A stretch of 40,564 nt of DNA from Acidimicrobiia bacterium (lineage in GTDB: Bacteria > Actinomycetota > Acidimicrobiia > Acidimicrobiales > UBA8592). How positions within the stretch are numbered: the stretch's first letter is position 1; the number at the start of each line of letters is the position of its first letter. The translations under genes were made by a program, and so were the position numbers. The notes below the pieces were generated by a model that was not told where the DNA came from, ran no database searches, and saw nothing but the letters and a program-made list of their open reading frames with translations. Of this stretch, positions 1 through 40,564 are shown piece by piece. The DNA is taken from positions 1-40,564 of the forward strand of contig JAUIIS010000009.1 in assembly GCA_030431575.1 (NCBI GenBank). Reading direction: 5' to 3'.

Positions 1-223
1 CGCCGCGATGTGGTGCGCGGGGGTGCGGGAACCTGTGACACTCCCAGAAAGCGAACCCGTAGCGAGCCCGTGTGGCTGCTGTGACCAAACGCGTTCGCGG
101 CTGCGTTCCTGACCGCCTCCGGAGCCGGACTTGTGGCTACCAACGTCGCGAACCACGCGCCCGCATGGCCCGAGATCCATTCAGGGCATGATCCGGCAAC
201 AAGCACGGAACGGCCGTGTTTCG
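1..223. other. Left edge, no supported gene
   Basis: This stretch lies downstream of recO on the minus strand and holds no gene I can support. One minus-strand frame stays open from a GTG near position 190 to the window edge (about 60 codons), but it has no recognisable domain, no clear ribosome binding site and ambiguous third-position composition. It could be the start of a gene that continues outside the window. Confidence 0.3.
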
Positions 224-952
224 CTACTGGCCCAGCACGGCGGTGCTGCGCATGCGGCGTTCGATGAAGTGCTCAAGCGCTCTAGTGGCCAGTTGGCTGA
301 CCTCGTGGGTGGCCGGGCCGGGGGGTTCGTTGAGGGCTGCGCCGAGTTGGCCGCCCAAGATGAGTTGCAACAGTCGGACGGCGTCGGCGCTCAAACCAGT
401 GCCGCGCCGATGTTCGCGACACACCAGGCCGCCATCGATCTCCGAGAACGCAACCAGCTCTTCGGTGCTTTGGCACTGCACACACACCTGCACCTGCGGT
501 CCGGCACCTTCCAGGGTTAACAGCTTGAGGAAGAACCCGGCCGAGACCAGTGCAGAGTCTTTGTCTGCCAGCGTGCGAAGCGCCCTCAGCAACATGGCGT
601 AGAGCTCGGGTGCAGGATGATCTTGTTGGGCCACTTGGTCCACCGCTTCGAGCATGTTGACGGCTTTGCCCAAGCGGTCTAGGTCTTCGCGAATAGCCCG
701 GAAGTGGTCGACGCTTTCGACTTGGGTGATGAGGTGAAGCTCGCCGCGGCCCTCGTGAAGCTGCAAGGCCACATGGCTCAACGGTTCCAAGCGAGACCCA
801 AACTTGCTCCGGGTCTTGCGCACCCCCTTTGCCACGGCGCGCACCATGCCCCGTTCGGGGGTGATCAACACCACAATACGGTCTGCTTCGCCCAGCTTGT
901 ACGTGCGCAGGACAATGCCGTGCGCTCGGTAGTAGCGACTCTCTGGGCTCAT
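224..952 (-). CDS. recO: DNA repair protein RecO
   Basis: RecO is a recombination mediator of the RecFOR pathway: it binds single-stranded DNA and RecR and helps load RecA at gaps. The 242-residue product has the family's usual length and layout. An N-terminal OB-fold region opens with HGIVLRTYKLGEADRIV (residues 11-27), followed by a helical middle. A zinc-knuckle-like cluster has Cys157, Cys160, Cys178 and His181. I chose the ATG at 952 because it starts just before the conserved N-terminus and sits 16 nt after the uppS stop; the frame stays open further upstream, but that part is antisense-like sequence inside uppS. It forms an operon with uppS, an arrangement frequently seen in actinobacteria. 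Confidence 0.93.
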   Translation of the reverse strand: MSPESRYYRAHGIVLRTYKLGEADRIVVLITPERGMVRAVAKGVRKTRSKFGSRLEPLSHVALQLHEGRGELHLITQVESVDHFRAIREDLDRLGKAVNMLEAVDQVAQQDHPAPELYAMLLRALRTLADKDSALVSAGFFLKLLTLEGAGPQVQVCVQCQSTEELVAFSEIDGGLVCREHRRGTGLSADAVRLLQLILGGQLGAALNEPPGPATHEVSQLATRALEHFIERRMRSTAVLGQ

Positions 953-968
953 TGCTGCCTGCGAGCGT

Positions 969-1712
969 TCATAGGCCACCAAAGCGGCGGCTGCGGGCCT
1001 GGAACTCTCGAACGGCGTCGTACACCGAGGTGCGGTCGAAATCTGGCCACAGCGAGTCCAGGAACAAGAACTCGCTGTAGGCGGCCTGCCACACCAAGAA
1101 GTTGGAGATGCGGTTCTCGCCCGAGGTGCGAATAATGAGATCGGGGTCGGGCATGTCGGGGGCATACATGTGGGCCGAGATGGCCTTCTCGTCAATCTTG
1201 TCGGCCGGTACGCCGGCGGCCACCAACGCTTTGACCGCGTCGACCAGCTCGGCCCGACCCCCGTAGTTGAACGCAATGGTGAATGTCATGCGGTCGTTGT
1301 CGCGGGTTTGTTCGACAGATTCGTCGATCACTCGCAGCAGCCCACGAGGCATGCGCCAGTTGCGGCGGCCAATAGAGCGGATGCGGACATTGCGAGCATG
1401 GAGTTCGTCTCGGCGTCGCCGCAGCGTGTCGCGGTTGAAGTTGACAATGAACTTCACTTCTTCTTTGGGGCGACGCCAGTTCTCGGTTGAGAACGCATAC
1501 ACCGTCACCCAGCCAATACCAAGCTCGAGCGCGCCCTCGATGCATTCGAACAGCGCATCTTCGCCGCGCATGTGGCCTTCGGTGCGCTTGAGGCCCCGCT
1601 CTTGTGCCCAGCGCCCGTTGCCGTCCATGACCACCGCAATGTGTTTGGGGATCTGCGTGGGGTCGATTCCCAGGCTTTCTATCTTTGCGCTATCGAACTG
1701 CGGCGTGATCAC
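969..1712 (-). CDS. uppS: Isoprenyl transferase (undecaprenyl diphosphate synthase)
   Basis: This cis-prenyltransferase condenses isopentenyl diphosphate units into the polyprenyl carrier lipid used for peptidoglycan and other cell-wall precursors. The 247-residue product carries all family landmarks: HIAVVMDGNGRWA (24-36) with catalytic Asp30, FSTENW (74-79), NYGGR (149-153) and the diphosphate-binding IIRTSGENR stretch with Arg195 and Arg201. The start is a GTG at 1712, preceded at 6 nt by a TAGCGT box, so the message is probably leaderless. It is the first gene of a two-gene unit with recO and is divergent from the small membrane gene at 1820. Confidence 0.95.
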   Translation of the reverse strand: MITPQFDSAKIESLGIDPTQIPKHIAVVMDGNGRWAQERGLKRTEGHMRGEDALFECIEGALELGIGWVTVYAFSTENWRRPKEEVKFIVNFNRDTLRRRRDELHARNVRIRSIGRRNWRMPRGLLRVIDESVEQTRDNDRMTFTIAFNYGGRAELVDAVKALVAAGVPADKIDEKAISAHMYAPDMPDPDLIIRTSGENRISNFLVWQAAYSEFLFLDSLWPDFDRTSVYDAVREFQARSRRFGGL

Positions 1713-1718
1713 AACCGA

Positions 1719-1724
1719 ACGCTA
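1719..1724 (-). promoter_or_regulatory. -10 box of uppS (leaderless)
   Basis: TAGCGT read on the minus strand ends 6 nt before the uppS GTG. This fits a TAnnnT -10 element giving a transcript that begins at or next to the start codon. No good -35 hexamer is visible. The same box occurs 8 nt before the gene at 19501. Confidence 0.45.
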
Positions 1725-1819
1725 TCTGACCCAACGCCCCGGAAGGGCGAACCCTGTCCCCCAACCCCGCAGCCTGATCGCGTATTCTGTTGGGCATCGC
1801 AGCGCAGGGTAGTGAATGG

Positions 1820-1951
1820 GTGGATGCGATCCGGTACTTCCGTGGGATGGGACCGAGTCGACGTCGGGCGACACACCGTTGGTTCACTGCGCTCTTGTTG
1901 GCCATTCTGCTGGTGGCCACGGTGCTGGCTGCAATCCAGGAGTTTGGCTAG
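1820..1951 (+). CDS. Small single-pass membrane peptide
   Basis: This 43-residue frame starts with GTG, about ten bases after an AGGGTAG ribosome binding site. It encodes a basic N-terminal segment (GMGPSRRRATHR) and then one strongly hydrophobic helix, WFTALLLAILLVATVLAAI (residues 21-39), ending in QEFG. That is the shape of a small inner-membrane protein with its N-terminus inside. It ends 26 nt before the helicase start and so argues against a longer helicase N-terminus in the overlapping frame. I do not recognise a family. Its reality rests on the ribosome binding site and the membrane helix. Confidence 0.5.
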   Translation: MDAIRYFRGMGPSRRRATHRWFTALLLAILLVATVLAAIQEFG

Positions 1952-1964
1952 AGGCGCCCAGCGC

Positions 1965-1970
1965 TACCCT
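1965..1970 (+). promoter_or_regulatory. -10 box of the DinG-type helicase gene (leaderless)
   Basis: TACCCT ends 7 nt before the ATG at 1978. A TTTGGC hexamer 16 nt upstream (1943-1948) could be a weak -35. The spacing supports this ATG as the true start and implies a leaderless transcript. Confidence 0.45.
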
Positions 1971-1977
1971 CGCTGGC

Positions 1978-3858
1978 ATGTCAATTGATGACGTCGTCGC
2001 CAAGCTAGAAGAGATCACGTCATCATTGCCCGACGGGGGCAGTCAGCGCAGCGGCCAAATCGAGATGACCAAGGCCGTGGCCCAGGCCATTGCCGACAGG
2101 TTCCACCTGATTGCTCGTGCCGGGACGGGCACCGGCAAGTCGTTGGCGTACTTGGTGCCCGCGGTCATGAGCGGCAAGACCACGGTCATCGCCACCGCAA
2201 CCAAGGCGCTCCAAGATCAGCTGGCCGAGAAGGATCTTCCGTTCTTGGAAGAGCATCTCGATGTGAGCTGGGCCATCTTGAAGGGCCGTTCTAACTACGT
2301 GTGCAGGCAGCGTCTGCTTGAGCTGGCCGCCGATCGCCAGATGGCGCTCACCGGAGTTGTCGGTCACGACCTCGATGCAGAACTTGATCAAATTGTCGAA
2401 TGGTCAGAGGAAACCAAGACTGGCGACCGGGCCGAGCTCCCGGTTGAGCCCACAGCAGCAGCATGGAGCGCCATATCGGTCAGTTCCGACGAATGCCCCG
2501 GGGCCGGCAGGTGCCCCAGTGGCCCAACGTGTTTTGCTGAAGCGGCCCGCAATGGTGCGGCCGAAGCCGATGTGGTGGTCGTGAACACGCACCTGTACGG
2601 CATCAACTTGGCATCTGATGGGGCCATCTTGCCCGAGCACGACGTTGCCATCATTGATGAGGCCCACCAGCTAGAAGACATCATCTCTGCTACCGCCGGG
2701 GTTGAGCTCAGCCCGGGCCGGTTTGGCGACCTCGGGCGACGGGCATCGGGCATCATTGCCGACGACGAGCTGAGCACAAAGCTGGCCGATGCCTCCGCAG
2801 ACCTCGCCGACGCCTTGGAAGCTGCCGGCGACGGCAAGGTAGATCTCGACCCCGCCACCGACATAGGCCGGGCACTCACCCTTGGCCGCGACGCAGCCGA
2901 CCGGCTGCTGTCTGCGTTGCGTAACATTGGGGGCACCCTCAGCGAAGATGTGACAGCCCGCAAAGAACGGGCTCAACAGGGCGCCACTACGCTGATCACT
3001 GAGATCGATGGGGCCTGGTCTGTCACCGAAGACGACGTGGCCTACATCACCGGGCCTCCCAATCGACGCAGCTTACGGGTGTCGCCCATCGACGTCGGCC
3101 CCACACTGCGCGACACGCTTTGGAAGCTGCCAACTGTCATCCTTACCAGCGCCACGGTGCCCGACGTGTTGCCCGAACAGATCGGCCTGGGCGAAGGGTC
3201 GTTTCAGTTTCTCGACGTAGGCAGCCCATTCGACTACGAACATTCGGCGCTGTTGTATTGCGCTGTCGACCTCCCCGAGCCGCGCAGCGACGAGTTCGAA
3301 GATGCGTCACACACAGAGCTAGAACGGCTGATCGTGGCCGCTGGTGGGCGCACGCTGGCCTTGTTCACTAGTTGGCGAGCCATGGGCAACGCCGTTGAGG
3401 TCCTGCGGCCACGACTGCCATGGAACATCCTTGCCCAAGGCGAGCTTCCCAAACCGGCCCTGCTCGATCAGTTCCGCGACGACCCCGAGGCATGCCTGTT
3501 TGCCACCATGAGCTTCTGGCAGGGCGTGGACGTGCAGGGCGAGTCGCTATCGCTCGTTGTCATCGACAAACTCCCCTTCCCCCGGCCAGACGACCCGCTG
3601 TTGAATGCCCGCCGCGACCGGGCTGGGCGGGCCGCGTTCCGCAAGGTCGACTTGCCCCGGGCGGCCATGATGTTGGCCCAGGGCACCGGCCGGCTGATTC
3701 GGTCCGAAAGCGACAAAGGCGTGGTGGCTGTGTTGGACAAACGCCTCGCTACGTCCAAGAGCTACCGCTGGGATCTTCTGGCTGCGTTACCGCCGTACAA
3801 GCGCACACGCGACCGAGCCGAAGTCGAAGATTTCTTGCGTCGGCTACGCGACGCGTAA
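1978..3858 (+). CDS. dinG: DinG/XPD-family ATP-dependent DNA helicase
   Basis: This is a 626-residue superfamily 2 helicase of the DinG type, iron-sulfur enzymes that unwind DNA (and often R-loops or G-quadruplexes) in 5'-3' direction. Visible motifs in order: Walker A ARAGTGTGKS (46-55); ATATKALQDQL (72-82); four cysteines of the Fe-S domain (Cys109, 173, 179, 185); DEAH box (227-230); SATVP; SFWQGVDVQGESLSLVVIDK; and the motif VI stretch GTGRLIRSE near the C-terminus. No exonuclease domain is fused at the N-terminus. The ATG at 1978 is supported by a TACCCT box 7 nt upstream; the frame is open back to 1816, but that part overlaps the small membrane gene. The bacterial DinG/YoaA distinction cannot be made from sequence alone. 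Confidence 0.9.
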   Translation: MSIDDVVAKLEEITSSLPDGGSQRSGQIEMTKAVAQAIADRFHLIARAGTGTGKSLAYLVPAVMSGKTTVIATATKALQDQLAEKDLPFLEEHLDVSWAILKGRSNYVCRQRLLELAADRQMALTGVVGHDLDAELDQIVEWSEETKTGDRAELPVEPTAAAWSAISVSSDECPGAGRCPSGPTCFAEAARNGAAEADVVVVNTHLYGINLASDGAILPEHDVAIIDEAHQLEDIISATAGVELSPGRFGDLGRRASGIIADDELSTKLADASADLADALEAAGDGKVDLDPATDIGRALTLGRDAADRLLSALRNIGGTLSEDVTARKERAQQGATTLITEIDGAWSVTEDDVAYITGPPNRRSLRVSPIDVGPTLRDTLWKLPTVILTSATVPDVLPEQIGLGEGSFQFLDVGSPFDYEHSALLYCAVDLPEPRSDEFEDASHTELERLIVAAGGRTLALFTSWRAMGNAVEVLRPRLPWNILAQGELPKPALLDQFRDDPEACLFATMSFWQGVDVQGESLSLVVIDKLPFPRPDDPLLNARRDRAGRAAFRKVDLPRAAMMLAQGTGRLIRSESDKGVVAVLDKRLATSKSYRWDLLAALPPYKRTRDRAEVEDFLRRLRDA

Positions 3859-3900
3859 CCCCTCTAGCCAGGCCGATCCCGTTAGCGTGGCGGCGTTCCA

Positions 3901-3906
3901 TACGAT
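3901..3906 (+). promoter_or_regulatory. -10 box of DUF3179 lipoprotein gene (leaderless)
   Basis: TACGAT ends 7 nt before the ATG at 3914 and points to that codon, not the in-frame ATG at 3887, as the start. An identical TACGAT-N7-ATG arrangement precedes the kinase gene at 38425. Confidence 0.45.
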
Positions 3907-3913
3907 CATCGCT

Positions 3914-5350
3914 ATGGCCCGTTTCCCTCAGATTTCTCGCATTGTTGCGGTCGTAGCCGGACTCTCTGTGTTGGCGACTGCCTGCTCCTCGGGTGCAGAC
4001 ACTGCCGAGGCTGGCACAGAGAACCGCGCCAACAGCGCCACCGGCACTGCAGCTACCGGCGGCGAGATCACCGTTTCCCCTGGCGTTCCGCGCACGTTCC
4101 CGCCAGCACCCACGCCGGGTACCGGCCCCCTCAGCGAAACCGCATCAACCACGCTCGACGAGATGCAGACCTTTGCCAGCGCTGGGGTTCCCGAAGGCGT
4201 CGTGGAACGCCTCGAAGGCGAGACAGATGCTCGGTTGCTGTGGATCTTGGCAGACTGGTTGCAGTTCACCCAAGGAAGCCCGCTGGGTATCGCCATTCTG
4301 GAGACAGCCGAGCAGATAGCTGGTGTGGACTTCGATGACGCCCGCCCGTGGGGAGACGTAACCGAACACCTCCTGGCCTGGGACCTCCCCGGTCCGCCAG
4401 GCCACCAAGAACGAAAAGGTGCGCTCTACGCACTTGTTGATCCACGATGGGACTTCATCTTTAGCGACCCCGACGCGACCATTGACTATCGCTGGATTGG
4501 CTGGGGCGGGGTTCCCATAGATGATCGCGAATTGGGTGACCCCAACCCCTGCACCTTGGGCTGTATCCCAGCCCTTGATGACCCAGCCCTCACCCCGGCC
4601 GAAGATGGCGACTGGTTTGACGACGATGGCATCGTGTTTGCCATCAGCCTGGGCGACTCACACGTGGCGTTCCCTCGCAACATCATGGAAATTCACGAGA
4701 TGGTGAACATCACCATCGACGGGAAACGCCTCGGCATCCCCTACTGCACGCTGTGTGGCTCTGCTCAGGCCTTCGTTACCAGCAACGTGCTGGGCGCCGA
4801 CGAACCTCTGGTCTTGCGAACGACTGGGCTGCTGAGTCGCTCAAACAAAGTCATGTATGACCTCGAGACGCGCAGCGTCATCGACACCTTTACTGGCCAA
4901 GCAGTCAGCGGCCCGCTGCGCGACCTCGGCATCACGCTCGAACAAGTCTCTGTGGCCACCAGCCGCTGGAGCGACTGGCGCGAAGCGCACCCAGACACGC
5001 TGATAGTTGCCGAAGACGGCGGCATTGGGCGCAGCTACCCCGAGGATCCTTTAGCCGGACGCGACGACGATGGACCCATCTTCCCCATCGGCTCAGTCGA
5101 TGCCCGACTGGGCGTCCACGAGGCAGTGGTTGGGGTGGAGCTAGAGGACGGTTCCACCGTTGCGTTCCCCGTCCAAGCCGCCCGAGCAACGTTGCAACAA
5201 GGAGAGTCAGTAGGCATGGACGGGGTTGAGCTGCGCCTTGATGGCACGGCCTTGCGCGCCTACGTGGATGGCTCGCTGGTGGCCAGCCACGAAGCCTTCT
5301 GGTTCGCTTGGAGCCAGTTCCATCCCGACACTGGTTTGTGGCTTCCCTAA
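3914..5350 (+). CDS. DUF3179 domain lipoprotein
   Basis: The 478-residue product begins with a lipoprotein signal peptide, with lipobox LATAC and modified Cys24, so it should be anchored outside the membrane. A Thr/Pro/Ala-rich linker follows to about residue 75. The rest matches DUF3179 proteins, in particular the signature IPYCTLCGSAQAF with Cys278 and Cys281. Downstream come the family's usual stretch with SNKVMYDLETRS and a segment around WSDWREAHPDT. The function of DUF3179 is unknown; the CxxC pair in an extracytoplasmic protein suggests metal or redox chemistry, but this is inference. The start at 3914 is favoured by the signal-peptide length and the upstream -10 box. Confidence 0.85.
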   Translation: MARFPQISRIVAVVAGLSVLATACSSGADTAEAGTENRANSATGTAATGGEITVSPGVPRTFPPAPTPGTGPLSETASTTLDEMQTFASAGVPEGVVERLEGETDARLLWILADWLQFTQGSPLGIAILETAEQIAGVDFDDARPWGDVTEHLLAWDLPGPPGHQERKGALYALVDPRWDFIFSDPDATIDYRWIGWGGVPIDDRELGDPNPCTLGCIPALDDPALTPAEDGDWFDDDGIVFAISLGDSHVAFPRNIMEIHEMVNITIDGKRLGIPYCTLCGSAQAFVTSNVLGADEPLVLRTTGLLSRSNKVMYDLETRSVIDTFTGQAVSGPLRDLGITLEQVSVATSRWSDWREAHPDTLIVAEDGGIGRSYPEDPLAGRDDDGPIFPIGSVDARLGVHEAVVGVELEDGSTVAFPVQAARATLQQGESVGMDGVELRLDGTALRAYVDGSLVASHEAFWFAWSQFHPDTGLWLP

Positions 5351-5435
5351 GCCACCCAAACCCCCCTGAACGTGGCCCAAAACGCCTGCCGGCATGCATT
5401 AGCCTGTGCCAACAGCGAGTCACGGGGTAGGGACA

Positions 5436-7010
5436 TTGTCGGACACTTCACAGGGCGAGGGCTGGTGGGTTGCGTCAGACAAGATGTGGTATCCGCCCGA
5501 GCTTCACGCCGACCCGGAGTATCGGGCCAAGTACGCAGAAGCACCAGGCGAGCCTTCCCCGAAAGAGCCCGCCTCCGAGAGCCCAACCGCAGCTGAACCA
5601 GAGCTCGATTCCTCGCCAGAGCCAGAGCCGGAGCCAGAAGCTGACATTTTGCCTGCGCCGGCTCCGGTAGACGCGCCTGCGCCAGCACCTCTAGACGCGT
5701 CAGAACCCGACACGAACACCGTGTTCAGCAGTGCACCGCCCCAGGCCCCTCCCCCGGTGCCACCTCCAGCCCCAGACGTCGTGCCCGAACGCGACCGCAG
5801 CGGCTCGGTGAAATGGATTGTCCTTGGGGTCGGGATGCTGTTGGCTGTGGGCGGCGCGTTGGTGGCGTTGCTCCTGGCAGGGTCCAGCAGCAACGGCAAC
5901 GACGAAGCCATCCCAACGGTGGCCGCGGCCGACGACGTCAGCGACACCGATTCCAGCGACACCGATTCCAGCGACGGCGCCGAAGATTCCACCGACAACG
6001 GCTCTGGCGAGACCTCAGCAGGGGACGGCGAAGAAACCGCTGGCGTCGGTCCCGACCAGGACGAAGAAACAGCACCCGCATGGGACCCAGGAGGAGTCGG
6101 CACCGCAGACAACCCCGCCGGCTTTGACAGCACCTACGTGTGGCCAGAGTGGCGCGTCACCATCACTGGGCTCATCGACCCGGCTGCGGCCAACCTCGTT
6201 AGCGAGTTCAGCAACCAACCCGAAGACGGCAACGAGTTCGTGGCCGTTGTTTGGGAGAGCATCTACTCCGGACCAGAATTCACCGGTTCATCCAACCTGT
6301 TTCTCTCCCTCACCGATGGCAACGAAGAGTACGAGACGTTTGGCTGCTTCTTCGATGAGTCCGCCATCACCAACGCCGGCTTCCAGCAAACCACGTTCGA
6401 GTTTGTCTCGGGTAGCCCCACGACACAGATCAGCTGCTTTGAGGTCCCCAGTGACCAGCGAGACAATCTCCAGGTCACCGTCGAGAGCTTCGCGTCGCTG
6501 GCTGCTGAAACGGTGACCTTCACCGCCGACGGCACCGATCTCCCCGAAGCGCCGCCACTCCCGCCGGCCTTTGACCGATCCCAACTTGACCTCCTGCCTT
6601 TCGGCACCGAGGTGGCGTTCACCGATTGGACCGTCTCGCTGCGAGAAGTCCAAGACGCACAAGCAGCCGGGCTGCTCTCAGACTTTGGCGAACCGCCAGC
6701 CGATGGCGTGACCTACGTGGTCGTAACCTTCGACGTTTCCTACAACGGCGACGAAGAGGTCGCCTTCATTGGGCCAACAGTATCGGCCATTGGCAGCAGC
6801 GTGTACGGGCTCTTCGGCGGCTGTTCGCTCGACGGCGAAGCCCTGGCCGACGCCGGCTATCAGGAAGTCTTCGAGTTCTCGCCGGGGCAGACCGCGCTGA
6901 ACGCCACCTGCTTGCAAGTACCCACCAGCGAAGTAGACGACGTCATCTTGCGCGTCGACGTACCCATCGACTTTTCGGTGGAACCGAGCTACTACTCCAG
7001 CGACAGCTAA
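5436..7010 (+). CDS. Membrane-anchored protein with duplicated extracellular domain
   Basis: The 524-residue product starts with a cytoplasmic GEGWWVASDKMWYPPE motif (8-23), followed by a long Pro/Glu/Ala-rich linker. One transmembrane helix (about 125-148) leads to an acidic Asp/Ser-rich stalk containing a DTDSS repeat. Two tandem copies of a beta-rich extracellular domain follow (about 232-350 and 388-508). The copies share a W-x-VT/VS start, an AxxLxSxF segment, an FVAVVW/YVVVTF strand, and one Cys pair each (304/334 and 463/492). They resemble small immunoglobulin-like domains such as DUF4352, but I cannot assign them. I chose the TTG at 5436 because a GGTAGGG ribosome binding site lies just upstream and translation then starts MSDTSQGEGWW; a GTG at 5406 is the alternative. 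Confidence 0.75.
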   Translation: MSDTSQGEGWWVASDKMWYPPELHADPEYRAKYAEAPGEPSPKEPASESPTAAEPELDSSPEPEPEPEADILPAPAPVDAPAPAPLDASEPDTNTVFSSAPPQAPPPVPPPAPDVVPERDRSGSVKWIVLGVGMLLAVGGALVALLLAGSSSNGNDEAIPTVAAADDVSDTDSSDTDSSDGAEDSTDNGSGETSAGDGEETAGVGPDQDEETAPAWDPGGVGTADNPAGFDSTYVWPEWRVTITGLIDPAAANLVSEFSNQPEDGNEFVAVVWESIYSGPEFTGSSNLFLSLTDGNEEYETFGCFFDESAITNAGFQQTTFEFVSGSPTTQISCFEVPSDQRDNLQVTVESFASLAAETVTFTADGTDLPEAPPLPPAFDRSQLDLLPFGTEVAFTDWTVSLREVQDAQAAGLLSDFGEPPADGVTYVVVTFDVSYNGDEEVAFIGPTVSAIGSSVYGLFGGCSLDGEALADAGYQEVFEFSPGQTALNATCLQVPTSEVDDVILRVDVPIDFSVEPSYYSSDS

Positions 7011-7018
7011 CCGCTGAC

Positions 7019-7954
7019 CTAATAACCCAAGCGTTCGATAGCGTCTGGGCGCCGCTGCCAGTCTTTTTCGACGGTCACCTGAAGCTCGATGAAGGCGCCT
7101 TCGGGCATTTGCTTGCGCACCGCAGTGCCGACCTGTTTGAGCACTGCGCCCTTCTTACCAATCACGATGCCCTTTTGAGAGTCGCGCTCCACCAGGATCT
7201 CCACGCGCACCCTGGGCCATTCCCACTCGGTCACCCGAGTAGCAATGGAATGCGGCAGCTCTTCTTTGGTGACGCGCAACAGCTGTTCTCGGACGAGCTC
7301 GGCCACCCATTGGGGTTCGGGCATGTCCTTGACCTGTTCGACCGGGTAGTACTTGGGGCCTTCGGGCATGCGGTCGATGAGGTAGTCGACAAGCTCGTCA
7401 ACACCTTTGCCGGTCTTGGCCGAAACCGGGAAGTACTCGGCGAAGTTGAGGCCCGATGCCTTAGCGAGTTGCTCCATGATCTGATCTTGGCCTGCGATGT
7501 CGCACTTGTTGACCACGACCACGGCATCTCGGGGCAGCTTTGATGCCACGAACTTGTCGCCAGGGCCAAGCGGCCCGGTGGCGTCGATCACAAGACAAGC
7601 CACATCGATATCGGTGAGCACCGACGACGCGGTGGTGTTGAGCCGGTGCCCCAGCGCCGTGCGGGGCTTGTGAATACCAGGGGTGTCAACAAATACCAGT
7701 TGCGCGTTCTCGCGGTTAACCATGCCCCGAATCTGGGTGCGCGTAGTTTGGGGCTTGTCGGAGGTGATGGCCACCTTCTCGCCACACACCGCGTTGAGCA
7801 GCGTGGACTTGCCCACGTTTGGGCGCCCTACAAGGGTGACAAAACCCGAACGGAAACCCTCGAAGTCCATGGCAGTCAGGTCGAAGCCCTCACCGCCTAC
7901 CTGTGCATCGGCGGGGAGATTGTCGAAGTCGGGGAAGTCGTCGCTGTCGGTCAT
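7019..7954 (-). CDS. era: GTPase Era
   Basis: Era is an essential-type GTPase that binds the 3' end of 16S rRNA and helps mature the small ribosomal subunit. The 311-residue product shows G1 GRPNVGKS (43-50), the switch TTRTQIRG, G3 DTPGIH, G4 NKCD, G5 SAKTG, and a C-terminal KH domain with IGKKGAVLKQVG. An acidic N-terminal extension of about 35 residues precedes the GTPase domain. Its ATG overlaps the stop of the upstream transporter-like gene by 4 nt (ATGA), so it is the last gene of the phoH-ybeY-tlyC-era chain. It converges on the plus-strand gene ending at 7010. Confidence 0.96.
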   Translation of the reverse strand: MTDSDDFPDFDNLPADAQVGGEGFDLTAMDFEGFRSGFVTLVGRPNVGKSTLLNAVCGEKVAITSDKPQTTRTQIRGMVNRENAQLVFVDTPGIHKPRTALGHRLNTTASSVLTDIDVACLVIDATGPLGPGDKFVASKLPRDAVVVVNKCDIAGQDQIMEQLAKASGLNFAEYFPVSAKTGKGVDELVDYLIDRMPEGPKYYPVEQVKDMPEPQWVAELVREQLLRVTKEELPHSIATRVTEWEWPRVRVEILVERDSQKGIVIGKKGAVLKQVGTAVRKQMPEGAFIELQVTVEKDWQRRPDAIERLGY

Positions 7955-9225
7955 AGTGATTCACTGCCAACGCTAGCTGCACTGGGCACCGTCTCGGTCA
8001 CGAGGACCCTGGCAATGCGGCGGCCCTGCACGCGCTCCACCAAGAACCGGTAGCTGTCCACCTCGATAGATTCGCCCACCGCGGGCACATGGCCCAGCGT
8101 TGAAAAGATCAAGCCACCAACGGTGCTCCAGTCGCCTTCGGGCAACGAGATGCTTAGGACATCGACCAGGTCGGCCAGCGCAACTCGCCCGTTGACGCGG
8201 AGCCCCGCGTCCAGCTGTTCGATCATGGGCTGCTCGATGTCGAACTCGTCAACAATTTCGCCCAGCACTTCTTCGATGAGATCTTCAAGTGTGACCAACC
8301 CGGCTGTTCCGCCGTACTCGTCGACCACGATGGCGATGTGGAATTTCTCGGCCTGCATCTCCTGCATCAGTTGAGCGATGTGTTTGCTTTCGGGCACAAA
8401 GCGCACGTCGCGCATGATGCTGGTTACCGCGTCGGCGCCACGTTGCACGTGGGCGGCGCGCATGAGGTCCTTGGCGTGCACCACCCCCACAATGTCGTCC
8501 ACCCCATCGGCGTGGACGGGCATGCGGCTGAACCCCTGGGCAATGACCAGGGCCGAGGCTTCATCGACGGTGGTGTCGGCGGCTACCGCAACCATGTCGG
8601 TTCGAGGAACCATCACCTCGTTGGCCACCGTGTCGCCGAACTCGATGATCTGTTCGATGATGTGGCGTTCTTGTTCGTCAATCGCGTCGCTAGCCGCGGC
8701 TTCTTCGGCTAGAGCCAGCAGCTCTTCTTCGGCTACGTCGCCGTGCGGGTCGTCCTCTTCGGGCTGGAAGCTGAAGCGCGAGACCAGCCCATTGGCTAGC
8801 CAACGCAACGGCGCAATGGCCGATAGCGCCCTGGCCAGCGGGGCAACCGTGGTTGCGCTTCGGTCGGGGCGAGCCAACGACCAGGTCTTGGGCAGCGCCT
8901 CAGCAAACACATAGACAAGGATTAGCTCGATAGCAAACACGCCAAAGAGCGCGCCGAGACCCCAATGGCGATCAACGAGGACCGCGACAACCGTTGCCGC
9001 ACCCAGTTGGCATGCCAGCACCACCAACAACACCGGGTTCAGGACGCGTTCCCGGTCGTCGATGAGCGTCCGTAGAACCCCTGCGCCTCGGCGTCCCTCT
9101 TCGGCCAAAGCCTCAGCTCGAGCCGTGGAGATCCGGGTTATGGCAGTCTCTGCCACAGCCAAGATGGCAGCGAAACCCACCATGGCCACGGCGCCCAAGA
9201 GGGCAATGATCTCGCCTGTAGTCAT
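7951..9225 (-). CDS. HlyC/CorC (TlyC) family CNNM/CBS-domain membrane protein
   Basis: The 424-residue product has the standard layout of this family. An N-terminal CNNM/DUF21 region contains several hydrophobic helices (about 5-25, 60-85, 90-112). The linker carries [17 protein letters not shown], then come a CBS-domain pair (about 210-330) with [23 protein letters not shown], and a C-terminal CorC_HlyC domain (about 340-415). Members are linked to magnesium or cobalt export and stress; the name hemolysin is historical. It overlaps ybeY upstream and era downstream by 4 nt each, the usual actinobacterial order. Confidence 0.92.
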
Positions 9226-9722
9226 CGGTAGTGGGCGTTCAGCAGTGCTTGCTCGCGGGATTTCATGAGCGCAGTCTCGTCGGGTTCGGCGTGGTCGTGG
9301 CCCAGCACATGCAAGACCCCGTGCACGGTAAGCAGAGCGATTTCGTCTTCGATGCTGTGGCCCGCAGTAGCTGCGTTCTGGGCGGCAACGGCCGGGCAGA
9401 TGAGCACATCGCCCAGCAACCTAGGAGCGCCACCCGGGTAGTCGACATCGGCGGTATCGGTGTCATCGAGCTCTGGCACCGCATCGAGCGGGAAAGCCAA
9501 CACGTCGGTAGGGCCAGTGCCCTCCATGTGCTCGATGTTGAGCTTGGTCATTGCCGCTTCGTCGATGAAGATGAGGTTGAACTCGCCCGCTGGGCACCCT
9601 TCGGTGTCCAGCGCAGCACGCGCCAGCGTCTTCCAGCGCTCGAGATCGATAGACCGGTGCGGGTCGTCTGCGGCCAACTCGTTGCTGGCAACGACCTCTA
9701 TCCCTGTTGGCTCTTGGCTCAA
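9222..9722 (-). CDS. ybeY: Endoribonuclease YbeY
   Basis: YbeY is a metal-dependent endoribonuclease involved in 16S rRNA 3'-end maturation and ribosome quality control. The 166-residue product has the expected length and the zinc motif HGVLHVLGHDH near residue 140, plus the conserved NIEHMEGTGPTDVLAFP segment. Start and stop overlap the neighbouring phoH and tlyC genes by 4 nt each, so translation is probably coupled along the operon. Like Era, it acts on 16S rRNA maturation, which explains the company it keeps. Confidence 0.95.
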   Translation of the reverse strand: MSQEPTGIEVVASNELAADDPHRSIDLERWKTLARAALDTEGCPAGEFNLIFIDEAAMTKLNIEHMEGTGPTDVLAFPLDAVPELDDTDTADVDYPGGAPRLLGDVLICPAVAAQNAATAGHSIEDEIALLTVHGVLHVLGHDHAEPDETALMKSREQALLNAHYR

Positions 9723-10663
9723 CTGGGGGTGGCTTTCTCGTAGGCGTCAACGATGTCTTGCACGATCTTGTGCCGGACCACGTCTTTGCTTCCCAGGTGC
9801 ACAAACTCGATGCCGTCGACATCGCCCAGGATGCGTTGAAGCTCGCCCAAACCGCTGCGTCCGCCTTGCACATCAACTTGGGTGAGGTCGCCAGTGACCA
9901 CGACGCGAGACCCAAAGCCAATCCGGGTCAGGAACATCTTCATTTGTTCGGGCGTGGTGTTTTGCGCCTCATCGAGAATGATGAAGCTGTTGTTGAGCGT
10001 GCGGCCACGCATAAAGGCCAGTGGCGCAACCTCAACCGTCGAGCGTTCCATCATGCGCTGCACCGCTTCGTCGTCGACAAGGTCGTGCAAAGCGTCGTAC
10101 AGCGGACGCAGATACGGGTCTACCTTGGCCATGAGGTCTCCGGGAAGAAAGCCCAAACGCTCGCCTGCCTCAACCGCGGGGCGGGTCAGAATTATGCGCC
10201 CCACTTCCTTGCTCTGCAGCGCCTGCACGGCCATGGCGACTGCCAGCCAGCTCTTGCCGGTACCAGCAGGACCAATGCCAAAGGTAATGACGTTGTTGCG
10301 AATGGCCTCTACGTAGCGCTTTTGCCCGGCGGACTTGGGCCGGACGGTACGCCCGTTGCCGCGAAAGATTTCGGTCGAGAGGACTTCGCTGGGTCGTTCG
10401 TCGGCGCGAACCATGTCGATGGCGCGGCCCAATCCGGCGCCATCAAGCAACTGGCCGCTCTCGAGGAGCAGCACGAGTTCTTCGAACAAGGCGCCGACGT
10501 GCGCTGCTTCGGGGCCGCTTACCGTTATCTCGTTGCCCCGAGCATGGATGTCGTTGCCGGGGAACGCCGCCTGGATGGCTTTGAGGTTGCCGTCGTGGGC
10601 CCCGAGAAGGCCTGGCATCAGATGATTGCCAGGCACGCTGATCTTGACCGTAGTGTCATGCAT
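9719..10663 (-). CDS. phoH: PhoH family ATPase
   Basis: The 314-residue product is a PhoH-like P-loop ATPase. It has an N-terminal KH-like region, then GIGPAGTGKSWLAVA (Walker A), the TRPAVEAGERLGFLPGD motif, FIILDEAQNT (Walker B), and GDLTQVD near the end. PhoH proteins are thought to act on RNA and stand at the head of this ybeY-era cluster in many bacteria. I placed the start at the ATG at 10663 (MHDTTVKISVPG); an in-frame ATG at 10708 would add 15 residues, and neither has a clear ribosome binding site. Its stop overlaps the ybeY start. Confidence 0.92.
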   Translation of the reverse strand: MHDTTVKISVPGNHLMPGLLGAHDGNLKAIQAAFPGNDIHARGNEITVSGPEAAHVGALFEELVLLLESGQLLDGAGLGRAIDMVRADERPSEVLSTEIFRGNGRTVRPKSAGQKRYVEAIRNNVITFGIGPAGTGKSWLAVAMAVQALQSKEVGRIILTRPAVEAGERLGFLPGDLMAKVDPYLRPLYDALHDLVDDEAVQRMMERSTVEVAPLAFMRGRTLNNSFIILDEAQNTTPEQMKMFLTRIGFGSRVVVTGDLTQVDVQGGRSGLGELQRILGDVDGIEFVHLGSKDVVRHKIVQDIVDAYEKATPS

Positions 10664-10748
10664 GAGTGGTACCAGCGTATGCCTCTCGGCCCAGTGAACC
10701 AAGGCCATTTACCCACATCTACCCATAGCTCTGGCCTCGGAGCGTGCG

Positions 10749-10754
10749 TACCGT
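10749..10754 (+). promoter_or_regulatory. -10 box of the gene at 10761 (leaderless)
   Basis: TACCGT ends 6 nt before the ATG at 10761, and no ribosome binding site is present. The same hexamer precedes the ATG at 40079 by 8 nt. Confidence 0.4.
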
Positions 10755-10760
10755 GTCGCA

Positions 10761-11360
10761 ATGGCCCCTATCGAGCCCCCGTCAGGCTGGTCGCCCGGCT
10801 TTGACCGAGATGCGTTTGGCGCAGCCGACATCGCTGCAGCGCTTGCCCGGTTTGCCGGCGAAGCACTGGTAGACGAGGCCGCTTCGTCGCGGAGCCGCCG
10901 CCGCTGGCTCCAACAGCAACTGGCAGAAGACACCACCTTTGCTGGGGTGCTGGCCGACTTGGCCGAACGCGATCGCCCGGTGCTGGTGCACACCACCGTC
11001 GCAGCGCGCCACCGCGGCGCGCTTTCGGTGCTGGGCGCAGACTTCGTGGGCCTCGTTGTCGACACCGGTGCCACCGTGCTGGTTCGCCTCGCTGCCATTG
11101 CAGCCATCCGCACCCAGCCACGCGAGCACCATGCCCATTCGGGCCGCACCGTGAGCTTGCAGCTCCGCTTTGTGGACGCACTGGCTGGCTTAAGCCAAGA
11201 ACGTCCCCGGGTGCGCCTGGGCACCATGGGTGGCGAGAGCTTTAGTGGCGACCTGATAGCGGTGAGCCAAGATGTCATCACTCTGCGTCTAGATGGTGAC
11301 AGCCGAGCCACCATCTATGCGCGAGTAGATGCCTTGACTGAGGTCAGCGTTGCCAGCTGA
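10761..11360 (+). CDS. Unrecognised 199-residue protein, two beta-barrel-like segments
   Basis: I do not recognise this gene. It encodes a soluble 199-residue protein with no signal peptide. The N-terminal third is helical and charged (FGAADIAAALARFAGEAL, then SRSRRRWLQQQL). Two later segments (about 70-115 and 153-195) look like two versions of one small beta fold: each has a short strand with RGAL or SGDL, a hydrophobic V/L-rich hairpin, and a closing strand RLAAIAAI or ARVDALTEV. This suggests Sm/SH3-like barrels, but that is inference. It diverges from phoH and converges on the BldC-like gene with only 3 nt between the stops. Confidence 0.7.
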   Translation: MAPIEPPSGWSPGFDRDAFGAADIAAALARFAGEALVDEAASSRSRRRWLQQQLAEDTTFAGVLADLAERDRPVLVHTTVAARHRGALSVLGADFVGLVVDTGATVLVRLAAIAAIRTQPREHHAHSGRTVSLQLRFVDALAGLSQERPRVRLGTMGGESFSGDLIAVSQDVITLRLDGDSRATIYARVDALTEVSVAS

Positions 11361-11363
11361 CAT

Positions 11364-11630
11364 TTAGTCGCTGGTGGCAGGAGTGGACTCGGGGTAGAGA
11401 TGCTCGAGCGTGCCTGGCTCGATGAGACACGACTCGATGTAGCGGTCAACGTCGCTGCGCTTGAGGCGGATGACTCGACCAAACCGGTAGCCCGGCAAAT
11501 GGCCTTCGTCGATGAAGCGATACAAGGTTCGTGCAGTGACGCCGAGTCGCTCGGCCGCGTCCGTGGTGCCCAACCACTCGATGCCCTCGTCGTCACTGCT
11601 GCTGGCTGCATTTGTCACGAGGCGAACCAT
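11364..11630 (-). CDS. BldC-like MerR/excisionase-type HTH regulator
   Basis: The 88-residue protein is a single winged-helix DNA-binding domain of the BldC/excisionase (HTH_17) type. WLGTTDAAERLGVTARTLYRFIDEG is read from residue 19, followed by the wing LPGYRFGRVIRLKRSDVDRYI. It has no ligand domain. In Streptomyces, BldC binds head-to-tail on direct repeats to control development genes. Here the gene stands directly beside a region of ACnTTT direct repeats in front of the Tad pilus operon, so it is the obvious candidate regulator of that operon and of itself (inference). The ATG at 11630 gives a protein of normal family length; the frame is open upstream but not protein-like. Confidence 0.85.
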   Translation of the reverse strand: MVRLVTNAASSSDDEGIEWLGTTDAAERLGVTARTLYRFIDEGHLPGYRFGRVIRLKRSDVDRYIESCLIEPGTLEHLYPESTPATSD

Positions 11631-11941
11631 ACATCGGATTTGACTACATTTCGACCCCTTCACTGCATCTCTGCACCCACTGGCTATTGAGCGGTGTCCT
11701 GCCGGAGAAGACAAAGACGGGTGCCGCACTGCGTCACGTTTGGGCTCGACACCAACTGCATGACGTTTGAGTATCTATAGCTACGTTTAGGCACTTTTCA
11801 ATACTTTTGATATATTTCATGTCAGTCGCTGGGCCATTCGGGCCATGACCATTGGCAGATTGGGCGAATCGCCCTCTTTCGATAGTTAGCCCGGACATCC
11901 ACCTTGGTTGCAGGCGGCAGTCAACCGAACTGAAGGGGTAA
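11631..11941. promoter_or_regulatory. Control region between BldC-like gene and Tad operon, with ACnTTT repeats
   Basis: This 311-nt divergent region is locally AT-rich. It contains direct repeats of ACGTTT or ACTTTT at 11736, 11763, 11783, 11793 and 11803, plus related ACATTT at 11646 and ATATTT at 11812. From 11763 to 11812 the copies fall on a spacing of about 10 bp (or 20 bp), one helical turn. GATATATT at 11809-11816 could be the operon's -10 region, but no clear -35 is seen. The operon's first start codon is preceded by GAAGGGG at 11932-11938. The repeat layout matches what BldC-type proteins bind, but no binding data exist here. Confidence 0.55.
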
Positions 11942-12739
11942 GTGGTGAGCCTTGCGGACGAACCAACGAATGCGGAAGTGGCCCCAGCGCCCGTCCGGGT
12001 TATCAAGCGCCGAGTGAGCCTGCCCACCGGTCGGGCCGTTGTCGGCGCCCTACTCGTGACGTTCGCGGTGGTTGGCCTCTTCACCACCTACCGACGGGCG
12101 CAGGCCGACAACACCACGGCGTACGTGGTGGTGGCACAGCCCATCGGGGCCGGAGCAGTCATCAACGCCGACGACGTCACCACCCGCCTCTTGGAACTCG
12201 CGCCCGACATTGGCCAACGCACCCACACCAACCCGTCCAGCGTGATTGGGTCGACCGCAATCCAGTCACTCATCCCAGGGCAACTGGTGCAAGAAGCCAC
12301 CATCTTGCAACCCGGCAGCGCATCTGCCCCGCAGAGCCGGACGGTCGAAGTCTCCTTCGCCATCGACCGGTCCAGGGCGCTGAACGGACAGCTTCTTCCG
12401 GGCGAAGTAGTCGACATCGTGGCCACCATCGACCAAGACGGCGAAGCGTGCTCGCAAGTTGTGGCTCCACTGGCCCGAGTCGTTTCGGTCCGGGGTGGCT
12501 CCGACGACGTCATCTCAACCTCAAACACCATCACCGTCACCGTCGCCCTCGAAGCCGACCAATCGGTCCTTGGTGTCATCTACTCCGCTGACGAGGCCGA
12601 GGTAACCCTCATCAGATCGACCCGCTCGCAGAACCAACCCGTGAAGGGCTCCTTCTGTGGCACACCAACGCCTCCGCTCGCCAGCGAAGTCCCCGCTGAC
12701 GAGGCCGACCTGGCAGGTACAGGAGCAGGAGCAGACTGA
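11942..12739 (+). CDS. cpaB: Flp pilus assembly protein CpaB/RcpC-like (SAF domain)
   Basis: The 265-residue product has a short cytoplasmic N-terminus, one transmembrane helix (about 31-49) and an extracellular SAF domain (about 58-125). That domain begins YVVVAQPIGAGAVINADDVTTRLLEL, followed by a second beta domain (LLPGEVVDIVATID) as in RcpC/CpaB proteins. In Tad systems this protein is thought to organise the pilus channel at the cell surface. The start is GTG at 11942 (or 11945) behind a GAAGGGG ribosome binding site. The stop overlaps the next gene by one base. It heads the Tad operon. Confidence 0.85.
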   Translation: MVSLADEPTNAEVAPAPVRVIKRRVSLPTGRAVVGALLVTFAVVGLFTTYRRAQADNTTAYVVVAQPIGAGAVINADDVTTRLLELAPDIGQRTHTNPSSVIGSTAIQSLIPGQLVQEATILQPGSASAPQSRTVEVSFAIDRSRALNGQLLPGEVVDIVATIDQDGEACSQVVAPLARVVSVRGGSDDVISTSNTITVTVALEADQSVLGVIYSADEAEVTLIRSTRSQNQPVKGSFCGTPTPPLASEVPADEADLAGTGAGAD

Positions 12740-14064
12740 TGGCCGCCCAACGCTATGTAGTGCTTGGGCTCGCCAACGTCCGCTCGCCTTGGTTCAAAGA
12801 AGTTGGGCGTTGGGCGACCAGTGCATCCATACCCGTCGACTTCATTAAATGCATCAGCACCGAAGAGGTCCGAGCCCGCCTTGGCGCCGGCAGGTCGTTC
12901 TCGGCGTTGCTACTCGATAGCGGCGTTCCGGGTATAGACCGGGACCTCATAGACGCGGCTCTCGAGGCCGGGTCGGCGGTCTTCGTTGTCGACGACCACC
13001 GCGCCGGGCGTGACTGGCAAGCATTGGGCGCAACCAGCACCTTGCCAGCCGACTTCGACCGCCAAGACCTCATGGATCAACTCCAGCGTCACGGCCGTGC
13101 GCTGGACCATGGCGAGCGCACCCTCACCACGTCACAGAGCCCCAGCACCCCGGCCAGTTGGTCTGGGCGCCTGGTTGCGGTAACCGGCGGATCCGGCGCA
13201 GGAACCTCGACAGTGGCAATGGGCATCACGCAAGGCCTCGCCACCGACCCTCGCTACGGCGGGCTCACCCTGTTGGCCGACCTCGACCTCCACGGCGATC
13301 TCGCCATGCTTCACCACGCACGCGACATCGTCCCAGGACTCCAAGAACTGGTCGAAGCCCACCGCTCCGGCACCCCATCACTAGGCGAGATCCGCCACAT
13401 GGTGTTCGATGTAGACGACCGCGGCTACCACCTTCTCCTGGGCCTGAGGCGGCACCGCGACTGGGCGGCGCTTCGGCCACGAGCGTTCGGCGCATCGCTC
13501 GAAAGCCTGCGCCGCTCCTACCGCGTTGTCGTTGCCGACATCGACGCTGACTTTGAAGGCGAAGACCAAGTCGGCTCGGTCGATGTTGAAGACCGCAACA
13601 TGATGAGCCGATCAACCGCCCGCCAAGCAGACCTCGTGGTAGCGGTGGGTACCCCCACCATCAAGGGTCTTCACGACATCCTTCGCGTCATAGCGGACCT
13701 GGTGACCTTTGGCATCGAACCCGCAAGAATCCTGCCTGTCCTCAACCGAGCCTCTCGATCACAACGCCAGCGAGCCCAAGCAGCCGCAGCATTCGCCGAA
13801 CTCGCCGCCCCAATCAGCCCCGAACTGCCAGCTCCTCTCCAAATTTTGGAGCGTCGACGGTTGGACGACGTGTTCCGAGACAACGTCGCCCTGCCAGACC
13901 AACTTGCTCAACCCCTCGGCGAAGCCATCAGCGCCGTTCTGGACCAGGCCCCAGCTACCGAACCGCCCGTTGGCCAGACCGAACCAGTCCCGATAGCGGT
14001 GGGGAGCCTCGGGCACTTCTTCGAAGATGACGACGCCGACTACCCCGAAGCCGAGGCCGGCTGA
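12739..14064 (+). CDS. tadZ: TadZ/CpaE-like MinD-family localisation protein
   Basis: The 441-residue product combines an N-terminal receiver-like region (about 1-125) with a MinD/ParA-type domain. TadZ/CpaE proteins place the Tad secretion machine in the cell. The P-loop reads VAVTGGSGAGTSTVA (147-160): both the signature lysine before GG and the usual P-loop lysine are missing. TadZ is known to be an atypical ATPase, so this may mean weak or no hydrolysis. LLADLDLHGD matches the next MinD motif. Start and stop overlap the neighbouring genes by one base each, indicating translational coupling. Confidence 0.82.
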   Translation: MAAQRYVVLGLANVRSPWFKEVGRWATSASIPVDFIKCISTEEVRARLGAGRSFSALLLDSGVPGIDRDLIDAALEAGSAVFVVDDHRAGRDWQALGATSTLPADFDRQDLMDQLQRHGRALDHGERTLTTSQSPSTPASWSGRLVAVTGGSGAGTSTVAMGITQGLATDPRYGGLTLLADLDLHGDLAMLHHARDIVPGLQELVEAHRSGTPSLGEIRHMVFDVDDRGYHLLLGLRRHRDWAALRPRAFGASLESLRRSYRVVVADIDADFEGEDQVGSVDVEDRNMMSRSTARQADLVVAVGTPTIKGLHDILRVIADLVTFGIEPARILPVLNRASRSQRQRAQAAAAFAELAAPISPELPAPLQILERRRLDDVFRDNVALPDQLAQPLGEAISAVLDQAPATEPPVGQTEPVPIAVGSLGHFFEDDDADYPEAEAG

Positions 14065-15419
14065 TGAGCACTGCACCAACCACTGCATCTCCTAGCGACA
14101 TTGCCCCGCTGACCGACATCGAATCCAACGTCTTACAAAGAGCCAAAGACATCAGCCTCGACCTCGCAGGCAACGAAGGCTTCCAAGGCCTACGGGCGCT
14201 CATCGATGACGAGATCCTCAAATGGAACGAAGACCACAAGCGCGGCTTGCGGCCGTTTGAGCTCGTTGACACCAACAGGCTGAGCCAACGAGCGTTCCGG
14301 AACCTCGCTGGCTATGGCCCCCTTACCGAGCTTCTCGAAGACGACGACGTGTGGGAGATCATGATCAATGCTCCCGATGCCATCTTCGTAAAACGACACG
14401 CGGGGCCTTCTGGCTACCACGACGAGTCCTTTCACGACGATGCGCATGTCACCCGAACGCTCACCAAGCTGTTGGACGACTCATCCACATCGCATCGCAA
14501 GCTCGACCCCTCCGAAGGGCTCCAGGACGCCCAGCTCGACAGCGGAGCCCGGCTACACATCGTCCACCAAGACGTGTCTCGGGGCGGCCACCTCATGGTC
14601 AACATCCGCAAGTTCACCGGTGTCGCCTACACCAACCTGGCTCAGCTCACAGAGCGAGACATGGTGAGCACCGAGGTCGCAGCATTCTTGGCCGCTGCGG
14701 TCAAGGCCGGGGCCAGCATCATCTACAGCGGTGCGCCCGGATCGGGCAAGACCACACTGTTGTCGTGTTGCGCTGCCGAGATCGACCCAAACAAACGAGT
14801 CGTTATCGCCGAGGAAGTCTTCGAGGCCGACGTGCCCGTGGCCAACGTTGCTTCCATGCAAACTCGGGCCGCGCGCACCGACCGAGACCCGGTAGACCTA
14901 CGCCGCCTTGTTGCCGGGTTCCTACGCATGGCCCCCGACGTCGCCATCGTTGGCGAGGTCCGGGACCGAGAAGCCCTACCTCTGCTGCTTACGTTGAGTT
15001 CTGGGGTCACCGGCTACACCACGATTCATGCTGGATCCGCCAAACAAGCCCTCACCCGTTTACGGTTTGTGTGCCAGCTGGCCGACACGTCCAACGAGCT
15101 ACCGATGTCTGCGCTCAACGCGCTGGTCTCTGAAGCCATCGACCTGGTGGTGCACTGCGTGCGCACCGAGCACGGCCCCAGGGTCACCCAAGTGTTGGCT
15201 GTCGAAGATCTGCAGGCTGGGCCCGAGGCCACGCAGTTCACCTCGACCGAACTGTTCAGCCGCGGGCGCCACGACGCACCTTTGCGTTGGACCGGCGCCA
15301 TGCCCGTACGGCTGCTGCGCTGCCTTGAAGAGCATGGCTTTGATCCAGCCGAACTGTTAGCGCAAGGTTCACCCACAGCGGGCCGAGACATCGCCACCCA
15401 GGGACTGGCTGCGTCATGA
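14064..15419 (+). CDS. tadA: Tad pilus secretion ATPase TadA/CpaF
   Basis: This is the 451-residue hexameric motor ATPase that powers Flp pilus assembly from the cytoplasmic side. Key features are GYGPLTELLEDDDVWEIMIN (83-102), typical of CpaF, the Walker A SGAPGSGKTTLL (222-233), an Asp-box-like region with acidic residues, and the Walker B/His-box area APDVAIVGEVRDREALPLL followed by TIHAGSAKQALTRL. Length matches the family. The final TGA overlaps the tadB ATG by 4 nt. Confidence 0.94.
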   Translation: MSTAPTTASPSDIAPLTDIESNVLQRAKDISLDLAGNEGFQGLRALIDDEILKWNEDHKRGLRPFELVDTNRLSQRAFRNLAGYGPLTELLEDDDVWEIMINAPDAIFVKRHAGPSGYHDESFHDDAHVTRTLTKLLDDSSTSHRKLDPSEGLQDAQLDSGARLHIVHQDVSRGGHLMVNIRKFTGVAYTNLAQLTERDMVSTEVAAFLAAAVKAGASIIYSGAPGSGKTTLLSCCAAEIDPNKRVVIAEEVFEADVPVANVASMQTRAARTDRDPVDLRRLVAGFLRMAPDVAIVGEVRDREALPLLLTLSSGVTGYTTIHAGSAKQALTRLRFVCQLADTSNELPMSALNALVSEAIDLVVHCVRTEHGPRVTQVLAVEDLQAGPEATQFTSTELFSRGRHDAPLRWTGAMPVRLLRCLEEHGFDPAELLAQGSPTAGRDIATQGLAAS

Positions 15420-16318
15420 TCGAGTTGGGGTTCTCGCTCCTCGGTGGCCTAGGGGTCTTCTATCTCTACTCCACCTACGTGTTGGGATGGACGAGCCTCA
15501 CCCCAAGCCCACATGGCCCGGCCGGGCTCAAACGCCGCAGCGCGCTTGGAGACTGGCTTATCCAGGCCGGCCTCGAAGACGTGAACGTGGCCCAGTTCAT
15601 AGCCGTCACGTTCGTGTTGTTCTTTGCTGGTGCGGCGTTGGCCTTCGCGGTATTTGGCGGGTTGATCCCCGCTGTCATTCTTGGCACGTTTGTGGCCTCC
15701 ACACCCGTCACCGCCTATCGGGTTCGGCGCCAGCGTCGCCGCGATCGAGCCCACGAGGCGTGGCCTCACCTCATCGAAGAGATCCGGGTGATGACCGGGT
15801 CGGCGGGGCGTTCGGTCCCCCAAGCGCTGTTCGACGTCGGCCAGCGAGCGCCTGAAGAGATGCGCAGCGCGTTCGACGCCGCCCATCGAGAATGGCTTCT
15901 CACCACCAACTTCGAGCGCACCCTTGAAGTCCTCAAGGCACGACTGGCAGACCCCACCGCTGACATCACCTGCGAGACGTTGCTGATAGCGCACCAGCTC
16001 GGCGGCGCCGATCTCGACGCGCGCCTCGGTGCGTTGGCACAGGACCGCACCACAGACACCCAGGGCCGCAAAGACGCTGTCGCCAGGCAGGCTGGCGCCA
16101 GGTTCGCTCGCTGGTTCACCATCGTTGTGCCCATCGGCATGGCGCTGGTGGGTATGTCCATTGGCGATGGACGCAGCGCCTTCTCCACCTTCTACGGCCA
16201 GGTTCTCGTCGTTGTTGCGCTCGGGATCATGATCGGCTGCTGGGCTTGGGCGTCGCGCATCATGCGTCTGCCTGTTGAACGCCGTGTCTTCCCCGAACTG
16301 GCAGGCGAACGGTCATGA
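15416..16318 (+). CDS. tadB: Tad pilus inner-membrane platform protein TadB
   Basis: The 300-residue product is a T2SSF-type platform protein. Hydrophobic helices lie near the N-terminus (about 4-24 and 60-100). The cytoplasmic T2SSF domain contains WPHLIEEIRVMTGSAGRSVPQAL and LIAHQLGGADLDARLGAL, and two helices follow near the C-terminus. It pairs with TadC to form the membrane platform driven by TadA. It overlaps both neighbours by 4 nt. Confidence 0.88.
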   Translation: MIELGFSLLGGLGVFYLYSTYVLGWTSLTPSPHGPAGLKRRSALGDWLIQAGLEDVNVAQFIAVTFVLFFAGAALAFAVFGGLIPAVILGTFVASTPVTAYRVRRQRRRDRAHEAWPHLIEEIRVMTGSAGRSVPQALFDVGQRAPEEMRSAFDAAHREWLLTTNFERTLEVLKARLADPTADITCETLLIAHQLGGADLDARLGALAQDRTTDTQGRKDAVARQAGARFARWFTIVVPIGMALVGMSIGDGRSAFSTFYGQVLVVVALGIMIGCWAWASRIMRLPVERRVFPELAGERS

Positions 16319-17223
16319 CGCAGCTGGAAGTGTTCTCGTCACTCATGTTCATTGTGGGGCTTACCTTGTTGCTTTCGCTGGTGCGCTGGTTTGGGCGCGA
16401 ACCTGTGGTCGACCGCATCCGGCCCTACGCGCCCGGCAGCTACGGCACCGGCGCTAGACAAGGCATCTTGTCGGTCGGTTCGTTCCGCGACGTCATTGCC
16501 CCATTGGCCTCCGGGCTTGGTGCATCCGTCGCCAAGGGGTTCGGCATCTCCGAAGACCTCGACCGCAAGCTCCGCAGAATCCAGTCACCCCTCGATGCCA
16601 GCCAGTTCCGCACCCGCCAGCTCGGCTGGGTCACCACGGCCCTGACCCTCAGCGTCTTCGTGTCGATAGCACTGCGCTTTGGAGCGACGCTCGCCCTCGT
16701 CGTATCTCTTGGCGTCCCCCTGCTGACATTCCTCATCATGGAACAACGGATAGTGGCTGCCTCAGAGGCCCACCAAGAGCGACTCTTCCACGAGCTTCCC
16801 GTGGTGGCAGAACAACTCGGCATGCTTCTAGCAGCCGGCTATTCGCTGGGCGCGGCATTGCACCGAGTATCGGCACGAGGCAGCGGTGTGGTGTCGTCGC
16901 ATCTCCAGACCGTCATGAGCCGCACCCGCCAAGGCCTCTCAGAAACCCAAGCCCTGGCCGAATGGGCCGAACTCGCCGACGTGCCAGCTCTCGACCGCCT
17001 GGTATCGGTGCTGGCCCTCAACCACGAAGCCAGCGATCTGGGCAGCCTGATCTCCGAAGAGGCGCGTGCCATTCGGCGCGAGGCGCACCGCCAACTCATC
17101 GAGTCCATCGAACGCAAAGACCAGCAGGTCTGGATACCGGTCGCTATCGCCGCACTCATACCCGGCACCATCCTCATCGCAATTCCGTTCATTCAAGCGA
17201 TGCGCACATTCTCAAGCACGTGA
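16315..17223 (+). CDS. tadC: Tad pilus inner-membrane platform protein TadC
   Basis: This second platform protein, 302 residues, has the same fold as TadB. Helices lie at about 5-22 and 100-142, followed by a T2SSF domain with HELPVVAEQLGMLLAAGYSL and LDRLVSVLALNHEASDLGSLI, and a C-terminal helix PVAIAALIPGTILIAIPFIQ. It overlaps tadB by 4 nt. A 54-nt gap follows before the pilin-like gene, which has its own ribosome binding site. Confidence 0.88.
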   Translation: MTQLEVFSSLMFIVGLTLLLSLVRWFGREPVVDRIRPYAPGSYGTGARQGILSVGSFRDVIAPLASGLGASVAKGFGISEDLDRKLRRIQSPLDASQFRTRQLGWVTTALTLSVFVSIALRFGATLALVVSLGVPLLTFLIMEQRIVAASEAHQERLFHELPVVAEQLGMLLAAGYSLGAALHRVSARGSGVVSSHLQTVMSRTRQGLSETQALAEWAELADVPALDRLVSVLALNHEASDLGSLISEEARAIRREAHRQLIESIERKDQQVWIPVAIAALIPGTILIAIPFIQAMRTFSST

Positions 17224-17277
17224 CGGGCCCAACTGCCCACCCAAAGATCCCCAGTATGCAAAAGCGAAAGAAGTGAA

Positions 17278-17541
17278 ATGCATCCCAACAAGCAATCCAT
17301 CAACCACCGCGTCCTACGCGCTGCGACCGCAATCCACACCCGCCGCACCGACCTCTTGGAGCAAGTCCAAGGCGATCCTGTGCAGGGGCACAAGAATGAA
17401 CGAGGCGAAGGCATCGTCTCTGTGGCCATTGCCGTGCTGATCATGGCCGCCCTCGGCGTCGTCGCTTACGGAGCCTTCGACACGTTGTTCAACAACACCA
17501 CCAATGCCGCAGAGAGCCAGATCTCAAGCATTGGAGGCTAG
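17278..17541 (+). CDS. Flp-type pilin-like small protein
   Basis: The 87-residue protein has a long basic leader (1-42), then ERGEGIVSVAIAVLIMAALG (41-60) and a short polar tail ending SSIGG. The Gly-Glu junction followed by a hydrophobic helix is the layout of class IV/Flp prepilins, which are cut by a TadV-type peptidase after the glycine. The position right after tadC fits the major pilin. A GAAAGAAG ribosome binding site lies at 17266-17273. The usual Flp Glu-Tyr pair is not present, so pilin identity is likely but not certain. No prepilin peptidase gene is in the window. Confidence 0.7.
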   Translation: MHPNKQSINHRVLRAATAIHTRRTDLLEQVQGDPVQGHKNERGEGIVSVAIAVLIMAALGVVAYGAFDTLFNNTTNAAESQISSIGG

Positions 17542-17923
17542 TGCCCAACGTGGCGCCGGCATCTTCAGTTCGGTGTTCGGGCTCATGTTCTTCTTGACCT
17601 TCATGCTGCTGGCCGTCCAGGTCCTCTGGAGCCTCTATGCCACCTCGGTGGTAACGAGCGCTGCCTATGACGCTGGCCGAACTGCAGCACGCTCGGGCGA
17701 CGCCGGGGCTGGGCAAGCAAGATTCGCCCAAGCCATCGGCGGCTACGACGCAGACATCGCCATTGCCGTTCCTAGCGGCGAAGGCACCGTCGTTGTCACC
17801 GTGAGCGGTGAGAACCCGTCGTTACTGCCAGAGCGCTTTGCGACAGCGCTGCCGTTCGCATCCATTGACCGCACCATCGAGATCCGGCGAGAAGTCTTCG
17901 TCGAAGCCCAAGACGCGCCATGA
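17504..17923 (+). CDS. TadE-like pseudopilin
   Basis: The 139-residue product has the TadE layout: a short polar leader ending QRGAGIFSSVFG, one hydrophobic helix (LMFFLTFMLLAVQVLWSLY), then AAYDAGRTAARSGDAG and an extracellular beta-rich domain. TadE-like proteins are minor pilins needed for Flp pilus assembly. The start is uncertain. The ATG at 17504 overlaps the pilin gene by 38 nt and lacks a ribosome binding site; TTG at 17531 is an alternative. The end overlaps the next gene by 4 nt. Confidence 0.78.
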   Translation: MPQRARSQALEASAQRGAGIFSSVFGLMFFLTFMLLAVQVLWSLYATSVVTSAAYDAGRTAARSGDAGAGQARFAQAIGGYDADIAIAVPSGEGTVVVTVSGENPSLLPERFATALPFASIDRTIEIRREVFVEAQDAP

Positions 17924-18399
17924 GCTCTACGGCTCCTCGCCAGTGCGCCACCAGACACCGGCGATGCCGCGGCGACGCGGGGTTCGTTGGCGGCAGCGAA
18001 GGCATACTCTTCGGCGTCGTCGTATTCGTCTTTGGGCTGCTCGTCATGTTTAACGCCTGGGCCGTGATCGACGCCAAGATGGCCGTCGGCTCAGCAGCAC
18101 GCGAAACAACACGGACACTTGTGGAATCCAACGGCAGTTCCAACGCCGCTGTCGAGGCGGGTCGCAACGCCTTCGCCGCAACCAGCAACTTCGACCCCGC
18201 GGGACTCAATGGCCCTGCGTTCAGTGGCACGTTCGAACGTTGCGGCCGCGTCAGCGCCACCTACACCTACGACGTCCCCGCTATTGCCCTGCCTGGCGGG
18301 ATCGGCTGGGGCTCGGGATTCACCGTTTCAGCAACCCACACCGAAATCGTCGACCCCTACCGCAGCGGACTAGAAGGCGAGGCCGAATGCGCGCCCTAA
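17920..18399 (+). CDS. TadE/TadF-like pseudopilin
   Basis: This 159-residue protein is the second in a run of three minor pilin candidates. A Cys- and Arg-rich leader ends with GDAGFVGGSEGILFG. A hydrophobic helix (VVVFVFGLLVMFNAWAVID) is followed by the typical SAARETTRTLVES segment and an extracellular part with two further Cys residues. Its place between TadE-like and TadG-like genes and 4-nt overlap with the upstream gene support a role in the pilus. TadE versus TadF cannot be decided by eye. Confidence 0.75.
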   Translation: MSSTAPRQCATRHRRCRGDAGFVGGSEGILFGVVVFVFGLLVMFNAWAVIDAKMAVGSAARETTRTLVESNGSSNAAVEAGRNAFAATSNFDPAGLNGPAFSGTFERCGRVSATYTYDVPAIALPGGIGWGSGFTVSATHTEIVDPYRSGLEGEAECAP

Positions 18400-18866
18400 G
18401 CGCTGACCCTCGCCCACAGCAACGCCAGGCTGATACAACGACGCGCCAGCGCGGGAGCGTCATGTTCTTGTACCCGGTTGGTTTTCTCATCGTCATCATG
18501 CTTGGCGCCATAGCGGTGGACCTCAGCAACGTTTGGCTTCAACAACGCCAACTGGCCGACGCCGCAGATGCCGCCGCCAACGACGCAGCCACCTACGGCG
18601 TTGCCCCCGCAGACCTCAGAGCTGGCGAACGCTCAGCCGACCCGGCAAGAGTCACCGACATCGTGCAAACCTCGGTTGCGGGCCAAGGCCTCCCCGACAA
18701 CAGCCGCATCTCCGCCATCAACCCCGCCGCCATCAGCCCAAGCGGCAACCCCGCCGTTTCGGTCACCCTCACCGGCAACGCCACCTTCATCTTCGGCCAA
18801 ATCGTCGGCCGCGACGGCATCGCCATCCAAGCAACCGGCACTGCCGAACTCAGCGACGGCAGTTAA
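18387..18866 (+). CDS. TadG/TadE-like pilus protein
   Basis: The 159-residue product has the N-terminal motif of TadG-like proteins. QRGSVMFLYPVGFLIVIMLG is followed by AIAVDLSNVWLQQRQLADAADAAANDAA, the segment in which a membrane helix leads into a helical stalk, and then a short beta-rich domain. It lacks the large von Willebrand-type region of full TadG, so it is a short variant. The ATG at 18387 overlaps the upstream gene by 13 nt. It is the last gene of the operon. Confidence 0.75.
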   Translation: MRALSADPRPQQRQADTTTRQRGSVMFLYPVGFLIVIMLGAIAVDLSNVWLQQRQLADAADAAANDAATYGVAPADLRAGERSADPARVTDIVQTSVAGQGLPDNSRISAINPAAISPSGNPAVSVTLTGNATFIFGQIVGRDGIAIQATGTAELSDGS

Positions 18867-18899
18867 CCCAGGACCCGGTATTACGACAGAGAAGTTGGG

Positions 18900-18917
18900 G
18901 CTCGGACAAGCCCGAGC
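18900..18917 (+). terminator. Possible terminator of the Tad operon
   Basis: GCTCGG and CCGAGC form a 6-bp stem with a 6-nt loop, 33 nt after the last pilus gene; a competing GGGCT/AGCCC pairing is possible. There is no T-tract, so this is a weak call based on position between convergent genes. Confidence 0.3.
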
Positions 18918-18985
18918 AACAGCGGACGAGCCACCAGTTTGCAACCAGTTGCCTCGGGCACGCCGACCACCACAAACCGCTCCGG

Positions 18986-19501
18986 TCAGCGAGCTGGGAA
19001 GCCTTCGGACTTCGCTGCCGCGGTGGCGGCGGCCATCTTGTTGCCGTCGAAGCCGATGCGTTGGGTGGGCGTCACCTTGAGGACTCGCCGGTTAGGTGTG
19101 TCGTTCAGACGCACAAACTCGCGTTGGGCTTGCTCGTCCCCCACCCGCAGCCGCTTGGCGAGCTCTGGCAGGAACCAGTCAATGGTCTCGCGGTCATCAA
19201 ACACCTCGCAGGTTCCCTTGTAGGTCAACGCCCAAGAACCCTTGATGGCGGTGCCCTTGCTGGTGATCGAGATCGCCACGCGAGGGTCTCGCTGCACCGC
19301 CTTCACACGCACTCTCAGCGACGACACGCTCAGCCAGAAGCAGCCGTCATGGAACACGAACGACATGATGACCCCAACGGGCCAGCCCTCCTTGTTGCTC
19401 CACATGAAGTTGCATTCAGTTTGCAACTCCAAGAGCTGTTGCTCGTCCGCCTGGTCCAGCGTGTAGCTGCTCACATCGTCGTAGGTGAAGGTCTCGTCCA
19501 T
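18986..19501 (-). CDS. Pyridoxamine 5'-phosphate oxidase-fold protein
   Basis: The 171-residue protein looks like a split-barrel flavin- or F420-binding protein of the PPOX class. It has strands WPVGVIMSFVFHDGCFWLSV, then RVRVKAVQRDPRVAISI and GSWALTYKGTCEVFDD, and a C-terminal RRVLKVTPTQRIGFDGNKM. Members reduce or oxidise small substrates with FMN or F420, or simply bind the cofactor; the exact substrate cannot be told. The start at 19501 is supported by a TAGCGT box 8 nt upstream. Confidence 0.75.
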   Translation of the reverse strand: MDETFTYDDVSSYTLDQADEQQLLELQTECNFMWSNKEGWPVGVIMSFVFHDGCFWLSVSSLRVRVKAVQRDPRVAISITSKGTAIKGSWALTYKGTCEVFDDRETIDWFLPELAKRLRVGDEQAQREFVRLNDTPNRRVLKVTPTQRIGFDGNKMAAATAAAKSEGFPAR

Positions 19502-19509
19502 GCCATCGA

Positions 19510-19515
19510 ACGCTA
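19510..19515 (-). promoter_or_regulatory. -10 box of the PPOX-like gene (leaderless)
   Basis: TAGCGT on the minus strand ends 8 nt before the ATG at 19501. The same hexamer precedes uppS. Confidence 0.4.
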
Positions 19516-19548
19516 ACCCACCACCCGATTCGGCACATGGTGCGCCCG

Positions 19549-20211
19549 CTACCGGGAGCGACGCGTCGACACCAGGAGTTGCACAACGCCAGCACCCGAC
19601 AACTGCTTCGCTGCCGGCGCGCTTTGGCTAGTGCGTGCAAGCTCAAGCGCCAGAACCCCAACCTCGGGTTCATCAAACGCACTCGAGACCTTCCGGAACC
19701 CAGCGATGGGATCGCGCTTGGACTGCAGCCGCACTATCTGGGTCGATCCCAAGGACTGACAATGCACCGGGTCCGAGGCCACCAGGTATTCCCGGCATGC
19801 CAGCGGACGAACCGGGCGAACGCCACATGTGCCATCGGCGTCCAGCATGGGGCAGCGAATCGCCGCCTTGAAATACCGGTCAACGAAGCCGGTGCGTTCG
19901 TCATGGCCCACGGCAGGTACCGGTCCGCCAAGATTTACGTTCTGCAACGCATCCACCGTCTTGGAGATCCGGCCCTCCAGCTCAGTTCTGCGCCCCATGT
20001 CCTGCGCGTCAATGAATGAGCGGATAGCTCGCACCTCGGCGGCGCTGACGGGAACAGCCTGGTTGCAGCATTGGCTGCAACCAGCGCTGCAGGTCACCGG
20101 GTTCTCGGTGTTGGCCAACTGGACCTGAGCATCGTCGTCGACGAAGGACCGTGCTAGTTCGAGTGCCTCGTCGGCCGATTCGACAACCAGAGGCGTCTCG
20201 AACACTGGCAT
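19549..20211 (-). CDS. YkgJ-like cysteine-cluster protein (Zn/Fe-chelating type)
   Basis: The 220-residue protein carries the cysteine cluster of the YkgJ family: CSAGCSQCC (Cys41, 45, 48, 49), then CPMLDADGTC and a final Cys in RPLACREY. These residues are thought to bind zinc or an iron-sulfur cluster. The family's role is unknown, with some members acting near flagellin or protein modification. Its ATG overlaps the stop of the small upstream gene by one base, so the two are translationally coupled. Confidence 0.8.
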   Translation of the reverse strand: MPVFETPLVVESADEALELARSFVDDDAQVQLANTENPVTCSAGCSQCCNQAVPVSAAEVRAIRSFIDAQDMGRRTELEGRISKTVDALQNVNLGGPVPAVGHDERTGFVDRYFKAAIRCPMLDADGTCGVRPVRPLACREYLVASDPVHCQSLGSTQIVRLQSKRDPIAGFRKVSSAFDEPEVGVLALELARTSQSAPAAKQLSGAGVVQLLVSTRRSR

Positions 20212-20513
20212 CAGACGCTCTTCATCTTGAGGTAGGGCTCCTGCTTGTTACCCACGGTCGAGCAGAACGACTCAGGCTGCTTCGAGTCATAGACGAAGGG
20301 ACGCGCTTGCAGAACGACCTCCCCCTTAATGTCGCCGAGTTTCAGGTAGAAGCCAGAGACTTCTTCAGACTTCTCGGCTTCCGCTTCCAGGAGCGCTGCC
20401 GACAATTCGGCAAGTGCCCCAGCGACCCGCTCGGTAGCGGGGTACTCGGGACCCATCTCCACAGATACGCGTAGTTGATCGTTAGCTATTGGTTGAAGTG
20501 CATCGTTACTCAT
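20211..20513 (-). CDS. Unrecognised 100-residue protein coupled to the YkgJ-like gene
   Basis: I do not recognise this soluble 100-residue protein. It has a helical, Glu-rich centre (AGALAELSAALLEAEAEKSEE) and a C-terminal half with GFYLKLGDIKGEVV and one Cys. It has no signal peptide or membrane helix. TGATG coupling with the downstream cysteine-cluster gene suggests the two act together, perhaps as substrate or partner (inference). Confidence 0.6.
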   Translation of the reverse strand: MSNDALQPIANDQLRVSVEMGPEYPATERVAGALAELSAALLEAEAEKSEEVSGFYLKLGDIKGEVVLQARPFVYDSKQPESFCSTVGNKQEPYLKMKSV

Positions 20514-20678
20514 GCCAATCCAGACGGCGCGAGCATCCTCGGTTACACCTGCATCTCGCGTTATTGGCTAGCTTGGGTGGGCACTGCCAGCCGAACTGTG
20601 GGCCACGGCAACTCGAATGACCTGGGCACACGGCAAGCAAGTCCTGCGCCACGCAGCAATGTGTGCGATCTTGTTGGC

Positions 20679-21521
20679 ATGCGTGAAAGCTTCTACGACA
20701 CCAACGGCATCACCCTGCATGTGCTCGACTACCCAGGGTCGGGGCCAACCGTGCTGATGTTGCACGGCCTCACCGCCAACGCGCACTTCTTTCCAGACCT
20801 GGCCAACCTGGTGGCGGGCGACTTCAGGGTCGTGGCCATCAACCTCCGTGGCCGGGGACGATCTGAGAAACCGCCGAGCCACTACACCATGGAGGACCAC
20901 GCCAACGACGTGCTCGGCGTCATGGACAAGCTGAAGCTGGATAGCGCCCACCTGTGCGGCCACTCCTATGGTGGGCTGCTCACGTACTATCTCGCAGCCC
21001 ACCACCGCGACCGCGTTGACCGCTGTGTTGTGCTCGACGCCCCAGCTGATGTTGACGCGAACGTGCTGGAACAGATCCAACCGGCGCTCGATCGCCTCAC
21101 CAAGATGTTCCCTTCATGGGACGAGTTCCTCGACGAGATGCGTGCCCTCCCCTACTACCAGGGCTGGTGGGAACCCAGCATCGAGGACTATTTCAAGTCC
21201 GACGTCATCCGTCAGGTCGATGGTCGCTGCCGCCCGCGGATCCACCCAGACCACATCAAACAATGCGTGGAGGGCACGCTCGACATCGACTGGCCCAAGC
21301 TGGTCGGCACTGTGGCCCAACCCACGCTCCTGATCCGCTGCGCCGACCCCTTTGGCCCCGAAGGGTCACCACCAATGCTCACCGCAGAAGCAGCCGCGCA
21401 GACGGTGGCCGTCATGCCCAACGCCACCACTGACGTTGTTCCCGGGAATCACATGACCGCGTTCTTCGGTGAAGCCGCCGCCAACGTCGCCCCAAAGATC
21501 ACGGACTTCCTCGTTGGCTAA
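20679..21521 (+). CDS. Alpha/beta hydrolase
   Basis: The 280-residue enzyme has the alpha/beta hydrolase fold: oxyanion region LMLHGLTAN (27-34), a GRGRSEKP loop, nucleophile elbow GHSYGG with Ser96, and a candidate catalytic His258 in PGNHMTAFF. The acid residue is likely the Asp in IRCADPFGP. A cap region rich in aromatic residues (YYQGWWEPS) lies between. It could hydrolyse esters, lactones or C-C bonds; substrate is not readable. The ATG at 20679 starts the conserved N-terminus; the frame is open upstream without protein-like sequence. It overlaps or abuts the next gene. Confidence 0.85.
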   Translation: MRESFYDTNGITLHVLDYPGSGPTVLMLHGLTANAHFFPDLANLVAGDFRVVAINLRGRGRSEKPPSHYTMEDHANDVLGVMDKLKLDSAHLCGHSYGGLLTYYLAAHHRDRVDRCVVLDAPADVDANVLEQIQPALDRLTKMFPSWDEFLDEMRALPYYQGWWEPSIEDYFKSDVIRQVDGRCRPRIHPDHIKQCVEGTLDIDWPKLVGTVAQPTLLIRCADPFGPEGSPPMLTAEAAAQTVAVMPNATTDVVPGNHMTAFFGEAAANVAPKITDFLVG

Positions 21522-21894
21522 CACCCAGCTCGAGACCTTCGCAATCGTTGTCACCAACGCCACGCCACGAGAGCTGGGCCAGCACCTCACCGACCAGCTC
21601 GGCGAAGTGGGCTGGAAGTGCGGCAAAGTAGACAACCTCGGCACTGGGGTCGCCTTCGAGCTAGCCATCAACAAGCGCTCGTTGCTGGTCGTGGTTGGGC
21701 CCAACCCCACAGGCCCTGAGGGCTGTGTAGTCGCCGTGGGTCGCAGCATGGGCCCCATTGGCCGGTTGTTGGGCGCCAACGAGGACGCCGACCGCATGGC
21801 GGTGGTGACTGCTGTAGACCGGGCCCTTCACCGCTTTGCCGAGGTGGGCCCCATCAATTGGTTGACCGAAGATGCATGGTCAGCCGAGAACTAG
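21514..21894 (+). CDS. Unrecognised 126-residue protein downstream of the hydrolase
   Basis: I do not recognise this protein. It is small, soluble and probably alpha/beta: a strand FAIVVTNATPRELGQHL, then a central hydrophobic strand RSLLVVVGPNPTGPEGCVVAVG, and a helical end. There is no signal peptide. The start is unclear: TTG at 21514 overlaps the hydrolase stop, while GTG at 21469 would overlap by 53 nt; neither has a convincing ribosome binding site. It is probably co-transcribed with the hydrolase. Confidence 0.6.
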   Translation: MANTQLETFAIVVTNATPRELGQHLTDQLGEVGWKCGKVDNLGTGVAFELAINKRSLLVVVGPNPTGPEGCVVAVGRSMGPIGRLLGANEDADRMAVVTAVDRALHRFAEVGPINWLTEDAWSAEN

Positions 21895-21917
21895 GCGGCC
21901 CACTCTCAGCCCCGCGG

Positions 21918-22895
21918 CTAGCCAAGGTCGACGAGGATCTTGCCAACGTTGGCGTTTGATTCCATGTACTTGTGCGCTTCGCCAATCTGGTCCAACGGAT
22001 AGCGAGAGTCGATCACGGGCTTTGCCAGGCCCCGGTCAAACAGCGGCAGAATTTCTGCACCGAACTTCTGGGTGATGGCAATCTTTTCGTCCAACGGCCG
22101 AGCCCGCAGCACGGTGCCGATCAGGCGAATACGGCCACGCAGCAGACGTCCAAGGTCTAGCTCGGGGCTGCCCCCACGCATCACGCCAACCTGGATGATG
22201 GTGCCTTTCGTCTTCACACAGGCCAGGTTTTTGGCCAAGTAGTCGCCGCCCACCACATCGAGAATTACATCGGCGCCTTTGCCCTCCGTGAAGGCAAGCG
22301 TTGCCTCGGCAAAGTCGTCCTGGGTGTAGTCGACCACCAGGTCGGCTCCAAGGGCTTCGCACGCTGCCACCTTGCCGGTCGAGGCCGTCACCACAATCTG
22401 GGCCCCAACGCCCTTCGCTATTTGGATGGCGGCCGTGCCAACGCCGCTGGCGCCGGCGTGCACCAGTGCAGTGAGTCCCGATGTCAGGCCGCTCTGAGCC
22501 ACAAGGGCATCAAAGGCTGTGATCCACACCTCAGGAATTGCCGCAGCGTCATCAAGACCGACCGACTTCGGCACGGGAAGCGCCTGGCGTTCGTGCACCG
22601 TCAGCACCTCGGCGTAGGCGCCGCCGCCAACAATGCCCATGACCTCATCGCCGATACTGAAGGCACTGACCCGCTCGCCTACAGCTGCGACGGTGCCAGC
22701 AAACTCCATGCCCGGAATCTCGTGCTCCATGGGTGGCCCGGGGTAGAACCCCATGCGTTGCAACAGGTCGGCCCTATTCAGTGCCGTGGCCCGCACTTTC
22801 ACCTGGAGCTCCTCAGGACCCGGTTGGGGCTCGGGCACCTCTTTGATGGCCAAGACCTCGGGTCCGCCTTTTTCTTCCAGCACTACTGCGCGCAT
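21918..22895 (-). CDS. NAD(P)H quinone oxidoreductase, PIG3/zeta-crystallin family
   Basis: The 325-residue medium-chain reductase has the zinc-free quinone oxidoreductase layout. The N-terminal GroES-like part contains NRADLLQRMGFYPGPP (38-53) and GDEVMGIVGGGAYAEVL, and the Rossmann domain contains HAGASGVGTAAIQIAKGVGA and GADLVVDYTQDDF. No catalytic zinc cysteines are present. The NRADLLQR...YPGPP pattern is characteristic of the PIG3-like branch, which reduces quinones with NADPH. The ATG at 22895 has an AGAGGA ribosome binding site. Confidence 0.88.
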   Translation of the reverse strand: MRAVVLEEKGGPEVLAIKEVPEPQPGPEELQVKVRATALNRADLLQRMGFYPGPPMEHEIPGMEFAGTVAAVGERVSAFSIGDEVMGIVGGGAYAEVLTVHERQALPVPKSVGLDDAAAIPEVWITAFDALVAQSGLTSGLTALVHAGASGVGTAAIQIAKGVGAQIVVTASTGKVAACEALGADLVVDYTQDDFAEATLAFTEGKGADVILDVVGGDYLAKNLACVKTKGTIIQVGVMRGGSPELDLGRLLRGRIRLIGTVLRARPLDEKIAITQKFGAEILPLFDRGLAKPVIDSRYPLDQIGEAHKYMESNANVGKILVDLG

Positions 22896-23002
22896 GTGGG
22901 GTCCTCTAAGACAGCCAAGCCAGCGCATCGAACGCGCTGGCACCTGCCAGAGACCCTATGCGACCCACCCGCTCATGGCACGACTCCTGGTGGTGCCGGG
23001 CG

Positions 23003-23035
23003 GGCCCGGGGCTTCCCCTCCGAAGGCCCCGGGCC
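23003..23035. repeat. GC-rich hairpin between divergent genes
   Basis: GGCCCGGGGC (23003-23012) and GCCCCGGGCC (23026-23035) are exact reverse complements around a 13-nt loop; the loop's TTC and GAA ends can extend the stem. No gene ends here on either strand, so it is not an ordinary transcript terminator for a visible gene. It could be part of a 5' leader or a small RNA. Confidence 0.5.
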
Positions 23036-23163
23036 GACCCGACGGGCTAGCCGCCGTCGTCTCGTTCACAAGCAGAACTCGTCTGGTGCTGCGTTGCAGG
23101 GCATAGCCGAGCAGATTTCTGGCCCAATGTCCGCGCGGGCAGCAATATCTTCATGTGATCGGC

Positions 23164-23184
23164 GCTGGTTTGTCACAAACCAGC
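23164..23184. promoter_or_regulatory. Operator-like perfect inverted repeat
   Basis: GCTGGTTTG and CAAACCAGC are exact 9-bp half-sites separated by TCA. The site lies 15 nt upstream of the TAGCAT -10 box of the small membrane gene, covering the position of a -35 element. That is where a repressor would act. No regulator gene is adjacent. Confidence 0.45.
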
Positions 23185-23199
23185 AACGCCAGCTCCCGC

Positions 23200-23205
23200 T
23201 AGCAT
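23200..23205 (+). promoter_or_regulatory. -10 box of the small membrane gene (leaderless)
   Basis: TAGCAT ends 8 nt before a GTG at 23214. This spacing, shared with other genes in the window, favours GTG over the in-frame ATG two codons later. Confidence 0.4.
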
Positions 23206-23213
23206 CTCTAGCC

Positions 23214-23360
23214 GTGGCTATGAAAAAGAACACCCAACGCATCATTGCTGGCCTCCTCGTCTTCTTCATGATTGCGAGCCTCGTGGCCAGCGTCGCTATT
23301 GGGGCTTCGTCGGGCGACTCGGCACCGATGCCCGCTACCAGCAGCCAATCAGCCATCTGA
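23214..23360 (+). CDS. Small single-pass membrane protein
   Basis: This 48-residue frame starts MAMKKNTQR, then one hydrophobic helix (IIAGLLVFFMIASLVASVAI) and a short polar, Ser-rich tail. The positive N-terminus suggests the tail faces outside. It is unlike any family I know. It stops 19 nt before the YbaK-like gene and is probably the first gene of a unit with that gene and the decarboxylase. Confidence 0.5.
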   Translation: MAMKKNTQRIIAGLLVFFMIASLVASVAIGASSGDSAPMPATSSQSAI

Positions 23361-23379
23361 CCAGGGCAAAGAGGCTCCG

Positions 23380-23847
23380 ATGACCCCAGCGGTCAAGGCG
23401 CTCGAGGCTGCTGGCGCGTACTTTCGTGTTGTCGAGTACGCGCACGACCCCGCCAGCACCGACTACGGCCAAGAAGCCGCCGATGCCATGGGCGTAGATG
23501 GCTCGCAAATCTTCAAGACGCTGCTGGCCGAGCTTCCCGATGGCGAGCTTGTCGTTGGTGTCGTGCCTGTCGTTTGCCTGCTTGACCTCAAGGCCATTGC
23601 CAAGGCCGCCGGGGCCAAAAAGGCCACCATGGCAGACCCCACCGTGGCCGAACGCCGCACCGGGTACGTGGTAGGCGGCATCTCGCCATTCGGCCAACGC
23701 CAACAGCACCGAACCTTCGTAGACGAGTCGGCCGAACTGTACGACGAGGTATTCGTCAGCGGAGGCCGACGCGGCATGGAGGTTGTTGTTGCCCCATCGA
23801 CGTTTGCCCAGCTACTCGACGCCACAATGGCCGACCTGACAGGATGA
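23380..23847 (+). CDS. ybaK: YbaK/EbsC-type aminoacyl-tRNA deacylase
   Basis: The 155-residue protein belongs to the YbaK branch of prolyl-tRNA editing factors, which hydrolyse mischarged Cys-tRNA(Pro) and similar products in trans. The catalytic-lysine segment GSQIFKTL has its Lys at residue 46. It is followed by the conserved GYVVGGISPFGQ and a C-terminal SGGRRGMEVVVAP. Length equals the family's usual size. An AAAGAGG ribosome binding site at 23368-23374 supports the ATG. Confidence 0.92.
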   Translation: MTPAVKALEAAGAYFRVVEYAHDPASTDYGQEAADAMGVDGSQIFKTLLAELPDGELVVGVVPVVCLLDLKAIAKAAGAKKATMADPTVAERRTGYVVGGISPFGQRQQHRTFVDESAELYDEVFVSGGRRGMEVVVAPSTFAQLLDATMADLTG

Positions 23848-23854
23848 TCCGCTG

Positions 23855-25264
23855 ATGTCTGCCGCCGATCTGCCTCACATGTCTCTCGATGAGTTCCGCA
23901 AACACGGACACGACCTCATCGATTGGATTGCCGACTACCTCGGAACCATCGAGAGTCGCCCCGTGGACCATCAGGTCCAGCCCGGCGACGTCCGCGCCAT
24001 GATCCCCGATAGGGCCCCGGCTGCGGCCGAACCCATGTCGGAGATCTTGGGCGACCTCGACCGGGTGGTCATGCCAGGCATGACGCATTGGCAGCACCCT
24101 GGCTGGTTTGGCTACTTCCCGGCATCGTCGTCCCCTGCCGCAATCTTGGGCGAGCTGGCTTCGGCGGGCCTGGCCGGACAAGGCATGTTGTGGTCAACCA
24201 GTCCAGCCATCACCGAAGTCGAAAGCGCTGTCCTGGACTGGCTGGTCGAGCTCATGGGGCTACCACCCAGCTGGCGCGTCGACACTGGCCCAGGTGGCGG
24301 CGTGCTGCAAATGAGCGCGTCGGACTCCACACACACCGCGCTGGTGGTGGCCCGCATCCAAGCCACCAACGCCGGGCTCGACGCCAGCAAGCTGGTTGCC
24401 TATGGCTCGGCCCAGGCGCACTCCTCCATCGAAAAGGGCGCTCGCACCGCTGGCTACAACCACATCAGGCTCATCGATGTCGACGACACATTTGCCATGT
24501 CGGCCCCAGCACTCCGGGCCGCCGTGGAAGCCGACATCGCCGCCGAACTCCACCCGATTTGGGTGTGCTCCGCCATTGGCACAACTGGCACCACAGCCGT
24601 TGATCCGGTGGCCGAAGTTGGAGCCCTAGCCCAGGAGTTTGGGTTGTGGCACCACATAGACGCGGCCTATGCGGGCACGGCCATGATCCTGCCCGAAATG
24701 CGCCATTTCCAAGCCGGGGTCGAGTTTGCTGACAGCTACACGTTTAACCCCCACAAGTGGATGCTCACCAACTTCGACTGCTCGGTCTTCTGGGTAGCCG
24801 ACCGGGCCAAGCTCATTGGCGCCCTCAGCATCTTGCCGCCCTACCTGCGCAACACTGCGTCGGCCAGCGGCGAGGTCATCGACTATCGAGATTGGCATGT
24901 TCCCCTGGGACGGAGATTCCGTGCCTTGAAGCTTTGGTTCGTCCTGCGCTCCTACGGCGCCGACAACTTGCGCTCCTACATTCGCAGCCACCTCGACTGG
25001 GCCCAAGAACTCACCGCCCAGCTAGACAAAGACCCGCGCTTTGAGATCGTTGCCCCCACCACGTTTGCACTGGTGTGCTTCCGGCACGCGGCAGGCGAAG
25101 AAGCCACCAAGGCTCTCGTGGCCAAGCTAGCCGAGGAGCCGTCGGTCTATGTGGCCCCGTCGGTTGTGAACGACACCACCTTCATCCGGGTGTCTATTGG
25201 ATCCACCTGGACCGAACGCCGCCACGTGCAAGCCCTCTGGGACTTGATCGACAGCGCCTGTTAG
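23855..25264 (+). CDS. PLP-dependent decarboxylase, aromatic L-amino-acid decarboxylase family
   Basis: The 469-residue enzyme is a group II PLP decarboxylase, related to those for tyrosine, tryptophan or DOPA. Visible residues: HPGWFGYFPASSSP (81-94), a family signature of the substrate site; AHSS with the cofactor-stacking His189; HIDAAYAG with Asp269; and NPHKWML with the PLP-binding Lys301. The product would be an arylalkylamine plus CO2; the exact substrate cannot be read, and some members are aldehyde synthases. It starts 7 nt after the YbaK gene. Its stop overlaps by 4 nt with the convergent AhpD-like gene. Confidence 0.88.
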   Translation: MSAADLPHMSLDEFRKHGHDLIDWIADYLGTIESRPVDHQVQPGDVRAMIPDRAPAAAEPMSEILGDLDRVVMPGMTHWQHPGWFGYFPASSSPAAILGELASAGLAGQGMLWSTSPAITEVESAVLDWLVELMGLPPSWRVDTGPGGGVLQMSASDSTHTALVVARIQATNAGLDASKLVAYGSAQAHSSIEKGARTAGYNHIRLIDVDDTFAMSAPALRAAVEADIAAELHPIWVCSAIGTTGTTAVDPVAEVGALAQEFGLWHHIDAAYAGTAMILPEMRHFQAGVEFADSYTFNPHKWMLTNFDCSVFWVADRAKLIGALSILPPYLRNTASASGEVIDYRDWHVPLGRRFRALKLWFVLRSYGADNLRSYIRSHLDWAQELTAQLDKDPRFEIVAPTTFALVCFRHAAGEEATKALVAKLAEEPSVYVAPSVVNDTTFIRVSIGSTWTERRHVQALWDLIDSAC

Positions 25265-25803
25265 AAACCCTCGAGGAAGTCATCGAGGGGCACCTGCAAG
25301 GTGTTGAGCGCCATGGATACCAAGTTGTACTGACCTACCGTGAAAACGAGGTCCATGAGTTGTTGGGTGGACCAATGCTCGCCAAGGCCCGCCCAGGTGG
25401 CATCGGAGATGTTGCTTCGTTCGCGAAGTTCGTCAGTAGCGATCAGGATGAGACGATCCAGAGCGTTCCATTCGGGAGCATCGGCTCCCACCTTGATGCG
25501 CTCGATCTCCTCGGCCGTGAGGCCAGCTTCCTTGCCAATGACAACGTGCTGGGCCCATTCATACTCGGCTTGGCAAAGCCAACCAATACGCAGAATCGCG
25601 ATCTCTCGCTCGCGCACGGGCAGCGTCGACTTTCCGAGTATGTGGTTTGCGAACACCATCCATCGCCTCGCCAGGTCAGGGTGGTGCGCCAGCACCCGAA
25701 AGATGTTCCAGGCCCGGCCGTTCTCCACCATGGGAGCCATGAACGCGGTGGCAGGCCCGCTTAGCTCTTCGTCAGACAGTGGGGTCAGGCGTGGTTCGGT
25801 CAT
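25261..25803 (-). CDS. Carboxymuconolactone decarboxylase/AhpD-like protein
   Basis: The 179-residue all-helical protein carries the CMD-family core: RWMVFANHILGKSTLPVRERE, then WLCQAEYEWAQHVVIGKEAGL. The latter has the EW-x2-H pattern, not the CxxC of true AhpD reductases. It is therefore more likely a CMD-type or uncharacterised member than a peroxidase partner. The ATG at 25803 (MTEPRLTPL) gives the usual length. Its 3' end overlaps that of the decarboxylase. Confidence 0.82.
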   Translation of the reverse strand: MTEPRLTPLSDEELSGPATAFMAPMVENGRAWNIFRVLAHHPDLARRWMVFANHILGKSTLPVREREIAILRIGWLCQAEYEWAQHVVIGKEAGLTAEEIERIKVGADAPEWNALDRLILIATDELRERSNISDATWAGLGEHWSTQQLMDLVFTVGQYNLVSMALNTLQVPLDDFLEGF

Positions 25804-25875
25804 GGAGGCATGTTGCCACAACCACGTTTTGAACGCCCCAAGATCTGGAGCTCCTAGCAGGGTGCTGAAGAACTG

Positions 25876-26424
25876 CTAGACCTGCGGTTCTCGGTTTCGT
25901 GGCGGTTGTGCAGTCTTGCGCCGGGGCCGAAGCAGCCAAGCAACGCCAACCAACCCAACAGCCGCAACGGCCAGCACGATCCAGCTCGAGCTTCCGCTGC
26001 TGCTGCCAAGGCACTGCGAGTCCACATCGGCATCAGGGTCCACGGTGAAGTCGAAACCACCGTCGCTGTCATCGCCATCGGCCGCAATGAGGTCGTACTT
26101 CACGATGTAGAGCCCTGGGTCGAGTGGTTCGAGGATTTCCACGCTGAGCTCGGTGGGACTATCGAAGACGATGGGACCAATGTCCATGGGATTGCGGCCC
26201 GGCTGGCCATCGAGTTCGCCAGCCAGCTCAATGAATGGAGCTGGGTCGCTGTCTTCGACAATCGGGCTGCCAAAGGTCAGCTCTATGGTCTCGATCTCGT
26301 TCACCACGTCGCCGCCAAACGGGCAGGAGTCGATGAGGGTCGAGTGTGCACTGACAGCAGGTGCCCAGCTCAGGGCTAGCAGGGCGGCAAGGACGACGGT
26401 AACGAATCTGGGTAGGTGACTCAT
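25876..26424 (-). CDS. Exported CopC-domain protein with C-terminal anchor
   Basis: The 182-residue product has a cleavable signal peptide (1-26, ending SAPAVSA-like at VSA/HS), so the mature protein would begin with His27. A His at the mature N-terminus is the copper ligand of CopC. A CopC beta-sandwich follows (IETIELTFGSPI, then LSVEILEPLDPGLYIVKYDL), then an acidic linker, a C-terminal transmembrane helix (about 148-166) and a basic tail RPRRK. A GGAG ribosome binding site 6 nt upstream supports the ATG at 26424. Likely role: copper handling outside the membrane. Confidence 0.78.
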   Translation of the reverse strand: MSHLPRFVTVVLAALLALSWAPAVSAHSTLIDSCPFGGDVVNEIETIELTFGSPIVEDSDPAPFIELAGELDGQPGRNPMDIGPIVFDSPTELSVEILEPLDPGLYIVKYDLIAADGDDSDGGFDFTVDPDADVDSQCLGSSSGSSSWIVLAVAAVGLVGVAWLLRPRRKTAQPPRNREPQV

Positions 26425-26560
26425 GGGGATCTCCATTTGACCAGATTCTGGGCGGTTCTCACACCACCCCGTGGGGTCGATGGTCACAACTCGGCGCTTG
26501 TGGGGAGTTGCGTGGCAAGGTGGTGCGCACAAACCGTGAGATCTTTCCTCGAGGAGCACC

Positions 26561-27331
26561 GTGACCGAACAACCTTCCGAGAACGCCGACCAAGAGGTCT
26601 TGGTGGCCCTAGATGGCGCAGTTGCCACCGTCACGATGCACCGGCCCGATGCACTGAACGCCATCACGCCCACCATGTTGGTCAGCCTTGGCGACGAGCT
26701 GGATGCCCTGGCTTCGAACCCCGACGTGCGCATAGTGGTCCTCACCGGATCTGGGCGAGCGTTCTCTGCAGGCGTCGACCTCAAAGCACTTGGCGATCGA
26801 GAGTTGGTTGACGGCAAGGTGGGCGACATCTTGGATTTGCCAGCTCGGCGGGTCACCGGGTTGTTGTCAACCATGGGTGCCATGACGGTGGCCAAGGTCA
26901 ATGGGTTTTGCTTCACCGGCGCACTCGAGCTGGCATTGGCCTGCGACCTCATGGTCACGGCGAACGAAGCCAAGTTTGGCGACACGCACGCAAAGTTTGG
27001 CTTGCGGCCAACCTGGGGCATGAGCCAGCGACTCCCCCACCGCATCGGGATGACGGCCGCCCGCGAGCTCTCCTACACAGCCCGAACCTTCAGCGGAGCC
27101 GAGGCAGCGACGCTGGGGTTGGCCGCTCGTGCTGTCGACCTGGCCGACATTGACGCCGAAGTCGACGGCTTGATCGCCACGCTGTTAGCCAATAGCCAAG
27201 AGTCTTTGGCCGCCTACAAGGACCTGTACCGAGCGGCAGACTCCATGGGGCTGGCAGACGGTCTCGCGTACGAATACCGTACTGACTACGTGATTGGCGA
27301 CACGGCTGAGCGGCTGGCCGACTTCCGCTGA
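26561..27331 (+). CDS. Enoyl-CoA hydratase/isomerase family protein
   Basis: The 256-residue crotonase-fold protein shows the acyl-CoA binding HRPDALNAIT, the oxyanion region AFSAGVDLK and the NGFCFTGALELALACD motif with one catalytic Glu. The second catalytic Glu of classical hydratases (in the segment before GLRPTWG) is replaced by His in FGDTHAKFG, so it may not be a standard hydratase; isomerase or hydrolase activity is possible. The GTG start has a GAGGAG ribosome binding site at 26550-26556. It diverges from the CopC-like gene. Confidence 0.87.
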   Translation: MTEQPSENADQEVLVALDGAVATVTMHRPDALNAITPTMLVSLGDELDALASNPDVRIVVLTGSGRAFSAGVDLKALGDRELVDGKVGDILDLPARRVTGLLSTMGAMTVAKVNGFCFTGALELALACDLMVTANEAKFGDTHAKFGLRPTWGMSQRLPHRIGMTAARELSYTARTFSGAEAATLGLAARAVDLADIDAEVDGLIATLLANSQESLAAYKDLYRAADSMGLADGLAYEYRTDYVIGDTAERLADFR

Positions 27332-27688
27332 ACGTAGTCCGCACCTCACCTCGTTTTGCCACGGAGAGCGAAAACGTGTGTACTGAACGTGTGACTCCGG
27401 GCCCGGAGTACCCAACACCAGCCACTGTGGCCACAGCAACAACTGTGACAACACAAAGAACAGCGGTAACTATGGCGACAGTGGCAGCTCTGAGCACGCC
27501 GTCAGAGCCAGGAATACCAGCACGACCTGGGAACGCCTAGCAGCACCACCCAGGCACAATGTGGCCCACAAAACATGAGGCCACCCATACGGGACTGAAG
27601 CGCTGCGGGGCTGCAGCCAAGGGGGGCCGGCCCTGCAGTAGCGCGTCCACGGTCAAAAGCCGCTCACCACGTCTCCCGGTGAAGCGGA
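27332..27688. other. Palindrome-rich gap between convergent genes
   Basis: No gene is supported in these 357 nt. The gap contains an imperfect hairpin at 27353-27377 and four perfect palindromes: ACTCCGGGCCCGGAGT (27394-27409), CTGTGGCCACAG (27425-27436), GGCTGCAGCC (27609-27618) and GGGCCGGCCC (27624-27633). Part of it is unusually CA-rich (27410-27490). These may act as bidirectional terminators for the two convergent genes, but there is no T-tract. Confidence 0.45.
27394..27409. repeat. 16-bp perfect palindrome
   Basis: ACTCCGGGCCCGGAGT reads the same on both strands with no central gap. A perfect 16-bp match is unlikely by chance in one short gap. As RNA it would be a stem with a minimal loop; as DNA it could be a dimer binding site. 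Confidence 0.5.
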
Positions 27689-28975
27689 CTACCGGAGCGA
27701 TGTTGGTGTACCAAGCACCAGACGCTTAGGCCCGCGGACGGTCACGGAGCGTTTCCACTCGAGGTCGGCATAAGAAACCTCGTAGTTCGGCCATGCATCC
27801 AAGAACAGAGGAATGGCAATGCGCGCCTCAAGACGCGCCAGGGCGGCGCCAAGACAGTGATGAATCCCGTGGCCAAACGAGAGCGGCTGCGGATCTTGTC
27901 GATCAAGGACCAATTCGTTGGGGCGATCGTGAAGCCGGGGGTCTCGATTGGCTGCACCCAGCAGCACGCCCACCACATCGCCGGCTTTGAGCTCATGCTC
28001 CCCAACCGCAAACGGCGCAACCACCACCCGATCGGTGCCTTGTACCGGGCTGTCGTACCGAAGCAGTTCTTCCACCGCCGACGGCGCCAACTCGGGGTTA
28101 GCCCGCAACAAATCGCGCTGATCAGGGAACTCGGCCAAGGCAATGAGCGAGTTACCGATGAGACCAGACGTGGTCTCATGACCCGCCACCATCAACAGCG
28201 CGACCATTGATTCCAATTCGCTCCGAGACAACCGGTCGCCGTCTTCTTCGGCCTCGAGCAGAAGCGAGATCATGTCATGTTGCGGCTCGGCCAACCGCTC
28301 GTCTATCAGCGCGCCCAACATTGCCCTAAAGCGGGCCACGGTGACGTCCATCTCGGCTGGGTCGAAGGCCGTAATCGCGTCGATAAATCGGACGAGCCCA
28401 TCGGACAACTCCTTGAGTTCGTCCCACTGATCGGGAGGCAGGCCCAACATGTCGCTGATCACAAAGATCGGGAGCCGATCTGCGTAGGCGGCCATGACAT
28501 CGGTGGGCTGACTGAGATCGATGTCGTTGAGCAGGTCCTGGCAGATCTGTGCCACCCCGGGCTCCTGCGCTTCAACCGCTCGCGGTGTAAACGCCCTGTT
28601 GACTAAACGACGCAACCGAGTGTGCTCGGGCGGGTCCTGCAGCAGGATCATGTGTACAAACAGGTCCAACGTCTCGGGCTGTACCTGGGTGTAAGGCCGC
28701 AGCGACGACATCAGTTCGGTCCGGTTCACCGACACCGTCGTTGAACGCAAGACTTCCTGGCATTCGGCATGCCCTGTGGCTATCCAAGTGCGCAGCGACC
28801 GTTGGTAAAAGAACACCCCAGCTTCTCGGGCCTGCTCGTACCGCGGGTAGGGGTTCTCGTAGCGCTCCGGTGCGTACGGATTCCACGGTTTGAGGGCCCG
28901 ATCAAGCAGTCCCAACGCCCAGTCTCGGCGCGACGCTGCCCGCAGCACGGGCATGACAACCTGTTCGATGCGCAT
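27689..28975 (-). CDS. Cytochrome P450
   Basis: The 428-residue soluble P450 has all family marks: HTRLRRLVNRAFTPR (118-132), I-helix AGHETTS (264-270), Glu303/Arg306 of the ExxR motif in EELLRYDSP, and the heme loop FGHGIHHCLGAALA with ligand Cys374. It is a bacterial class I type that would need a ferredoxin and reductase; none is encoded nearby. Substrate is unknown. The ATG at 28975 gives the usual length. Confidence 0.93.
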   Translation of the reverse strand: MRIEQVVMPVLRAASRRDWALGLLDRALKPWNPYAPERYENPYPRYEQAREAGVFFYQRSLRTWIATGHAECQEVLRSTTVSVNRTELMSSLRPYTQVQPETLDLFVHMILLQDPPEHTRLRRLVNRAFTPRAVEAQEPGVAQICQDLLNDIDLSQPTDVMAAYADRLPIFVISDMLGLPPDQWDELKELSDGLVRFIDAITAFDPAEMDVTVARFRAMLGALIDERLAEPQHDMISLLLEAEEDGDRLSRSELESMVALLMVAGHETTSGLIGNSLIALAEFPDQRDLLRANPELAPSAVEELLRYDSPVQGTDRVVVAPFAVGEHELKAGDVVGVLLGAANRDPRLHDRPNELVLDRQDPQPLSFGHGIHHCLGAALARLEARIAIPLFLDAWPNYEVSYADLEWKRSVTVRGPKRLVLGTPTSLR

Positions 28976-29166
28976 GTGCCATTCTTGCACGCTGCGGGAT
29001 CGACACGGCCACGTTTGCCACGCAAAGCGAGAAAAAGGGTGTAACTCTGGCCGCGGCGCCCCGTCATGACTCAGGGAATTCCTAAAGAACCCCCAAGCAT
29101 GAGCCGATTTACCTACTAGCGCCCCAGACAAGTGGGGCTTTCACCAACCGGCGGGAGACGCCTTCT

Positions 29167-29691
29167 ATGAAACTCCGTAACCTCCTTATTCTTCTGCTCT
29201 CTATCGCAGTCATCGCAGCAGCCTGCGGCGATGATGACGACAGCAGCGGCGGCGACGTATCCGACAGCCCAATCGCACAAGCCCTCGCGGCCGAGATGAT
29301 GGAAGACGGCGACTCGCCCTTTGCCAATGAAGAAGACGCCAACTGCTTCGCAGCCAAGGCCGTCAACGACATCGGCGAAGACCGGCTCATCGAACTTGGC
29401 GTCACCGCCGACAACGTCGGCTCCATCGATTCCATCGACTTCAGCGAGGGCGAACTCGACACCATCGTCGACGCCATGGACGACTGTGTCGACCTCGGCG
29501 CTGCAATTGCCGCCGAAATGGGCGAAGGCATGCCTGAAGAAGCAGTCAAGTGCCTCGGCGACGAACTCGACGGCGACATGGTGAAGAGCATGATGCGTGC
29601 CGGCCTTGCTGGCGACGACGTCGAACCGCCAGACGATTTCATCCAGAGCTTCTTGGACATTGCTGCCAAGTGCGACCTGCCTCTCGGCTAG
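29167..29691 (+). CDS. Acidic lipoprotein with internal duplication
   Basis: The 174-residue product has a lipoprotein signal peptide with IAAAC and Cys20, then an Asp/Ser-rich linker. The mature part holds two related helical units. The first runs from ALAAEMMEDGD to MDDC (Cys60/Cys107), the second from AIAAEMGEGMP to AAKC (Cys129/Cys169). Each begins with A-x-AAEM and places one Cys at either end, suggesting a disulfide per unit. I know no function. A hairpin (GCCCCA/TGGGGC, 29121-29138) and a CGGGAG ribosome binding site (29151-29156) lie in its 5' leader, and a textbook terminator follows. Confidence 0.75.
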   Translation: MKLRNLLILLLSIAVIAAACGDDDDSSGGDVSDSPIAQALAAEMMEDGDSPFANEEDANCFAAKAVNDIGEDRLIELGVTADNVGSIDSIDFSEGELDTIVDAMDDCVDLGAAIAAEMGEGMPEEAVKCLGDELDGDMVKSMMRAGLAGDDVEPPDDFIQSFLDIAAKCDLPLG

Positions 29692-29714
29692 TCACTGATT
29701 AGGAACGAAACAGC

Positions 29715-29754
29715 ACGTGCCCGGCGCCATTGGCGCCGGGCACGTCTCGTTTTT
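29715..29754 (+). terminator. Intrinsic terminator after the lipoprotein gene
   Basis: A perfect 14-bp stem (29715-29728 with 29732-29745) around an ATT loop is followed by CTCGTTTTT. It lies 24 nt after the lipoprotein stop. This is the clearest rho-independent terminator in the window. Confidence 0.92.
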
Positions 29755-29774
29755 CTGATCTAGGGAAGAAACAG

Positions 29775-29818
29775 CCTTGAGGCTGGACAGCTCAGCCCTT
29801 GAGGCTGGACAGCTCAGC
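29775..29818. repeat. 22-bp tandem duplication
   Basis: Two adjacent copies of the 22-bp unit CCTTGAGGCTGGACAGCTCA plus GC start at 29775 and 29797. The second copy contains the TGA stop (29814-29816) of the small minus-strand gene, so the duplication lies at that gene's 3' end. On the minus strand each unit can form a GGCTG/CAGCC hairpin. Confidence 0.85.
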
Positions 29819-30023
29819 CCTCTTGGCTGCCGACGCGGTGATTAGCCAGCATGGGGCCGCCGATCCAGTTGCACATCTGGGGGTCGGCTTCGCGAAGATC
29901 ACCCTCGATGTAGCTTCCGTCGCGCCGGAACAGCCCACTCTTGTCACCATCGGTGACCAGAATGTTGCCGTTGCCGTCTTGTTCGTACAGAACCTTGGTG
30001 AAGGGGTGTCGAAGGCCGTGCAT
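29814..30023 (-). CDS. 69-residue protein coupled to the Rieske oxygenase
   Basis: This small soluble protein starts MHGLRHPFTKVLYEQDGNG and contains GLFRRDGSYIEGDLREADPQ and MCNWIGGPMLANHR. Its ATG overlaps the TAA stop of the oxygenase (TAATG), so the two are translated together and probably act together. It has no ferredoxin motif and is too small to be a usual oxygenase beta subunit (about 160-200 residues). I do not recognise a family. The start at 30023 is chosen from this overlap; a start six codons upstream is possible. Confidence 0.72.
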   Translation of the reverse strand: MHGLRHPFTKVLYEQDGNGNILVTDGDKSGLFRRDGSYIEGDLREADPQMCNWIGGPMLANHRVGSQEG

Positions 30024-31372
30024 TAGTTCTCCTCCACCCACTCGGTGAACAGCTTGTGCAGCCAGCGCACCTTTGACTCCTGGTAGTTGGCCAACGTCAC
30101 GCCCGGCTTGTGGGTGGACTCCAAACCTTGTTGCACGCGGGGCATGTTGAACAGGTCTTGGTCGAACACCTTGCCCAACATGCCAAGCTCTTCAGCGTCA
30201 CTGAACACTTCGTGCTCTTCGAGCCAATGCACCGGAGCCGGGGCAGGCTTCTCGCCCGTGTACGGGGCCAGGAAGATGCACTCCATGATTGCGGTGCGGT
30301 GGTCGTCGCCGTTAGGACGGAACCGGTAAACAATGCGGTTGAACGCGCCCCAGGGGTGGAAGTTGGGGAACAGCGTGTAGTCGATGCTGTCCATCATCTC
30401 GGCATCGGACATCTGATCTACGGCATCGCCAGCAAACTCGCGCCAGCGTTCACGAGACATCGCCGCAGAGACAGCACGCATGGTGGCGCCTTCGGGCACC
30501 TTGATGGGCGACTCCTGGTCGTGGCGCACATCCAACATGGTGGCCATCATCTCGTCTTCGGAGACGTCGTAATCGAGCAGCGGGCTGGGCGTGCCACCCG
30601 GGCTAATAACCCGTGCGAAGTTGTCCCACACATCGACCTGGCTGTTCGTGTCGCCGAGGTAACCCATGATCTGGGGGTGCGTGCCGTTGACGTGATACGC
30701 CTCGCAGAACGCCTCCTGGGCGATCTTCCAGTTACACGGCACCACCTTGGCCACGTGGGCTTCTTTGTACCGGTTGCCCAAATCCCACACCTCGAACTGC
30801 TCGGCTAGGCCAGCGACGTACTCGTCAAAGGGCTGTGCGTCTTTGTCTGGGTTAATGAAGACAAATCCTGCCCACTCCCCAACTGCGCATTCGGGCAGCG
30901 AGAATGACTCGGCCTCAACGTGGGGGAAGTCCCACTTGGCCGGAACGTCTTTGAGCTCACCATTTAGTTGCCAAGCGAACCCGTGAAACGCGCACCGGAT
31001 CTCAGAGCAGCGACCGTCGTAGTCCTTGAGGCGACGCCCGCGATGCAGGCAAGCGTTCGGGAAAGCCTTGATCTCGCCGGTCTCGGTGCGAATGACCAGG
31101 TACGTGCGGTCGGTGATCTCATAGATGTAGTGATCGCCCGGCTCGGGGATCTCGTCGGTGCGACAGGCGTACTGCCATACACGACTCCACAAGTTCTTCT
31201 TCTCTAGCTCGTGCCACTCACGACTGGTGTAGCGACTCGTTGGGATGTCCTCATCGCTTTCGAACACGTTGTGTTCGAGACGGAGCACATCGGGCACCGG
31301 ATGCGTATCTGCCTCCAGGAGTTCCTGATAGGTAACGCCTGGCGAGCGCGCAGCGCCTGGTTGATCGGTCAT
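30023..31372 (-). CDS. Rieske non-heme iron oxygenase, alpha subunit
   Basis: The 449-residue enzyme has an N-terminal Rieske domain with CLHRGRRL (Cys108, His110) and CAFHGF (Cys127, His130), binding a [2Fe-2S] cluster. The C-terminal catalytic domain has iron ligands His227 and His232 in EAYHVNGTHPQ and a probable Asp late in the chain (DQDLFNMPRVQQGL). Such enzymes hydroxylate aromatic or steroid-like substrates or demethylate amines. The reductase is not nearby. It diverges from the CoxL-type gene across an operator-like site. Confidence 0.92.
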   Translation of the reverse strand: MTDQPGAARSPGVTYQELLEADTHPVPDVLRLEHNVFESDEDIPTSRYTSREWHELEKKNLWSRVWQYACRTDEIPEPGDHYIYEITDRTYLVIRTETGEIKAFPNACLHRGRRLKDYDGRCSEIRCAFHGFAWQLNGELKDVPAKWDFPHVEAESFSLPECAVGEWAGFVFINPDKDAQPFDEYVAGLAEQFEVWDLGNRYKEAHVAKVVPCNWKIAQEAFCEAYHVNGTHPQIMGYLGDTNSQVDVWDNFARVISPGGTPSPLLDYDVSEDEMMATMLDVRHDQESPIKVPEGATMRAVSAAMSRERWREFAGDAVDQMSDAEMMDSIDYTLFPNFHPWGAFNRIVYRFRPNGDDHRTAIMECIFLAPYTGEKPAPAPVHWLEEHEVFSDAEELGMLGKVFDQDLFNMPRVQQGLESTHKPGVTLANYQESKVRWLHKLFTEWVEEN

Positions 31373-31406
31373 GGTTACAAGAACCCCCTATAGAGCTTTG
31401 CACCCA

Positions 31407-31426
31407 AATTAACTGCTCAGTCAATT
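31407..31426. promoter_or_regulatory. Operator-like inverted repeat in a divergent promoter
   Basis: AATTAACTGCTCAGTCAATT is a 20-bp inverted repeat of the form AATTrACTG-CT-CAGTyAATT. It lies in the 173-nt gap between the Rieske and CoxL-type genes, 35 nt from the former's start. Size and spacing match operators of TetR-family repressors. A CTATAG box lies at 31389-31394, close to the Rieske start. One site could control both genes (inference). Confidence 0.55.
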
Positions 31427-31545
31427 ATGCGCCACCGCAACTTGCGACATCTTCGCGAAATCTCGGTGGCATGCAGCCAGCAAGCTGCCTGGAAAGCTGC
31501 AACAATCATGACCCACAGATCAGATACCAGGGGGAGCCAACCCAA

Positions 31546-33843
31546 ATGACTGCTGTTCAGGGCTCAATTCTCGGCAACGCCGTGCTTCGCCGTGAAGATC
31601 CAACACTGCTTCGAGGCGAAGAAAAGTATTTCGACGACATGGCCATAGAGGGCGTTGGGTACCTGCACTTTGTGCGCTCCACCGTTGCTCACGCCACGAT
31701 CAACTCCATCGACACCAGCGAAGCCACCGACATGCCCGGCGTCATTGCGGTGTACACCGCCGACAACCTCGACCTCGCCCCTCACCTGGGTTTCCCCATG
31801 TTCCCGCCGCTCTTCGCCCGGCCCCTGCTGGCTAAAGGCAAAGTGCGTCTCGTTGGCGACATCATCGCTGCTGTGGTGGCAGAGACTCGCCAGGCGGCCG
31901 CGGATGCCGCAGAGACCATCTGGATGGACTTCGACCAACTCCCCGCGGTCATCGACCCTGAAGCAGCCCTCGAAGAAGGCTCGGCCCTGCTGTTTGAAGA
32001 ACATGGTTCAAACATGTGCTTCGAAACCGGGATCGGCCTCGAAGACGGCGACCCGCTCGAAGGCGCAGACCACATCGCCGAAGTCCGCATCGTCAGTCAA
32101 CGGCTCGCTGGCGTGCCAATCGAGAACAACGGCGCCATTGCCATCCCCGGCGACTCCCCCGCCATGACCCTGTGGTGCCCATCGCAGAACCCCAACGCAG
32201 TCCGCGACGCCGTAGCCCCAGCCCTAGGCCTCGACCCCGCCGACATGCGTTGCGCCGCACCAGCCGTCGGTGGCGGCTTCGGCCCCAAGGCTGGCGCATA
32301 CATTGAGTTCATTCTCACCTGCGCCATCGCCCGCGAGCTTGGCCAACCCATCAAATGGACCGAGACCCGCAGCGAAGACATGCTGTCGCTCTACCAGGGC
32401 CGCGGGATGACCATGTGGGGCAAGCTTGGCCTCACTAGCGAAGGCAAGATCGTGGGCCTCGACGCCGAGGTCATCGGCGAAGCTGGCGCCTACCCCGCTA
32501 TTGGCGGCTTCCTCACCGTATTCACCCAGACCATGATCCAGGGCGTCTACGACATCCCCAAGATCCGCTACCACGCACGCTCGGTGGCAACGAACACACC
32601 CGTAACCGCTGCTTATCGCGGTGCCGGACGCCCCGAAGCAACCCAGCTTCTCGAGCGGGTCATCGACGTCGCAGCCGACGAACTTGGCATGGACCCAACC
32701 GAGATTCGGCGCATCAACTTCTTGCAACCCGAAGACTTCCCGCTCACCACCCACGGCGGCGCTAACTACGACTGCGGCGAATACGAGAAATCGCTCGACG
32801 CTGTCATCGAAGCTGCCGATTACCCCGCGCTCCTGGCCGAACAAGCCAAACGTCGCGAATCCGGTGACACCAAGCAACTCGGCATCGGCGTATGCGCCTA
32901 CGTCGAAGTCACCGCGCCTGCTGGCCTGCACGTCGAGTACGGCGCAGTCGAGGTAGGCGAAGACGGCAAGGTCACCGCTCGGGTGGGCACCAGCGCTCAC
33001 GGCCAAGGCCACGTCACGGCGTTCTCCATGATTATCTCCGACATGCTCGGCGTACCCATGGAAGACATCACCATCTTGCAGTCCGACACCGACGACATCC
33101 CACGCGGTGCAGGCACCATGGGCTCACGTTCGCTTCAGACCGCCGGCTCCGCCGTGCACATCGCCAGCGAGACCGTGCTCGGCAAAGCCAAAGAGCTTGC
33201 CGCACACCTCCTCGAAGCCAACGCCGACGACATTGTGGTGGGCAGCGGCGGCCTCCAAGTTGCTGGCGTCCCCGCTAACACCGTCAGCTGGGCCCAGCTA
33301 GCCAGCGCCGCCAACGACGACGACAAACGACCGGCGGGTATGGACGCAGGCCTTGCGCACGAGCTCGACTTCGACGGCACCGACTCCACGTTCCCCTTCG
33401 GTGCCCACATTGCGGTGGTCGAGGTCGACACCGAAACAGGTGGGGTCACCATGGTCCGCCACATTGCGGTCGACGACTGCGGCAAGATCCTCAACCCCAT
33501 GTTGGTCACCGGCCAACAACACGGTGGTATCGCCCAAGGTGCAGCCCAAGCCCTCTACGAAGGCGTGTTCTTCGACGAAGAAGGCAACCCACTCAGCGGC
33601 AACCTTATGGACTACGCAATCCCTGCGGCGTCCGAGCTGTGCTCATTCGAGACGTCCAACACCGAAACCCCTAGCCCCCGCAACCCACTGGGTGCAAAGG
33701 GTATTGGCGAGTCCGGCACCATTGGTTCAACCCCAGCGATCCAAAACGCTGTGGTCGACGCGGTTTCGCACTTGGGTGTCAAGCACATCGACATGCCACT
33801 CACCGCAATGACGGTGTGGAGCGCCATTCAAGAAGCCCGCTAA
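31546..33843 (+). CDS. Molybdenum hydroxylase large subunit, CoxL type (form II)
   Basis: The 765-residue protein belongs to the xanthine oxidase/CO dehydrogenase large-subunit family. Substrate-site motif AYRGAGR (356-362) marks the form II type; true CO dehydrogenases have AYxCSFR. Other signatures are the molybdopterin-binding VGGGFGPKAGAYIE (241-254), GTSAHGQGHVTAF, GTMGSRSLQTAGSAVH and the C-terminal GAKGIGESGTIGS with the catalytic Glu. It is complete, yet no medium (FAD) or small (2Fe-2S) subunit gene is nearby. The ATG at 31546 has a GGGGAG ribosome binding site at 31531-31536. CO oxidation should not be assumed. Confidence 0.9.
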   Translation: MTAVQGSILGNAVLRREDPTLLRGEEKYFDDMAIEGVGYLHFVRSTVAHATINSIDTSEATDMPGVIAVYTADNLDLAPHLGFPMFPPLFARPLLAKGKVRLVGDIIAAVVAETRQAAADAAETIWMDFDQLPAVIDPEAALEEGSALLFEEHGSNMCFETGIGLEDGDPLEGADHIAEVRIVSQRLAGVPIENNGAIAIPGDSPAMTLWCPSQNPNAVRDAVAPALGLDPADMRCAAPAVGGGFGPKAGAYIEFILTCAIARELGQPIKWTETRSEDMLSLYQGRGMTMWGKLGLTSEGKIVGLDAEVIGEAGAYPAIGGFLTVFTQTMIQGVYDIPKIRYHARSVATNTPVTAAYRGAGRPEATQLLERVIDVAADELGMDPTEIRRINFLQPEDFPLTTHGGANYDCGEYEKSLDAVIEAADYPALLAEQAKRRESGDTKQLGIGVCAYVEVTAPAGLHVEYGAVEVGEDGKVTARVGTSAHGQGHVTAFSMIISDMLGVPMEDITILQSDTDDIPRGAGTMGSRSLQTAGSAVHIASETVLGKAKELAAHLLEANADDIVVGSGGLQVAGVPANTVSWAQLASAANDDDKRPAGMDAGLAHELDFDGTDSTFPFGAHIAVVEVDTETGGVTMVRHIAVDDCGKILNPMLVTGQQHGGIAQGAAQALYEGVFFDEEGNPLSGNLMDYAIPAASELCSFETSNTETPSPRNPLGAKGIGESGTIGSTPAIQNAVVDAVSHLGVKHIDMPLTAMTVWSAIQEAR

Positions 33844-33910
33844 AGCGCTGCTCAGTCATTGCTGGTCGCCGGAATGCACCGAGTGGGTGCGAGCGGCCAA
33901 GGATCAGATT

Positions 33911-33952
33911 CGACGCCGTCGCTGCATTGCAGTGGCGGCGTCGTTTCGGTTT
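33911..33952 (+). terminator. Intrinsic terminator after the CoxL-type gene
   Basis: CGACGCCGTCGCTGCA (33911-33926) pairs with 33928-33943 in a stem of about 16 bp with two G-T pairs, followed by TTTCGGTTTT. It lies 67 nt after the stop and between convergent genes. Confidence 0.75.
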
Positions 33953-33999
33953 TCGGGTGACGATGCAGCTGCGCCCCCGACGCGGTCGAGGACGGCCGC

Positions 34000-34566
34000 T
34001 TAGACGGCGGCGTCGGCCAGCCCGCTACGGATTGTCTGTTCTCCGGAGTGATAGGCGTGGTCCATGCTTGCCTGGCGCATCTGGTTGACACCAACAACGG
34101 CGCCAAGTCCTTCGACGATGACCTCGCCGGCTACATCGAAGTGAGCCGCGAGCACGTCGATGTCTACCCGACGGAAGCCCACCACAGGGCCATTCGGGTT
34201 CCCACGAAGGCTCCGGATCAAATGAACGAACGCTTCCAGCATGTCGCCCATGACGGCACTTTGCGCGTGGACTCGGGCATCGTCGACAGCTACCCAGTCG
34301 GGACCGATCTCCACCGGCTCGTGTTTGGGATAGATGGTGGTCATGTCCACGTCGTAAGACAACGCTATGGCGTTGACCTTTTCGCGGTCGGCAATGGGGC
34401 CCGCCCCGGCCTCGAACGCCTTGGCGGTAGCGGGGTCGAGATCAGCGTCTTGAACCAGCCGGTCGATGGTGGTGCCAAGGTCGGCGCGCTTGCGGCGCAA
34501 CACCTCAGCAAAGCGGTCGGCAAAAGCCTGCTGCCGTGAGTGTCCTAGATTTTCGTTGTCCGCCAT
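34000..34566 (-). CDS. XRE-like helix-turn-helix protein
   Basis: The 188-residue protein begins with a probable helix-turn-helix region (FADRFAEVLRRKRADLGTTIDRLVQDADLDPATAKAFE spans 15-52), resembling Cro/CI-type domains. The C-terminal part has two helical segments with HAQSAVMGDMLEAFVHLIRSL and is unlike known ligand domains. It is a candidate regulator of nearby genes, for instance pyrC upstream or the CoxL-type gene, but the sequence gives no direct link. A GGAG ribosome binding site lies about 8 nt before the ATG at 34566. Confidence 0.6.
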   Translation of the reverse strand: MADNENLGHSRQQAFADRFAEVLRRKRADLGTTIDRLVQDADLDPATAKAFEAGAGPIADREKVNAIALSYDVDMTTIYPKHEPVEIGPDWVAVDDARVHAQSAVMGDMLEAFVHLIRSLRGNPNGPVVGFRRVDIDVLAAHFDVAGEVIVEGLGAVVGVNQMRQASMDHAYHSGEQTIRSGLADAAV

Positions 34567-34699
34567 CTGCTGCTCCGATCGCACGTGACCACGTCCAGTT
34601 GTGCTCGGACGCAGCTTGAGGTTCTTCCCCACCCTTTCCTTCGGCGCAATCCGGAACAAAGTTGAGCAACGCGAGCCGCCAGTTGCTCAGAACCAACCG

Positions 34700-35749
34700 C
34701 TAGGCGACGGCCTCGATGTGCCAGAGCCGGGCCTCTTCGACCCCAAAGAAGACGACTTCCTCGCCGCTGCTGGTTCGCAAACGCTCGGGAATGGTGTCTT
34801 GGGCTTCCCGCCGGGTGAGGCGCAGCTGGTCTACCGAAGGCGGCACCCCGTAGACCGCGGCCCCGTTTAGCGAAACGAACTTTCCAAGCTCTTCAAGGGC
34901 TTCTTGTTGGTGGAAAACCTCGGCAACAACTTCAAGACCGTACGGGGCGTTGAATACGCCGGCCGCAACATTTGGGCCGTACTTTGCCGTGGTTGGGTGG
35001 GGGGCCGAGTCGGTGCCAAGGAAGAACTGGCCGTCGCCACTCACCGCTGCTTCAACCAAGGCGTCACGGTCTGCAGCGGTGTTGAGCACAGGCTTGCAGT
35101 ACAGGTCGGGCTTCATGCCAAACGCCAACAAGTCGGCCCGTTCTCGGCTGAGATGGTGCGGGGTGATCGAGGCCACCACGTTTGGGTTGCTTCGCACGAA
35201 CTCCACACCAGCAGCGGTAGATACATGCTCAAGCGTCACGCCCAGCTTTGGGTGGCGTGCACAAACCGCAGCCAGATGATCGTCCAAAAACGCGGCTTCG
35301 CGGTCGAACAAGTCGACGTCTGACCGAGTGGACTCGGCATGCACCAAAAGCTGGGTGTTCCACTCCACGAGACGGCCAAAAAGTTCGTCGAACTCACCCA
35401 GGTCGCCTTTGGCCTGGTCTGAGTTGGTGGTGGCGCCTGGCGGGTAGAACTTGACGGCCCTTACGATCCCAGCCTCGATACCTCGGCCCAGGTCGTCAAG
35501 ATCCAGATCATGCGATACGAACAGCGTCATCTGCGGCTGGAAATGCGACAACGCGGCTGGAACGCGATTGAGGATGCGTCGGCGGTACGCGTCAGCTTGA
35601 GCTGTGGTTTGTACCGGCGGGCGCAGGTTCGGCATGACCATGCCGTAACGAAACCAGCGTGCGGTGTGCTCCACCACCGCAGCCAACATGTCGTCGTCGC
35701 GCAAATGCACGTGCCAGTCATCGGGCATGGGTATTTCGACAGATGCCAT
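34700..35749 (-). CDS. pyrC: Dihydroorotase, class II (E. coli PyrC type)
   Basis: This enzyme closes carbamoyl aspartate to dihydroorotate in pyrimidine synthesis. The 349-residue protein has the two-zinc site of the class: DWHVHLRD (His13, His15), Lys100 in VKFYPPGATTNS (the carboxylated lysine), His137 in LLVHAE, His175 in EHVST and Asp247 in GTDSAPH. Length and motifs match the E. coli-like class II, not the class I enzyme usual in actinobacterial pyr operons. No other pyrimidine gene is in the window. Confidence 0.93.
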   Translation of the reverse strand: MASVEIPMPDDWHVHLRDDDMLAAVVEHTARWFRYGMVMPNLRPPVQTTAQADAYRRRILNRVPAALSHFQPQMTLFVSHDLDLDDLGRGIEAGIVRAVKFYPPGATTNSDQAKGDLGEFDELFGRLVEWNTQLLVHAESTRSDVDLFDREAAFLDDHLAAVCARHPKLGVTLEHVSTAAGVEFVRSNPNVVASITPHHLSRERADLLAFGMKPDLYCKPVLNTAADRDALVEAAVSGDGQFFLGTDSAPHPTTAKYGPNVAAGVFNAPYGLEVVAEVFHQQEALEELGKFVSLNGAAVYGVPPSVDQLRLTRREAQDTIPERLRTSSGEEVVFFGVEEARLWHIEAVA

Positions 35750-35853
35750 GACCGAATGCTTGCAGATTGTGTGCCCCTCCGGGTGGTTGCTTACCGCAAC
35801 AGGGCGAACGCGGCTGAGCGGTCCTACTGGCCAGCAGCAAGACCGCCCACCGT

Positions 35854-37209
35854 TTAGTTCGCTACATCTGCGGGAACCCAGCTGCCGTGGAAACCAAAAG
35901 GCACCCGTGGCAGATGGACTGCGGCCACCGGCTCTGCGTCCATGGTTGCTGCGTCAAAGACCACGAAGTCGCTGGTTTCGGTTTCGGCGTCGTAGACGTA
36001 GGTCATGAGGTAGCCGTCGTCTTCGTTAGCCGAGCCCTCCGCAGGCACAAAGACAGGCTCGCCAGGGATGCGGCCCTTACCGAGCTCGATTGAGATCTGT
36101 GTGCCCTCTTGGCGGTCGTACTTGAGCAGGGCTCCCTCGGAATCTCGATGATCCTCTGAGCCTCGTTCGGTTGGCATCGCCATCAGGTACCCGTAGCGGT
36201 GCTTCTTGCCAATGACGCTGTCGGCTACGCGTGGAAACTCGCCCGGGCGGTCATCGATCTGTTCTTCGTGGACCTTGCCAGTTTCGGTGTTGATGGTCCA
36301 GCGCCACAGCATTGGTGACGGGAAGTCCATTGGGCCGTCTCGCCAGATATGGGAGAACCGAGCGACGTCGAGAACGATGTTGTTGCCGTCTTCGTAAGAG
36401 TTGAGCGGGTGGAACACGTAGCAGGGATCGATGTCGAACCACGTCACGTCGGCATCGGTTCCGGTGCGAGGCATCACACCGAGGCGAGACGGGTAGTCGT
36501 CGTCCCAAGCAATGGGCATCTCGCCTTTCATGGCGAGCTCGAGGTCAAACACCGCAGGTAGATCCATGAAGATCACGTTGTTCTCGGTGACGTTGAAGTC
36601 GTGCATCATGGTGGGGCCACCCACCGTGATGGGTGTTGACTGCACCAGCTCGCCTTCGGCCGACACCCGAAGGTAGGTGAGGTATGGCTCCATGAAGTAA
36701 TAGCCGAACGCCAGCATTTCGCCGGTGGTTGGGCAGATCTTTGGGTGCGCAGTAAACGAACCGGTGAGTTTGCCGCCAAAGTCGGTGGGGCCAACCGTGT
36801 TGAGATCGCCATCGAGGATGTAGGGGAAATGCCCTTCCTCGAGCGCATAGAACTTGTTGGCGTGGCCCACCACATGGGTATTGGCCTTCGACGACGCCAT
36901 GTCGCCCAAGCTGGCATCGAGATCAATGACGTCTTTGTCGGGGTTGGCCACAAACGGGGTTTGCACATAGCGGTTGCGGTACCACTGAGCCTCGCCATCA
37001 CGAAGGCGCACACCGTGGATCATGCCGTCACCCAAGAACGGGTGATCGCTCATGCCGGTAATGGGGTTCGCTCCGTTACGGAGATAACGACCGTCTAGCT
37101 CTTTGGGGAGCTGCCCAGTGACGTCGAGGTCGGTGATGGTGCGCTCTTCAGCCACCGGAGCGTTGTTGCCCCTGAGATGCTGTGGAAGCTCTGATTCTGT
37201 TGCAGTCAT
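35854..37209 (-). CDS. Carotenoid oxygenase family protein
   Basis: The 451-residue enzyme is a seven-bladed-propeller dioxygenase that cleaves carotenoids, apocarotenoids or stilbenes. The four iron-binding histidines are visible: His155 (TAHPK), His203 (MMHDF), His267 (VFHPLN) and His441 (FHGSW). DGRYLRNGANPI and FLGDGMIHGVRL are family signatures near the N-terminus. No carotenoid synthesis genes are in the window. The ATG at 37209 is favoured over an upstream in-frame ATG because MTATESELP leads directly into the conserved region. Confidence 0.93.
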   Translation of the reverse strand: MTATESELPQHLRGNNAPVAEERTITDLDVTGQLPKELDGRYLRNGANPITGMSDHPFLGDGMIHGVRLRDGEAQWYRNRYVQTPFVANPDKDVIDLDASLGDMASSKANTHVVGHANKFYALEEGHFPYILDGDLNTVGPTDFGGKLTGSFTAHPKICPTTGEMLAFGYYFMEPYLTYLRVSAEGELVQSTPITVGGPTMMHDFNVTENNVIFMDLPAVFDLELAMKGEMPIAWDDDYPSRLGVMPRTGTDADVTWFDIDPCYVFHPLNSYEDGNNIVLDVARFSHIWRDGPMDFPSPMLWRWTINTETGKVHEEQIDDRPGEFPRVADSVIGKKHRYGYLMAMPTERGSEDHRDSEGALLKYDRQEGTQISIELGKGRIPGEPVFVPAEGSANEDDGYLMTYVYDAETETSDFVVFDAATMDAEPVAAVHLPRVPFGFHGSWVPADVAN

Positions 37210-37324
37210 TGGGTTTCCCCCGAGGTTGCCAAGAAGCGGTTCGGAACCCACTGTTCCGATGCCATGGCGCAGAGCCTAGTCTGTGCGCGCCAAACGAGCC
37301 CGGCCCAATGCCGCCGAGCAGGGT

Positions 37325-38425
37325 TCAGCCCAAGATGATGTTCTGAGCGCCGTGCTGCAAGATTGCGTCCTGGGCCCGTTCGATCACGTTGGTCCACAGC
37401 GTCATGGCGCGCTCGCTGCTGACATCGAGACTACCCACCGCAAATACCGGAATAACCCAGCCGTAGATGAGGCCGGTGCGGTAGTCGGCCACAAACGTTT
37501 CGAAGTCGTAGCCAGAAGCGCCAGCCTCGATGAGCCGTGCATGGTACGTGGCCAGCAGGTCGTCTTCGTTTGCCCGGCGATCTTCGATCGACAGGTTTTG
37601 GCTCAAGAAGTACGCAACGTCGGCAGCTCCGCCGCCCTTGCTAATGGACTGCCAGTCGATAACCACCACGGTCCCGTCTGGCTCGAAAAACAAGTTGTCG
37701 GCTCGGTAGTCGAAGTGCACCAAAGTGTGGGGCATCGCGGCCAACGCATCGAGCAACCCGGGCTGCGCTGCGGTGTAGGCATCGGCAGCGGGCATCATCT
37801 CTGGCAACACTGCAGACCCAAAGACTTCCTTGAATCCGGGAAGCGACGCTTCGTAGATGGCTTGGCCATTCTTGTTCAGCGCACCGTTGATTGGCGGTAC
37901 GAACGGAGCGTTCTCGAGCCCCGCACCATTCCAGAACCGCGCGTGGTGTCCAGCCAAACCAACCAAGGCCGCTTCGGCCTGGTCGACGCTCACGCCTGCA
38001 ACTTGGTCGCCTAGGGTCAGCGAAGACAGGTCTTCGAGCAGCATGAGATATTGCTCCTCAACCGCTTCGTCTTCGGACGTTTCGCACAAGACGTAGTAAG
38101 CCTCAGGGGTGCGCAGTGGCGTCGAGGCAGCGAGCTCGCTGTAGAAGCGATGCTCGCGTTCATACACCCGGGTTGGGCGCATCATGGCTTTGATCTCAGG
38201 CGATGCCGTTGGGAACTTGACAATCATGGCCGCAGGCAGGTCGGTGACGTCGTCGCTGTAGGTGAGCTCCAGTTTCCCCACCTCGCCCATGAAACCCACG
38301 CCAGCTGCGGCCGGGTCGGTGCTGACAGCGGTGACGCTGCCCGTGGAGAGCCCTCCGCTTGAGCGCAACGCGCTGGTGAGCCACTCGGCGGTGATGTCAG
38401 ATGTCGTGGTTGGCACAGTCGTCAT
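37325..38425 (-). CDS. APH-fold small-molecule kinase
   Basis: The 366-residue protein has the aminoglycoside phosphotransferase/choline-kinase fold. It has a nucleotide-site lysine in AAMIVKFP (Lys70), the Brenner motif HFDYRADN (His237, Asp239, Asn244) and the metal-binding Asp257 in VIDWQS. The sequence around YLMLLEDLSS and the length resemble the ecdysteroid-kinase-like branch found in metabolic clusters. Drug resistance is unlikely; the substrate is unknown. A TACGAT box 7 nt upstream supports the ATG at 38425. Confidence 0.85.
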   Translation of the reverse strand: MTTVPTTTSDITAEWLTSALRSSGGLSTGSVTAVSTDPAAAGVGFMGEVGKLELTYSDDVTDLPAAMIVKFPTASPEIKAMMRPTRVYEREHRFYSELAASTPLRTPEAYYVLCETSEDEAVEEQYLMLLEDLSSLTLGDQVAGVSVDQAEAALVGLAGHHARFWNGAGLENAPFVPPINGALNKNGQAIYEASLPGFKEVFGSAVLPEMMPAADAYTAAQPGLLDALAAMPHTLVHFDYRADNLFFEPDGTVVVIDWQSISKGGGAADVAYFLSQNLSIEDRRANEDDLLATYHARLIEAGASGYDFETFVADYRTGLIYGWVIPVFAVGSLDVSSERAMTLWTNVIERAQDAILQHGAQNIILG

Positions 38426-38432
38426 GGCCGAG

Positions 38433-38438
38433 ATCGTA
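38433..38438 (-). promoter_or_regulatory. -10 box of the APH-fold kinase gene (leaderless)
   Basis: TACGAT on the minus strand ends 7 nt before the ATG at 38425, the same arrangement as at 3901. Confidence 0.45.
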
Positions 38439-38525
38439 AACCATTCTGTGGGATGGCCCACAACAGATCTTGCAGAGCAGGTTTTCACCAACCGACCTCG
38501 GCGGCTACCGAGCCCCGACCTGAGC

Positions 38526-38531
38526 TATTCT
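38526..38531 (+). promoter_or_regulatory. -10 box of lipoprotein gene (leaderless)
   Basis: TATTCT ends 6 nt before the ATG at 38538, with no ribosome binding site in between. Confidence 0.45.
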
Positions 38532-38537
38532 GTGCGC

Positions 38538-39173
38538 ATGAAACAACTATGGCGGATGGTTCTGGCGGCATTAGTGCTTGGGGTTCTCGCAACCTCGTGT
38601 GGAGACGATGACGATGCGTCCACAACGTTGGAGTCGGGCGAGTCCCAAGACGCAGCAACCAGTGACCCCACCGAAGGTGACGGGACCAACGAGGCGGCGG
38701 GTACCGAGCCCAACGCCGAGGAGGCACCAGACGAAGGTGATGCCGCCGAAGAGCGTGAACCCGAACAAGAACAAGAACCGGGCGACACCGACGAAGCAAT
38801 CGCCGGTCCCGCTGGCCAAGGCAACGCGACCTTAGAGCTAGACAACGGCGATACTTTCGAGTTCTCCATCCTCTGCAGTCTGCAACCCCAAGAAGCTGCC
38901 GGATCGGAGATCTTGTTTACTGTGGTCTCCTATGACGACCCCTACAACCTCGACATCACCCAGTTTGGGGCCGAGTCATTTGGTGGCGCCGCCAACATCA
39001 GCGTCTACGACTCAACCACCTACGACACAGTATGGGAGTCCAACTCGATGTTTGGCAACGACATCGAGCTCTCGCTCGACGCCAACACGGTAACTGGCGA
39101 AGGGACTTTCTTCGAAGGAGACGCCGTCACCGGTGACGGTGTACAAGGCCGAGTCGAAGCCAACTGCAGCTGA
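38538..39173 (+). CDS. Acidic lipoprotein with Glu/Asp-rich linker
   Basis: The 211-residue product has a lipoprotein signal peptide (lipobox LATSC, Cys21) and a very acidic low-complexity linker to about residue 92. A small beta-rich domain of about 115 residues follows, starting NATLELDNGDTFEFSILC. Cys113 and Cys210 near its two ends could form a disulfide. No known family is apparent. It stops 1 nt before the convergent 2OG oxygenase gene's stop. Confidence 0.8.
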   Translation: MKQLWRMVLAALVLGVLATSCGDDDDASTTLESGESQDAATSDPTEGDGTNEAAGTEPNAEEAPDEGDAAEEREPEQEQEPGDTDEAIAGPAGQGNATLELDNGDTFEFSILCSLQPQEAAGSEILFTVVSYDDPYNLDITQFGAESFGGAANISVYDSTTYDTVWESNSMFGNDIELSLDANTVTGEGTFFEGDAVTGDGVQGRVEANCS

Positions 39174-39174
39174 T

Positions 39175-40017
39175 TTAGCGCTCCCCGCGAAGCTCGGCAA
39201 TACGTTCTGCGAGGAACGACGATGCGGTGCGACCATCGGCCAGCACAACGTCGTTGGCCGGATGCAAGAAGAGCGGCAGCGCCATTCGGGCAACTCGAGC
39301 GCCGGGGCCTGTGGGGTTGACGACCCGATGCGTCGTGGCCGGGTAGTAACCCCTGCTCGCAATATCGAGCATCTCGCCCCCGTTGACCGCCAACGATTCG
39401 GGGTCACACGGAACCGGGAACCAGGTGCCGTCGGCTCGCAAGAGTTCGAGCCCTGGTTCGTTCGAGGCGGGCAAGACCGTTAAGAGATTGATGTCTTCGT
39501 GGGCGGCCGCGCGCACCGCGCCGTCGGGAATGTGGTCGGGCAGAGGCGGGTACCGCAGGATGCGCAACAGGTTCTGTGTACTGCCGTCGAGCATCTTCGC
39601 CAACGGCATCGAGAAGCGCTCGCTGACCTCGGGTGGGGTCTCCTGCTCAACCCAACGCAGCAGAGTCAGCGCTACTGAAGTTGCGGCTTCGCGGTACTCC
39701 ATGGCTGCTTGGGAGACTTCATCTGGATAGACCGACCAGTCGTAGACATGGAAGAACTCTTTGAGGTCTCGGACCGACTCGCCCTTGGCCGTCTCTGAAA
39801 CTGTCTGAGGAAACCAGCCAACACGCCCCTCGGGGTCGGGCCCGTATTTGTCGACCTCGGACGAGTCGAACAACGCACCCCACTCTTGATGGATCTTGGT
39901 GACTAGGTCCCAGTTCAGCGGGTGATTGACAACGACGGCGAAACCCGTTGAGCGCAAGCTCTCGGTGAAGCGCTTCGGCGCATCGTCAGCGGCAAAATCT
40001 ACGACATCTACATCCAC
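39175..40017 (-). CDS. 2-oxoglutarate/Fe(II) oxygenase, isopenicillin N synthase-like
   Basis: The 280-residue protein has the double-stranded beta-helix iron site HED-(54)-H (His173, Asp175, His230). An Arg about eleven residues after His230 lies in RVARMALPLF and likely binds 2-oxoglutarate. The N-terminal part with STGFAVVVNHPL is typical of the isopenicillin N synthase-like group, whose members hydroxylate small molecules. I chose the GTG at 40017, which has a TACGGT box 6 nt upstream; an ATG at 40080 would overlap the divergent gene's start. Confidence 0.85.
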   Translation of the reverse strand: MDVDVVDFAADDAPKRFTESLRSTGFAVVVNHPLNWDLVTKIHQEWGALFDSSEVDKYGPDPEGRVGWFPQTVSETAKGESVRDLKEFFHVYDWSVYPDEVSQAAMEYREAATSVALTLLRWVEQETPPEVSERFSMPLAKMLDGSTQNLLRILRYPPLPDHIPDGAVRAAAHEDINLLTVLPASNEPGLELLRADGTWFPVPCDPESLAVNGGEMLDIASRGYYPATTHRVVNPTGPGARVARMALPLFLHPANDVVLADGRTASSFLAERIAELRGER

Positions 40018-40023
40018 GGACCT

Positions 40024-40029
40024 ACCGTA
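40024..40029 (-). promoter_or_regulatory. -10 box of the 2OG oxygenase gene (leaderless)
   Basis: TACGGT on the minus strand ends 6 nt before the GTG at 40017. The intervening AGGTCC could alternatively be a weak ribosome binding site. Confidence 0.4.
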
Positions 40030-40064
40030 GCGTCGCCCGCTGCCAACGGGTAGGGCTTCTGCGG

Positions 40065-40070
40065 TACCGT
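40065..40070 (+). promoter_or_regulatory. -10 box of the M23 peptidase gene (leaderless)
   Basis: TACCGT ends 8 nt before the ATG at 40079 in the 61-nt gap to the divergent oxygenase gene. Confidence 0.4.
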
Positions 40071-40078
40071 CGAAGCTC

Positions 40079-40564
40079 ATGCACCGGCTGGGGATACTGA
40101 GTATTTGCGCGCTGTTAGCCGCCACGCTCGTCGCGGTCCCCACCTACCCCGCCCAAGCTCAAGACGAACAACCCCCGGTAGAAGAGGTCGATATCGACCC
40201 CGAGCCAAGTCCCACGCCAGCGGTCACACCCGCAGCCGACTGGGTGCCGTTCACTGGCAGCTACGCGGTGGGCTGCACTCGAACCAGCACCAAGAACCCG
40301 GGATGCCCGGTGCACCACCCCACATGGGCCATCGACTGGGCTACCCCGGCGGGAACCAAGATCCGAGCCGCAGGTGCGGGCACAGTGGTTGGCCTGTATC
40401 GCGGTTGCTTACCCAACGGTGGCGACGGGGAATGCAACGGTGGCGCAGGCAACCTCGTTGACCGTGTTCGCTTTAATTATGTCGTCGATTTCCTCTACCT
40501 AGGAATCAAGAAACCTTTTGAAACTAATATTTTTAATATCGCTGATGTGGTGATCATGACTGGC
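40079..40564 (+). CDS. M23-type peptidase, 3' end replaced by foreign sequence
   Basis: The frame starts with a secretion signal (1-27, LLAATLVAVPTYPAQA) and a Pro/Glu-rich linker, then the beginning of an M23/LytM domain: CPVHHPTWAIDWATPAGTKI and AAGAGTVVGLYRG. M23 enzymes cut peptidoglycan peptides outside the cell. From about residue 124 the sequence no longer continues the M23 fold but reads as signal peptidase II, and base composition changes to AT-rich. The real gene is therefore visible only to about 40450; the rest is most likely a chimera. The frame is open at the window edge. Confidence 0.75.
   Translation, partial: MHRLGILSICALLAATLVAVPTYPAQAQDEQPPVEEVDIDPEPSPTPAVTPAADWVPFTGSYAVGCTRTSTKNPGCPVHHPTWAIDWATPAGTKIRAAGAGTVVGLYRGCLPNGGDGECNGGAGNLVDRVRFNYVVDFLYLGIKKPFETNIFNIADVVIMTG
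40448..40564 (+). CDS. lspA: Fragment of signal peptidase II (LspA), probably foreign
   Basis: The last 39 codons encode GNLVDRVRFNYVVDFLYLG and then FNIADVVIMTG. Both catalytic aspartates of LspA are visible, one in GNxxDR and one in FNxAD, with the correct spacing. Unlike the rest of the window, the codons are AT-rich (TTT, AAT, ATT). The fragment lacks the N-terminal half of LspA and runs off the edge. It joins the M23 frame without a stop, near a stretch both families can share (GG-A-GNLV). Confidence 0.75.

Follow-up and report, generated by a model that had tools for sequence, protein, structure and literature searches.

An apparent M23 peptidase-lspA fusion at a contig end is best explained as a metagenome artefact

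Does the last open frame of this contig encode a real fusion of an M23 peptidase with signal peptidase II (LspA), or was it created by joining the DNA of two organisms? The window, meaning the whole stretch of DNA analysed here, is the entire contig C425 (40,564 bases), which belongs to an 83% complete metagenome bin (518 contigs, 4,165,240 bases). Its final frame, at 40079-40564 on the forward strand, is still open where the contig stops. In this frame Pfam recognised the start of a Peptidase_M23 domain (residues 83-104, profile positions 4-25 of 96, E 0.021) and, further downstream, Peptidase_A8 (LspA; residues 121-162, E 1.3e-10). The latter passes the Pfam cut-off, and the former stays under it because the domain is truncated at the join; missing from the frame are the later half of the M23 domain and the initial two thirds of LspA. 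The first-pass annotation had described such a protein switch from M23 to LspA, together with a chimera made by assembly or amplification. Pfam and the M23 relatives bear out the switch, and we consider it almost certain (about 98%) that the contig end is an artefact in which the M23 gene was chimerically linked to lspA from a Bacteriovoracia bacterium presumably present in the same sample.

The upstream part (40079-40438, forward strand) is the 5' portion of a native M23 peptidase gene, comprising a signal peptide and the start of the M23 domain. Residues 37-127 are 41-44% identical to proteins from the bin's own family, with E-values down to 5.8e-21 and alignments reaching the residues GGAGN. 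Since these relatives have a complete domain (E 3.3e-14 in L033), the M23 identity of the upstream part is secure. From GGAGN these relatives read on into the M23 domain (GGAGNWISVDHG...HLHYDE; CNGGAGNWISVDHGDHWARYIHL...HLHYDE followed by FG-GAP repeats). The upstream part is thus similar to family M23 peptidases with FG-GAP repeats, but the window gene, unlike them, breaks off at GGAGN short of the domain's second half and has no HLHYDE-type motif. Of the order's genomes, 298 were searched and 13 contained a match, the window's own included; in none of the 12 others did M23 run into LspA; the longest alignment in the search (G161) was to an ordinary M23 protein. No independent genome among those searched therefore carries the same fusion.

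The bin itself encodes a paralogue on contig C55 (L137, 16589-17173; 44% identity), whose frame of 827 residues, with M23 and repeats, indicates the form of the complete gene. When the bin's genome was searched with 40139-40438 and with a relative's C-terminal half, the only hits were this paralogue (54%), M23 genes of weaker similarity and the contig itself. Likewise, the C-terminal half of the relative did not locate the rest of the native gene at the beginning of any other bin contig; the bin is 83% complete. We counted this missing continuation as a point against the artefact explanation.

The downstream part (40439-40564, forward strand) is an internal lspA fragment of 126 bases. It is 100% identical to the lspA interior at L003:3007-3132 (JAUIBX010000070.1, a Bacteriovoracia metagenome-assembled genome, MAG), and the first mismatch falls at 40438. 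When the last 49 residues were compared at the protein level with 84,980 species genomes, six Bacteriovoracia/Bacteriovoracales MAGs matched at 84-95% identity, the five besides L003 showing 84-90%; below these six matches identity fell to about 55%. None of the six lspA loci contained the fusion. In L003 the frame of the tail carries on to the end of lspA, and the gene neighbours match those in L004, L005 and L008, which identifies L003 as the home of the tail sequence. Searching for the tail gave a single position in the window's own genome and a single position in that of L003. By taxon, then, the tail leads to Bacteriovoracia and the upstream part to the bin's own family; both organisms were presumably present in one sample.

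Compared with signal peptidase II (LspA, PF01252) of Bacteriovoracales, the tail (Pfam E 9.2e-12) is an exact internal fragment in which both catalytic Asp motifs, GNxxDR and FNxAD, are kept (GNLVDR...FNIAD). In contrast to the full-length membrane protein, it spans only profile positions 92-132 of 142, with no start, N-terminal part or end. The bin's own full LspA (E 1.2e-31) is encoded on C283 and covers profile positions 2-138.

Base composition agrees with a foreign source. GC-content is 43% at the L003 lspA locus versus 62% here; in the window's last 106 bases it is 0.377, while no 100-base stretch of 1-40438 falls under 0.41. In a survey of 214 ends from 114 contigs of the bin, the GC drop at the window's end (-0.242, z about -5.2, SD about 0.05) was the largest. 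Letter for letter, the tail is the lspA of a low-GC organism from a different lineage, in line with the low-GC donor proposed at first pass.

The exact junction is 40439 or lies up to about 15 bases later, within a zone (40439-40453; GGT GGC GCA GGC AAC, encoding GGAGN) that suits both genes. The codons here are GGNGGNGCAGGAAAC for CNGGAGN of the M23 relatives and GGTGGCGCAGGCAAC for the L003 lspA; GGAGN, about 15 bases, is common to M23 and LspA by chance. The earlier idea of a join inside a short GGAGNLV-like shared stretch holds for GGAGN; the next codon in the M23 relatives is W (TGG), not L. The switch to AT-rich sequence had been put at about 40470, where the GC fall is indeed seen, but the junction itself is earlier. 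IMG/VR contained no match to the junction sequence.

The length of the tail points to its cause. Among the 214 ends, two pairs, C2/C65 and C5/C404, show end-to-end overlaps of exactly 127 bases, from which it follows that the assembly K was 127; 126 is therefore K-1 of a K=127 de Bruijn graph. Exactly 126 bases, with a mismatch at base 127, are shared at the ends C422/C484, C432/C36, C434/C36 and C442/C54, and the window's end, with 126 identical bases and a mismatch at 127, repeats this pattern. However, at C422, C432, C434 and C442 the paired contigs also agree upstream of the mismatch, being variants of one locus, whereas the window's upstream sequence is unrelated, which marks the window's end, unlike the other four, as a chimera. 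The size order of the bin contigs resembles a text sort of NODE names, suggesting SPAdes output.

These data suggest the following course of events. A chimeric connection would have joined the M23 gene of the 62% GC bacterium to the Bacteriovoracia lspA within about 15 bases fitting both. The graph path (K=127) would then pass through the junction, and the contig would halt at the last 127-mer holding the base before it, one base short of merging with the lspA path, so that a 126-base foreign tail remains. Tail identity, fusion-free M23 relatives and the K-1 tail length thus all support the chimera proposed at first pass. As in inter-genome chimeric contigs from short-read metagenomes, the two sides match different organisms and meet in a short shared join, the fusion is absent from relatives, and the length of the foreign end is set by the k-mer graph. 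Unlike in the usual cases, merely 126 bases are foreign here, and completeness and contamination estimates would therefore miss the chimera. Metagenome misassembly is well known (e.g., PMC10174551).

We infer that the link arose either as a chimeric library molecule or as a misjoin at an early k, and not from DNA that truly existed in a cell. Probably the library did contain such a molecule, produced by template switching at GGAGN during PCR or amplification, and the assembler followed the chimeric fragments faithfully. The usual smallest k is 21 (SPAdes defaults), and as far as the relatives show, the two genes have no more than about 15-20 bases in common; moreover, at the contig's other end (33 bases) and in the L003 lspA only 3-4 bases are shared at the joins. 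Against this, a shared stretch of at least 21 bases is possible, the native M23 continuation not having been recovered from the bin. In that case the assembler itself could have wrongly connected two genuine paths at an early k, through a shared k-mer of 21 bases or more, and no molecule with the junction would have existed. We regard such a misjoin as possible, at well under even odds: GGTGGCGCAGGCAACCTCGT, 20 bases, could be native to both genes (GGAGNLV), but at least one matching base beyond the motif would be required, and the W after GGAGN in the relatives counts against it.

That the two genes truly fused, or that an lspA piece entered the M23 gene by lateral transfer, can practically be dismissed: the reading frame is unbroken over the junction, which speaks for it, but the tail is 100% identical at the DNA level to another lineage with zero divergence, ends at K-1, is joined to M23 in no relative, and would cost M23 its catalytic half and LspA its N-terminal part. 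It would likewise be extraordinary if a Bacteriovoracia lspA fragment had very recently been inserted into the M23 gene and lay at a contig end by chance.

The apparent M23-lspA fusion is thus an ordinary metagenome artefact with nothing biologically new, and its value is one of housekeeping rather than biological importance. The last 126 bases of the contig should be trimmed, and the predicted M23-LspA fusion protein and the second lspA of the bin kept out of databases. Exact K-1 matches at contig ends offer a cheap, read-free sign for such tails.

Several minor observations were made at other ends and loci. The second-largest GC drop among the 214 ends (-0.193) occurs at the end of contig C45 (L127:4014-4273), where the reverse strand, read by eye, seems to encode a PIF1-like helicase (NPCGLHVVTGNPGTGKSF); this end, whose sequence was not found in the L003 genome, is possibly another foreign tail. 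The 127-base C2/C65 overlap (L052:1-127, L103:3842-3968) has 46% GC, is AT-rich relative to its own contigs and may be a foreign or mobile stretch.

At L003:2880-2925, the lspA of JAUIBX010000070.1 lacks about 55 codons found in relatives, with a frame change. The gap is joined at a few shared bases (TTTG), upstream of the stretch in common with the window, and reflects a second chimera or else a genuine deletion; we counted it, too, against the artefact explanation. The start of the window also looks joined: positions 1-33 and 31-94 are each 100% identical to contig C496 (3409-3441 and 3748-3811), where they lie 306 bases apart, and the join involves about 3 shared bases (ACC).
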